42,792 nt of DNA from Methylobacter sp. GTDB lineage: Bacteria; Pseudomonadota; Gammaproteobacteria; Methylococcales; Methylomonadaceae. Where the stretch lies: positions 1 through 42,792 of the forward strand of contig JAUXXQ010000077.1 of NCBI GenBank assembly GCA_030684815.1. Direction: 5' to 3'. The number at the start of each line of letters is the position of its first letter. Positions within the stretch are counted from its first letter, which is position 1. Positions 1 through 42,792 of the stretch are shown here, one piece after another. The notes under the pieces are model-generated. The model was not told where the DNA came from. It made no database searches and saw nothing but the letters and a program-made list of their open reading frames with translations. Both the position numbers and the translations under genes were made by a program.

Positions 1-137
1 TAACAACGATGCTTTAGCATCATTATCCTTTCAGGTAACCTCGTCGTTTACGGCGAGGCAATCCACCGGCCTCCATCTGTCGATGGATTGTCGTAAGACA
101 AGTCATTTGGCAGATGAGGTCGAATGTGGATTGAAAC
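1..137 (+). ncRNA. HEARO / IscB omega-RNA-like structured RNA, copy A
   Basis: Three consecutive hairpins are visible: one around GATGCTTTAGCATC, one with arms CTCGTCG and CGGCGAG around a TTTA loop, and a longer one closed by CATCTG and CAGATG. The tract ends in GAATGTGGATTGAAAC. The same layout and much of the sequence recur at 8557-8678. In the second hairpin a G-C pair here is a C-G pair in the other copy, which supports an RNA fold. The GGTAACC, CCACCGG and GTGG-TTGAAAC blocks resemble the HEARO RNA that serves as omega-RNA of IscB nucleases; this is from memory and unchecked. No iscB lies downstream, so this would be an orphan copy. Its 5' end may be cut by the window edge. It lies antisense and 23 bp beyond the stop of the histidine kinase gene. 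Confidence 0.58.
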
Positions 138-160
138 ATTAATTTAACTTCTGACGACTG

Positions 161-1201
161 TTAGCCGTTTTCCCCATCGGAGGGATTATTCGCCAAGGGC
201 AAAAACACCTTGAATTCCGTTCCCGAATGACCGCCGGCAACCCGGCTTTGCACGTCTATGAGCCCTCCCAATTGGGTGACAATGCCGTACACCACGGAAA
301 GCCCCAGCCCACTGCCTTTGTTGGGTGCTTTGGTGGTAAAAAAAGGGTCGAATATCCGTTCCTGCACCTCAGGGGGCATACCGTGCCCGCTATCGATAAC
401 CGTCAGGCAAATGCCCACCTGCGCACTGTCGCCGAACGTGGCGAAATCAAGGCCAACGGCGACCACGCCACGATGGCCCATGGCATCGGCAGCATTGATG
501 CACAAGTTCATCACAATCTGTTGCAGCTGTCCGGGATCGGCCATCACCGTCACCCGCCCGATGCCGGTCTGAAAACGGATGTCCAAGCCCCCCTTATAAG
601 AGGCGCTCAACAGCGCCAATGTTTCCTGTATTTGTGCTACTACCTCCACCGCGACAGGCTTGACCGGGCTTTGCCTGGCAAATGTCAACATTCTGCTAAC
701 AAGGTCGCGGGCACGGAAACTGGCAGCCAACACATGGTTAATGCTATGTTTCCCGGAAGACCCCTCCGCCAGCTCATCCCCTGCCATTTCTGCAAAACCG
801 ATGATGCTGCCCAACAAATTATTGAAATCGTGGGCGATGCCCGCCGCGAGCGTGCCAACCGCTTCCAGTTTGTGCGACTGCGCCAGGCGGGAAGTGACCA
901 ACTCCTGATACTGGCGTTCCATTTGCTCGCGGAAAGCCAAGCCATAGGCCATGGACATTTCCATTAACGGCCTAGTCAAACGGTCGGCCACTTGCGCGAA
1001 ACTTAATGAAGGGTGAGTTTGGGAAAACCTGACCACCGCTTCATGATGAATATGCGTCACCTCATCCGGCGGCACCTTTTGATCGACCAAGGCCCGACCC
1101 AACTCAAACGCCTCAGCCAAATAGACTTCAATGGCATAGGCATCATCGGCAAAGGCCACCTGTTGCAGAATCTGAAAGTAGCGTTCTACATCCTGTTTCA
1201 T
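161..1201 (-). CDS. Histidine kinase with RsbU-type N-terminal domain
   Basis: A soluble 346-residue sensor kinase with no membrane segment. Residues 1-95 resemble the N-terminal domain of RsbU, the part that binds RsbT: VPPDEV at 43-48 followed by an IHHEA helix, then MAYGLAFRE near 84-92. The kinase core follows, with the phospho-accepting histidine at H124 in AGIAHDFNNLLG, the N box INAADAM, and ATP-lid boxes DSGHGM, DPFFTTK and GSGLGLS. There is no receiver domain. It is the last gene of the stressosome part of the operon, 17 bp after the RsbX-like gene. I infer that RsbT released from the stressosome regulates this kinase, which would then signal to a response regulator, perhaps one of the CheY proteins of the same operon. 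The kinase call is firm; the RsbT link rests on N-terminal similarity and position. Confidence 0.9.
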   Translation of the reverse strand: MKQDVERYFQILQQVAFADDAYAIEVYLAEAFELGRALVDQKVPPDEVTHIHHEAVVRFSQTHPSLSFAQVADRLTRPLMEMSMAYGLAFREQMERQYQELVTSRLAQSHKLEAVGTLAAGIAHDFNNLLGSIIGFAEMAGDELAEGSSGKHSINHVLAASFRARDLVSRMLTFARQSPVKPVAVEVVAQIQETLALLSASYKGGLDIRFQTGIGRVTVMADPGQLQQIVMNLCINAADAMGHRGVVAVGLDFATFGDSAQVGICLTVIDSGHGMPPEVQERIFDPFFTTKAPNKGSGLGLSVVYGIVTQLGGLIDVQSRVAGGHSGTEFKVFLPLANNPSDGENG

Positions 1202-1218
1202 AAGCGCTTTAAGCCGTA

Positions 1219-1803
1219 TTAAATCTCATGACGGTAAATCAACACCGAGGCGTCATCATCGCCGCGTGCACAGTAGTCCAGTATCGCTTGCGCCTGCTCT
1301 TGCGCAGATACGCCGGGCTGGTCAAAAAACGCCCGCAATACCGGAAATTGGTCCAACCCGTCGGAAAACATCGCCAAAATATTTCCCGGAGCAAGCACCC
1401 GCGCTTCCGGAGCCAGCTTTTGATAGCCCGCGCCGACAATGCCGCGCCCGCCATCAAGCCTGATGTCTTTGCTGCCGCACAGCAGCAGAACCCGGATATT
1501 GCCCACCGTGCAAACAGTCATCAGACCGGTGGCCGGTTCGATAATAGCGACGGCCAACGCCACTCCGCGCGTATCCCGCAATACAGTGTTGCACTCGGCA
1601 AACAGGTCTTCGCAAGTCCAGTCCAAGTGATTAGCAATGCAAGCCAAGGCGGCTTCGGAAGCATAAGCAGCCTCCGGCCCATGACCCAGGCCGTCAGCCA
1701 CAGCCAATACAATGCGCCCGCCGGAGCGCCACCAGCCGCAACTGTCGCCGCAAACCGTTTCGCCCGCAAGAGGACGCGTCGCATAACCAGCCGTTACAGC
1801 CAT
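1219..1803 (-). CDS. rsbX: RsbX-like PP2C-family serine phosphatase
   Basis: A 194-residue protein with the PP2C/SpoIIE fold signatures: GDS near residue 19, ADGLGHG near 36-42, a central CTVGNIRVLL strand, MFSDGLDQ and a C-terminal GDDDASV metal-binding segment. The length is close to Bacillus RsbX (about 200 residues) and there is no sensor domain. In stressosome modules RsbX removes phosphate from RsbR and RsbS and so resets the complex. Its start overlaps the end of the upstream RsbT-like gene by 10 bp, which implies coupled translation. It lies directly after the R-S-T-T genes, the canonical position for rsbX. Confidence 0.88.
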   Translation of the reverse strand: MAVTAGYATRPLAGETVCGDSCGWWRSGGRIVLAVADGLGHGPEAAYASEAALACIANHLDWTCEDLFAECNTVLRDTRGVALAVAIIEPATGLMTVCTVGNIRVLLLCGSKDIRLDGGRGIVGAGYQKLAPEARVLAPGNILAMFSDGLDQFPVLRAFFDQPGVSAQEQAQAILDYCARGDDDASVLIYRHEI

Positions 1804-2183
1804 TTGCGCGCCCTCACCACCGTGCCCTGGCCGGGTTGACTGTCAATATCCATCTCATCCATCAACCGCTGCACGCCGGGCAGACCGCAGCCCAAACCGC
1901 CTGCGGTGCTGTAGCCGTCCTGCAGAGCCTTCTCTATATCGGCAATGCCGGGGCCATGATCGCTGACCACCAGCTCCAGACCGGGACGATCCGTCAATGC
2001 AGAGACTTCAAACATACCGCCGTCGGCATGAATAAACACATTGGCGGCCAATTCCGAGGCGGCGGTAGCAATGTAATAAGATTGCACACTGGAAAACCCT
2101 AGCACCGATGCCATTAGCTTGGCTTGGCGTGCGGCTTCGGCAATGTTAAATTCAGCGGCCACATAGACACTTATTTTGTTCAT
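1794..2183 (-). CDS. rsbT: RsbT-like serine/threonine kinase, second paralogue
   Basis: A 129-residue GHKL-fold kinase of the anti-sigma regulatory family. The N box is ELAANVFIHADGG, followed by SDHGPGI and the ATP-lid segment STAGGLGCGLPG, all typical of RsbT, the switch kinase that phosphorylates RsbS and RsbR and is then freed to activate its output partner. I chose the ATG at 2183 because GAAGGAAGGT lies directly upstream; a TTG at 2195 would add four residues and overlap the preceding gene. It is the second of two adjacent RsbT-like genes. The two share the same motifs but differ through the N-terminal half, so this is not a recent duplication. Confidence 0.88.
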   Translation of the reverse strand: MNKISVYVAAEFNIAEAARQAKLMASVLGFSSVQSYYIATAASELAANVFIHADGGMFEVSALTDRPGLELVVSDHGPGIADIEKALQDGYSTAGGLGCGLPGVQRLMDEMDIDSQPGQGTVVRARKWL

Positions 2184-2191
2184 ACCTTCCT

Positions 2192-2611
2192 TCAAGATCG
2201 TTTTCTGACTAAGGCAATGCTGACGCGGGTAAGCCCCGGCTCCGACTCGATAGCAAATTCGTCCATCAATCTTCGCGTTCCCGGCAACCCAGCACCCAAT
2301 CCGCCGCCGGTGCTGTAACCATCCTTCATGGCTTTATCGATGTTATCGATACCGGCACCGTGATCCTCAACCAGAATGCCCAGCCGCATTTCATTGGCAT
2401 CGGACAAATCGGCAATCTCGCAAAAGCCGTCGTCCCCGTATTGCACCACATTGCGCGCCAACTCTGATACCGCTGTCGCCAAACGCGTCTGATCGGCAAG
2501 GCCGAAGCCAATCCGTCCCGCCACTTGCCGGGCAACACCGCGTGCCCGCACAATATCCGAAGCATCGAGAATCGGCATCCGTTCAGATGCGTTTGTCGGC
2601 TGCGTTGTCAT
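2192..2611 (-). CDS. rsbT: RsbT-like serine/threonine kinase, first paralogue
   Basis: A 139-residue GHKL-fold kinase with N box ELARNVVQYGDDG, EDHGAGI and lid segment STGGGLGAGLPG, ending in the family's LMDEF-I-SEPG region. The start ATG overlaps the stop of the RsbS gene as ATGA and has a strong GGGGGAGGG ribosome site. By family knowledge it phosphorylates RsbS and RsbR in the stressosome. Having two RsbT-like kinases behind one RsbS is unusual. They may drive different outputs, or one may have taken an RsbW-like role. I cannot tell from sequence which one binds the RsbU-like kinase downstream. Confidence 0.88.
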   Translation of the reverse strand: MTTQPTNASERMPILDASDIVRARGVARQVAGRIGFGLADQTRLATAVSELARNVVQYGDDGFCEIADLSDANEMRLGILVEDHGAGIDNIDKAMKDGYSTGGGLGAGLPGTRRLMDEFAIESEPGLTRVSIALVRKRS

Positions 2612-2997
2612 CCCTCCCCCTCAATCATAGTTGCATCGCCGCGCATCCCAATCCGCTCTTTGATTATTTCCAGCCCTTGATCGAGATTGAATGTGCAATC
2701 GACACCGATCAGATCCCGCCCCATTTCCACCAGGGTCATCGCGACATAAGGCTGGACGCCGCATATAACGACTTCGGCTCCCAACAGCCGCGCCATGCCT
2801 GCGGTATCGTTGATGACACGCGCCATGAACGAATCGACCACTTCCAGCGAGGTAATATCAATGACGATGCCCAACGCTTCCATTTCAGCAATCTTGTTAA
2901 CCAGATCGTTTTGGAACTGCATCGCATCGGCATCGGTGAGGTCGACCTGGATGGAACTTAGTAGAATCTTGCCCAAGCGTAAAATAGGGATTTTCAC
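2608..2997 (-). CDS. rsbS: RsbS-like single-STAS stressosome scaffold
   Basis: A 129-residue STAS-domain protein. It starts with PILRLGKILLSS, has ITSLEVVDSFMARVI in the position of the phosphorylated serine of RsbS, and VVICGVQPYVAMTL as the later conserved strand and helix. RsbS builds the stressosome core with RsbR and holds RsbT until it is phosphorylated. The start is GTG, overlapping the RsbR stop as GTGA, with GGCGGAG seven bases upstream. There is no N-terminal sensor extension, which separates it from the RsbR-type gene just upstream. Confidence 0.9.
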   Translation of the reverse strand: MKIPILRLGKILLSSIQVDLTDADAMQFQNDLVNKIAEMEALGIVIDITSLEVVDSFMARVINDTAGMARLLGAEVVICGVQPYVAMTLVEMGRDLIGVDCTFNLDQGLEIIKERIGMRGDATMIEGEG

Positions 2998-3869
2998 TTG
3001 TGTACTCCGCCAGTGGACTCAATACGGCGGCCGACCAGCTGCAAAGCCTCGGCCAACCCGGCCCGCAAGGTTGCGCGGCTGATCACGTTGGCAAAGCTGA
3101 TACCCAACTTGGTCAATGTCTGCGCGCCTTCCGGGCTGATACCGGTCATGACGATGCGGGAACCCAGCAGCTGCGCCGCATCAATCGTTTTCATGATATG
3201 CCAGGCGACGCTGGTGTCGAATACCGGCACCCCGGTCACATCGATCAGCGTCACGCTGGCTTCGTATTTGGTGATCGATTCCAGCAAACGTTCGGTTAAC
3301 TGGCGGGCGCGGACTGTGTCGATTACGCCGATCAGCGGTAGCAGCAGCACATTGTTCCAAAGCAGAATCACTGGCGTGGACAGCTCCACCAACGACAGGC
3401 TCTGCTGGGCAATGACCCGTTCCCGCGTTTCGACAAACGCTTCGAAGGTCAGCAGGGACAAGCGGTCGAGCACACCGTCCACCGCCCGTAGACAGAGGGT
3501 GAGGCTGGCCGGGGTTTCATTCAAGGTGCTCACCAGATGTTGGGTCAGCACATTTTTCAGCGCAATGACGTATTGCGCCGTGTCCGCCGGTTTAAAGCCT
3601 TTTTTGGCGCGGTCGGCACTCAGTTCTCGGGCAATCTCGCCGAGTGCGCTGTTTGCGCCAATATCCGGCGGCGTTTCGCCGCTATGCTCGGAAAAGAGTT
3701 TGGCAAGCTCCTTGAGCAGGGCGTCGGCCTGCCGCCGTAATTCATCCTCGTTGACCAACCCAGGATACATGCGCATCCAAACGCGCAGCACTTCATTCAT
3801 CCATTCCGAACTGATCGCGGCTCGCTGCTGCAACAGAGTAACAATGGGGGCAAGGGAATTCGTTGTCAT
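2994..3869 (-). CDS. rsbR: RsbR-like stressosome sensor (N-terminal sensor plus STAS)
   Basis: About 291 residues. The first 150 form an all-helical domain that looks like the RsbR sensor class, without recognisable PAS or haem-binding features. The rest is a STAS domain with IDVTGVPVFDTSVAWHI, where the DT corresponds to an RsbT phosphorylation site, and TGISPEGAQTLTKLGI, carrying the second conserved threonine of RsbR. I prefer the ATG at 3869; a TTG at 3899 would overlap the preceding receptor gene as TTGA and add ten residues, and neither has a strong ribosome site. It is the first stressosome gene and directly follows the membrane receptor gene, tying the two systems to one transcript. 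Confidence 0.87.
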   Translation of the reverse strand: MTTNSLAPIVTLLQQRAAISSEWMNEVLRVWMRMYPGLVNEDELRRQADALLKELAKLFSEHSGETPPDIGANSALGEIARELSADRAKKGFKPADTAQYVIALKNVLTQHLVSTLNETPASLTLCLRAVDGVLDRLSLLTFEAFVETRERVIAQQSLSLVELSTPVILLWNNVLLLPLIGVIDTVRARQLTERLLESITKYEASVTLIDVTGVPVFDTSVAWHIMKTIDAAQLLGSRIVMTGISPEGAQTLTKLGISFANVISRATLRAGLAEALQLVGRRIESTGGVHK

Positions 3870-3895
3870 AAATAAGTACGCTCTAGGTTCTAAGT

Positions 3896-5185
3896 TCAAA
3901 ATAGTTCAAATTGCGGCAGGCCGTCAGCCTCTGCCTCGTCGCCATCGCCTGCCATGCCGTGGCGCGCTTCTTCCGCCTGATAGTCCTCCAGCAGACGGTG
4001 CATTTTTTCCGGCACGTCGGCCAAACCGCTATCAGCTTCAATTAACGTTCGGGACAGCTCAACGAACAAGTCGTTACGGCTCGCCGTTGCAAATCCGATA
4101 CGTTCAATACGTTGCCGCACCACATCCTGGAATTGTATCTGCCCGAGAATTTCAGCGATCTCTGTCGCCAGACGGGTGTTGTGCTCAGTTACCACGCCGA
4201 ACAACGTTTTGTAATACTGGCGCATGTCCTCATAGTTTTCCTGAAGGCTGCGGATAGACTCGACCATCTTGGCCGCATCACGCACCGACTCCGCCAGAAA
4301 GTTAAATTTGAGGCCGTTTTGCATGGCATCTTGGGCACTCGCCAGCCCTTCTTCGATCATCGCGGCGGTCTTGTCGGAGCGCTCCGAAAGCTTACGCACT
4401 TCGGCAGCCACCACCGAAATACCGCGTCCGAACTTACCGGCGTGCGCCGCTTCAATTGACGCATTGATAGCCAACAGATTGGTCTGCCGACTGATTGATT
4501 TGATGTCCTCAACCAGCTTCCCCAGTTCATCGATCTCTTTGCCTGCCTCGCGTATGATCGCCATATCCTGATGGATCCGCTCGGGCAGCCCACGCACAAA
4601 GTTGCCGATTTCAGAAATGAACGTGACGCTCTCGCCGATGACCGTTTCCATGTCGCCAGCCGTCGAGTGGGAACTGTGCAGATAGGACACCAGCGTATTG
4701 GCGGCATCATTGAGCGTACGCACTTCGGTGATCAACATGATTGCAGCGCTTTCGGTCTCCTCCATCACCTTTTTCAGCTGAATATCCATCGCTTCATCGA
4801 GGCACAAGTGCCTCTCCACTACATCAGCCACTACCGCAATACCGGATTGATAGTCATCGGTCTGCGTTGGCCAGCTGCTTTCAAGCGCCTCATTTCCCTT
4901 AGGTGCATCATCAATGGCCTCGTCAAGGTGCTGCGGTTTCTGCTTTAAACCGGCTATCCGCATCAGGCTGGCGTCGCAGGCTATCAGGATCAACGCGGCC
5001 GCCGCCAAAATCGCAATATCCTTGCGATTGCCCAACAACTGGTCCAGATAGCCCTGACACAGCGTCGCCGCCACGCCAACCACGGCCAACATCGCCAAGG
5101 CCGCATACGTAACCCATCGAACATCTTTACCGGTTATGACCGGCAGATCGGTTGCTTCGCTGCCGACCTTATTTTTTGGCCACAT
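3896..5185 (-). CDS. Membrane methyl-accepting chemotaxis receptor, short form
   Basis: A receptor of about 430 residues with two hydrophobic segments near residues 24-48 and 55-80, separated by a very short loop, so it has almost no periplasmic sensor. There is no clear HAMP domain. The signalling hairpin tip is SRQTNLLAINASIEAAHAG, near residue 235, followed by VVAAEVRKLSERS. A C-terminal helix carries IQFQDVVRQRIERI. The start is ATG 5185 or the adjacent GTG 5188. It probably senses a membrane or cytoplasmic cue, or serves as a signalling partner of the stressosome genes that overlap it downstream. The CheY gene lies just upstream. Confidence 0.88.
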   Translation of the reverse strand: MWPKNKVGSEATDLPVITGKDVRWVTYAALAMLAVVGVAATLCQGYLDQLLGNRKDIAILAAAALILIACDASLMRIAGLKQKPQHLDEAIDDAPKGNEALESSWPTQTDDYQSGIAVVADVVERHLCLDEAMDIQLKKVMEETESAAIMLITEVRTLNDAANTLVSYLHSSHSTAGDMETVIGESVTFISEIGNFVRGLPERIHQDMAIIREAGKEIDELGKLVEDIKSISRQTNLLAINASIEAAHAGKFGRGISVVAAEVRKLSERSDKTAAMIEEGLASAQDAMQNGLKFNFLAESVRDAAKMVESIRSLQENYEDMRQYYKTLFGVVTEHNTRLATEIAEILGQIQFQDVVRQRIERIGFATASRNDLFVELSRTLIEADSGLADVPEKMHRLLEDYQAEEARHGMAGDGDEAEADGLPQFELF

Positions 5186-5191
5186 CACAGG

Positions 5192-5566
5192 CTAAGCCCC
5201 CGGCAGCACTTGCTTGATGACTTTCAGCAAATCCGCCCCGCCCACCGGTTTGACCAGCCAGCCGGTGGCGCCCAACTTCTTGGCTTCGTCGCGCCGGGCT
5301 TGCTGGCTTTCGGTGGTCAGCACCAAAATAGGCATAAACCGGAACCCCGTTAGTGCCCGCGTATTCTGGATCAACTCAATGCCATTCATGTTGGGCATGT
5401 TGATATCGGTGATTATCAGGTCAGGTTTAACGCCGCCTTTCAGCTTGGTTAGCGCCTTGACGCCGTCCTCGGCGGTCTCGACAGTAAAACCGGCGATTTC
5501 CAGGTTGCTTTTTACGCTCATCAGCATGGTTGCCGAGTCGTCCACAATCAGTATAGTTTTTGCCAT
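5192..5566 (-). CDS. cheY: CheY-like single-domain response regulator
   Basis: A 124-residue stand-alone receiver. The acidic pair is D9-D10, the phosphorylation site D54 lies in ITDINMPNMNG, and the switch residues are in VLTTES and LVKPVGG. No output domain is attached, so signalling is by protein binding, to the motor or another partner. It sits between the small STAS-like gene and the membrane receptor gene. CheA upstream is the expected phosphodonor; the RsbU-like histidine kinase at the operon end is a second candidate donor (inference). Confidence 0.93.
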   Translation of the reverse strand: MAKTILIVDDSATMLMSVKSNLEIAGFTVETAEDGVKALTKLKGGVKPDLIITDINMPNMNGIELIQNTRALTGFRFMPILVLTTESQQARRDEAKKLGATGWLVKPVGGADLLKVIKQVLPGA

Positions 5567-5582
5567 AACACTCTCTTTGTTG

Positions 5583-5816
5583 CTAGTTCAGGGCCGACTC
5601 CAGCCAGACGCGCAGATTGGCGTCCTTGGGCCAGGCGGCGATTACAGGTTTTACCGCCATCAAAACTTGCAGGTTGGCAGCATGCAGATGCTGGCAATCG
5701 GCGAGATCCACGCGGCTTTTCGGGTTTTTGATAAACCATTCCAGCAGGCCCTCGGCCTCTTCGACACCAACGGTATCGCGGAACAGCGCCAATTTTTTCT
5801 GGTACGTAATTGCCAT
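5583..5816 (-). CDS. Small STAS-like protein of chemosensory clusters
   Basis: A 77-residue protein with a STAS-like core, VDLADCQHLHAANLQVLMA near residues 36-54, followed by PKDANLRVWLESALN. It resembles shortened STAS-like proteins encoded beside cheA in some chemosensory operons; I do not know an assigned function. Its ATG overlaps the last base of the cheA stop codon (TAATG), so translation is coupled to CheA. It may act as a small adaptor, or link the chemosensory proteins to the STAS proteins RsbR and RsbS downstream; the latter is speculation. Confidence 0.75.
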   Translation of the reverse strand: MAITYQKKLALFRDTVGVEEAEGLLEWFIKNPKSRVDLADCQHLHAANLQVLMAVKPVIAAWPKDANLRVWLESALN

Positions 5817-8500
5817 TACACAAGCTCCCTTGGATTCAACACCATCAGCACAGAACCGTCGCCCAGCAGCGCCGAGCCGGAATAACCGCCCAGCCCGCCG
5901 ATGATGCCGGCCATCGGTTTGAGGATGATGTCCACGGTTTCGCGAAAATCGTCGACCACAATGCCGACGTGTTCTTCGTGGACGCGCACCACCAGCGTCG
6001 CCAGTTCGTCGTCATCATTGGACAGCGGTTCCGCACCGATCGCCAGCAAGTCATTGAGCGCCAACAACGGCACAATGCGGCCGCGTAACACCGTGGTCTG
6101 GCGTTTTTTGATGGTGCGGATTACGCTTCTCGATACGCGGACGGTTTCCACGACCATATCCATCGGCACACCGAAAATCTGCTTGTCGGACTCGACGATC
6201 ATCACACTGGTCACCGCCATCGACAGCGGCAACGACAGGCGAATCAGCGTGCCCTTGCCCAGCTCGCTTTCCAGGCTGACCGTACCGTTGACTTTTTCTA
6301 CCGCACTGCGCACCACGTCCATGCCGACGCCGCGGCCGGACAGGTCGGAAATCACCTCCGCCGTGGAGAACCCGGCGGCGAACACCAGGTTGACCGCTTC
6401 CTGGTCGGACAGGCGTTCCATCGTAACCTCGTCGATGATGCCTTTTTCGTAAGCCTTGCGTTTGATGATAATAGGATCAATGCCCTTGCCGTCATCGGAA
6501 ATTTCAATATGCACCCGGTCTGCTTCCTGCGTGGCGCGAATGGTAAGCCGTCCGGCAGGCGGCTTACCTGCCGCGCGCCGCACTTCTGGAGTTTCAATGC
6601 CGTGGTCGAGGCTGTTCCTCACAATGTGGATCAACGGATCGGCCAACGCTTCGACAATGTTCTTGTCGGCCTCGGTATTTTCCCCTTCCAGCACCAGGTT
6701 CACTTCTTTGCCCAGTTTTCTGGAAGTATCGCGCACCAGCCGAGGGAAACGCTGGAACACAAACGACATCGGCATCATCCGTACCTGCATGATGGCATCC
6801 TGCATTTCCTCGGCGATACGGTTAATGACCGCATACTGGGTCTTAATCTCGCGGCCCAGTTCGCGCACTCCGTATTGCGTCTCGGCCCGGCTGGCAAGGT
6901 ACGGCAAGCTGTTCTTGGCCACTACCATTTCGCCGATCAAGCCCATCAGGTTGTCGATTTTGTCCTGATCGACTTTGAGCGTCTTGGGCCCGACATAGGC
7001 ATCTTCCGCACGACGGCCAAACTTGTTATCCGGCTCCACATCGATCAGCGCATTACGTATCGGCGTTGGAGCTGCCTCTGCTTCTTCCGCCGCCTCCGGC
7101 CCGACCGTTGCAGACAAATCAAGCGGCGCGTGCGCATCCAACCAAGCTAACAACGGCGCCGCCTCAACGTTATCCAGAGCCTCTGCCAGCGCCGCTTCCA
7201 ACGCCGGCAATGCCTCGATCCGCCCGGCACGGCGGTGACAGGCTGCCAGCGCCGCCGCCGCCGCATTCAGCCTGCCGGACAACCATGCGTCGCTATCCGC
7301 TAAGCCGAGAATTTCACGTTGCGCTTGCAGGATGTCGGCAAAAGCCCGCGCATCGGCGTCGGAAAACATCTCGCCGACAAGCCCAGAACCAGGGCCTGCA
7401 ACCGCTTCAACTGCTGTTGCGGTTTCCGGCGTCGTCCAGACCGGCAACGTCAAGCTAGCCAGAGACCCTATCAGGGTGCGCTGCGCATGGCGGTTGCCGG
7501 GCTCCAGTTCAAGCACCAACAGCAGCCAGCGCAAGCCCGAAGCCAGCCACAGGTCGGGGGAGGACAGCTCCAGCATGGTGCGGGCAACGGATTCCAACCC
7601 GGCCATGTCACCGGAGTCCAGGCGGCGCAGCGCATCGGTGACAAAATCGCCGTACACTGCCCCGCCGTTCGGATCGCCATGGGGCAGGGCCAGCACGATA
7701 GGCGGCAATGGGACGATGCGCAGTTGTTCCGGGGTATAACGGAACAGTTCGTACAATTCCTCGGGCGCTGCCGTGGTCAGTGTGTCAAATATAAGGTTGC
7801 AATGATAGGCATCCAGTTCGGCCGACGCAGTCCACAGCTCACGAGGCCGTACCGACTGCCAGACGATGTCAGGAATCTGCCGCACTTGGTGAAAAGGGTC
7901 TTCCCCCTTAAAAAAACACTCGTCCTCGGGCGTGTACTCGACAAACAGCAAGGTGTCTAAGGTGTCTCCGGCCAGCGCCTGACGATATAACGCCATGCGC
8001 TGCTGTTCCGGCAATTCGGCAAGCCGTGGCAATTCCGGCATATTCGGCGCCGATGAGGACTGAAAAGCTTCGGCAACCGAGGCTTTAGCGTTACCGCCGT
8101 CCGCTATGGCGGTAACGCCAATCAACTGCCGTAGCGATTCGGCCAGACGTAACGCATTTTGCCCATGATCCGAACCGTTCCCGCCACCGTTCGACTCGAT
8201 TTCATCCACCAGCAAATTGACGAAATCCATCGCATCCAACAGCCGGTCGGTCAGCTCCTGGGAGTATCCGACGCGGCCATCGCGCACCGCATCCAACAAG
8301 TCTTCACCGGCATGGAGCACACGCGTCATCTCGGGGAACTCGAACAGACCGCTGTTACCCTTCAGGGTATGTACCAGACGGAACAGTTCATTCATGACCA
8401 CCGTACTGTTGGGATCGTTTTCCAGTTGCATCAGCTTCTCGGCGATGCCTTGTAGAAAGTCCCGCGCTTCCGCGAGAAATTGTTCCAATAATGGATTCAT
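5816..8500 (-). CDS. cheA: Chemotaxis histidine kinase CheA
   Basis: About 894 residues. The N-terminal Hpt domain has its phospho-histidine in RLVHTLKGNSG, near residue 44. A long middle region to about residue 480 carries no clear P2 domain and is much longer than in enteric CheA. It is followed by the dimerisation helices (LMGLIGEMVVAKNSL), the ATPase with HIVRNSLDHGIE, DDGKGID and GRGVGMDVV, and a CheW-like C-terminal domain. It passes phosphate to the CheY and CheB proteins of this operon. I chose ATG 8500, preceded by AAGGA at good spacing, over a TTG at 8503. The 121-124 bp upstream hold a hairpin and the second omega-RNA-like copy. Confidence 0.95.
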   Translation of the reverse strand: MNPLLEQFLAEARDFLQGIAEKLMQLENDPNSTVVMNELFRLVHTLKGNSGLFEFPEMTRVLHAGEDLLDAVRDGRVGYSQELTDRLLDAMDFVNLLVDEIESNGGGNGSDHGQNALRLAESLRQLIGVTAIADGGNAKASVAEAFQSSSAPNMPELPRLAELPEQQRMALYRQALAGDTLDTLLFVEYTPEDECFFKGEDPFHQVRQIPDIVWQSVRPRELWTASAELDAYHCNLIFDTLTTAAPEELYELFRYTPEQLRIVPLPPIVLALPHGDPNGGAVYGDFVTDALRRLDSGDMAGLESVARTMLELSSPDLWLASGLRWLLLVLELEPGNRHAQRTLIGSLASLTLPVWTTPETATAVEAVAGPGSGLVGEMFSDADARAFADILQAQREILGLADSDAWLSGRLNAAAAALAACHRRAGRIEALPALEAALAEALDNVEAAPLLAWLDAHAPLDLSATVGPEAAEEAEAAPTPIRNALIDVEPDNKFGRRAEDAYVGPKTLKVDQDKIDNLMGLIGEMVVAKNSLPYLASRAETQYGVRELGREIKTQYAVINRIAEEMQDAIMQVRMMPMSFVFQRFPRLVRDTSRKLGKEVNLVLEGENTEADKNIVEALADPLIHIVRNSLDHGIETPEVRRAAGKPPAGRLTIRATQEADRVHIEISDDGKGIDPIIIKRKAYEKGIIDEVTMERLSDQEAVNLVFAAGFSTAEVISDLSGRGVGMDVVRSAVEKVNGTVSLESELGKGTLIRLSLPLSMAVTSVMIVESDKQIFGVPMDMVVETVRVSRSVIRTIKKRQTTVLRGRIVPLLALNDLLAIGAEPLSNDDDELATLVVRVHEEHVGIVVDDFRETVDIILKPMAGIIGGLGGYSGSALLGDGSVLMVLNPRELV

Positions 8501-8525
8501 CAAATTTCCTTGCTAGTTTGAAACC

Positions 8526-8543
8526 TCCCCCTCCTTTAGGGGG
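8526..8543 (+). other. Small hairpin between cheA and the RNA element
   Basis: CCCCCTCCTTTAGGGGG forms a compact stem with a CTTT-type loop. It lies just 5' of the omega-RNA-like copy B, where a guide segment would be expected in an IscB-type RNA. It could also affect readthrough of the minus-strand operon. No function is shown. Confidence 0.3.
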
Positions 8544-8556
8544 AACCGTTAGATTT

Positions 8557-8678
8557 GACAACGATGTAGTCGCATCGTTGTCCTCTGGTAACCTCCTCGT
8601 TTACGGGGAGCCAAGCCACCGGCCTCATCTGTCGATGGCTTTGTCATTCGACAGATGAGGCCGAATGTGGGTTGAAAC
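8557..8678 (+). ncRNA. HEARO / IscB omega-RNA-like structured RNA, copy B
   Basis: Three hairpins in series: a perfect 10-bp stem GACAACGATG/CATCGTTGTC, a 7-bp stem CTCCTCG/CGGGGAG with a TTTA loop, and a stem CCTCATCTGTCGA/TCGACAGATGAGG. It contains AAGCCACCGG and ends in GAATGTGGGTTGAAAC. It aligns along its length with 1-137, including a compensatory G-C to C-G change in the second stem. Both copies are on the plus strand, antisense to the operon. No nuclease gene follows. Its 3' part forms the end of the CheY-like gene on the other strand, so it was inserted there. Confidence 0.62.
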
Positions 8679-9035
8679 CCCGAGCAACAGGCGAATGTAG
8701 GTCAGCAAGCCTTCCGGTTTCACCGGCTTGATCAGATAGAGATTGGCACCGGAGCGATAGGCCCGTTGCCGGTCATTGCTCTCGGCTTCAGTAGACACCA
8801 TGATCGCCGGAACCTGGGTGATGTCCTGGCTGCGTATTTCCCTAAGGAATCCGTAACCATCCAGCTTAGGCATGTTGATATCGACCACATACAAGTCGAA
8901 AGGCGTCTGCAAGGCTTTTTCCATGGCCTCAATCCCGTTGACGGCCTCATCCACCTCATATCCCGCCGATTCGAGTATATTGCGGTGATATAGGCGTACC
9001 GTGGCGGCGTCGTCCACGACGAGGATATGTTTCAT
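8625..9035 (-). CDS. CheY-like response regulator with C-terminus from an inserted RNA element
   Basis: A 136-residue single receiver with acidic pair D8-D9, phosphorylation site D52 in VVDINMPKLDG, and the conserved lysine in LIKPVKP. I chose ATG 9035 because it overlaps the CheR stop as ATGA; an upstream in-frame start would add 33 residues that are antisense to cheR and look non-coding. The receiver ends at TYIRLLLG, after 119 residues. The following 17 residues and the stop codon (8625-8678) are read from the reverse strand of the omega-RNA-like element, so the original end of the gene was replaced. The receiver core seems complete and the protein may well work. It lies between cheR and cheA. 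Confidence 0.9.
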   Translation of the reverse strand: MKHILVVDDAATVRLYHRNILESAGYEVDEAVNGIEAMEKALQTPFDLYVVDINMPKLDGYGFLREIRSQDITQVPAIMVSTEAESNDRQRAYRSGANLYLIKPVKPEGLLTYIRLLLGVSTHIRPHLSNDKAIDR

Positions 9036-9874
9036 AAGTCCCCCAGGGGTTTTTGATACACGATCGCTTCCGGGAACTTGCGCACCCGGAACAAAGAAGA
9101 AATACGGCTCATCGATTCCGAATGGCCGAGACAAACGAACCCGCCCGGATTCAAGGCGTCGAAAAAAGTCTCCGCCGCCTGGCGGCGCGACATGTCATCG
9201 TAATAAATCAGCAGGTTGCGGCAAAAAATCACGTCGAATCCGCGATAAGAACGCACATCCGCCGCTTCCATCAGGTTGACACGGGTAAACTCGACCGCAT
9301 CGCGCATGTCATCGCTGATTTGGTAACCACCGGCGCTGGGCACAAAATATTTTTGCAGCAGCCTCGGCGGCAAGTGTTGCACTGAGCGCGACGAATAATG
9401 GCCGCGCCGCGCCCGCGTAATAATGTCGGTATCGATATCCGACGAGATGATTTCCACATCCCATTTTTCGATGCCCGGCCAGTGTTCCAACAGGTAAATC
9501 ACGATCGAATAAGCCTCTTCCCCGGAAGAAGAAGGAACCGACCAGATACGGATTGGCGAGTTGTCTTTTTTACGCCGGACGATTTCGCCCAACATCGAAT
9601 TGACCAGACACTGGAACTGATATTCCTCGCGAAAAAAATAGGTCTCGTTGACGGTCATCAGGTTAACCAGCGTTTGCAGCTCGTCCCCCTTGGCGTCAAA
9701 GCGCAGCATCATGAAATAGTTGCGAAAATGCTCCGAATCGGTCGCTTCGATACGTTCAACCAGCCGTTTGTCGACAAAATAGCGCTTAGATGCCTCGAAC
9801 TGGATACCGGTTTTGCGATAAAAATATTCCCGGAATTTCCGGAAATCTTCCTCGCTGATAGTGATCTCTGTCAT
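9032..9874 (-). CDS. cheR: Chemotaxis receptor glutamate methyltransferase CheR
   Basis: A 280-residue protein with a helical N-terminal domain and a SAM-dependent methyltransferase domain. Seen are TVNETYFFREEYQF, the SAM loop IRIWSVPSSSGEEAYS, SSDIDTDIITRARRG, and VIFCRNLLIYYD. The enzyme adds methyl groups to receptor glutamates and opposes CheB. The usual GCSTGEE in the SAM loop reads SVPSSSGEE here, a common sort of variation. The start at 9874 has AAGGCG just upstream and follows the HEAT-repeat gene by 5 bp. Confidence 0.95.
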   Translation of the reverse strand: MTEITISEEDFRKFREYFYRKTGIQFEASKRYFVDKRLVERIEATDSEHFRNYFMMLRFDAKGDELQTLVNLMTVNETYFFREEYQFQCLVNSMLGEIVRRKKDNSPIRIWSVPSSSGEEAYSIVIYLLEHWPGIEKWDVEIISSDIDTDIITRARRGHYSSRSVQHLPPRLLQKYFVPSAGGYQISDDMRDAVEFTRVNLMEAADVRSYRGFDVIFCRNLLIYYDDMSRRQAAETFFDALNPGGFVCLGHSESMSRISSLFRVRKFPEAIVYQKPLGDL

Positions 9875-9879
9875 TCGCC

Positions 9880-10503
9880 TTAGCTCTCGTCGATACGTTT
9901 AATGGCCAAGTCGGCGGCAAAGCCGATATAGGGCTCTTCGGCAAAACGCGCTTTGAGCTGTTCCAGCCCCAAACGGGAAGCCGTGGTTCCGACCTCGCCC
10001 AGCAAATCCAGCGCCGTGGCGCAAACATTGACGTGTGGGTCTTGTTCGATGACCTTGATCAGCCATTCCTCAACCTGCGGATGGCATAGCGATTCGAGAA
10101 TGTTCACCGCAAAAATGCGCACATCGGGGTCATGGTCTGCCAGCAGTTCGCTCATAATCGGCGCAACTTCGTCCGGCAACTCCTTCATCGCTTCGATGAC
10201 TTCATTACGCAAAGCCGCATCCTCGCTACGCAGGCATTCCACCAGTTCCGTCATGGTCGCAGGATTGCCTAAACGGATCAGCGTCGTCAGTATGGTTTCG
10301 CGTACACTGGGATCGCCCTCGTATTTGAGCCGTCTCACCAGCACCTCGACGGACTCGGGAAACTCCGCCAAATCCCGTGCCGCCCAACGTCTGGCGGTAG
10401 AATCATCCGCCTCCAACTCGGCCACCAGCCCGTTAAAGTCGCGAGGACGCTGGCGCTCGTCGATATTAATTAATTGAGGGCTTTGTTGTTTAATAATAGG
10501 CAT
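9880..10503 (-). CDS. HEAT-repeat protein of the chemosensory operon
   Basis: A helical-repeat protein of about 207 residues. Repeats of the HEAT/PBS-lyase type are visible, such as STARRWAARDLAEF, DPSVRETILTTLIRLG, DAALRNEVIEAMKELP, DPDVRIFAVNILESL and DPHVNVCATALDLLGEVG. Such repeats form a curved protein-binding scaffold and no enzyme motif is seen. I chose ATG 10503, with GGAAAGGAAC upstream; the frame extends further upstream, but that part overlaps the end of cheB and looks non-coding. Placed between cheB and cheR, it probably organises or modulates the adaptation enzymes, which is inferred from position only. Confidence 0.87.
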   Translation of the reverse strand: MPIIKQQSPQLINIDERQRPRDFNGLVAELEADDSTARRWAARDLAEFPESVEVLVRRLKYEGDPSVRETILTTLIRLGNPATMTELVECLRSEDAALRNEVIEAMKELPDEVAPIMSELLADHDPDVRIFAVNILESLCHPQVEEWLIKVIEQDPHVNVCATALDLLGEVGTTASRLGLEQLKARFAEEPYIGFAADLAIKRIDES

Positions 10504-10523
10504 ATCTGTTCCTTTCCCAGCCG

Positions 10524-11579
10524 TTACCTGGCCCAGGCGACAATTTGGTTGGCAATCTTGTTCGCGTGCAGCACCACTGATGCACCGCCGCGCTTGATCA
10601 ACTCCGCAGGCATGCCGAAGACGACACAAGACTCTTCCGATTCGGCAATGGTGCGGCCGCCTTTCTTTTTGATTTCGGCGAACGCATCGGCGCCGTCGTA
10701 ACCCATGCCGGTCAGCATCACGCCGATGACGCGCGCCGGATCGTAATTCTCAAGCACCGAACGCCCCATCAGCTCCACCGAGGGATGCCACAAAAACTCG
10801 GATGACTCCGGCCTCGCCAGCACGGTCATCTTACCCGCACGCGATGCGACCACCATGTCCGCCCCGCCCTTACCCACGTAGATGGTGCCGCGTTCCAGCG
10901 GCATCGGCCGCGAGGCCTCGACCACCTGTAAATGACACAGATCGTTCATGCGGTTGGCGAAAGGCAGCGTGAAGCTGCCCGGCATGTGTTGGGCCACCAA
11001 TACGGGCCAAGGGAAATCTGCCGGCAACAGCGGCAGGATGTCCTCCAATGTGCGCGGCCCTCCGGTGGAAACGCCGATGATAACCAACCCCTCACCGCCA
11101 ATGCCGCTACGCACCAAAGCCGGCGGGCGTTCAGGCCGACTGCGCTCGGCGCGGATACGCGAAGTCAGTCCGCGTGCGGTTTTCAGCTTGGCTCGGGCTG
11201 CCGCCTTAACCTTGCTGATCAGGTCATGACTGATATCATTGATCGAAAGCGAAATGGTGCCACCGGGCTTGCCGACGTAATCCACCGCCCCCAACGCCAG
11301 CGCCTCGAAAGTCGCCAGCGCGCCTTTTTCGGTCAGCGACGACACCATCACCACTGCAACCGGCCGTTCCGCCATCAGTAATGACAAGGCGGTCAGTCCG
11401 TCCATTTCCGGCATGTTGATGTCCAACGTAACCACGTCCGGCTTAAACGCGATGTTTTCCTCCACCGCTTCTTTGCCGTTGCGCGCCAAACGGATCTCGA
11501 ACCCCCCTTCCGCTTCAAACAGCTGGACAAGCTGACGGCGCATCAGCGCCGAATCGTCAACAATTAACAGTTTGATCAT
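10524..11579 (-). CDS. cheB: Chemotaxis methylesterase/deamidase CheB
   Basis: A protein of about 351 residues with an N-terminal receiver (D8-D9 pair, phosphorylation site D53 in LDINMPEMDG) and a C-terminal methylesterase domain with the catalytic serine in IGVSTGGP, histidine in VAQHMPGSF and aspartate in MLTGMGYDGADAF. CheA phosphorylates the receiver, which relieves inhibition of the esterase. The ATG at 11579 gives the normal receiver N-terminus (MIKLLIVDDS) and has AAAGGTAA upstream; an in-frame start at 11600 would add seven residues. Confidence 0.95.
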   Translation of the reverse strand: MIKLLIVDDSALMRRQLVQLFEAEGGFEIRLARNGKEAVEENIAFKPDVVTLDINMPEMDGLTALSLLMAERPVAVVMVSSLTEKGALATFEALALGAVDYVGKPGGTISLSINDISHDLISKVKAAARAKLKTARGLTSRIRAERSRPERPPALVRSGIGGEGLVIIGVSTGGPRTLEDILPLLPADFPWPVLVAQHMPGSFTLPFANRMNDLCHLQVVEASRPMPLERGTIYVGKGGADMVVASRAGKMTVLARPESSEFLWHPSVELMGRSVLENYDPARVIGVMLTGMGYDGADAFAEIKKKGGRTIAESEESCVVFGMPAELIKRGGASVVLHANKIANQIVAWAR

Positions 11580-11624
11580 AGAATGGTTACCTTTCACCAT
11601 AAAAGCTTAGTCGTGCCAGTTGCC

Positions 11625-11709
11625 CTGGGAACGCCGAACCCCAGCTCGGCTTATTCATCTTCAACTTTCCGGTTGTTTGTCGTGCCAAGCTGGGGCTTGG
11701 CGTTCCCAG
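11625..11709. repeat. Long imperfect inverted repeat between cheB and cheW genes
   Basis: The arms CTGGGAACGCCGAACCCCAG and CTGGGGCTTGGCGTTCCCAG are separated by about 45 bp. The transcript would fold into a long hairpin within the operon, 45 bp before cheB. There is no T-run, so it is not a classical terminator. Related palindromes occur at 15.76-16.12 kb, so it is probably a dispersed intergenic repeat. It could lower expression of the downstream part of the operon or protect mRNA ends. Confidence 0.6.
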
Positions 11710-11711
11710 CC

Positions 11712-13283
11712 TTAAGACGCCAGCGTTGCCAAGCTTTTCAAGTCCTGGCTTTCGATCAGTTGCGACGGGTCGATCAGCTGGATCAGACGCTTTTGCTTCT
11801 CAAGGTTCGCGACACGGCCAATCAGCCGGCTCTGCTCACCAGACAGGCTCGGTGCGACCTCAATGGCAGACTTCGGTATTTTCAGCACCTCGGTCACCGA
11901 ATCGACGATAAAACCGGTACGCACGCCGTCGAACAAAAACACCATGATGCGCTGCCTGTCGTTGCGTTCCGTCGTTGCCAAGCCCAAACGCAAGCGCTGG
12001 TCGATAACCGGCAGCACCGCCCCGCGCAAGTTGATGACACCCTCCACGAAAGCCGGAGCCCTAGGCACATGGGTCAGCTCCTCGGGTACGCGCACGATTT
12101 CCTGCACGCTGTCGATAGACACCCCAAATTCCTCCTTGTCCAGACGGAACACCACCATCTGTTCGTCGTCTTCAACACGGCCGCCATCCTGTGCTTCGAC
12201 AGCATCTTGTCCTATTGTTTCTTCGCGTAAGTTATCCACGGTACTCAATGCCTCCTTGATGGCGGAATGACGGAACATATTGCCGACGGAAATGATGGAC
12301 ACCAACCGCTTGCCCTCGTCTAAGCGGCAAATCTCGGTAATATCGGACAAGTCGCCGTCGCGGGCGAGCAGGCCGGGCATGTTATCGACATAAACCTTGG
12401 GGACGCGCAACACCTCATTGACGCTATCCATCACTACGCCGACGGACGCATTGCCGAGAGCGACCACGACGATGCGGCTATGCTCATCGGCATCCTGCGT
12501 CGGCAAGCCGAACATGCGCCGCAGGCTGACCAGGGGCAACAGCCGGTTCCTGAGCGTCATTACCCCCAGCACATGCGATTCCGAGTGCGGCACATGAACG
12601 ATATGCTCCGGCACCTGCACGATTTCCTGTACGTCATCAATGGAAATGGCGTATTCCTGCCCGGCAGCGGCAAAACTGACCAATTGCAGTTCGTCGCTGG
12701 ACTTTTCCACTTCCTCTTCGGCCTTACGGTTGCCGACCAAATGATCACCGGCAGTCGAGCGGGACAGCGCCGCAATGTCGGCGAACTCGGCAGCAATCAG
12801 CTTGGCAAAATCCAGCACCATGATCATCTCGTGGCCGCCGACATCCTTGAGCAGGCCGGACAGCAATTCGGTATCCACGGTGCCGCGAATCGAGTCGACA
12901 TCATCGATTTTTGAGGGTTCGACACCGACCACGCTGGCGACTCTATCCACCACGAAACCCAGCGGCTGGCCGAGATCGATGACCACGGCGCGGGTGGAGT
13001 CGTCGTATTCCTGGTCGCCAAAACCAAAAATGCGCCGCAATGAAATAATCGGCAACACCTTGCCGCGCAGGTTGGCTAGGCCTTCCAGGGTATTTGGCGC
13101 CAGCGGCACCCGTACCACTTCGGGTACCCGGATGATTTCCTGAACCGGGGTCATATCGACGGCAAACACCTCGTCACCGGCAATAAAGGTGACGAACTGA
13201 CGGATATTGGATTCCTGCAGGTCGAGGGTTACCCCATCGACGCTCGGCACATCCTCCCGTTGTTCCAGAGTTTCGGTAGTCAT
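11712..13283 (-). CDS. cheW: Triple CheW-domain coupling protein
   Basis: A 523-residue protein with three CheW domains, roughly residues 25-170, 200-345 and 375-520. Each shows the pattern of a strand with VFAVDM-, EYAISI- or EFGVSI-, then VQEI(I/V)(R/Q)VPE, a LANLRGKVLPIISLRR- or VINLRGAVLPVID-type loop, and a GFVVD-, GVVMD- or GFIVD-type strand. CheW couples receptors to CheA. Three domains in one chain could bridge several receptor and CheA units. The start has GGAGATTGTT upstream, and the gene follows the soluble receptor by 16 bp. No enzymatic domain is present. No single-domain CheW is seen in the window. Confidence 0.93.
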   Translation of the reverse strand: MTTETLEQREDVPSVDGVTLDLQESNIRQFVTFIAGDEVFAVDMTPVQEIIRVPEVVRVPLAPNTLEGLANLRGKVLPIISLRRIFGFGDQEYDDSTRAVVIDLGQPLGFVVDRVASVVGVEPSKIDDVDSIRGTVDTELLSGLLKDVGGHEMIMVLDFAKLIAAEFADIAALSRSTAGDHLVGNRKAEEEVEKSSDELQLVSFAAAGQEYAISIDDVQEIVQVPEHIVHVPHSESHVLGVMTLRNRLLPLVSLRRMFGLPTQDADEHSRIVVVALGNASVGVVMDSVNEVLRVPKVYVDNMPGLLARDGDLSDITEICRLDEGKRLVSIISVGNMFRHSAIKEALSTVDNLREETIGQDAVEAQDGGRVEDDEQMVVFRLDKEEFGVSIDSVQEIVRVPEELTHVPRAPAFVEGVINLRGAVLPVIDQRLRLGLATTERNDRQRIMVFLFDGVRTGFIVDSVTEVLKIPKSAIEVAPSLSGEQSRLIGRVANLEKQKRLIQLIDPSQLIESQDLKSLATLAS

Positions 13284-13299
13284 AACAATCTCCTAGAAA

Positions 13300-15222
13300 T
13301 CAAGCACTTTGCAGTTCGTCGGCCAGAGACGCAATCTCCTCGACAGCAGCGGCCAGTTCTTCGGCGCCTTGCGATTGTTGGGTGGCGGCAGCGCCGGCCT
13401 CGGCAGCCGCTTTTTCCGCTTCCTGCGCGGCGGCGGAAATTTGGTCCACACCGGTTTTCACCTGGGCGATGGCCGCAGCAATCTCGTTGGAAGCGTTCAG
13501 GATTTCAACAGAGCCTTCTTCGACTACAGCAATATCGGTTTCGATCAATACCAAATTTTCGGTCGTCGCCTTGGCTTTTTCCACTTCGCTCAGCGCCGCA
13601 GCCTGAATCTCCTCTAAGTCGCGGGCAACTGTGGCGACCTGGTCTTGTACCGCTTTAACCAGATCCTTAATGCGGTCGGCATTCTCGGCCGAATCGTGCG
13701 CCAGGTTGCGGATATCGGTCGCCACCACGACGAAACCTTTGCCGAATTCGCCGGCGCGTGCGGCTTCGATAGAGCCGTTGACGGCCAGCATATTGGTCTG
13801 GATGGAAACGGTGGAGATGGCATCGACGATCTTGTCGATACGGCGCGACACCAGCTCCAACTCCTTGACTTGCCTGATACTCTCACGTGTAGAGTCTGCC
13901 GAACCGGAAACACCGGCAATCAGCGTATCAATAGACGTTTTGTTGACAGCCAGCAACCCCTTGATGGCCGCAACTTTTTCAGCGCCGACTGTGGCACGAT
14001 CCTGAGCCACTTCGATACCCTTTTCGATCTGGGCAATGGCAGCTGCGGACTCTTCGGTGGCTGCCGCCTGCGCTTGGGCGCCTCTGCGGATTTGTTCGAT
14101 AGCCGCCATAATCTGGGTACCGGAACGGTTGATTTCCTGCACGGCGGAAGACAGCTCCTCGGCGGCAGAGGCCACTTCTTCGGCGCTCTTGGCCACGTCG
14201 GTGGAATTTTTCAGGTCTTCGGCCAACTCGGACAGATTTTGCGCCGCCTGTTCGCACTCGGACAGTGCCTGCGCCTGTTCAGCCACCGTTTTACCGGCTT
14301 CCTCGGCAGCAGTGGATTGTTCTTCCGCAGCTGCGGCAATCGTTTCCGAGGCTTGCATGGTCTGTTGCGCCGCAGTGCTGGACTGCACTGCGCCGCTGGC
14401 GATTTCTCGGATACCGCCGACAATATCGATTACATCACCACGGATCTGGTCCAGTTGCGTGGTGATGACCCTGCCGTTTTCGATTTCTCCCTCAATGTTT
14501 TTTGCCGAAGTGTTAATGCCATCGGCGATGACTTTGACTTCCTGCTGGATTTGTCCGACCAGCGCCTGTATCTGTTGCGCGCTCTTTTCGGAGGTTTCGG
14601 CCAGGGTACGCACTTCGTCGGCCACCACGGCAAAGCCCTTGCCGTGCTGTCCGGCACGCGCCGCTTCAATCGCGGCATTGAGCGCCAGCAAGTTGGTCTG
14701 GTCGGCAATGCGCGCCACCGCTTTAACGATGTCGCCGATGTTGGCCGCCTGCTTTTCAAGCTCAACCACCCGTTCCACTGACGAAGACTGGCGTTGCGCT
14801 GCCACGCCGACATTATTCACCAAACCGGCAACTTCAGCGCTGGCTCTGAGCACCAAGGCTTGCATGACTTCGCCTTTAGCCTGACTAACTTCTGTATTTT
14901 GCAACTGACGGGCGATAGCAGCGCTTACCTGATTGACCGCTGCCAGCGATTCCTGGGCTGCGCCGGAGGCTTCTTCAGCACCGGTAGCAATCTGGTCGCC
15001 TGCACGCTTCAGTTCTTCGGAAGCGGAAGCCGCTTCGTTAATGCCGGAGGCCAGCTGGCCGGTTGCCGCAGCGATACGCTCTGCCGCCTGCTGTTGTTTT
15101 GCGAGGGTACGCGCTCTTTTACGCTGGGCATCCGCATCGCGTGCAGTCACGCTAGACGAATGGCCGCTTTCTGCCGCTGATGCGGAGGCGGTTCTGGTAT
15201 TGGTTTTTTTGACGATAGCCAT
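13300..15222 (-). CDS. Soluble chemoreceptor with two signalling tips
   Basis: A 640-residue protein without a signal peptide or membrane segment. Almost the whole length is predicted coiled coil rich in Ala, Glu and Gln. Two receptor hairpin tips are present: [20 protein letters not shown] near residue 175, and [20 protein letters not shown] near residue 478. Each is followed by a GKGF-VVA segment. Between and after them are repeated [14 protein letters not shown]- and [14 protein letters not shown]-type methylation-like heptads. No ligand domain is visible, so the input may come through another protein. The ribosome site AAAGGAGAAA lies eight bases before the ATG. It is the first gene of the operon and the likely partner of the triple CheW protein. 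Confidence 0.9.
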
Positions 15223-15429
15223 CGGGTTTCTCCTTTAAGATTTTAATGACAAGCGGGATTTGAACGAATAGTAAAACAACCGCCGGGATGCGATGGCAAC
15301 CAGTCGGAAACGTGATTGAGTCTAATCTTGCCAAGCAAGACCCACAATCAGCGCACCCCGAATCTCAGTAGGATACGTCCTACAGACGGAGTGGCGAATT
15401 TTGTAAGGAATAACTGATAAGAACCCTTT
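15223..15429. other. Upstream region of the chemosensory operon
   Basis: This holds the leader of the minus-strand operon. It contains a short palindrome CTTGCCAAGCAAG near 15338 and an imperfect one around GTAGGATACGTCCTAC near 15369. I could not fit a convincing sigma70, sigma54 or FliA-type promoter with correct spacing, so no promoter is called. Confidence 0.3.
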
Positions 15430-15740
15430 ATAAGGAGCGTTCCCATGAATCGGCGCAACATTAGCCAATACTCAGCAGTAACCCCCATCTTTACGGCGAT
15501 TCTTAACGAGGCCTGCCACGGACGTCCCGTTTTCATCGAATTTTACAAATCTGCAAAAGCTTCAGCAGGCATATCAGGGTGTCGAACTATATTATGTGAT
15601 ACGCCTAACAGATCTTCTCTTGCATATCCGCTGGCATGAATGAAAATATCATTCACATAAAACCCTATGGCTACCGACTGTATCGTTTTACAGCGGCGTT
15701 GTAATCCTTCATATGAAGGATAGGACATTAATATTTTCAA
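15430..15740 (-). pseudogene. Decayed PAS domain of an aerotaxis-type receptor
   Basis: The minus strand encodes GYAREDLLGVSHNIVRHPDM then PAEAFADL, the signature of the PAS domain of Aer-like receptors. A stop replaces the expected tryptophan. In the next stretch NSMKTGRPWQ is followed, after a frame change, by GLVKNRRKDGGYC, a stop, then VLANVAPIHGN. So at least two stops and one frameshift break the domain, and no receptor body follows. The upstream part is also eroded. It appears to be a relic of a chemoreceptor or PAS sensor gene beside the chemosensory operon. Confidence 0.7.
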
Positions 15741-15743
15741 TTT

Positions 15744-16391
15744 TCAGCTTTTTTCTCGCTCCCAAGCTCCAGCTTGGGAGTGACTACCCTCAAGCTCCGC
15801 TTGGCGGGTGACATCAAGCAGAGCTTGAGGGACTGCGTTCCCAAGCTGGAGAGACAATTTTGAACCACAGAGGCACAGAGACACGGAGAAAAAAATCTTA
15901 AATCTCTGTGCCTCCGTGCCTCTGTGTATCGTTCCCACGCTCCCGCGTGGGAATGCAGTCCTGGACGCTCCAGCGTCCAGTTCGCGGTTATGTGAATCTG
16001 GCGGTATTCGGGTGCCGCTAATTATGCCGGGTTGGCGGGGTTGATTGAGCTGGACTCTTGGTGAAGTCGACGCTGGAGCGTCTGAGACTGCATTCCCACG
16101 CCGGAGCGTGGGAACGATAAAACGACAAATAAGGCGCCAAGAGGGACGGGGTTTGCAACCCCGTCCCTAACGTTTCTGAGCTGTGCACAACACACTTAAC
16201 CAGCCCTGTAGGTCGGGTTAGCGCAGCGTAACCCGACATTTTTGCATGAATAAGTCGGGTTACGGCTAGCGCCTAACCCGACCTACAGGACTTAACCAGC
16301 GTCAAACGTTTCGGACGGGGCAACATGCCCCGTCCGGCTTGAGTGATGTTCTTTTCAGGAAATAGCCCAAGAAGGAAACAGCATAAGAAAA
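15744..16391. repeat. Patch of palindromic intergenic repeats
   Basis: No gene is seen here. It carries a series of inverted repeats: CCAAGCTCCAGCTTGG near 15767; an inverted repeat of CACAGAGGCACAGAGACACG type (15865-15927); GTTCCCACGCTCCCGCGTGGGAA near 15930 with a related inverted copy near 16095-16115; a perfect palindrome GGGACGGGGTTTGCAACCCC-GTCCC (16143-16167); and a hairpin with 17-bp arms, CCTGTAGGTCGGGTTAG, at 16205-16289. These look like dispersed, non-coding repeat families. Short open frames across them come from the palindromes. Confidence 0.75.
16205..16289. repeat. Long hairpin repeat with 17-bp arms
   Basis: CCTGTAGGTCGGGTTAG at the left pairs with CTAACCCGACCTACAGG at the right, with inner matching TAACCCGAC and GTCGGGTTA arms. 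It lies about 100 bp after the stop of the NarL-type regulator on the minus strand and could end that transcript, although no T-run follows. It looks like a dispersed repeat. Confidence 0.6.
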
Positions 16392-17024
16392 TCACACCGT
16401 CATGCCATGGGCAATGGTGTATTGCATGAGCTTGATGTCGCTATCGATATGCATTTTTCGCATCAGGCGCGCCTTATGGGTGCTAACGGTTTTGCTGCTG
16501 ATATCGAGTTCCGAGGCAATTTCATTGACCTTTTTGCCTTTGGCCAACATGCGCAAAATAAGCAGTTCGCGGCCCGATAACAGTTCATGCGGCACCAGCG
16601 GCGCGGCAACGCTGACCTCAAAAGCAATTTTTTCGGCAATATCGGGCGCGATGTGGCGTCCTCCAAAAGCGACCTTGCGTATTGCCTCAAGCAGATCTTT
16701 TGGCGAGCTATCTTTGGTCATATAGCCGGAAGCGCCCGCTTTAAGCTTTCGTTTGGCAATCTGCGGTTCATTGTGCATGCTCAACACCAGAATCGGCGGG
16801 CTATTTGGACACTCCCTGATTTTCGTTATCAGCTCCGCGCCATGAATACCGGGGATGGTGATGTCGAGCAAAACCAAATCAAGCATTTGATTCTGCAGGA
16901 TTGTCAGTGCTTCTTCGCCGCTACCGGCCTCCGCGCTGACCACAATATCGCTTTCACCCTCGAAAAGCTGTTTAAGACCTTCGCGCATCAATACATGGTC
17001 GTCGACAATCAATAACCGTATCAT
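16392..17024 (-). CDS. NarL/LuxR-family response regulator
   Basis: A 210-residue regulator with a receiver (D8-D9, phosphorylation site D54 in LLDITIPGIHG, lysine in YMTKDSSP) and a C-terminal LuxR-type helix-turn-helix: LLSGRELLILRMLAKGKKVN, then EIASELDISSKTVSTHKARL. It binds DNA when phosphorylated. The gene lies 14 bp after the receiver-PAS-kinase gene, whose HisKA_3-type core is the usual partner class for NarL regulators, so the two probably form a pair. Target genes are unknown. Confidence 0.94.
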   Translation of the reverse strand: MIRLLIVDDHVLMREGLKQLFEGESDIVVSAEAGSGEEALTILQNQMLDLVLLDITIPGIHGAELITKIRECPNSPPILVLSMHNEPQIAKRKLKAGASGYMTKDSSPKDLLEAIRKVAFGGRHIAPDIAEKIAFEVSVAAPLVPHELLSGRELLILRMLAKGKKVNEIASELDISSKTVSTHKARLMRKMHIDSDIKLMQYTIAHGMTV

Positions 17025-17038
17025 TTTGTTTGCTCCAT

Positions 17039-19018
17039 TTATTCAATAGGGATACACAATTTCAATAGTGTGCCACCCGATTTCACGTTATTAATATCCA
17101 GCGTGCCTTTTAATATCAAGGCCCGCTCGCGCATGCCGACAATGCCGAAGGCATTGGGCCTGTTGATATGGCCCGGGTCAAAACCTTTGCCGTTATCTTG
17201 TATCTCCACTTCGCAGGTATTTTCTGCCCTACGTAAGGTAATATCGACCCGATGCGCACCCGAGTGGCGCAATACATTGGTCAGGGATTCTTGGACGATA
17301 CGGAACACCACCATTGAGCGGTCTTCATCGAGGGCAATTTCGTCGCCAAGCAAATGCAGTTTACAAACAATACCGGTGCTTTCGGCATATTCCTGCACCA
17401 ACCATTCCAGGGCATAAACGATTCCGGCGCTCAACACCGCAGGCCGCAGGCGGGTGGCAAGGTTGCGTACCATCAGGATGGCCTGGTCTATAGTGCCGAC
17501 CATTTTATGGGTTTTACCGCGCAAGTCGGCATTATCATCGCCAAAACGGAAATCAAGGGTAGTCACATTGAGCCGCAGCACGTTCAACAACTGGCCCAGC
17601 TCATCGTGAATTTCGCGGGCGATGCGTTTACGCTCTTCTTCACGAGCTTCTTCACGCTTGGCGGTTAAGCTGCGTAATTGGGCGCGGGATTCTTCCAGAT
17701 GCCGCTCGGTCGCCTTGAGTTCGGTAATGTTGTGGCCGATGACCAGCGCTCCGATAACTTGCCGCTCTTCGTCGTACTCCGCCACCGCATGCATATCATG
17801 ACTGACTAGGTTGCCGTCCCGGCCATGCCATTCAAGCAGGATACGGTCTGCCTTGCCGGTCGCCATCACGTTTTTAAGGCGGGTCATATAGTCATCGGGC
17901 GGTATCTGCGGCTTACAAACTTCATTGGGCGTCCTGTTCCATGCCGTTTCCAATGGAATTCCGGTTTGATGCTCATAGGCAGGATTGATGTAAGTACGGC
18001 GGCAGTCCCGGTCATAGCGCACAATCATGCCCGGCGAATTTTCCGCCAGGGTGCGGAACTCCAGTTCGCTTTTGCGCAGCATGGCTTCCATGCGTTTGAT
18101 GCCGGTAATGTCGTTGCTGATCGAAAGTACGCTGACTGCTTGGTTATTTTCATCAAATTCCGGTACCAGGAACATGACCCGGTAAGCCGGTTTGCCCTCT
18201 TTGTCGAGCATTTTGGCCAACAGCTCATCCGCTTCGCCCGTGTCCAGCACCCGTTGCAAGCGTGCGGTATATTCCTCTGCCGGAGGCGACAGCAAACACG
18301 AGAATTCCAATGCAGTTTTACCCAGTGCCTTAGCCTGTTCGGCTCCGATCATTTCCATATAAGCTTGGTTGCAATAGACTCGGCGGCACTTCCGGTCATA
18401 ACGCACGATTGCATTAGGGGAATTTTCCGCCAAGGTGCGGAATTCACGTTCGCGCAACGCAAGCGCCTCTTCGACCCGCTTGCGCTCTTCGATTTCGTCG
18501 CTCAACAGGCGGTTACTAGCGCTCAATTCAGCAGTACGCTGCATGATCCGCTGCTCCAGTTCCATCTGATATTCTTGCAATTGCTCATTTTGTGCTTGCA
18601 ATTGCCGCTGCATGGTTTTCAATTTCAGGTGCGTGCCGACCCGTACGATCACTTCTTCAATCTGCATCGGTTTGGTGATGTAATCGACGCCGCCCACTTT
18701 GAAACCGGTCACTTTATGCTCGGTTTCCGCAAGCGCGGTCATAAAAATCACCGGTATATCGGCTGTATCGGCATTAGCCTTTAAGCGGCGGCAAACTTCA
18801 AAACCATCCAGCCCCGGCATCATCACATCCAACAGGATTAAATCCGGCTTTACAAAAGCGGCGCGTCGCAGCCCTTCCCTGCCGTCCTGGGCAACCACCA
18901 ACCGGTAACCCAGGTTCTCCAAGTTTTCCACGACGACGCCCAGGTTGACCGGGGTATCATCGACAATCAAAAGGGTAGGCATATCGGGTAAAGTTTCATT
19001 GTTCACAAGTAAATCCAT
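17039..19018 (-). CDS. Receiver-PAS-PAS sensor histidine kinase (NarX/DegS type)
   Basis: A 659-residue soluble kinase. An N-terminal receiver (phosphorylation site D64 in LLDVMMPGLDG, lysine in YITKPMQ) is followed by a coiled coil, PAS 1 (EFRTLAENSPNAIVRYDR), PAS 2 (EFRTLAENSPGMIVRYDR), each ending near an ITGIKR or ITELKA linker, and a HisKA_3 core with H471 in REIHDELGQLLN. The ATPase has LTNVLRHSGAHR, DNGKGFD and GIVGMRERA. The N-terminal receiver suggests control by an upstream kinase; the giant kinase encoded 137 bp upstream is the natural candidate. The downstream NarL regulator is the probable target. Confidence 0.93.
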   Translation of the reverse strand: MDLLVNNETLPDMPTLLIVDDTPVNLGVVVENLENLGYRLVVAQDGREGLRRAAFVKPDLILLDVMMPGLDGFEVCRRLKANADTADIPVIFMTALAETEHKVTGFKVGGVDYITKPMQIEEVIVRVGTHLKLKTMQRQLQAQNEQLQEYQMELEQRIMQRTAELSASNRLLSDEIEERKRVEEALALREREFRTLAENSPNAIVRYDRKCRRVYCNQAYMEMIGAEQAKALGKTALEFSCLLSPPAEEYTARLQRVLDTGEADELLAKMLDKEGKPAYRVMFLVPEFDENNQAVSVLSISNDITGIKRMEAMLRKSELEFRTLAENSPGMIVRYDRDCRRTYINPAYEHQTGIPLETAWNRTPNEVCKPQIPPDDYMTRLKNVMATGKADRILLEWHGRDGNLVSHDMHAVAEYDEERQVIGALVIGHNITELKATERHLEESRAQLRSLTAKREEAREEERKRIAREIHDELGQLLNVLRLNVTTLDFRFGDDNADLRGKTHKMVGTIDQAILMVRNLATRLRPAVLSAGIVYALEWLVQEYAESTGIVCKLHLLGDEIALDEDRSMVVFRIVQESLTNVLRHSGAHRVDITLRRAENTCEVEIQDNGKGFDPGHINRPNAFGIVGMRERALILKGTLDINNVKSGGTLLKLCIPIE

Positions 19019-19155
19019 AAAATTATCGCCACGAAACCACTCAATACAATGGAACGCAGCACAGGAATAGGATGATTCTTACGTATCATCATTAGCCGAT
19101 AAGGTTTCAAACTTGGCATACCCTAGAAACGCCCAGTTTTGGCGTCTGCGCCCCA

Positions 19156-22100
19156 TTATACTTGGGAAGGCGGAATATAGCGTTCCACCAACTCCAGAAT
19201 GGCTTTGGATTGGTAGCCTTGCGCTAAAACGCGTAACTGCGCGGCAAACGGGCGATAGCGCGGGTCAAGCTCCTCCAGATGCGCGGCGTACCGGATAATA
19301 TCGCGCATGCTGCCTTCCTGTGCCAGACGATGCAAAATAGCCATTTCCTCAAGCGGCGGCTCAACCAGTGCCTCGTTAAGCCGGTATTGCGGTGGTATCC
19401 CGGTTTCGGACAGTGCATAAATCCAGTCGAGTTTTAACAGCCCGGCAAGTTGCGCCATCAGCCTTTTTATCTCGATAGGTTTGGACAAAAAGGTATTGGC
19501 CCCGGCATTCATGGCTTCGGTAATATCGGCGGCCAAAGCGCTGGCCGAAACAACGATGACCGGCGTTTCCCCGAAACCCGGCAAGCGGCGCAAACGACGC
19601 ACGGTTTCCAGGCCATCCATTTCAGGCATGACCCTATCCAGCAAGATAAGATCCGGCGTTTTGGCCTCAACGCTATCCAGACACGCCCTGCCGTTTGCCG
19701 CCTCGCAGGTTTCGAACCCCAAACCGCCGAGTATTTCAATCAGCAAGGCCCGGTTTTCATCAACGTCATCCACTACCAGTATTCGCCGACGCAAGCCGTG
19801 GTATCCGGCGATAGGCTGTTCATCGACCAGAATGTCCCCGCACACTTCAACAACCGGGACGTCGAGATCGAACCAAAAGTTGCTGCCCTCGCCGACCCGG
19901 CTGCTGACCTGAATATTGCCGCCCATCAGCTTGACCAGCTCGCGGCTGATCGGCAAGCCCAAACCGGTGCCGCCGGTGCGCTGCTGATTGCTTCCCACTT
20001 GCTCAAAAGCTTGAAAAATCGTGTCCAGTTGCGCGTTATCTATTCCGACACCGGTGTCCTGTATTTCAAAACGCAAACGGCTTGATTCTATACAATCCCC
20101 CTCGTCCAATACCGTCACCCGCAGACTGACTTGGCCCCGTTCAGTGTATTTGACCGCATTGGACAATAAGTTAAGCAACACCTGCCTTAACCGCGTCTCA
20201 TCGGCGCGTATCCCTGCCGGCACAGCCTCGGCTATGTCGCACATAAAAAACAAGCCCTTTTGTTCCGCTTTGATCGTGACGATATTGGAAAGGCTGCTCA
20301 AGAAACGCCGCAATGGGACATTGCCCAAGTTCAATTCCTGTTTGCCTGCCTCGATTTTGGCAAAATCCAGAATGTCGTTGATCAAGCTTAACAAATAATC
20401 TCCGCTTTGCTGTATGACGTTCAGCATCGTGCGCTGGCGCTCGTTCCCCTTGCTTTCACCCAGCAATATCTGGGCATAACCTAAAATACCGTTCAGCGGT
20501 GTACGCAGTTCGTGGCTTATCCTCGACATAAATTCGCTACGCAGTTGTGCCAGACGTTCCGCTTCAGCCAAAGCCGAAGCCCGTGCCGCATCCATGGCCT
20601 TACGGTCGCTGATGTCGCGGGCAATACCCACGGTTCCCAGTACGCTGCCGTCCTCATCCAAAACCGGCGCCTTGAACGTTTCCACCCACATCATGTTATT
20701 GTGCGTATCGACAAAAACCTCTTCCACGGTCTTGCGCTGAGCGGTCGCCATCACCTCCGAATCGCCGGCGCGACAAGATTCGGCATAGTCGCACTGCCAA
20801 CAATCCAGATCGGACTTACCGATCATCTCGTCCACACTAAGAGTGCAAGCCAACGCCATCGTCTGATTGACGACCAGAAATCGGCTTTGCTTGTCTTTAA
20901 GCCAAGCCATCATCGGCAGCGTGTCAATCAAAGTACGCAAATAGCGGGTTTGGAGCCGCAGCGCTTCAGTACGCTCCAGCACCCGCTGTTCGAGTTCCGC
21001 GTTCAAAGCGAGGATTTCATCCTCGGCACGCTTACGCTCGGTGATGTCGCGCACCAGCGCAAGACCGTAGCTTTTACCTGCGTATTCGAACTGACTGGCG
21101 TTGATCTCGACCGGAAACCGGCTGCCGTCCTTGCGGAGGTGGACAGCTTCGAAAGCTTGCGCAGCCTCATCAGCCGGCCTTTGTAAGACGCCCCTCACCA
21201 TTTCGACCGTCCAACCAGGGCCGATGTCCATGACGCTCATCGTCAGCAGTTCGTCGCGGCTGTAGCCGAGCGCCCGACAGGACGCGTCATTGACATAAAG
21301 GAATCCCCCGTTTTCGTCGGTCAGATAGGCCGCTTCATGCACCTTGCCCAGCGCTTGGCTCATGATGGCAATGTCGTGCTCGGCACGCTTGCGCTCGGTG
21401 ATGTCGCGCGCCAACGCGATACTGGTCGGTCGGCCTTCGTAGTCGAAAACTTTGGCACTGATTTCGACCGGAAAGATGCGCCCATCCTTGGTTTTATGGC
21501 GGCGCTCGAATACAGCCAGGTCACCGTCTATCGCATTTTGCAGTTGTTTCATTTCCTTGCGGTCGCCGTCGCCGTCGGGGTCGATGTCCAATACGCTCAT
21601 CCGCAACAGTTCTTCGCGGCTGTAGCCCAAAGCCCGGCAAGCTTCATCGTTGACGGTGATCAAGTTGCTGTTCGGTACGTCGATGATATAGACCGCTTCG
21701 CCGACCTGGTTTAGCGCAAAATCCATCAACCACAGGCGGCGTTCAACCTGCTTACGCTCGGTAATATCGATGAAGGTAACGATGACTTGAATAATTGCGC
21801 CGTTCTTGCCGAATACCGGGTCAGCGTTGATCAGTACCCATACTTTATCTTGCCGACCGGGGCGATACACGCTCAGGACACAGTTTTTCAGCGCCTTGCC
21901 CGACACCAGCACTTGATTGACCGGATACTCCTCAGGTGTCAGCAGGCGGCCGTCTTCATGATGAAAATGCCAAGCCGGATCGATGGCGGTTTTGCCATGG
22001 AGTTGATTGGCTGTAAGACCCAATATTTCCTGGGCGAGCGGGTTGGAAACCAGGATTTGCGTGTCGGCGTCATGTACGATGACTGCGGCCTGGATTTTTT

Positions 22101-24723
22101 CGACCAAGGTACGGTATTTTTCTTCGCTGTCGCGCAGTGCCTCTTCCGCCAATTTACGCTCGGTAATATCGCGGCCGATAGCCAGAACGCCAATGACTTC
22201 GCCGTTCTCATCGTGCTCGGCAACCATGCGGATGTTGTGAACCAAATGCAAATTGCCATACGAAGGTGTCACTATCTTTTCGATTTCGCCGATCTCTCCG
22301 CAGGCAAGAACGCTATCCAGAAGCAGCGCATAATCGTCATACTCGCCATTGGGAAACCACTCGCGGACTGTCTTTCCCATTATTTTTGAAGCAATGGCGC
22401 CTAAGGTTTTTTCGAGCACCGGGTTGACGTAAATGATGCGTCCCTCCCGATCATAACGCACAATATTGTCCGGCAAGCTTTCCGCCAACGTGCGGAACTC
22501 GCGTTCGCGGGCGACTAGCGCCTCCGTAGCCTGTTTACGCTGGGTAATGTCTTGCACTGTGCCGAACGAACGTAGCGGCATGCCGTCATCGCTGAAACTG
22601 GTTGCGCAACGTTCGAAAACGTACTTGATCCGCCCATCCGGCATTTGCAGGCGGTGTTCGATTTGATAGGGTTCCCGGTTCGTTAACGATTCGATATAGG
22701 CGATGTCGACGGCGTCCCGGTCATCGGGATGGATCATGGCTATAAAAGCGTCATAAGAGGCGTCGAATTCTTGCGGATCGATCTCGAAAATACGGAATAT
22801 TTCATCCGACCAAGACAGCGTATTCGTTTCCAGGTTCAGTTCCCAACTGCCGACATGGGCAATGCGCTGAGCCTCGGTGAGAATTCGTCGGCTTACCAAC
22901 AAAGCATCTTCCATGCGCTTGCGCTCGGTAATATCGCGGGACATCACAATAAACCGCGGCTCCTCCCCTACCTCGCCCGGTTTCTGAGCCACCGACAGTT
23001 CAAACCAACAATCGCCGTGCGGCAACGGCAATAAAAGCTGTTTACCCAGCGACCGGCCATGTTGATGCGCTTCGTTCAGCGACGCCAAACAGATTGCCGC
23101 CGCATCGGCAGGCATCACCTCCGACACGGTTTTAGTCAGCAAAATATCGGCTGGCGCGGCCAATAACTCGGACTGCGGCGAATGGCAATCGTAGTAGCGG
23201 CCATCCAGCCCGACTTCGAACATCAAGTCGGGAATAGCGTCCAGCGTGGCCTGCAGCTTGTTTTTGGCTTGCAGTGCCTCGGCATTAAGCTTGACCAGCC
23301 TGCGGTGGGAACGGCGCAAACGCACCAGGAAAAAGGCTGTGCCAACCAATATGATGACGCTGCCGCCGAGTACGGTTATTAGCCAACGCTGTTCGAACGC
23401 ACGATGTGCCAGTTTTGTCGCTTGCTGCTGATTGCGGCGGTTCAGTTTATCGATTTCGCGTTGTTTGCTTTCGCTTTGGTAACGCTGGGTCAGTTCGATG
23501 ATCCGCTTGCCTGCATTGTCACTGGCAGCCTTGGCCGACAATTCATCCGCTTCGACGCTTAGCCGGTAGGCTTGGCGATAATCACCTTGGGATGCTGAGA
23601 TTGCCGATAATTGCCGGGCGCTTTTACTCAAATAAACCGGAAATTTGATTTCTTCGGCCAAACGATAAGCGTCTTGAGCATCGGCATCTGCCAGAGCCAG
23701 CTTGCCTAAATCCAGGTAATTCGCGCTACGTTGGAACAATGCCGACCACAGCCCGATTTTATTGGCACGCTGCCGAAAAATTGCGACGGCTTCATCGAGA
23801 AGGGGCAAGGCCTCGGCAAGTTGGCCTTGTTTGTGCAGATTTTCAGCAAGCACAAATAAGCTACGGGCAAGATAGAACGGTGCGCCTACTTCGTGATAAA
23901 GATCAAGCGCTAACCGGATTAAGTGCTCCCCCTCCTGATGATCGCCAAGAGCATTAAGCATGGCGCCTATTCCGTTTAAAGCCGTGCCTTCAAGTATTTT
24001 CGAGTGTGCGGCCCTGGCATGTTTAAGCATCTCAGCATAATTGTCACGGGCTTCCATATAGCGTGCATTCTGCTCATAAGCAACGGCCATGCCTTGATAA
24101 GCATAGGCTAGCATCAAGTCGTCGTTGCCGCGCCGGGCAATTTCCATCGCCCGCACCGCGATGGAGATGGATTCCTCAAGCATTTCCAGCCGGGTGTACA
24201 TCATGGAACCGCAGAGCATCACTTCAGCCAGCAAATCGGGCCGACCAATATCATCGAGAATGGCCAGGCTGTGAGTGCCGGCAGCAACCATCGCATCGAT
24301 ATCGCCCTGGTTGACCGCATTCAAGGCTATATTCATACTCGCCTCCGTCTGCCCGGCCTTATCCTCATGCTGCTTGGCCAAGTCGAACGCCTGTCGGGCA
24401 TGTGTGGCGGAGATTTCGGTCTTGCCTAGATAATTTTCAATGCGCGACAGCAAATTCAGCAGCCGCACCCGGTCAAAGGGAGTTGCATTGGCGGGAAGCT
24501 CCACTTGTAAACGCTTAGCCTTAGCATAGGCTAGCGGCACGTCGTTTTCCAACAACTGACGGGTACTGTCGGCCTTAATCCGCCATTGCTCTAACGCATT
24601 ATCGGCGTACGCCACGCCGCACAGTATGAAAATCAGTAGGAAGACGCAAACCATGCTTGCCCGTTGGATAACTTGCAGGCAAAACCTATACCCCATCCAT
24701 AAATTAACAGTTAGAGTCGCCAT
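19156..24723 (-). CDS. Giant TPR / seven-PAS hybrid sensor histidine kinase
   Basis: 1855 residues. An N-terminal hydrophobic signal or anchor (about 20-40) precedes a helical TPR-like region (45-430), with repeats such as ALPLLDEAVAIFRQRANKIG, probably periplasmic. A membrane segment lies near 445-467. Seven PAS domains follow, each ending in a DITERK-like linker. The core has H1404 in SRISHELRTPLNG, ATPase boxes LLNLLSNAVKYTE, DTGVGI and GGTGLGLPIS, and a receiver with D1696 in LLDRVMPEMDG and FLSKPIE. A C-terminal tail of about 90 residues follows. The seventh PAS carries an unusual cysteine cluster, DCWQCDYAESC, near 1303-1316. The start overlaps the upstream chimeric ORF by 13 bp. The ligand is unknown. 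Confidence 0.93.
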   Translation of the reverse strand: MATLTVNLWMGYRFCLQVIQRASMVCVFLLIFILCGVAYADNALEQWRIKADSTRQLLENDVPLAYAKAKRLQVELPANATPFDRVRLLNLLSRIENYLGKTEISATHARQAFDLAKQHEDKAGQTEASMNIALNAVNQGDIDAMVAAGTHSLAILDDIGRPDLLAEVMLCGSMMYTRLEMLEESISIAVRAMEIARRGNDDLMLAYAYQGMAVAYEQNARYMEARDNYAEMLKHARAAHSKILEGTALNGIGAMLNALGDHQEGEHLIRLALDLYHEVGAPFYLARSLFVLAENLHKQGQLAEALPLLDEAVAIFRQRANKIGLWSALFQRSANYLDLGKLALADADAQDAYRLAEEIKFPVYLSKSARQLSAISASQGDYRQAYRLSVEADELSAKAASDNAGKRIIELTQRYQSESKQREIDKLNRRNQQQATKLAHRAFEQRWLITVLGGSVIILVGTAFFLVRLRRSHRRLVKLNAEALQAKNKLQATLDAIPDLMFEVGLDGRYYDCHSPQSELLAAPADILLTKTVSEVMPADAAAICLASLNEAHQHGRSLGKQLLLPLPHGDCWFELSVAQKPGEVGEEPRFIVMSRDITERKRMEDALLVSRRILTEAQRIAHVGSWELNLETNTLSWSDEIFRIFEIDPQEFDASYDAFIAMIHPDDRDAVDIAYIESLTNREPYQIEHRLQMPDGRIKYVFERCATSFSDDGMPLRSFGTVQDITQRKQATEALVAREREFRTLAESLPDNIVRYDREGRIIYVNPVLEKTLGAIASKIMGKTVREWFPNGEYDDYALLLDSVLACGEIGEIEKIVTPSYGNLHLVHNIRMVAEHDENGEVIGVLAIGRDITERKLAEEALRDSEEKYRTLVEKIQAAVIVHDADTQILVSNPLAQEILGLTANQLHGKTAIDPAWHFHHEDGRLLTPEEYPVNQVLVSGKALKNCVLSVYRPGRQDKVWVLINADPVFGKNGAIIQVIVTFIDITERKQVERRLWLMDFALNQVGEAVYIIDVPNSNLITVNDEACRALGYSREELLRMSVLDIDPDGDGDRKEMKQLQNAIDGDLAVFERRHKTKDGRIFPVEISAKVFDYEGRPTSIALARDITERKRAEHDIAIMSQALGKVHEAAYLTDENGGFLYVNDASCRALGYSRDELLTMSVMDIGPGWTVEMVRGVLQRPADEAAQAFEAVHLRKDGSRFPVEINASQFEYAGKSYGLALVRDITERKRAEDEILALNAELEQRVLERTEALRLQTRYLRTLIDTLPMMAWLKDKQSRFLVVNQTMALACTLSVDEMIGKSDLDCWQCDYAESCRAGDSEVMATAQRKTVEEVFVDTHNNMMWVETFKAPVLDEDGSVLGTVGIARDISDRKAMDAARASALAEAERLAQLRSEFMSRISHELRTPLNGILGYAQILLGESKGNERQRTMLNVIQQSGDYLLSLINDILDFAKIEAGKQELNLGNVPLRRFLSSLSNIVTIKAEQKGLFFMCDIAEAVPAGIRADETRLRQVLLNLLSNAVKYTERGQVSLRVTVLDEGDCIESSRLRFEIQDTGVGIDNAQLDTIFQAFEQVGSNQQRTGGTGLGLPISRELVKLMGGNIQVSSRVGEGSNFWFDLDVPVVEVCGDILVDEQPIAGYHGLRRRILVVDDVDENRALLIEILGGLGFETCEAANGRACLDSVEAKTPDLILLDRVMPEMDGLETVRRLRRLPGFGETPVIVVSASALAADITEAMNAGANTFLSKPIEIKRLMAQLAGLLKLDWIYALSETGIPPQYRLNEALVEPPLEEMAILHRLAQEGSMRDIIRYAAHLEELDPRYRPFAAQLRVLAQGYQSKAILELVERYIPPSQV

Positions 24724-25229
24724 TGATGATAGCTGATGCCGGTGGCCGGAACCGAACCGGACAGTTCTTGGTTGAATGTCGCCGCTGTGCCGCTCAACAC
24801 CGGCCCGGAGAAAAACAGGTTGTTAAAGCTTTTGGTGTAGCTTAGGTCGGTTTTGAGCGTCAGCGCGTCTTTGCTCCAGCTGCCGCCGACCGCCGCCTGT
24901 TGGGTTCTGTTCACCGTGTCGCGGGCAAAACTGAGGATGGATAGGGGGGCATTAGTCCAACTGATGGCTATCAACTTAACACGGGACAGACCTTCCAGGT
25001 TTTTACTGGAGCCGCTCCCGGCGGCTCCAGCACTTCCGCCATCCATGGCAGTCGTAAAACCTGGAAGGTCTACTTCGGCATGCTTGTCCCGCTTTAAATG
25101 GGAAGCCTCAAGAGCGACAGTTTCCGCATCAACGCCGGAATTATCAGTTTGGGCAAATGACGCCACTGACTCGGCTACCATCAAAGCCAAAACGCCTAAC
25201 CGCGATAAATGTTTTAGTCTTGTGTGCAT
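24711..25229 (-). pseudogene. Chimeric ORF: signal peptide, repeat element, possible TonB-receptor fragment
   Basis: 172 codons made of three parts. The first part, MHTRLKHLSRLGVLALMVAE onward to about 28, looks like a signal peptide. The middle part (SHLKRDKHAE to NLEGLSRVKLIAI) is read from the mobile repeat element at 24966-25107. The last part has alternating strands such as TLKTDLSYTKSFNNLFFSG, which look like beta-barrel strands of a TonB-dependent receptor. No plug domain, TonB box or full barrel is present. I infer a receptor gene reduced by deletion and carrying a repeat insertion. Whether a product is made is unknown. Confidence 0.5.
24966..25107 (-). repeat. MITE-like element with one 51-bp unit
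   Basis: A 142-bp element that matches 33301-33595 in reverse orientation. Its ends are GGCTTCCCATTTAAAGCGGG and TGTCCCGTGTTAA-type arms; inside are inverted AGACCTTCCAGGTTTT arms around a single GC-rich unit containing CTGGAGCCGCCGGGAGCGGC. It lacks a transposase. The copy at 33.3 kb is exactly 153 bp longer, or three extra units. Confidence 0.8.
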
Positions 25230-25500
25230 GAGTAAATGTTTTGATCCCGCCTGAAGGCGGTACTTTGTCAGCGCTTATGGGGGTGATTCCGACAAAAACA
25301 ACAGCGGCTATTCACTGAAACGGCTGCATGCCGTCTACGCATAGGGTATGCGGCAATGCCTTCTGGATTTCAAATTAAGGGGGCTCTCCGGCATGAACGA
25401 CCCAATTCAAACATAAAAATGAATACTATAGATTGTAGCCTTATAGGGTTCATTTTGGCTAGATATGCAGCCGAATTTACCATAAGAAGGATCGATAACA
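25230..25500. other. Intergenic region upstream of the Xre-type regulator
   Basis: This lies between the divergent chimeric ORF and the regulator gene. It contains a small CCCGCCTGAAGGCGG palindrome near 25244 and an AT-rich stretch before 25501. No further gene or confident promoter is seen. Confidence 0.4.
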
Positions 25501-25779
25501 ATGAGAGTTGCATTTGCCAAAGCATTAAAAAACGCCAGAAAATCGCGTGAATTAACCCAAGAAGACTTCTCTGGTGTTTCCAGCCGGACTTATCTGAGCT
25601 CACTGGAGAGAGGCCAAAAAAGCCCCACGCTGGATAAACTCCAGATCCTTGCCCAAACCATCGGCATACATTGCCTGAGCCTGATAGCACTAACTTATTC
25701 GTACAGCGAAAAGGAAAATGATCTGGAGACGCTGCTGTTGCGTATCAAAAACGAAGTCGAGAGTATCAAAAAGCATTAA
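25501..25779 (+). CDS. Small Xre-family HTH transcriptional regulator
   Basis: A 92-residue protein with a Cro/C1-type helix-turn-helix over residues 5-60: FAKALKNARKSRELTQEDFS, then SRTYLSSLERGQKSPTLDKL. The C-terminal 25 residues are a charged helix that may dimerise. AGAAGGA lies eight bases before the ATG. No partner toxin gene or operon mate is seen; the next gene is 250 bp away and unrelated. It resembles small orphan or mobile-element regulators. The target is unknown. Confidence 0.87.
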   Translation: MRVAFAKALKNARKSRELTQEDFSGVSSRTYLSSLERGQKSPTLDKLQILAQTIGIHCLSLIALTYSYSEKENDLETLLLRIKNEVESIKKH

Positions 25780-26031
25780 AAATTTGCCTGCTTTGCCAGT
25801 ACAGAGCGCCAAAGTTTTCCATCGTTTATTTACAACTTTGATAGCCACCCCATAACCGGCATAGCACTCACTTAAATTAGGCTAAAGGCGAAAAATTGAC
25901 CCCACAAGCCAAGACCGCGATTAGCTTGCTAGCCAACATCATTTAAACTACTCTTTACCTGTGTCGCGTACACACTGCGGCCTATTTTTTACACCTTTAT
26001 CTCTACCTAGGCCTATTCTGGAGAAGCTTTA
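25780..26031. other. Intergenic region before the cytosine deaminase gene
   Basis: No gene is seen. A clear ribosome site, GGAGAAG, precedes the deaminase ATG. No riboswitch or strong terminator was recognised. Confidence 0.4.
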
Positions 26032-26484
26032 ATGAACTATACCGATATGCTCGCTGTCGCCTTTGCCGAGGCGCAAGCCGGTTTTGATGAAGGTGGCGTC
26101 CCGGTCGGTGCGGCGCTGTTCGATGCTGACGGCAATCTGCTCGGTCGCGGCCGCAACCGCCGGGTGCAGGATAATGACCCTTCCGTTCACGGCGAAACCG
26201 ATGCCTTCCGCAACGCCGGACGCCAAACTAATTACCGCGACAAAATTTTGGTGACGACACTCGCGCCCTGCTGGTATTGCTCAGGGCTGATCCGTCAATT
26301 CAATATCGGCACGGTGGTGGTCGGTGAATCAACCAATTTCGAAGGCCATCTGGACTGGCTCAAAGACGCCGGGGTCAAGGTCATTGAACTGGACGATGCC
26401 GACTGTACCGCGCTGATGCGCCGCTTTATCGGGCAATCGCCGCAACTCTGGTTTGAAGACATTGGCGAGTGCCATTGTGATTAA
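26032..26484 (+). CDS. Yeast-type cytosine deaminase
   Basis: A 150-residue zinc deaminase. The zinc and proton-transfer signature is H53-G-E55 together with P79-C80-W-Y-C83. The C-terminus QLWFEDIGE and the VVGESTNFEGHLDWL region match the yeast cytosine deaminase Fcy1 closely, which argues for cytosine (and perhaps isocytosine-like or thiamine-pyrimidine) deamination to uracil, and against tRNA adenosine deaminase TadA. It acts in the cytoplasm in pyrimidine salvage. Its end overlaps the next gene, so the two are probably co-translated. Confidence 0.88.
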   Translation: MNYTDMLAVAFAEAQAGFDEGGVPVGAALFDADGNLLGRGRNRRVQDNDPSVHGETDAFRNAGRQTNYRDKILVTTLAPCWYCSGLIRQFNIGTVVVGESTNFEGHLDWLKDAGVKVIELDDADCTALMRRFIGQSPQLWFEDIGECHCD

Positions 26485-28399
26485 ACGCCTGGCGCAAACA
26501 TTTTCGCTAACACTGCTGCTTGGCCTGAATCCGGCCTGGTCTACGGAACAGGAAACGGACGCGGTCACCCTGCAATTAAAATGGAAACACCAATTTCAAT
26601 TTGCCGGTTACTACGCTGCCAAGGAAAAAGGCTTTTATCGGGAAGCCGGGCTTGATGTCACTATTGTTGAGGCGGCTCCCGGTGTAGATCCGGTTCGGGA
26701 AGTGATCGCCGGGCGCGCACAATTTGGCGTCGGCACCAGTGAGTTGATTCTGAACCGCTATCGCGGCGATGCCGTTGTCGTACTCGGAGTTATTTTTCAG
26801 CATTCTCCACTCAACCTGATCACTTTAGCCGAATCCGGGCTTGACAATATCCACAAACTGGTCGATCGCAAAGTGATGATCGAGCCCAGTTCAGCGGAGT
26901 TATTCGCCTATCTGTTTCAGGAAGGGTTTACCCACAAAGCCTTCAATTTGCAACATCACAGCCTAGACCTGAACGATCTGCTGTCCGGCAAAACCGATGC
27001 CATGTCGGTGTATGTGACCGACGAAGTGTACCTGCTCAAACAGCAAGGCCGGGCGTTTAACCAATTCAGCCCGCGCATGAGCGGCATTGATTTTTACGGC
27101 GACAATTTTTTCACCTTGGCCGAGCAACTGGCAGAGCATCCGCAACGGGTCAAAGCATTTAGGGCGGCGACCTTGCGCGGCTGGCTCTATGCCATGCAAA
27201 ATCCCGACGAAATCGTGCAGCTGATTTACGACCGCTATTCACAACGCCACAGCATCGGGCATTTGCAGTTTGAAGCGAAAGCCATGCATGAATTGATGCA
27301 GCCGGAACTGATCGACCCCGGCTATATGAATGCCGGACGCTGGCAGCATATCGTCAACACTTACCGGCAGCTTGGGTTGTTGCCTGCGGATTTCAATGTC
27401 GAACCGATGCTGTTTTTTCCTAGCAGCGAACTTGACCTGAAAAAACTCAAAACCAAACTTTATTATGCCGCAGCCGGATTGTCGCTGTTAGCGTTGCTGT
27501 CGGTGATTTTGTTCCGCTTTTATCGCAAAGCGCGCATCAATGAAGCCCGTCTTAACACTATGTTCGACCATGCACCGCTGAGCTTGATTGTGCTTGATGA
27601 TCAAAACAGGATTCAAGGCTGGAATGCGGAAGCGGAAAAGACGTTTCTCTGGCGCGCTGAGGAGGTTCTGGGGAAACATGCGTCGATCCTGGTGCCTCCG
27701 GCAAAACGCCAGGACATCGAAAAAATCCTCGCCGACGTACATAAAGACCGTGTCATCTCCCAGGCCAAAAACATCAACATCAAACAGGATGGCAGTGAGA
27801 TTCTGTGCGAATGGCTGAACGCGCCGTTTAAGGACAAACACGACCACTCGAACTTTATCATCTGCATGGCGCGCGACATCACTGAACAAAGGCGCCTGGA
27901 GCAAAAGCTGGAATATGCCGCGCATTACGACAACCTGACCGCACTGCCGAACCGGGCGCTGATTCTTGAACAACTGAAACAAGCGCTGGCGGCGGCCGCC
28001 CGGCAAAAAACCAAGCTGGCCCTGCTGTTTCTCGACCTGAACGGATTTAAGGCGATTAACGATACCTTGGGGCATGAAGCTGGGGACACCCTGTTATTGA
28101 CGGTGGCGCAACGGCTGCCGCAAGCCATCCGCGAATGCGACTTTGCCGGTCGACTGGCAGGCGACGAGTTTTTGGTGATTTTGCAAGACATCGGTGCGCG
28201 TGACAACGCAGAAAAAGTATCCGGTAAATTGCAGGCATTGATTAGCCAACCCTGTCTACTTAAGGAGCAGTCTATTTGCGTGGGCGCCAGCATCGGCATC
28301 AGCCTTTATCCCGATGATGCGGCCGACATCAACACCCTGATTCATCAAGCTGACCAAAGCATGTATCAAGCAAAACAAGCAAGCCCCACAGCCGTGTAA
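26477..28399 (+). CDS. NMT1/THI5-like sensor with PAS and GGDEF domains
   Basis: About 640 residues. A signal peptide leads into a periplasmic NMT1/THI5-type substrate-binding domain (LKWKHQFQFAGYYAAKEKGF near the start), a membrane segment near residues 335-355, a PAS domain (LNTMFDHAPLSLIVLDDQNR) and a diguanylate cyclase domain. The catalytic motif is AGDEF, with RECD five residues before it as the product-inhibition site. The NMT1 fold binds thiamine pyrimidine precursors in its relatives. I prefer GTG 26477, which overlaps the deaminase gene by 8 bp; a TTG at 26453 has no ribosome site. It probably converts a pyrimidine-like signal to cyclic di-GMP. The AGDEF variant leaves activity open. 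Confidence 0.9.
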   Translation: MIKRLAQTFSLTLLLGLNPAWSTEQETDAVTLQLKWKHQFQFAGYYAAKEKGFYREAGLDVTIVEAAPGVDPVREVIAGRAQFGVGTSELILNRYRGDAVVVLGVIFQHSPLNLITLAESGLDNIHKLVDRKVMIEPSSAELFAYLFQEGFTHKAFNLQHHSLDLNDLLSGKTDAMSVYVTDEVYLLKQQGRAFNQFSPRMSGIDFYGDNFFTLAEQLAEHPQRVKAFRAATLRGWLYAMQNPDEIVQLIYDRYSQRHSIGHLQFEAKAMHELMQPELIDPGYMNAGRWQHIVNTYRQLGLLPADFNVEPMLFFPSSELDLKKLKTKLYYAAAGLSLLALLSVILFRFYRKARINEARLNTMFDHAPLSLIVLDDQNRIQGWNAEAEKTFLWRAEEVLGKHASILVPPAKRQDIEKILADVHKDRVISQAKNINIKQDGSEILCEWLNAPFKDKHDHSNFIICMARDITEQRRLEQKLEYAAHYDNLTALPNRALILEQLKQALAAAARQKTKLALLFLDLNGFKAINDTLGHEAGDTLLLTVAQRLPQAIRECDFAGRLAGDEFLVILQDIGARDNAEKVSGKLQALISQPCLLKEQSICVGASIGISLYPDDAADINTLIHQADQSMYQAKQASPTAV

Positions 28400-28423
28400 G
28401 TTTTTTGCCGACTTTACACGGCT
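28390..28423 (+). terminator. Hairpin overlapping the end of the GGDEF gene
   Basis: AGCCGTGTAA and TTACACGGCT form a 10-bp stem with a 14-base loop. It covers the stop codon. No run of T follows immediately, so factor-independent termination would be weak. It may mark the transcript end. Confidence 0.45.
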
Positions 28424-28603
28424 GCGCTTTACTTTAAATTTGTAAATGCTGCACACCTTAAGTGATTTTTGCGTTGGCCTGATGAGGGGAAACGATTACA
28501 CATCAGGCAATCGAAAATAATTAAGACTAACTTAAGGTTAAATGGTGAGAATGCCGCCTCAGTATTTATACGTATTTAAGCATGAAGGCGAGCACAATCA
28601 ATT
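28424..28603. other. Intergenic region with a short hairpin
   Basis: A stem CCTGATG (28479-28485) pairs with CATCAGG (28501-28507). An AT-rich stretch follows, which probably holds the promoter of the MepK-like gene. No confident promoter hexamers are assigned. Confidence 0.4.
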
Positions 28604-29401
28604 ATGAATGAAAGTGACATTATTTCATCACGACGCAATTTTCTGAAAAACATGGCTTACGGCTCCTTGCTGATGGTAGGGGGTATTGATGCCGTAAATG
28701 CTAAAACCAAAGCCAAACAGGCAACACCGCATAAGAAGGTCGCCGCAACTCACGCCGCGAGCCATCAGGCACGCGTCCATGACACCTTGCATCAGAACCT
28801 GGCCTCATCACACAAAGTTGCATCAAGCAAAGTTTCATCTCATAAAGTTGCATCGAGCAAAGTTGCATCACATAAAACCGCATCAAATCAGCCTGTAATA
28901 CACACGCCCCCGAATAAAATAATCCACAATGCACTGGTTGATAACTCGCCCTCGCATAAAGTGTTGGCCCTGCGTAATATGCATACTGGCGATCAACTGA
29001 AGCTGACCTATTTTGAGAAAGGGCGTTATATCAAAGATGCGCTGCACGAAATCAATCATTTGTTCCGCGATTACCACGATGGGAGCGTTCACCCCATTGA
29101 CCCTGCATTGCTGGATCAGTTGTATGATTTAAAGCATGTGCTGGAAATCAGAAAGCCTTTCCATATCGTTTCCGCTTATCGCTCACCGGCCACCAATGCC
29201 GATTTGCGCAGACACAGCGATGGCGTCGCCAAAAACAGCCTGCACATGCAAGGCAGGGCGATTGATATACGTATTGAAGGTGTAGATACCCGAAGGATCA
29301 GAAATGCCGCAGTTGCCATGCAGCGTGGCGGTGTCGGTTATTACGGCAAATCCAATTTCGTGCATCTGGATACCGGTAGCGTAAGAACTTGGGGCGCGTG
29401 A
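28604..29401 (+). CDS. mepK: MepK-like murein endopeptidase (DUF882, peptidase M15 fold)
   Basis: A 265-residue exported protein. The N-terminus has a Tat-like signal, SSRRNFLKNMAYGSLLMVGG. Residues about 35-105 are a low-complexity linker rich in His, Lys, Ser and Ala with repeats such as SHKVASSKVSSHKVASSKVA. The C-terminal domain has the zinc ligands of the MepK (YcbK) family: RRHSDG, SLHMQGRAIDI and NFVHLDTG. MepK cuts 3-3 cross-links in peptidoglycan. The LdtD gene that makes such links lies convergent to it 121 bp away, as in enterobacteria where ycbB and ycbK are neighbours. The linker length is unusual and could bind the cell wall. Confidence 0.87.
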   Translation: MNESDIISSRRNFLKNMAYGSLLMVGGIDAVNAKTKAKQATPHKKVAATHAASHQARVHDTLHQNLASSHKVASSKVSSHKVASSKVASHKTASNQPVIHTPPNKIIHNALVDNSPSHKVLALRNMHTGDQLKLTYFEKGRYIKDALHEINHLFRDYHDGSVHPIDPALLDQLYDLKHVLEIRKPFHIVSAYRSPATNADLRRHSDGVAKNSLHMQGRAIDIRIEGVDTRRIRNAAVAMQRGGVGYYGKSNFVHLDTGSVRTWGA

Positions 29402-29430
29402 ATCGTTAATTGCAGGTTAAAAAAGATTAT

Positions 29431-29506
29431 CACCACGAAGACACAAAGAGCATGAACAATGAAATTTGCACCACCTAAGGCGCGCCTGCTTTGGGTCTTT
29501 GTGGTG
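29431..29506. repeat. Inverted repeat between convergent mepK and ldtD
   Basis: The arms CACCACGAAGACACAAAG and CTTTGGGTCTTTGTGGTG lie 40 bp apart. It is a palindromic repeat in the gap between convergent genes and could act as a two-way transcript end. Confidence 0.6.
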
Positions 29507-29522
29507 AATTAATGTTGAAACC

Positions 29523-31268
29523 CTAAAGCGCTTGCGGCGCTTCTGCTGCGGTGCCGATAAAAAGCGCCTGGTCAGACAAGTCGTCCGGTTTGTTTAACAG
29601 CCCCAACAATACCGCATCGTGCCCGTAAATATCAGGGTAAAACTCTAAATTATCATATTGGTCGAAAAAAGCGGTGGTATAGAAGAATAGCACCGGTATC
29701 GGTTTTTTTAGCACGACTCGCTGCGATTTGGGCGTGTTCATGGCCGCACGTATAGATTCCGCGCTCCAATTGCCCTCATTTTTCAACACAAACTCAGCCA
29801 GTTTCTGAGGATCGGCAACCCGCACACAACCATGGCTGAAGTCGCGCCGTGATCTGCTGAACAGCGTATTGGACGGCGTATCATGCAAATATACATCATC
29901 CTTGTTCGGGAAAATAAACTTTACCCGGCCCAGCGCATTCTTTGTTCCGGGACGTTGCCTGATTCTTAACTTGCCTTGTTTCAACAGATTTATCGCGTTC
30001 TGGCTAAGCCCTGCCGGTTTTTCGCCGTCACGAAAAACGGAGACCATCTCCATATTTTGTTGCTCAAGATAGCTGTTGTTTTGAATCAATTTGGGCAATA
30101 TTTCATTTTTTACGATGCTGTAAGGCACATTCCAATACGGCATGAAATCGATAAAATGCATTTCCGCCATTAACACAGGTGTTTGGGTTTTTAGCGCTTT
30201 ACCGACAACAACGCGCATATTGAGTATATCGGCATCTGCCTGTTCAATGGCATCGAAGGCCCATAATTGGAAGGCGGGGATATTAACGACAATAGAGGTG
30301 CCGATATTGAGTTCCGGTAGCCAACGCAGCCTTTCCATGGCCAATTCGATTTGGGTGACACGTTCGCTTAACGGTGTGTTCAGCGCAGCGGCTGTGGAGG
30401 TTCCGATATGGCCGTCGGCATCAAGGCCATGCCGTTTTTGAAAGTTTTTGACGCCGGTAACGAGTGCGCCTGTGTATGACGATGTATTCACGGGGTCATC
30501 TTCATGCAAATCGCCCAAGGCCATTAAAAATCGGCGCAGTTCGGCAATTTGCGGATGGCTTTCTCCGGGGCGCAAGGTTTTTTTGATGTTCAGTTTAAGC
30601 GGCGCAGTGGTGCCGGCAAGCTTGCGGTAATGGGTCAATGCCGGTTTTAATTGTTGGTATTGTTTTAACGCGGGTTCAGCCGCTTTAGGCAGTTGGGCCA
30701 AGGTGTTTTGCGCTAAAGCGTTTTTAATCAGCACCGGCAGGTCAACCAACTTTTTTTCCCGTGGCTTTAAGTTAAAATTGATGTCATGCGGATTAACCCG
30801 GCCATAATGCAAGTCATGCAGGAAACGCAATAAGGATATGCTCAGCGCGGTATCGTACAGCGCCAGTTCCTGATACGAATCGGGCTTGAGCATTAAGGCG
30901 ACATACTGTTTTTTATGCAATATCTCGGTGTCGTAATGCTTAGGGTTTAAGCCGTGTGCGGCCGCCGACCTCAACAGAGTAAGGGCGGCAGTAATGTTTT
31001 TTTCTGCATTGGCATTGCCGAGCCACAGCAGTTGGTGGTTTGATGCGGCATACAACGACTCAAGATCGTCGGTGCGGTTGGTAAAGTTGGGCAGCATTAG
31101 GTAAGGATGCTGTTTTGTTGTAATAATAGTGCCAATTGCCTGAACAATACTGGGTTCCTGGCTGATAAATTCCTCGGCCCGCAAGGTCTGCACGGGGAGG
31201 CTTAACAGTAAACCCAAGAAAGGACATAGCAGCAATCGGAAAGTAGTGTGTTGTATGTTTGCTTTCAA
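29523..31268 (-). CDS. ldtD: L,D-transpeptidase LdtD (YcbB family)
   Basis: A 581-residue exported protein. An N-terminal signal segment is followed by a YcbB N-terminal scaffold domain, a peptidoglycan-binding module (LVTGVKNFQKRHGLDADGHI), and a YkuD transpeptidase domain. The catalytic cysteine is C481 in DFSHGCVRVADPQ, with YLHDTPSNTLF upstream. The enzyme forms 3-3 (DAP-DAP) cross-links and acts in the periplasm. It sits convergent to the MepK-like gene that can cleave these links. The start is the first ATG of the frame. Confidence 0.93.
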   Translation of the reverse strand: MKANIQHTTFRLLLCPFLGLLLSLPVQTLRAEEFISQEPSIVQAIGTIITTKQHPYLMLPNFTNRTDDLESLYAASNHQLLWLGNANAEKNITAALTLLRSAAAHGLNPKHYDTEILHKKQYVALMLKPDSYQELALYDTALSISLLRFLHDLHYGRVNPHDINFNLKPREKKLVDLPVLIKNALAQNTLAQLPKAAEPALKQYQQLKPALTHYRKLAGTTAPLKLNIKKTLRPGESHPQIAELRRFLMALGDLHEDDPVNTSSYTGALVTGVKNFQKRHGLDADGHIGTSTAAALNTPLSERVTQIELAMERLRWLPELNIGTSIVVNIPAFQLWAFDAIEQADADILNMRVVVGKALKTQTPVLMAEMHFIDFMPYWNVPYSIVKNEILPKLIQNNSYLEQQNMEMVSVFRDGEKPAGLSQNAINLLKQGKLRIRQRPGTKNALGRVKFIFPNKDDVYLHDTPSNTLFSRSRRDFSHGCVRVADPQKLAEFVLKNEGNWSAESIRAAMNTPKSQRVVLKKPIPVLFFYTTAFFDQYDNLEFYPDIYGHDAVLLGLLNKPDDLSDQALFIGTAAEAPQAL

Positions 31269-31556
31269 TTTATTTCTTCTCTGAAAAGATTCGTGATAGT
31301 AGGTTTTGCCGTTGAGTGACGATAATCCTGATTTAAAATCAGGTGGCTCGGCAACCAGAAGAAATAGAATGCGAACAATGCAGAATTGATTGGTTCGTAT
31401 TCTATTGTAAGTCTTGTTACGGTATGACGCGATGATGCCGCGATTTTAACATCAACTCTGTTATTGGAGGAATATTTTAACGATGACGTACAGGCAGTTA
31501 TTTGTTTTAGCCTACATTGCCCCTAACATTCAATCCCATATTATTAAAGGTATACC
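31269..31556. promoter_or_regulatory. Divergent promoter region of ldtD and the metallohydrolase
   Basis: 288 bp between divergently transcribed genes. It contains a palindrome CCTGATTTAAAATCAGG near 31328 and is AT-rich near 31440-31500. Both promoters must lie here, but I assign no hexamers. Confidence 0.4.
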
Positions 31557-32957
31557 ATGACAAGCCTCACTTTTTTAGGCGCCACTGGCCAAGTTACCGG
31601 CTCTTGTTATTTGCTGGAAACCGGCGCTAAACGCATATTGCTCGACTGCGGCCTGTTTCAGGGCTCAAAAGAAACAGAAAAACAAAATGCAGCCGATTTC
31701 CCGTTTAATCCCGCCAACATTGATGCCGTGGTCTTGTCGCACGCCCATCTTGACCATTGCGGGCGCTTGCCCAAATTGCTGAAAGACGGTTTCAAAGGTG
31801 CGGTATTTTTGACCGAAGCCAGCTTCCCGTTGCTTGAGCTGATGCTGATGGATGCCGCGCATTTGCAATTACGCGATACCGAATGGGAAAACAAACGCCG
31901 TGAACGTGCCGGTAAACCCCTGCTTGAACCGTTATATAGCGTCGCCAATGTCGAAGCCTTACTGGCGTTGCGGCAGCCGATAGCCTACGGCGTGGAAACC
32001 GCCCTATTTCCCGATTTAAGCGTTTCTTTCCATGAGGCCGGGCATATACTCGGCTCGTCTATCGTGCGTTTGCGCATTCAGGATAACAGCAAAACCAAAA
32101 CGCTGGTTTTTTCCGGCGACTTGGGCAATCCGCATTCGCCGTTATTGCGCGACCCAACTGTATTGACCGAAGCCGACGTATTACTGCTGGAATCCACTTA
32201 CGGCGACCGCGACCACAAACCGTTGGAAAACACCCTGCAAGAGTTGCGCGATACCCTGGCTGAAGCAGCCAATAGCGGCGGCAATGTCATTATTCCGGCT
32301 TTTGCCGTAGGCCGAACCCAGGATTTGATTTATTGGCTGGGCAAGCTTCAGCGCCAAGGCGGCGTTCCGCAGCAACAGATTTATTTGGACAGCCCAATGG
32401 CGATTAGCGCCAGCACTATCTACGCTGAAAATGCCCATTTATTTAATATCGATGACCCCGAATTCACCAAAGTGGCGCCCAGCGGCTGGCAAGCCTGGTT
32501 AAAGGGACTGGTTTATTCCAAGACTGCCGAAGAATCCATGGCCGTCAACCGCATTGCAGGCGGTGCCATTATTATTGCCGGTAGCGGCATGTGCACCGGC
32601 GGCCGCATCCGGCATCACCTTAAATACAACTTATGGCGGCGCAATGCGCACATCATCATTGCCGGTTTTCAGGCCGAAGGCACCTTAGGCCGGACTATTG
32701 TTGACGGCAAAAAATCGCGCCTGAAAATTTTGGGTGTGGAGGTCAATGTCGCCGCTAAAGTGCATACCTTAGGCGCGTTAAGTGCCCATGCCGACCAAAG
32801 CCAGTTGCTGCAATGGGCGCATCATTTTAAGGCGCCCCGCCCGCGCCTTTATCTGGTGCATGGCGAGAAAACGGCGGCATTATCGTTGCAGACCTGTTTT
32901 AAGCGTACCGGATGGGTAGCCCATATTCCCAGCGTCGGCGAAAAGATTATTATTTAA
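31557..32957 (+). CDS. Beta-CASP metallo-beta-lactamase-fold hydrolase (putative RNase)
   Basis: A 466-residue cytoplasmic protein. It has the zinc motif HAHLDHCGRLPKL, the glycine-rich GSGMCTGGRI loop, LESTYGDRDH and SGDLGN for metal binding, and the beta-CASP SAHADQ. It belongs to the CPSF/RNase J-like RNA-specificity group, but lacks extra C-terminal domains, so it is closer to bacterial members of unknown substrate. Likely role: RNA cleavage or processing. AAAGG lies before the ATG. It appears monocistronic. Confidence 0.92.
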   Translation: MTSLTFLGATGQVTGSCYLLETGAKRILLDCGLFQGSKETEKQNAADFPFNPANIDAVVLSHAHLDHCGRLPKLLKDGFKGAVFLTEASFPLLELMLMDAAHLQLRDTEWENKRRERAGKPLLEPLYSVANVEALLALRQPIAYGVETALFPDLSVSFHEAGHILGSSIVRLRIQDNSKTKTLVFSGDLGNPHSPLLRDPTVLTEADVLLLESTYGDRDHKPLENTLQELRDTLAEAANSGGNVIIPAFAVGRTQDLIYWLGKLQRQGGVPQQQIYLDSPMAISASTIYAENAHLFNIDDPEFTKVAPSGWQAWLKGLVYSKTAEESMAVNRIAGGAIIIAGSGMCTGGRIRHHLKYNLWRRNAHIIIAGFQAEGTLGRTIVDGKKSRLKILGVEVNVAAKVHTLGALSAHADQSQLLQWAHHFKAPRPRLYLVHGEKTAALSLQTCFKRTGWVAHIPSVGEKIII

Positions 32958-33854
32958 GCCATAACTACTCAGCAAAAGAAATAGAACACGGAACACACAG
33001 ATTAGACGGATTTACACGGATTTTTTAAAGCAGGCTGTGCTTTTATAATCCGTGATTATCCGTTTAACCCCTGTCATCCGTCGACTGCAGGGATGCAGGA
33101 GCAATTGCCGAGTTCCATTTAGTCATTTTCAACAATCCCTGAGTAGTTACTTTAAGGCATTATTTTAACGGGATAAGGCCAGCCCAATAGGCATAACTGC
33201 AGCGTTTCTATACAATACACATAGCTACTCAGCAAAAAAAGAAATAGAACGCGGAAAACACAGATCAGGCGGATTGACACGAATTTTTTGAAAAAATAGG
33301 GGCTTCCCATTTAAAGCGGGACAAGCATACCGAAGCAGACCTTCCAGGTTTTACGACTGCCATGGATGGCGGAAGTGCTGGAGCCGCCGGGAGCGGCTCC
33401 AGTACGACTGCCATGGATGGCGGAAGTGCTGGAGTCACCGGGAGCGGCTCCAGTACGACTGCCATGGATGGCGGAAGTGCTGGAGTCACCGGGAGCGGCT
33501 CCAGTACGACTGCCATGGATGGCGGAAGTGCTGGAGCCGTCGGGAGCGGCTCCAGTAAAAACCTGGAAGGTCTGTCCCGTGTTAAATTGATAGCCAAAAT
33601 ATTAGGCTGTACTTTTTTCAGTGCCATCCGCGCTCTAATTAGGTGGTCTCCTGAAAAGGATATACCCAAAATTGTCCACGCTTAGCACTAAAATTTCGTG
33701 GTTTTCCTGCTAAACATGGGCTCTATTTTTTACAGACCATATGTTAGAAATCACCTTAATTATTTTTAACAACCACTGAGCAGCTACCAATACCCCGGCT
33801 AAATTAAACCGTACCCCTTCCCTTCCTGACCGAGTCTATTTCCGTGAGGCATAA
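32958..33854. repeat. Repeat-rich intergenic region before the antiporter gene
   Basis: No ordinary gene is seen. It contains two direct copies of an ACTCAGCAAAA-GAAATAGAACA-type repeat (32964-33030 and 33224-33293); a 57-bp module at 33010-33066 that recurs inverted at 36025-36082; a 34-base sequence TCGACTGCAGGGATGCAGGA onward at 33081-33114 that recurs in the same direction at 36104-36137; and a 295-bp element with four 51-bp units. The last 250 bp before the antiporter are AT-rich. Confidence 0.75.
33301..33595 (+). repeat. MITE-like element with four tandem 51-bp units
   Basis: The same element as at 24966-25107, in opposite orientation. The ends are GGCTTCCCATTTAAAGCGGG and GTGTTAAATTGATAGCC, with AGACCTTCCAGGTTTT and AAAACCTGGAAGGTCT arms inside. 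Units of exactly 51 bp lie at 33353-33403, 33404-33454, 33455-33505 and 33506-33556. Each encodes a 17-residue TTAMDGGSAGAAGSGSS-type peptide in one frame with no stop, and includes a GC-rich hairpin CTGGAGCCGC/GCGGCTCCAG, perfect in unit 1. No transposase lies inside. Confidence 0.85.
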
Positions 33855-35933
33855 ATGAATCTTGATGTGTTTTTATCTATTTTTACCTTAATGTTTATCG
33901 CATTAGGGGTCAATTTGTTAGCGGCTAAAATTCGCCTACCTTACACCGTGTTATTGGTGATTGTCGGATCATTACTGGTTCCGCTATCGCAAATCGAAAC
34001 GCTGTCTTTTATCGGCAGTTTCCAGCTAACGCCTGAATCGCTGTTCTTTGTATTCCTGCCCATTCTGATTTTTGAATCGGCCTATAACATGAACTTCCGC
34101 GATGTGAAAAAGAACAAGTATTCTATGGGAACACTGGCTGTCCTTGGCTTGTTAATATCGGTTGTATTTATTGGTTTTGTCGGACAATGGGCTTTTCAGC
34201 TAATGGGTTTGGCCGTCCCGCTATTGGTTACCCTGTTATTTGGCGCCATTATTTCATCAACCGATCCGGTCGCCGTATTATCCTTATTTAAGGAATATGG
34301 CGCGCCGCATCGTTTGACCTTGATATTCGAAGGTGAAACGCTATTTAACGATGCAACGTCATTTGCCTTATTTATGGTGTTTTTGGATATATTCATTCAC
34401 GGCTATACCGGTTACCCAACAATTCTTGAAGGCATATTTTCATTTATCAGTGCGCTGTTAGGCGGTATTGTTTTTGGCCTGTTGATGGGCTTTATGTTTT
34501 CAAAACTTATTCAATTTGTTAAAGGTAATGAGCATTTGGAAATTACCCTGACCTTATTGGTTGCGCATTTTACCTTTATACTCACCGAATTAATTTCAGA
34601 ACATTTGGTTATTTTAGGCCAGCACATTCATTTGTCCTCAATTATATCCACACTCATTTCATCGATGGTCATGGGTAATTACGGGCGTTTTAAAATGTCG
34701 CACGGGGTTGAAGAATACATGGAAAAATTCTGGAGTTACTTCGCTTTCGTGGCAAACTCATTGGTCTTTATTCTGATGGGTTTAATGTTCGCCAATTTGT
34801 CGATTGAATTAACCGTGGCCATTTTGCCAATCCTAGCTATCATCTTAGTGGTTGCAGTGGGCCGAGCCGTTTCTGTTTATGCCTCTGTTTCTATTATCAA
34901 TACCTTTAAATTGGAAGAAGAAATCCCAAAAAGCTGGCAACAGCTATTATCCTGGGGCAGTTTGCGCGGAGCGTTGGCCATTGTCATGGTATTGTTAATT
35001 CCAGATGACCTGAGCTTGCCCGACTGGACGGCCAGTTACTCGATTAAAGACTTCATCACTGCGCTCACTATCGGCTGCATTTATTTTACGCTATTAATTA
35101 AAGCCACCACGATTGGTATAATTATCCGCAAATTAAAAATTGATGCGCTGTCCGATCAAGAAGAGCTCGGGTATTGTAAAAGTAAAGTGCTTGTGTATTA
35201 TGACTTACTCAAAAAATTGGATGAGCTGGTTAACCATAAACAAATAAGCGCTGAACAGTATCAGGATTTATCCGATTATTACCGTAATTTGCTCAATCAG
35301 CAACATAGCGAATCCGAATCGAAAATTGTCGGTGCCGAACGTGTTATTGAAGACATGCTCAGCTTATTTGCCTTGAGCCTTGAAAAAACCGAGCTGAAAG
35401 AAATATTCCGGCGCGGCGAAATCAACGAGGCCGGTTACAAAAAAATACTAAATACCCTAGAATTGCAAGTTGCACGGGTTAAGCAAGAAAAACAACAGCA
35501 ATTCGCCCCGGAGGAATATTTTATTGAGCCCCTGCATATTCGCCTGGCTAATATGCTGCGCAAGGCGTTTTCTTTACCGCCCAAACCGGTCGATCCAGAA
35601 GAGGTTTATCTATACTACCGCGCCCAATATAAGCTTATCAGTAAAGTCATCCACGAACTTACGGAGTTGGAAAATTCACATTTAATTGAGATTTTTAGCG
35701 ATAAGCAGGCGATAAAAAATATTTATTCGGTTTATCAAAATTTGTTGGCAAAAACCGAGTCGCACATGAAAAAGGAAATCATTTCCAATCAGGCTTTGTT
35801 GGATCATTTAAATCAGCAGGCGGCAAAAAATCTATTGCATGACGTACAAAATGATACGCTAATGGAGCTGTATAAAAATGAAATCGTCACGACCAAGCTT
35901 TATATTTTACTTAAAAAAGAATTGCAGGTGTAA
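33855..35933 (+). CDS. CPA1-family Na+/H+ antiporter
   Basis: 692 residues. About twelve membrane segments cover residues 5-430. Conserved features are STDPVAVLSLFKEYG in the ion-binding region, FEGETLFNDATSFALF with the ND pair of CPA1 exchangers, and SWGSLRGALAIVM. The C-terminal 260 residues are a charged helical cytoplasmic domain, typical of regulatory tails in NhaP/NHE relatives. It exchanges Na+ or K+ for protons in the inner membrane. GTGAGG precedes the ATG. It is flanked by copies of the same intergenic repeat on both sides. Confidence 0.9.
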   Translation: MNLDVFLSIFTLMFIALGVNLLAAKIRLPYTVLLVIVGSLLVPLSQIETLSFIGSFQLTPESLFFVFLPILIFESAYNMNFRDVKKNKYSMGTLAVLGLLISVVFIGFVGQWAFQLMGLAVPLLVTLLFGAIISSTDPVAVLSLFKEYGAPHRLTLIFEGETLFNDATSFALFMVFLDIFIHGYTGYPTILEGIFSFISALLGGIVFGLLMGFMFSKLIQFVKGNEHLEITLTLLVAHFTFILTELISEHLVILGQHIHLSSIISTLISSMVMGNYGRFKMSHGVEEYMEKFWSYFAFVANSLVFILMGLMFANLSIELTVAILPILAIILVVAVGRAVSVYASVSIINTFKLEEEIPKSWQQLLSWGSLRGALAIVMVLLIPDDLSLPDWTASYSIKDFITALTIGCIYFTLLIKATTIGIIIRKLKIDALSDQEELGYCKSKVLVYYDLLKKLDELVNHKQISAEQYQDLSDYYRNLLNQQHSESESKIVGAERVIEDMLSLFALSLEKTELKEIFRRGEINEAGYKKILNTLELQVARVKQEKQQQFAPEEYFIEPLHIRLANMLRKAFSLPPKPVDPEEVYLYYRAQYKLISKVIHELTELENSHLIEIFSDKQAIKNIYSVYQNLLAKTESHMKKEIISNQALLDHLNQQAAKNLLHDVQNDTLMELYKNEIVTTKLYILLKKELQV

Positions 35934-36247
35934 TGACATATCAGTTAAACAAATCCAGTAACGGCTTAACGAAAGAAAATAGTAACTATTCAGGAACCTT
36001 AAACTGAACACGGATAACACTGATTAAACGGATAATCACGGATTATAAAAGCACAGCCTGTTTTAAAAAAATCCGTGTAAACCTGTCTTATCGGTTTCAT
36101 CTATCGACTGCAGGGATGCAGGAGCAATTGCCGAGTTTTATTTGTATTTTCGCTGAGCACTTAGCAAATCTAAAAAAAGGCGGAAAACCATCTTCCGCCT
36201 TCATTGCCTACCCTTTTCCCCGTTGTCAGTTGTACCCATCATAATCT
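35934..36247. repeat. Intergenic repeats and a hairpin after the antiporter gene
   Basis: This carries the inverted 58-bp module (36025-36082) and the direct 34-base TCGACTGCAGGGATGCAGGA-type copy (36104-36137) shared with 33.0-33.1 kb. A 9-bp stem AAGGCGGAA/TTCCGCCTT lies at 36177-36201. No gene is seen. Confidence 0.7.
36177..36201 (-). terminator. Hairpin with T-run on the minus strand
   Basis: The arms AAGGCGGAA and TTCCGCCTT have a 7-base loop. On the minus strand the stem is followed by a T-run (TAAAAAAA precedes it on the plus strand). No minus-strand gene ends here, so it may act against antisense transcription, or serve weakly for the antiporter transcript. Confidence 0.5.
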
Positions 36248-39200
36248 ATGAAAACCATCACATTATTTCCAACCTTAGTAAAGCCCTGCGCTTTTCTGAT
36301 AATCGTACTTATTATCAGTTTAAGCCCAAGCAGCGTTTGGGCAAAAAATACAGAATCGGATGCCGGACAAAGCGGCACAAACCTTGCCATCGACAAAAAC
36401 ACCTTGAAAGTAAAAATCGATGCGATCAATAGCCGCGAAGGTATTGACGACATAACAAAATCCAAGTTGCTGTCGATTTATCAGGCAGCGGAAGATAATT
36501 TAGGCAATATAGAAAAATTCAAAGCACAGACTAACGATTTTCAAGCGTCCCTCAAACAAGCGCCGGAGCAGACCAAAAAGTTACAAAAAGAAATTGAGCA
36601 AACCTTGTTAAGGGTGTCCAAGCAAAAACAGGAAGACTTTAGCCGGATACCGGTTGAGGAGCTTGAACAGCGGCTCATTCTTGAGAAAGGAAAAATCAGT
36701 GCGCTGGATGAGCAGATAAAAAAACTTGAAACCGAACTTGTTTTGCAAAGCAACCGCCCGCAGCTGATTCGTGAGACCACGATGGCAGCGCGCTTGGATA
36801 TGGATGCCGCGCAGAAAAAACTTGAGGTGCCTGTTTTTAAAACCGATGCCAAATTAGAAACCGAAGCCAGACAGGCGCAGCTGAAAACGCTGATTGATTC
36901 ACGCATTGCCGAGCTAAAAATGCTTGATGTTGAAGCGGCCAGCAATCCGGCCAGGGTCGAGTTGCTTAAAACGCGGCTTCAGTTATTGGATATTCAAAAA
37001 AATGCCTTGGGGCCTGTGGTCGGCGCGATAGAAAACCAGAGCTTTGAACTGCGCCAGCAAGAGGCAAAAGAGATGCATGACGCGCTCAGCCAGGCAGAAA
37101 AGGAACTTTCCGGCAAGCATGTCCTGATTCAGGCCTACACCCGGGAAAACATTCAATACAGCCGGGATTTACAGGCTATTACCGCCAAAATAGGCCAATA
37201 CAACGAACAAAAAGCCAGGGTAGAAACACAGTCCGGTGAAATCGAAACCGACTTTAAAAGCGCAGAAAGGAAAATCAGCCTGGCGGGTTTAAGTCCGGCG
37301 CTGGGCAAAATTTTACGTGAACAGAGGCGCAATTTGTCGATTAAAGATGAATTCGCTTGGCAGTCCGAGGCTATCCAAAATGAAACGGCGTTAACCAGCC
37401 TTGAGCAATTTAAGGTTGAAGACAAGATAAAACAGCTGGTGGATGTCGATACCCGGTTGAAAGAAATAATGGGCGGACAGGTCGACCCGGCGCTGCCGCT
37501 TAATGAACGCATGATGATACAGGCGGAGTTACGCATACTGCTCAATAGCCAGAAAGAATTGCTCAACAGATTGGCGGTTTCTTATGCCACCTATTTGCGT
37601 ACTTTAGGTGATTTTGATTTTGCCCGGCAGCAAATGGCGTCCCAGGCACATAAGTTTGCCGTTTATCTCGACGAGCGTTTGTTATGGGTACCGAGTTCCG
37701 AGCCTATTAGCGTGAGTTATATTGCCGACTTATATTATTCTGTGCAATGGTTATTATCCCCATTTAATTGGATGGTTTTGGTTAAAGATACCTGGACTGT
37801 TTTATTGCACAATTTATTTTTTAATTTTATCGCGATAGTCTGCTTTATCGGTTTGCATCTTTGTAGAAACTGGGCAAAACGGCAATTAAAAATAATATCA
37901 GGCTATGTAGAGAAAATTTATATCGACAATTTTTATTATACGTTAAGGGCATTGGCTTACACATTAATGCTGGTATTGCCATTACCGTTACTTATTAAAT
38001 ATTTGGGCTGGCTTTTAAGCGCGGGTATTATCCATGTTGACGAATTTAGCAAAGCGGTGGGGGAAGGTTTATATAATGCCGCACTGCCGCTTTTCTTTCT
38101 GCGTTTTTTTTATCGCCTGTTTGCTCTCGATGGTATTGGCCGCAAACATTTTCAATGGCGGGAAGACACCGTGGTTTTATTGCGTAAGCATATTGCCTGG
38201 ATACGTTTTATTGCCGTTCCCGGCATATTTATTATTAGCTGCACCGGCGCATCGAAATTTTCGGCGCACAGTGACAGTCTGGGACGTTTGGCATTGGTTA
38301 TTATTATGCTGTCCATGGCTATATTTGCCAGTCAGGTGTTAAAACCGACTGGGGCGTTACTGCGGGACTATATCAATAAAAACCCGGATGAATGGGCGTC
38401 CAGGCTGCGTTATATCTGGTATCCGGTCATCATTATTATCCCTGTCGTTATCATCGGCTTTGCGGTTGCCGGTTATTATTTGAGTGCACTGGAGTTGCAG
38501 CAACAATTAGTGATCACACTGCGCTTAATCTTTTTGAGCATTATCATTCATGCCATGGCCTTCCGGTGGTTAACCCTGGTCAGCCGGCAGTTGGCGATAA
38601 AAAATGCGCGGCAAAAACGTAAAGCGGCATTGAGCGAAAAACAGCAGGCAGGCTCAGAAGATCCGGTGTTGCCTCTTGAGGAACAGCAAATCGACATTCC
38701 CAAAATCAATGCCCAAACCCTAACGCTGCTCAATGTTTTCATTGGCTTTGCGCTGGTTGTCGGTTTTTGGATGATTTGGAAAGACATGTTGCCGGCGTTT
38801 TCATTTCTCGATCATATCGAACTTTGGCAACATGTGGTTAATGTGGACAATCAGGACGTTTACCAGCCGATAACCTTGACTAACCTGTTGTTGGCCGGGT
38901 TATATGTGTTTATCACTGTCGTTTCGATACGGAATTTTTCCGGCGTCATGGAATTGCTGGTATTCAGGCGTTCGTCGATAGAGCCGGGCGGGCGTTATGC
39001 GGTGAACCAGCTAGCCAAATATGTTTTATTCACCATAGGTTTCATCAGCTTCGCCAATGAACTTGGCGGCAGCTGGTCGCAGGTACAATGGTTGGTGGCC
39101 GCGCTCAGTGTTGGTTTGGGTTTCGGTTTGCAGGAGATCTTTGCCAATATGGTGTCGGGTATTATCCTGTTGTTTGAGCGCCCGATACGGGTTGGCGACA

Positions 39201-39655
39201 CTGTCACCATTGGCGATGTCAGCGGCAAAGTCAGCCGTATCCACATGCGCGCAACGACATTGATAGACTGGGACCAAAAGGAGCTCATTGTGCCCAATAA
39301 GACCTTCATTACCAGCCAGTTAGTAAACTGGACTTTGTCCGATGCGGTCACGCGTGTGGTCATTCCTGTCGGTATTGCCCACGGTTCTGATCTTGAGCTG
39401 GCACATAAGGTGATCGATGAAACGGTACGGTCAACGCCGCTAGTGCTGGCCGATCCGGCGCCAAGTGTATTGATGGTGGGTTTCGGCGACAGTTCGCTGG
39501 ACTTTTCGATCCGTATTTTTGTCAGCGAATTGTCCAACCGCTTGCCGGTTACGCATGATTTGTATATACGCCTTGAAAAAGCCTTGCGGGCGCATAAGAT
39601 AGTTATCCCTTTCCCGCAACGCGATATTCATTTAAAGACCAATGAGGCTAGGTGA
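36248..39655 (+). CDS. MscK-like large mechanosensitive channel
   Basis: 1135 residues. A signal peptide (about 1-30) is followed by a long periplasmic coiled-coil region (35-470), about ten membrane segments (500-960), and a C-terminal MscS domain with GLGFGLQEIFANMVSGIILL (pore helix), ERPIRVGDTVTIGDVSGKVS, RATTLIDWDQKELIVPNKTF and a cytoplasmic cage domain. The layout matches MscK/KefA-type channels, which release ions and solutes after hypo-osmotic shock. It stands alone, next to a cation antiporter, which suggests a shared osmotic or ion-balance role. Confidence 0.9.
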   Translation: MKTITLFPTLVKPCAFLIIVLIISLSPSSVWAKNTESDAGQSGTNLAIDKNTLKVKIDAINSREGIDDITKSKLLSIYQAAEDNLGNIEKFKAQTNDFQASLKQAPEQTKKLQKEIEQTLLRVSKQKQEDFSRIPVEELEQRLILEKGKISALDEQIKKLETELVLQSNRPQLIRETTMAARLDMDAAQKKLEVPVFKTDAKLETEARQAQLKTLIDSRIAELKMLDVEAASNPARVELLKTRLQLLDIQKNALGPVVGAIENQSFELRQQEAKEMHDALSQAEKELSGKHVLIQAYTRENIQYSRDLQAITAKIGQYNEQKARVETQSGEIETDFKSAERKISLAGLSPALGKILREQRRNLSIKDEFAWQSEAIQNETALTSLEQFKVEDKIKQLVDVDTRLKEIMGGQVDPALPLNERMMIQAELRILLNSQKELLNRLAVSYATYLRTLGDFDFARQQMASQAHKFAVYLDERLLWVPSSEPISVSYIADLYYSVQWLLSPFNWMVLVKDTWTVLLHNLFFNFIAIVCFIGLHLCRNWAKRQLKIISGYVEKIYIDNFYYTLRALAYTLMLVLPLPLLIKYLGWLLSAGIIHVDEFSKAVGEGLYNAALPLFFLRFFYRLFALDGIGRKHFQWREDTVVLLRKHIAWIRFIAVPGIFIISCTGASKFSAHSDSLGRLALVIIMLSMAIFASQVLKPTGALLRDYINKNPDEWASRLRYIWYPVIIIIPVVIIGFAVAGYYLSALELQQQLVITLRLIFLSIIIHAMAFRWLTLVSRQLAIKNARQKRKAALSEKQQAGSEDPVLPLEEQQIDIPKINAQTLTLLNVFIGFALVVGFWMIWKDMLPAFSFLDHIELWQHVVNVDNQDVYQPITLTNLLLAGLYVFITVVSIRNFSGVMELLVFRRSSIEPGGRYAVNQLAKYVLFTIGFISFANELGGSWSQVQWLVAALSVGLGFGLQEIFANMVSGIILLFERPIRVGDTVTIGDVSGKVSRIHMRATTLIDWDQKELIVPNKTFITSQLVNWTLSDAVTRVVIPVGIAHGSDLELAHKVIDETVRSTPLVLADPAPSVLMVGFGDSSLDFSIRIFVSELSNRLPVTHDLYIRLEKALRAHKIVIPFPQRDIHLKTNEAR

Positions 39656-39765
39656 AGGGTTCAAAGCGAAAGAAAAAAAACGTGGGGCTTTTTCAATTTT
39701 CAGCCTTTAGCCTTGTGCTATGATTGGATGGTGGAATTTACTTTAAACTGACATTCAAAAAAACT
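39656..39765. other. Region upstream of the STAS gene
   Basis: A short AT-rich stretch with a TATGAT box at 39719-39724 that could be a -10 element. I do not find a good -35 at 17 bp. No strong ribosome site precedes the ATG. Confidence 0.3.
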
Positions 39766-40104
39766 ATGATTTTTGATCTGGAAAAAATAAAAGGTTACAG
39801 CGTCCTTTTTATTCGGGAAGAAAGGATAGATGCACATAATTCAAATGACTTAAAAGAGACTATTTTGCATCTGATTGAACAGGGTGAAAGCCATATTATT
39901 ATCCAACTGGAACAGGTGCGTTTTATTGATAGCTCAGGCCTGGGCGCGTTGCTGTCCGGCTATAAAAATGCCGCCGCAAAATCGGGCAAACTGGTTATCA
40001 CTAACATGCAACGGCAGGTGTTATCGATGTTTGAGCTGACCCGGTTAAACCGGGTTTTTGAGATTTATGTCGACTTGACTGAGGTTTTTGACGACGAAAC
40101 GTAG
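39766..40104 (+). CDS. STAS-domain anti-sigma factor antagonist
   Basis: A 112-residue single STAS domain. The phosphorylated serine of SpoIIAA/RsbV relatives lies in VRFIDSSGLGALL near residues 51-63. It is likely to bind and be phosphorylated by the kinase encoded next. I prefer ATG 39766 (MIFDLEKIKG); a TTG at 39724 would add 14 residues unlike the family. It forms a two-gene unit with the HATPase gene, separated by 9 bp. This is a partner-switching pair separate from the stressosome at the left end. The target protein is unknown; no sigma factor gene is nearby. Confidence 0.9.
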   Translation: MIFDLEKIKGYSVLFIREERIDAHNSNDLKETILHLIEQGESHIIIQLEQVRFIDSSGLGALLSGYKNAAAKSGKLVITNMQRQVLSMFELTRLNRVFEIYVDLTEVFDDET

Positions 40105-40113
40105 GGGTTATGT

Positions 40114-40539
40114 ATGTGTGATTCGATCATTCAGGTAGAGGTAATTATTCCGACACAGACCAAATATCTGGATTTGATCGGGAGCATCGGTGAGCATATA
40201 GCGAAAAAACTGGATGAGTTTTCCGGTGACCGCGAGGCGTTGGCCTACCATTTAAACCTGGTACTGACCGAAGCTACGGTCAATGCCATCAAGCACGCTA
40301 ACCATAACAACCCGAAAGACACTGTTAAGATAGCCATCTACATTCAGGAAAACGAACTGAATATCAAGGTGCACGACCACGGGCAAGGTTTCGATTTGGA
40401 ATCCGTCCCCTTGCCGGATCTCGACCATCCGAAAGAGGGCGGCATGGGCTTGTTTCTGATCCGCACCTTAATGGATTCAGTTACTTACACCCGGCACGGC
40501 GACTGCAACATATTGGAAATCATCAAATATTTGCATTAA
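40114..40539 (+). CDS. RsbW-like anti-sigma regulatory kinase (HATPase)
   Basis: A 141-residue GHKL-fold kinase. Motifs are EATVNAIKHANHNN (N box), HDHGQGFD and KEGGMGLFLIRTLMD (ATP lid). This pattern is closest to RsbW/SpoIIAB-type serine kinases that phosphorylate a STAS antagonist and otherwise bind a target. The ATG at 40114 follows TAGGGGTT. It is paired with the upstream STAS gene. It differs from the two RsbT-like proteins at 1.8-2.6 kb, which carry STxGGLGxGLPG lids. Confidence 0.9.
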   Translation: MCDSIIQVEVIIPTQTKYLDLIGSIGEHIAKKLDEFSGDREALAYHLNLVLTEATVNAIKHANHNNPKDTVKIAIYIQENELNIKVHDHGQGFDLESVPLPDLDHPKEGGMGLFLIRTLMDSVTYTRHGDCNILEIIKYLH

Positions 40540-40606
40540 CGGTGCGCCAAGGCGGCATCTAGGCTGGTTGTGTTTCGCCGCACTAAAAAACTTTTGCCAT
40601 CCCCGC

Positions 40607-41017
40607 TTACGGGGCTGCTTTTAACCGCCTAAGAAACTCATGCATGGCCTCTTTGAACACTTTAGCCCGGACAACTTCCTTGCGCTGATTCCTCAGATCC
40701 AATATGTGCTGAAACTCAAATGAGCGTTCACACGCGATCACCCCCATCGACCACCCCTCAAATATCCGCTCATTTGTAGGCGTAATGTAGATAATTTGAC
40801 AATTGCTATGTCTTTTATCATCTAGGATCTTCACGTATTTTCTAAGCACCGATTGTTCAGGGCCCTCCAAAACCTGCATAAATAGGCCACCACCGTGAAT
40901 TAAAACACCGCTGAGGCCGGTGGCCGAGTTGTTCCGCCGCGACACCTGTAAAATATCCTGCACGTCTTCGGCAGATATTGGGTTCATGGCTTGGCTAAAA
41001 TAGAGCAGTCGAATCAT
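40607..41017 (-). CDS. BLUF-domain blue-light photoreceptor
   Basis: 136 residues made of one BLUF domain with a short C-terminal helical cap. The flavin-binding residues are Y6 in LLYFSQ, N30 in RRNNSATGLSGVL, and Q48 in LFMQVLEG; W89 and M91 lie in FEGWSMGV. FAD binding and blue-light switching by the Tyr-Gln pair are known for the family. No output domain is attached, so it must act by protein-protein contact. It is convergent with the STAS/RsbW-like pair, whose stop is 67 bp away, which hints at a link but does not prove it. Confidence 0.93.
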   Translation of the reverse strand: MIRLLYFSQAMNPISAEDVQDILQVSRRNNSATGLSGVLIHGGGLFMQVLEGPEQSVLRKYVKILDDKRHSNCQIIYITPTNERIFEGWSMGVIACERSFEFQHILDLRNQRKEVVRAKVFKEAMHEFLRRLKAAP

Positions 41018-41812
<795 letters not shown>

Positions 41813-41815
41813 CCC

Positions 41816-42037
41816 ATGACCCTAGTTATCAATGAAGACAAATGCGCCCGTTGCGGTGTCTGTGAGCCAGAATGCCCGAACGAGGCGATTATGCAAACGG
41901 AAGACGCTTATATTATTGACCCGTCATTATGCACCGAATGCGTGGAGCGTTATGGCCAACCGCTGTGCGAAGCCGTTTGCCCGAACAACGGCATCGACCG
42001 GGTCAAAAAAAGTTTGTACAAAAAATTATTTGGTTGA
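41816..42037 (+). CDS. YfhL-type 2[4Fe-4S] ferredoxin, first copy
   Basis: A 73-residue ferredoxin. Cluster motifs: CARCGVCEPECP (C-x2-C-x2-C-x3-C) and CTECVERYGQPLCEAVCP, with eight residues between the second and third cysteines, as in the Allochromatium/YfhL class. It carries two low-potential clusters. It starts 3 bp after coaD, so the two are probably co-transcribed. Redox partner unknown. Confidence 0.93.
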   Translation: MTLVINEDKCARCGVCEPECPNEAIMQTEDAYIIDPSLCTECVERYGQPLCEAVCPNNGIDRVKKSLYKKLFG

Positions 42038-42062
42038 ACAAAAATAATGTTCAGTGTTGTAG

Positions 42063-42323
<261 letters not shown>

Positions 42324-42792
42324 CCCACCCCTCTTCTCGCGTCCCCAGGCATTACGCGCATCGTTATAGTCATTTTTTTTGTTCCCAATGCATGTTTAGT
42401 TGTAACAACCCCGGCATTAGAAATAGAATAGCGCGCAATGGGAAGACTCAATATATCTCGAATGGATGGTTTTTCGTTTTTTGCAACTAGGGCACGCTAC
42501 ACTGTAACGGGTGCGGCATAACCGAAACCTTAAAACTTAAAACCAGCCCTTGCGCCATACAAGCCTTGTTCAGAACCTGCTTATTTCGCCAACCCGCAGA
42601 AATAGATAGTGATTATGCGTAAAAAATCTAAAGAACAGCTTCAACAGCCTATAACTCGATGTTCAAGTTTTTAAATTTTCCCCAGCCTGCCCCTTGGAAA
42701 AGTCATCCAGCGACTCGGCACTGTAGTGACGCCGTCGGTTCCATGCGGCCTAAATCACGGCCAACCATATGCTTTCCCGAAGGCATTAACTG
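42324..42792. other. Window end without a supported gene
   Basis: AT-rich sequence with no start-to-stop gene that I can support. On the minus strand a short stretch reading AAWNRRRHYSAESLDDFSKG onward to a stop at 42663 looks protein-like, but a TAG lies directly before it, and other frames look protein-like just upstream. It may be the broken 3' end of a gene that lies mainly beyond the window. Confidence 0.3.

Follow-up and report, generated by a model that had tools for sequence, protein, structure and literature searches.

The last gene of a stressosome gene row in Methylobacter sp. encodes a histidine kinase whose N-terminal domain, by profile comparison, corresponds to the RsbT-binding domain of the phosphatase RsbU. 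We read this protein as the probable effector of that stressosome (probability roughly 0.65), with RsbT docking on its RsbU_N domain and the phosphoryl group passing mainly to a receiver encoded directly downstream. With a genuine RsbU_N domain on a kinase encoded directly after RsbX in an RsbRST row, the sequence is best read as RsbT control over a His-Asp relay. The first-pass annotation of this DNA had proposed such an RsbT-switched phosphorelay and had let it end on the CheY-like receivers of the same operon; the switch agrees with the best reading, but the acceptors, discussed below, do not. The window, that is, the whole stretch of DNA analysed (42,792 nt of contig JAUXXQ010000077.1), carries the following features.

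1..160, no strand: genome-wide repeat at the contig end (34 genome matches; counterpart in M. tundripaludum)
161..1201, minus: RsbU_N-HisKA-HATPase_c histidine kinase, 346 aa (ORF, Pfam, alignment)
191..538, minus: HATPase_c catalytic domain, residues 222-337 (Pfam)
671..856, minus: HisKA phosphoacceptor domain, residues 116-177 (Pfam)
830..832, minus: presumed phosphoacceptor His124 in GIAHDFNN (invariant in 6/6 full-length rows)
902..1201, minus: RsbU_N domain, residues 1-100, presumed RsbT docking and dimerisation (Pfam, PDB profile, AF2)
1219..1803, minus: RsbX-like PP2C feedback phosphatase (SpoIIE/PP2C match; same place in relatives)
1794..2183, minus: RsbT2, second RsbT-like GHKL protein (HATPase_c_2, alignment)
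2192..2611, minus: RsbT1, first RsbT-like GHKL protein (HATPase_c_2, alignment)
2608..2997, minus: RsbS, STAS (Pfam; Ser56 of VVDSFMARV invariant in 9/9 rows)
2994..3869, minus: RsbR, RsbRD_N sensor part plus STAS (Pfam)
3896..5188, minus: MCP2, MCP-like chemoreceptor adjoining the stressosome genes (Pfam)
5192..5566, minus: CheY2, CheY-like receiver of the che cluster, unlikely partner of the kinase (Pfam, relatives)
5816..8503, minus: CheA (named from sequence and place in relatives)
8625..9035, minus: CheY1, CheY-like receiver of the che cluster (Pfam, relatives)
9032..15222, minus: CheR, HEAT-repeat protein, CheB, triple CheW and MCP1 (ORFs; HEAT by Pfam)

The genes form a one-strand row in the order MCP1, triple CheW, CheB, HEAT protein, CheR, CheY1, CheA, CheY2, MCP2, RsbR, RsbS, RsbT1, RsbT2, RsbX and kinase, where CheA, CheR, CheB, CheW and MCP1 were named from sequence and from their order in relatives. 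The kinase gene follows RsbX after 17 bp, in a tight same-strand arrangement, and is the last in the row before the contig end. Its start codon is ATG, and the same frame read on the plus strand contains stops; a plus-strand ORF of 246 aa, overlapping the kinase gene, is also listed at 227-967. The succession RsbRD_N plus STAS, STAS, GHKL, GHKL and SpoIIE/PP2C is that of RsbR, RsbS, RsbT and RsbX genes, that is, a stressosome, and the fusion protein encoded downstream of RsbX is thus a stressosome-operon RsbU_N kinase. RsbT1 and RsbT2 are assigned as RsbT by homology and gene order; no RsbT-specific model matched either of them, and their solved relatives are SpoIIAB and RsbW. Relative to M. 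tundripaludum SV96, dN/dS is 0.11 for RsbT1, 0.18 for RsbT2, 0.04 for RsbS and 0.22 for RsbX. No Rfam family matched the window at gathering thresholds. Directly after CheA, between it and CheY2 (5586-5816, minus), a protein of ~80 aa is encoded; tblastn with the L137 copy was positive in 10/10 sequences tried (the window, L009, L013, L014, L109, L110, L136, L138, L140 and L141; 43-77% identity), and the two copies scanned gave no Pfam match at E ≤ 0.001.

In the kinase protein, Pfam identified HisKA (34.1 bits, cut-off 26.9) and HATPase_c (81.8 bits, cut-off 26.4) and found no further input domain; no PP2C match appeared at E ≤ 1, so by domain content the protein is not an RsbU phosphatase. 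Residues H124, N232, N236, D270, G272, G274, F287, G298 and G300, which we take to be the phosphoacceptor and ATP-site positions, are invariant in the alignment of the 6/6 full-length kinase rows. With both domains, the phosphoacceptor His and the ATP-site residues intact, the catalytic part is that of a histidine kinase and not of a PP2C phosphatase, as the first-pass annotation had stated. Against M. tundripaludum SV96, dN/dS is 0.08 for RsbU_N and 0.145 for the kinase part, and both halves of the protein are under purifying selection in this comparison.

The same annotation had likened residues 1-95 to the RsbT-binding domain of RsbU and had pointed to the features VPPDEV-xxIHHEA and MAYGLAFRE, and both likenesses were borne out. 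The PF08673 RsbU_N model matches residues 25-89 of the whole protein with 24.6 bits (E 2.8e-5), just under the cut-off of 25.5, and residues 1-121 alone with 27.6 bits (E 3.3e-6), above that cut-off. The kinase was the sole PF08673 match at E ≤ 1 in a scan of the 4.29-Mb genome (27.5 bits); among 14 control genomes, 7 gave a match at E ≤ 1 and 1 exceeded the cut-off. Using the single kinase protein, phmmer recovered RsbU N-domain chains at E 9.8e-4 to 0.026. A profile built from 8 N-termini recovered 4 distinct RsbU sequences from the PDB at E 3.2e-10 to 1.2e-8 and, searched to E 1, one other match, a ribosomal protein at 0.57. All 8/8 of these N-termini match RsbU_N at E ≤ 0.1 (best 1.7e-6); the weakest one scanned singly, from the L009 GGDEF-EAL protein, reached 18.4 bits, under the cut-off. 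In the profile alignment the two kinase motifs stand opposite RsbU 'IPPEEIISIHR' and 'GYGMAYQEH'. The profile check of the N-terminus against RsbU_N thus returned a significant match rather than none, and these comparisons indicate that the resemblance is one of homology, not chance.

Modelled with AF2, residues 1-121 (pLDDT 89.3, but 60 for the final block) form helices at 2-16, 21-40 and 45-62, followed by an uninterrupted helix at 68-120 that would run into the kinase dimerisation region. The full-length model is weaker (pLDDT 72.7, under 50 at 110-117), and its long helix breaks at 110-111. The spacing between the RsbU_N motif end and the phosphoacceptor His is 34 residues in 7/8 measured kinases and 33 in L013 (9 subfamily kinases including that of the window; the L014 motif lies outside the pattern and hence gave no value). 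Foldseek gave 0 matches at E ≤ 0.001 for the N-terminal model and, for the full model, 50 listed matches that are nearly all histidine kinases. In the VIA-align 2 ranking, RsbU comes below designed bundles, KaiA C-terminal domains and others. The predicted fold is compatible with RsbU_N (1w53/2j6y) without discriminating it from other folds.

The text of PMC12143880 names E24, Y28, I74 and I78 of RsbU as RsbT contacts. Placed by the alignment of the 8-N-terminus profile with RsbU, and counted in 16 RsbU_N sequences (leaving out L009 GGDEF-EAL, L011, L115 HD and L116 GGDEF), the E24 position is Glu in 16/16 and the Y28 position Tyr in 0/16, while Met, Ile or Leu occupies the I74 position in 14/16 and the I78 position in 15/16. 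The RsbT interface on RsbU_N, if kept, thus appears altered. Loss of the Tyr28 equivalent would fit a protein in which RsbU_N is a mere dimerisation leftover of an ancestral fusion, with RsbT binding lost and the kinase under another partner or constitutively active, as would a relative (G238) that keeps kinase and receiver without detectable RsbT or RsbS. Against this speak the Glu24 equivalent, retained in 16/16, the joint presence of RsbT1, RsbT2, RsbX and kinase in the window lineage, all under purifying selection, and an RsbX C-terminal match before the G238 kinase, which makes the state of G238 look like a later deletion; we regard a purely dimerising RsbU_N as quite unlikely.

The gene order of the window recurs in relatives: it can be followed from CheA in L009 (M. 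tundripaludum SV96), where two additional genes precede the kinase, from CheB in L013 (Methylicorpusculum), from CheY1 in L014 (an Oxalobacteraceae MAG) and from MCP1 in L109 (G288, a genome of the same family). R-S-T-T-X and kinase occur at one locus in L010, L013, L014, L109 and L117, R-S-T-T-X followed by two genes between RsbX and kinase in L009, and single-T versions of the locus in L111 and L112. The two Geobacteraceae stretches (L010, L117) read R-R-S-T-T-X-kinase-receiver and contain no che genes beyond receiver-like matches, and L012 has only pieces of RsbR (48 residues), RsbS (29) and RsbT1 (73) before kinase and receiver. G238 retains the che cluster from triple CheW on, the kinase and the receiver, and its genome has no RsbT or RsbS at E ≤ 1e-6. 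Just before its kinase gene there is a match to the RsbX C-terminus (44% over 93 residues, E 1.7e-12), so the stressosome genes have seemingly been deleted there, and G238 is ruled out as a stressosome-free original state. Its present state still weakens a strict dependence of the kinase on RsbT. The kinase tree did not separate che-linked from other subfamily kinases and came with long-branch warnings, and gain or loss of the che linkage can therefore not be ordered from it.

Directly after the kinase, 8 of the 9 subfamily relatives examined encode a receiver of one family (L009, L010, L012, L013, L014, L109, L110 and L117, with L011 as the ninth); in L014 it was seen in three-frame translation. 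Outside this count stand L018, with a broken kinase gene followed by receiver and ParA, and the other kinase types of L111-L116. The receivers of L010, L012, L013, L109, L110 and L117 are 47-77% identical to that of L009. In the exception, L011, the kinase frame ends early and the next gene encodes a longer protein with a receiver-like stretch.

The CheYs at 5192 and 8625 had been taken for receivers in want of a donor. Triple CheW is found in 10/369 class genomes at E ≤ 1e-60, and 3/7 further loci of this kind (L137, L138, L141) extend from MCP1 through MCP2, including CheY1, CheA and CheY2, with no Rsb or RsbU_N match in these che clusters. L140, too, extends as far as an MCP2-like receptor and shows no Rsb or RsbU_N match, its CheW end missing and CheY2 not identified, and the che loci L136, L139 and L142 are interrupted by contig ends; 0 of these 7 genomes are among the 5/369 with an RsbU_N match at E ≤ 1e-4. 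Since three kinase-free clusters contain CheY1 and CheY2 together with CheA, the kinase is not needed as their donor, and we rejected them as its main acceptors. The kinase's own single-domain receiver in 8/9 related loci counts further against that assignment, and CheY1 and CheY2 are unlikely acceptors.

One genome bears on the partner receiver itself. Some 5 kb past MCP2, G271 encodes ParA (54%) and a receiver that belongs to the partner family (63% over 120 residues; L143:14960-16119); the L137 stretch of this genome ends in a receiver fragment, and the next stretch, L143, shows receiver and ParA. Two ORFs between MCP2 and the receiver look by eye like an insertion sequence, and no Rsb, RsbU_N or kinase match lies in that interval. 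Either stressosome and kinase were lost in G271, or the receiver also belongs to the che row and can be served by CheA. A receiver without the kinase weakens the claim that this receiver is dedicated to it and raises the prospect of a che receiver: the kinase could feed CheY1 and CheY2, or share one receiver with CheA, so that stress would directly bias che output. This arrangement would suit the shared gene row and strand, the G238 kinase and receiver still attached to a che cluster after the stressosome has gone, and the G271 receiver and ParA after a kinase-less che cluster, but CheY1 and CheY2 accompany CheA without the kinase in L137, L138 and L141, and kinase and receiver occur without che genes within the L010, L012 and L117 stretches, and we consider it unlikely. 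The kinase-receiver pairs of the che-free Geobacteraceae stretches argue for the kinase as donor, and kinase and CheA may both serve the partner receiver. A ParA-like ATPase is encoded between CheA and CheY2 inside two che clusters (L138:8240-9007, L141:8539-9294); in L009, L013 and L014 it comes after the receiver instead.

The window contig ends inside an intergenic repeat of ~140 bp with 34 genome matches including itself (72-100% identity), no match in Rfam, and another copy in the row at 8558-8678, between CheA and CheY1. In M. tundripaludum SV96 the repeat lies between the kinase and receiver genes (L009:11049-11194, 78% identity), and the contig thus breaks where SV96 has the receiver beyond. 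Contig C195 starts in the same repeat; no receiver or kinase gene is among the ORFs listed for the 4 kb that follow its start, and the window assembly contains no close receiver or ParA ortholog (best 33% and 39%). Probably the receiver is missing from the assembly, though loss in the window organism is possible; we infer that the organism has one.

In our preferred reading, RsbR and RsbS would hold an RsbT-like switch protein; upon stress, RsbT would phosphorylate RsbS and RsbR and then presumably be released. Free RsbT could dock on both the RsbU_N domains of the dimeric kinase and the helix behind them, ordering this helix, and that ordering would shift the autokinase/phosphatase balance of the HisKA-HATPase_c part in one direction or the other. 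The main acceptor of the phosphoryl group would be the single-domain receiver encoded next downstream, rather than CheY1 or CheY2, and RsbX would reset the switch. The docking mechanism is taken from work on B. subtilis RsbU and RsbT as described in PMC12143880. RsbT might instead phosphorylate the kinase in a transient route, as passages of PMC9237108 suggest for downstream proteins that lack RsbU_N, Vibrio vulnificus D1 among them, but the kinase does have RsbU_N, in the same passages a sign of RsbT targeting, and we hold this route to be very improbable.

According to the text of Heinz et al. 2022 (PMC9237108), signalling proteins encoded after RsbX carry RsbU_N-like N-termini in some alpha-, beta- and gammaproteobacteria, and stressosome operons have HisKA/REC output modules; a gammaproteobacterial RsbU_N histidine kinase, NreB (MBI3545564.1), was modelled in eLife 2025 (PMC12143880). 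Going by these texts, the RsbU_N-histidine kinase fusion is already published. The proteobacterial kinases of PMC9237108 come, by its own description, from a survey of globin-type RsbR, whereas the window RsbR has RsbRD_N, and in contrast to the published RsbU_N kinase operons the window has two tandem RsbT-like genes and a row opening with a che cluster. Bacillus subtilis RsbU shares with the window kinase the N-terminal domain and the way it leads into the next helix (profile E 3e-10), but has a PP2C catalytic part in place of the histidine kinase and a Tyr28 that is not kept in the window kinase. In V. brasiliensis, according to the text of PMC4976288, a CheY-like gene adjoins RsbRST. Vibrio vulnificus RsbRSTX-D1-D2 likewise has two-component genes after the stressosome; unlike in the window, neither RsbU_N nor an RsbT-D1 interaction was detected there, as stated in passages of PMC9237108.

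Judged by titles and abstract beginnings, none of the open-licence papers listed on stressosomes with chemotaxis or chemosensory systems, or on this type of che cluster, describes the che-stressosome row. What is added here to the published fusion is the union of che and stressosome genes in one row, the receiver gene beside the kinase, the occurrence of the docking domain on c-di-GMP enzymes, and a genome (G238) that keeps kinase and receiver after loss of the stressosome. Stress probably enters a two-component phosphorelay, which would give a stressosome without a sigma-B cascade a concrete output route; the receiver of this route can be named in M. tundripaludum SV96, an organism whose genome record carries a name. 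The SV96 row also encodes an RsbU_N c-di-GMP protein, making one switch with two outputs comparable in one organism, and natural controls are available in G238, with kinase and receiver but no stressosome, and in G271, with the receiver but no kinase.

The RsbU_N domain is also found on other outputs. In SV96, an RsbU_N-PAS-GGDEF-EAL protein is encoded between RsbX and kinase (L009:7337-9592), adjoined by a third RsbT-like gene; it is 65% identical to the kinase over 185 residues and contains a weak HisKA remnant. L116 has an RsbU_N-GGDEF protein (25.7 bits, barely over the cut-off) beside an RsbU_N-PAS-HATPase_c-REC protein, and L114 and L115 each pair an RsbU_N-HD protein with an RsbU_N kinase; in all four stretches the alternative-output protein, an RsbT match and an RsbU_N kinase occur together. 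Moorella thermoacetica MtG (RsbU_N-GAF-GGDEF), in the account of PMC12143880, likewise couples RsbT to another output through RsbU_N. The output of MtG is c-di-GMP, unlike that of the window kinase; proteins of the c-di-GMP type lie beside the kinase in L009, L114, L115 and L116. Such swaps of output on RsbU_N are what a switch-addressed docking module would look like. More speculatively, RsbU_N might be an RsbT-addressed plug through which one stressosome drives parallel outputs, a phosphorelay here and elsewhere a phosphorelay and a c-di-GMP enzyme from one row, while in the che-linked rows chemosensory array and stressosome would form one sensing unit, with CheA and the kinase converging on one downstream receiver; taken as a whole, we find this conceivable but doubtful.

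RsbU_N of the kinase type is rare. It occurs in 2/41 relatives' genomes (protein search) and 7/398 phylum-sample genomes, and 5/369 class-sample genomes have an RsbU_N match at E ≤ 1e-4, each count including the window genome. In Methylomonas methanica, whose genome gave no RsbU_N match at E ≤ 0.001, the kinase gene matches partly (L018:10001-10426; query residues 206-338), and the receiver and ParA genes still come after it.
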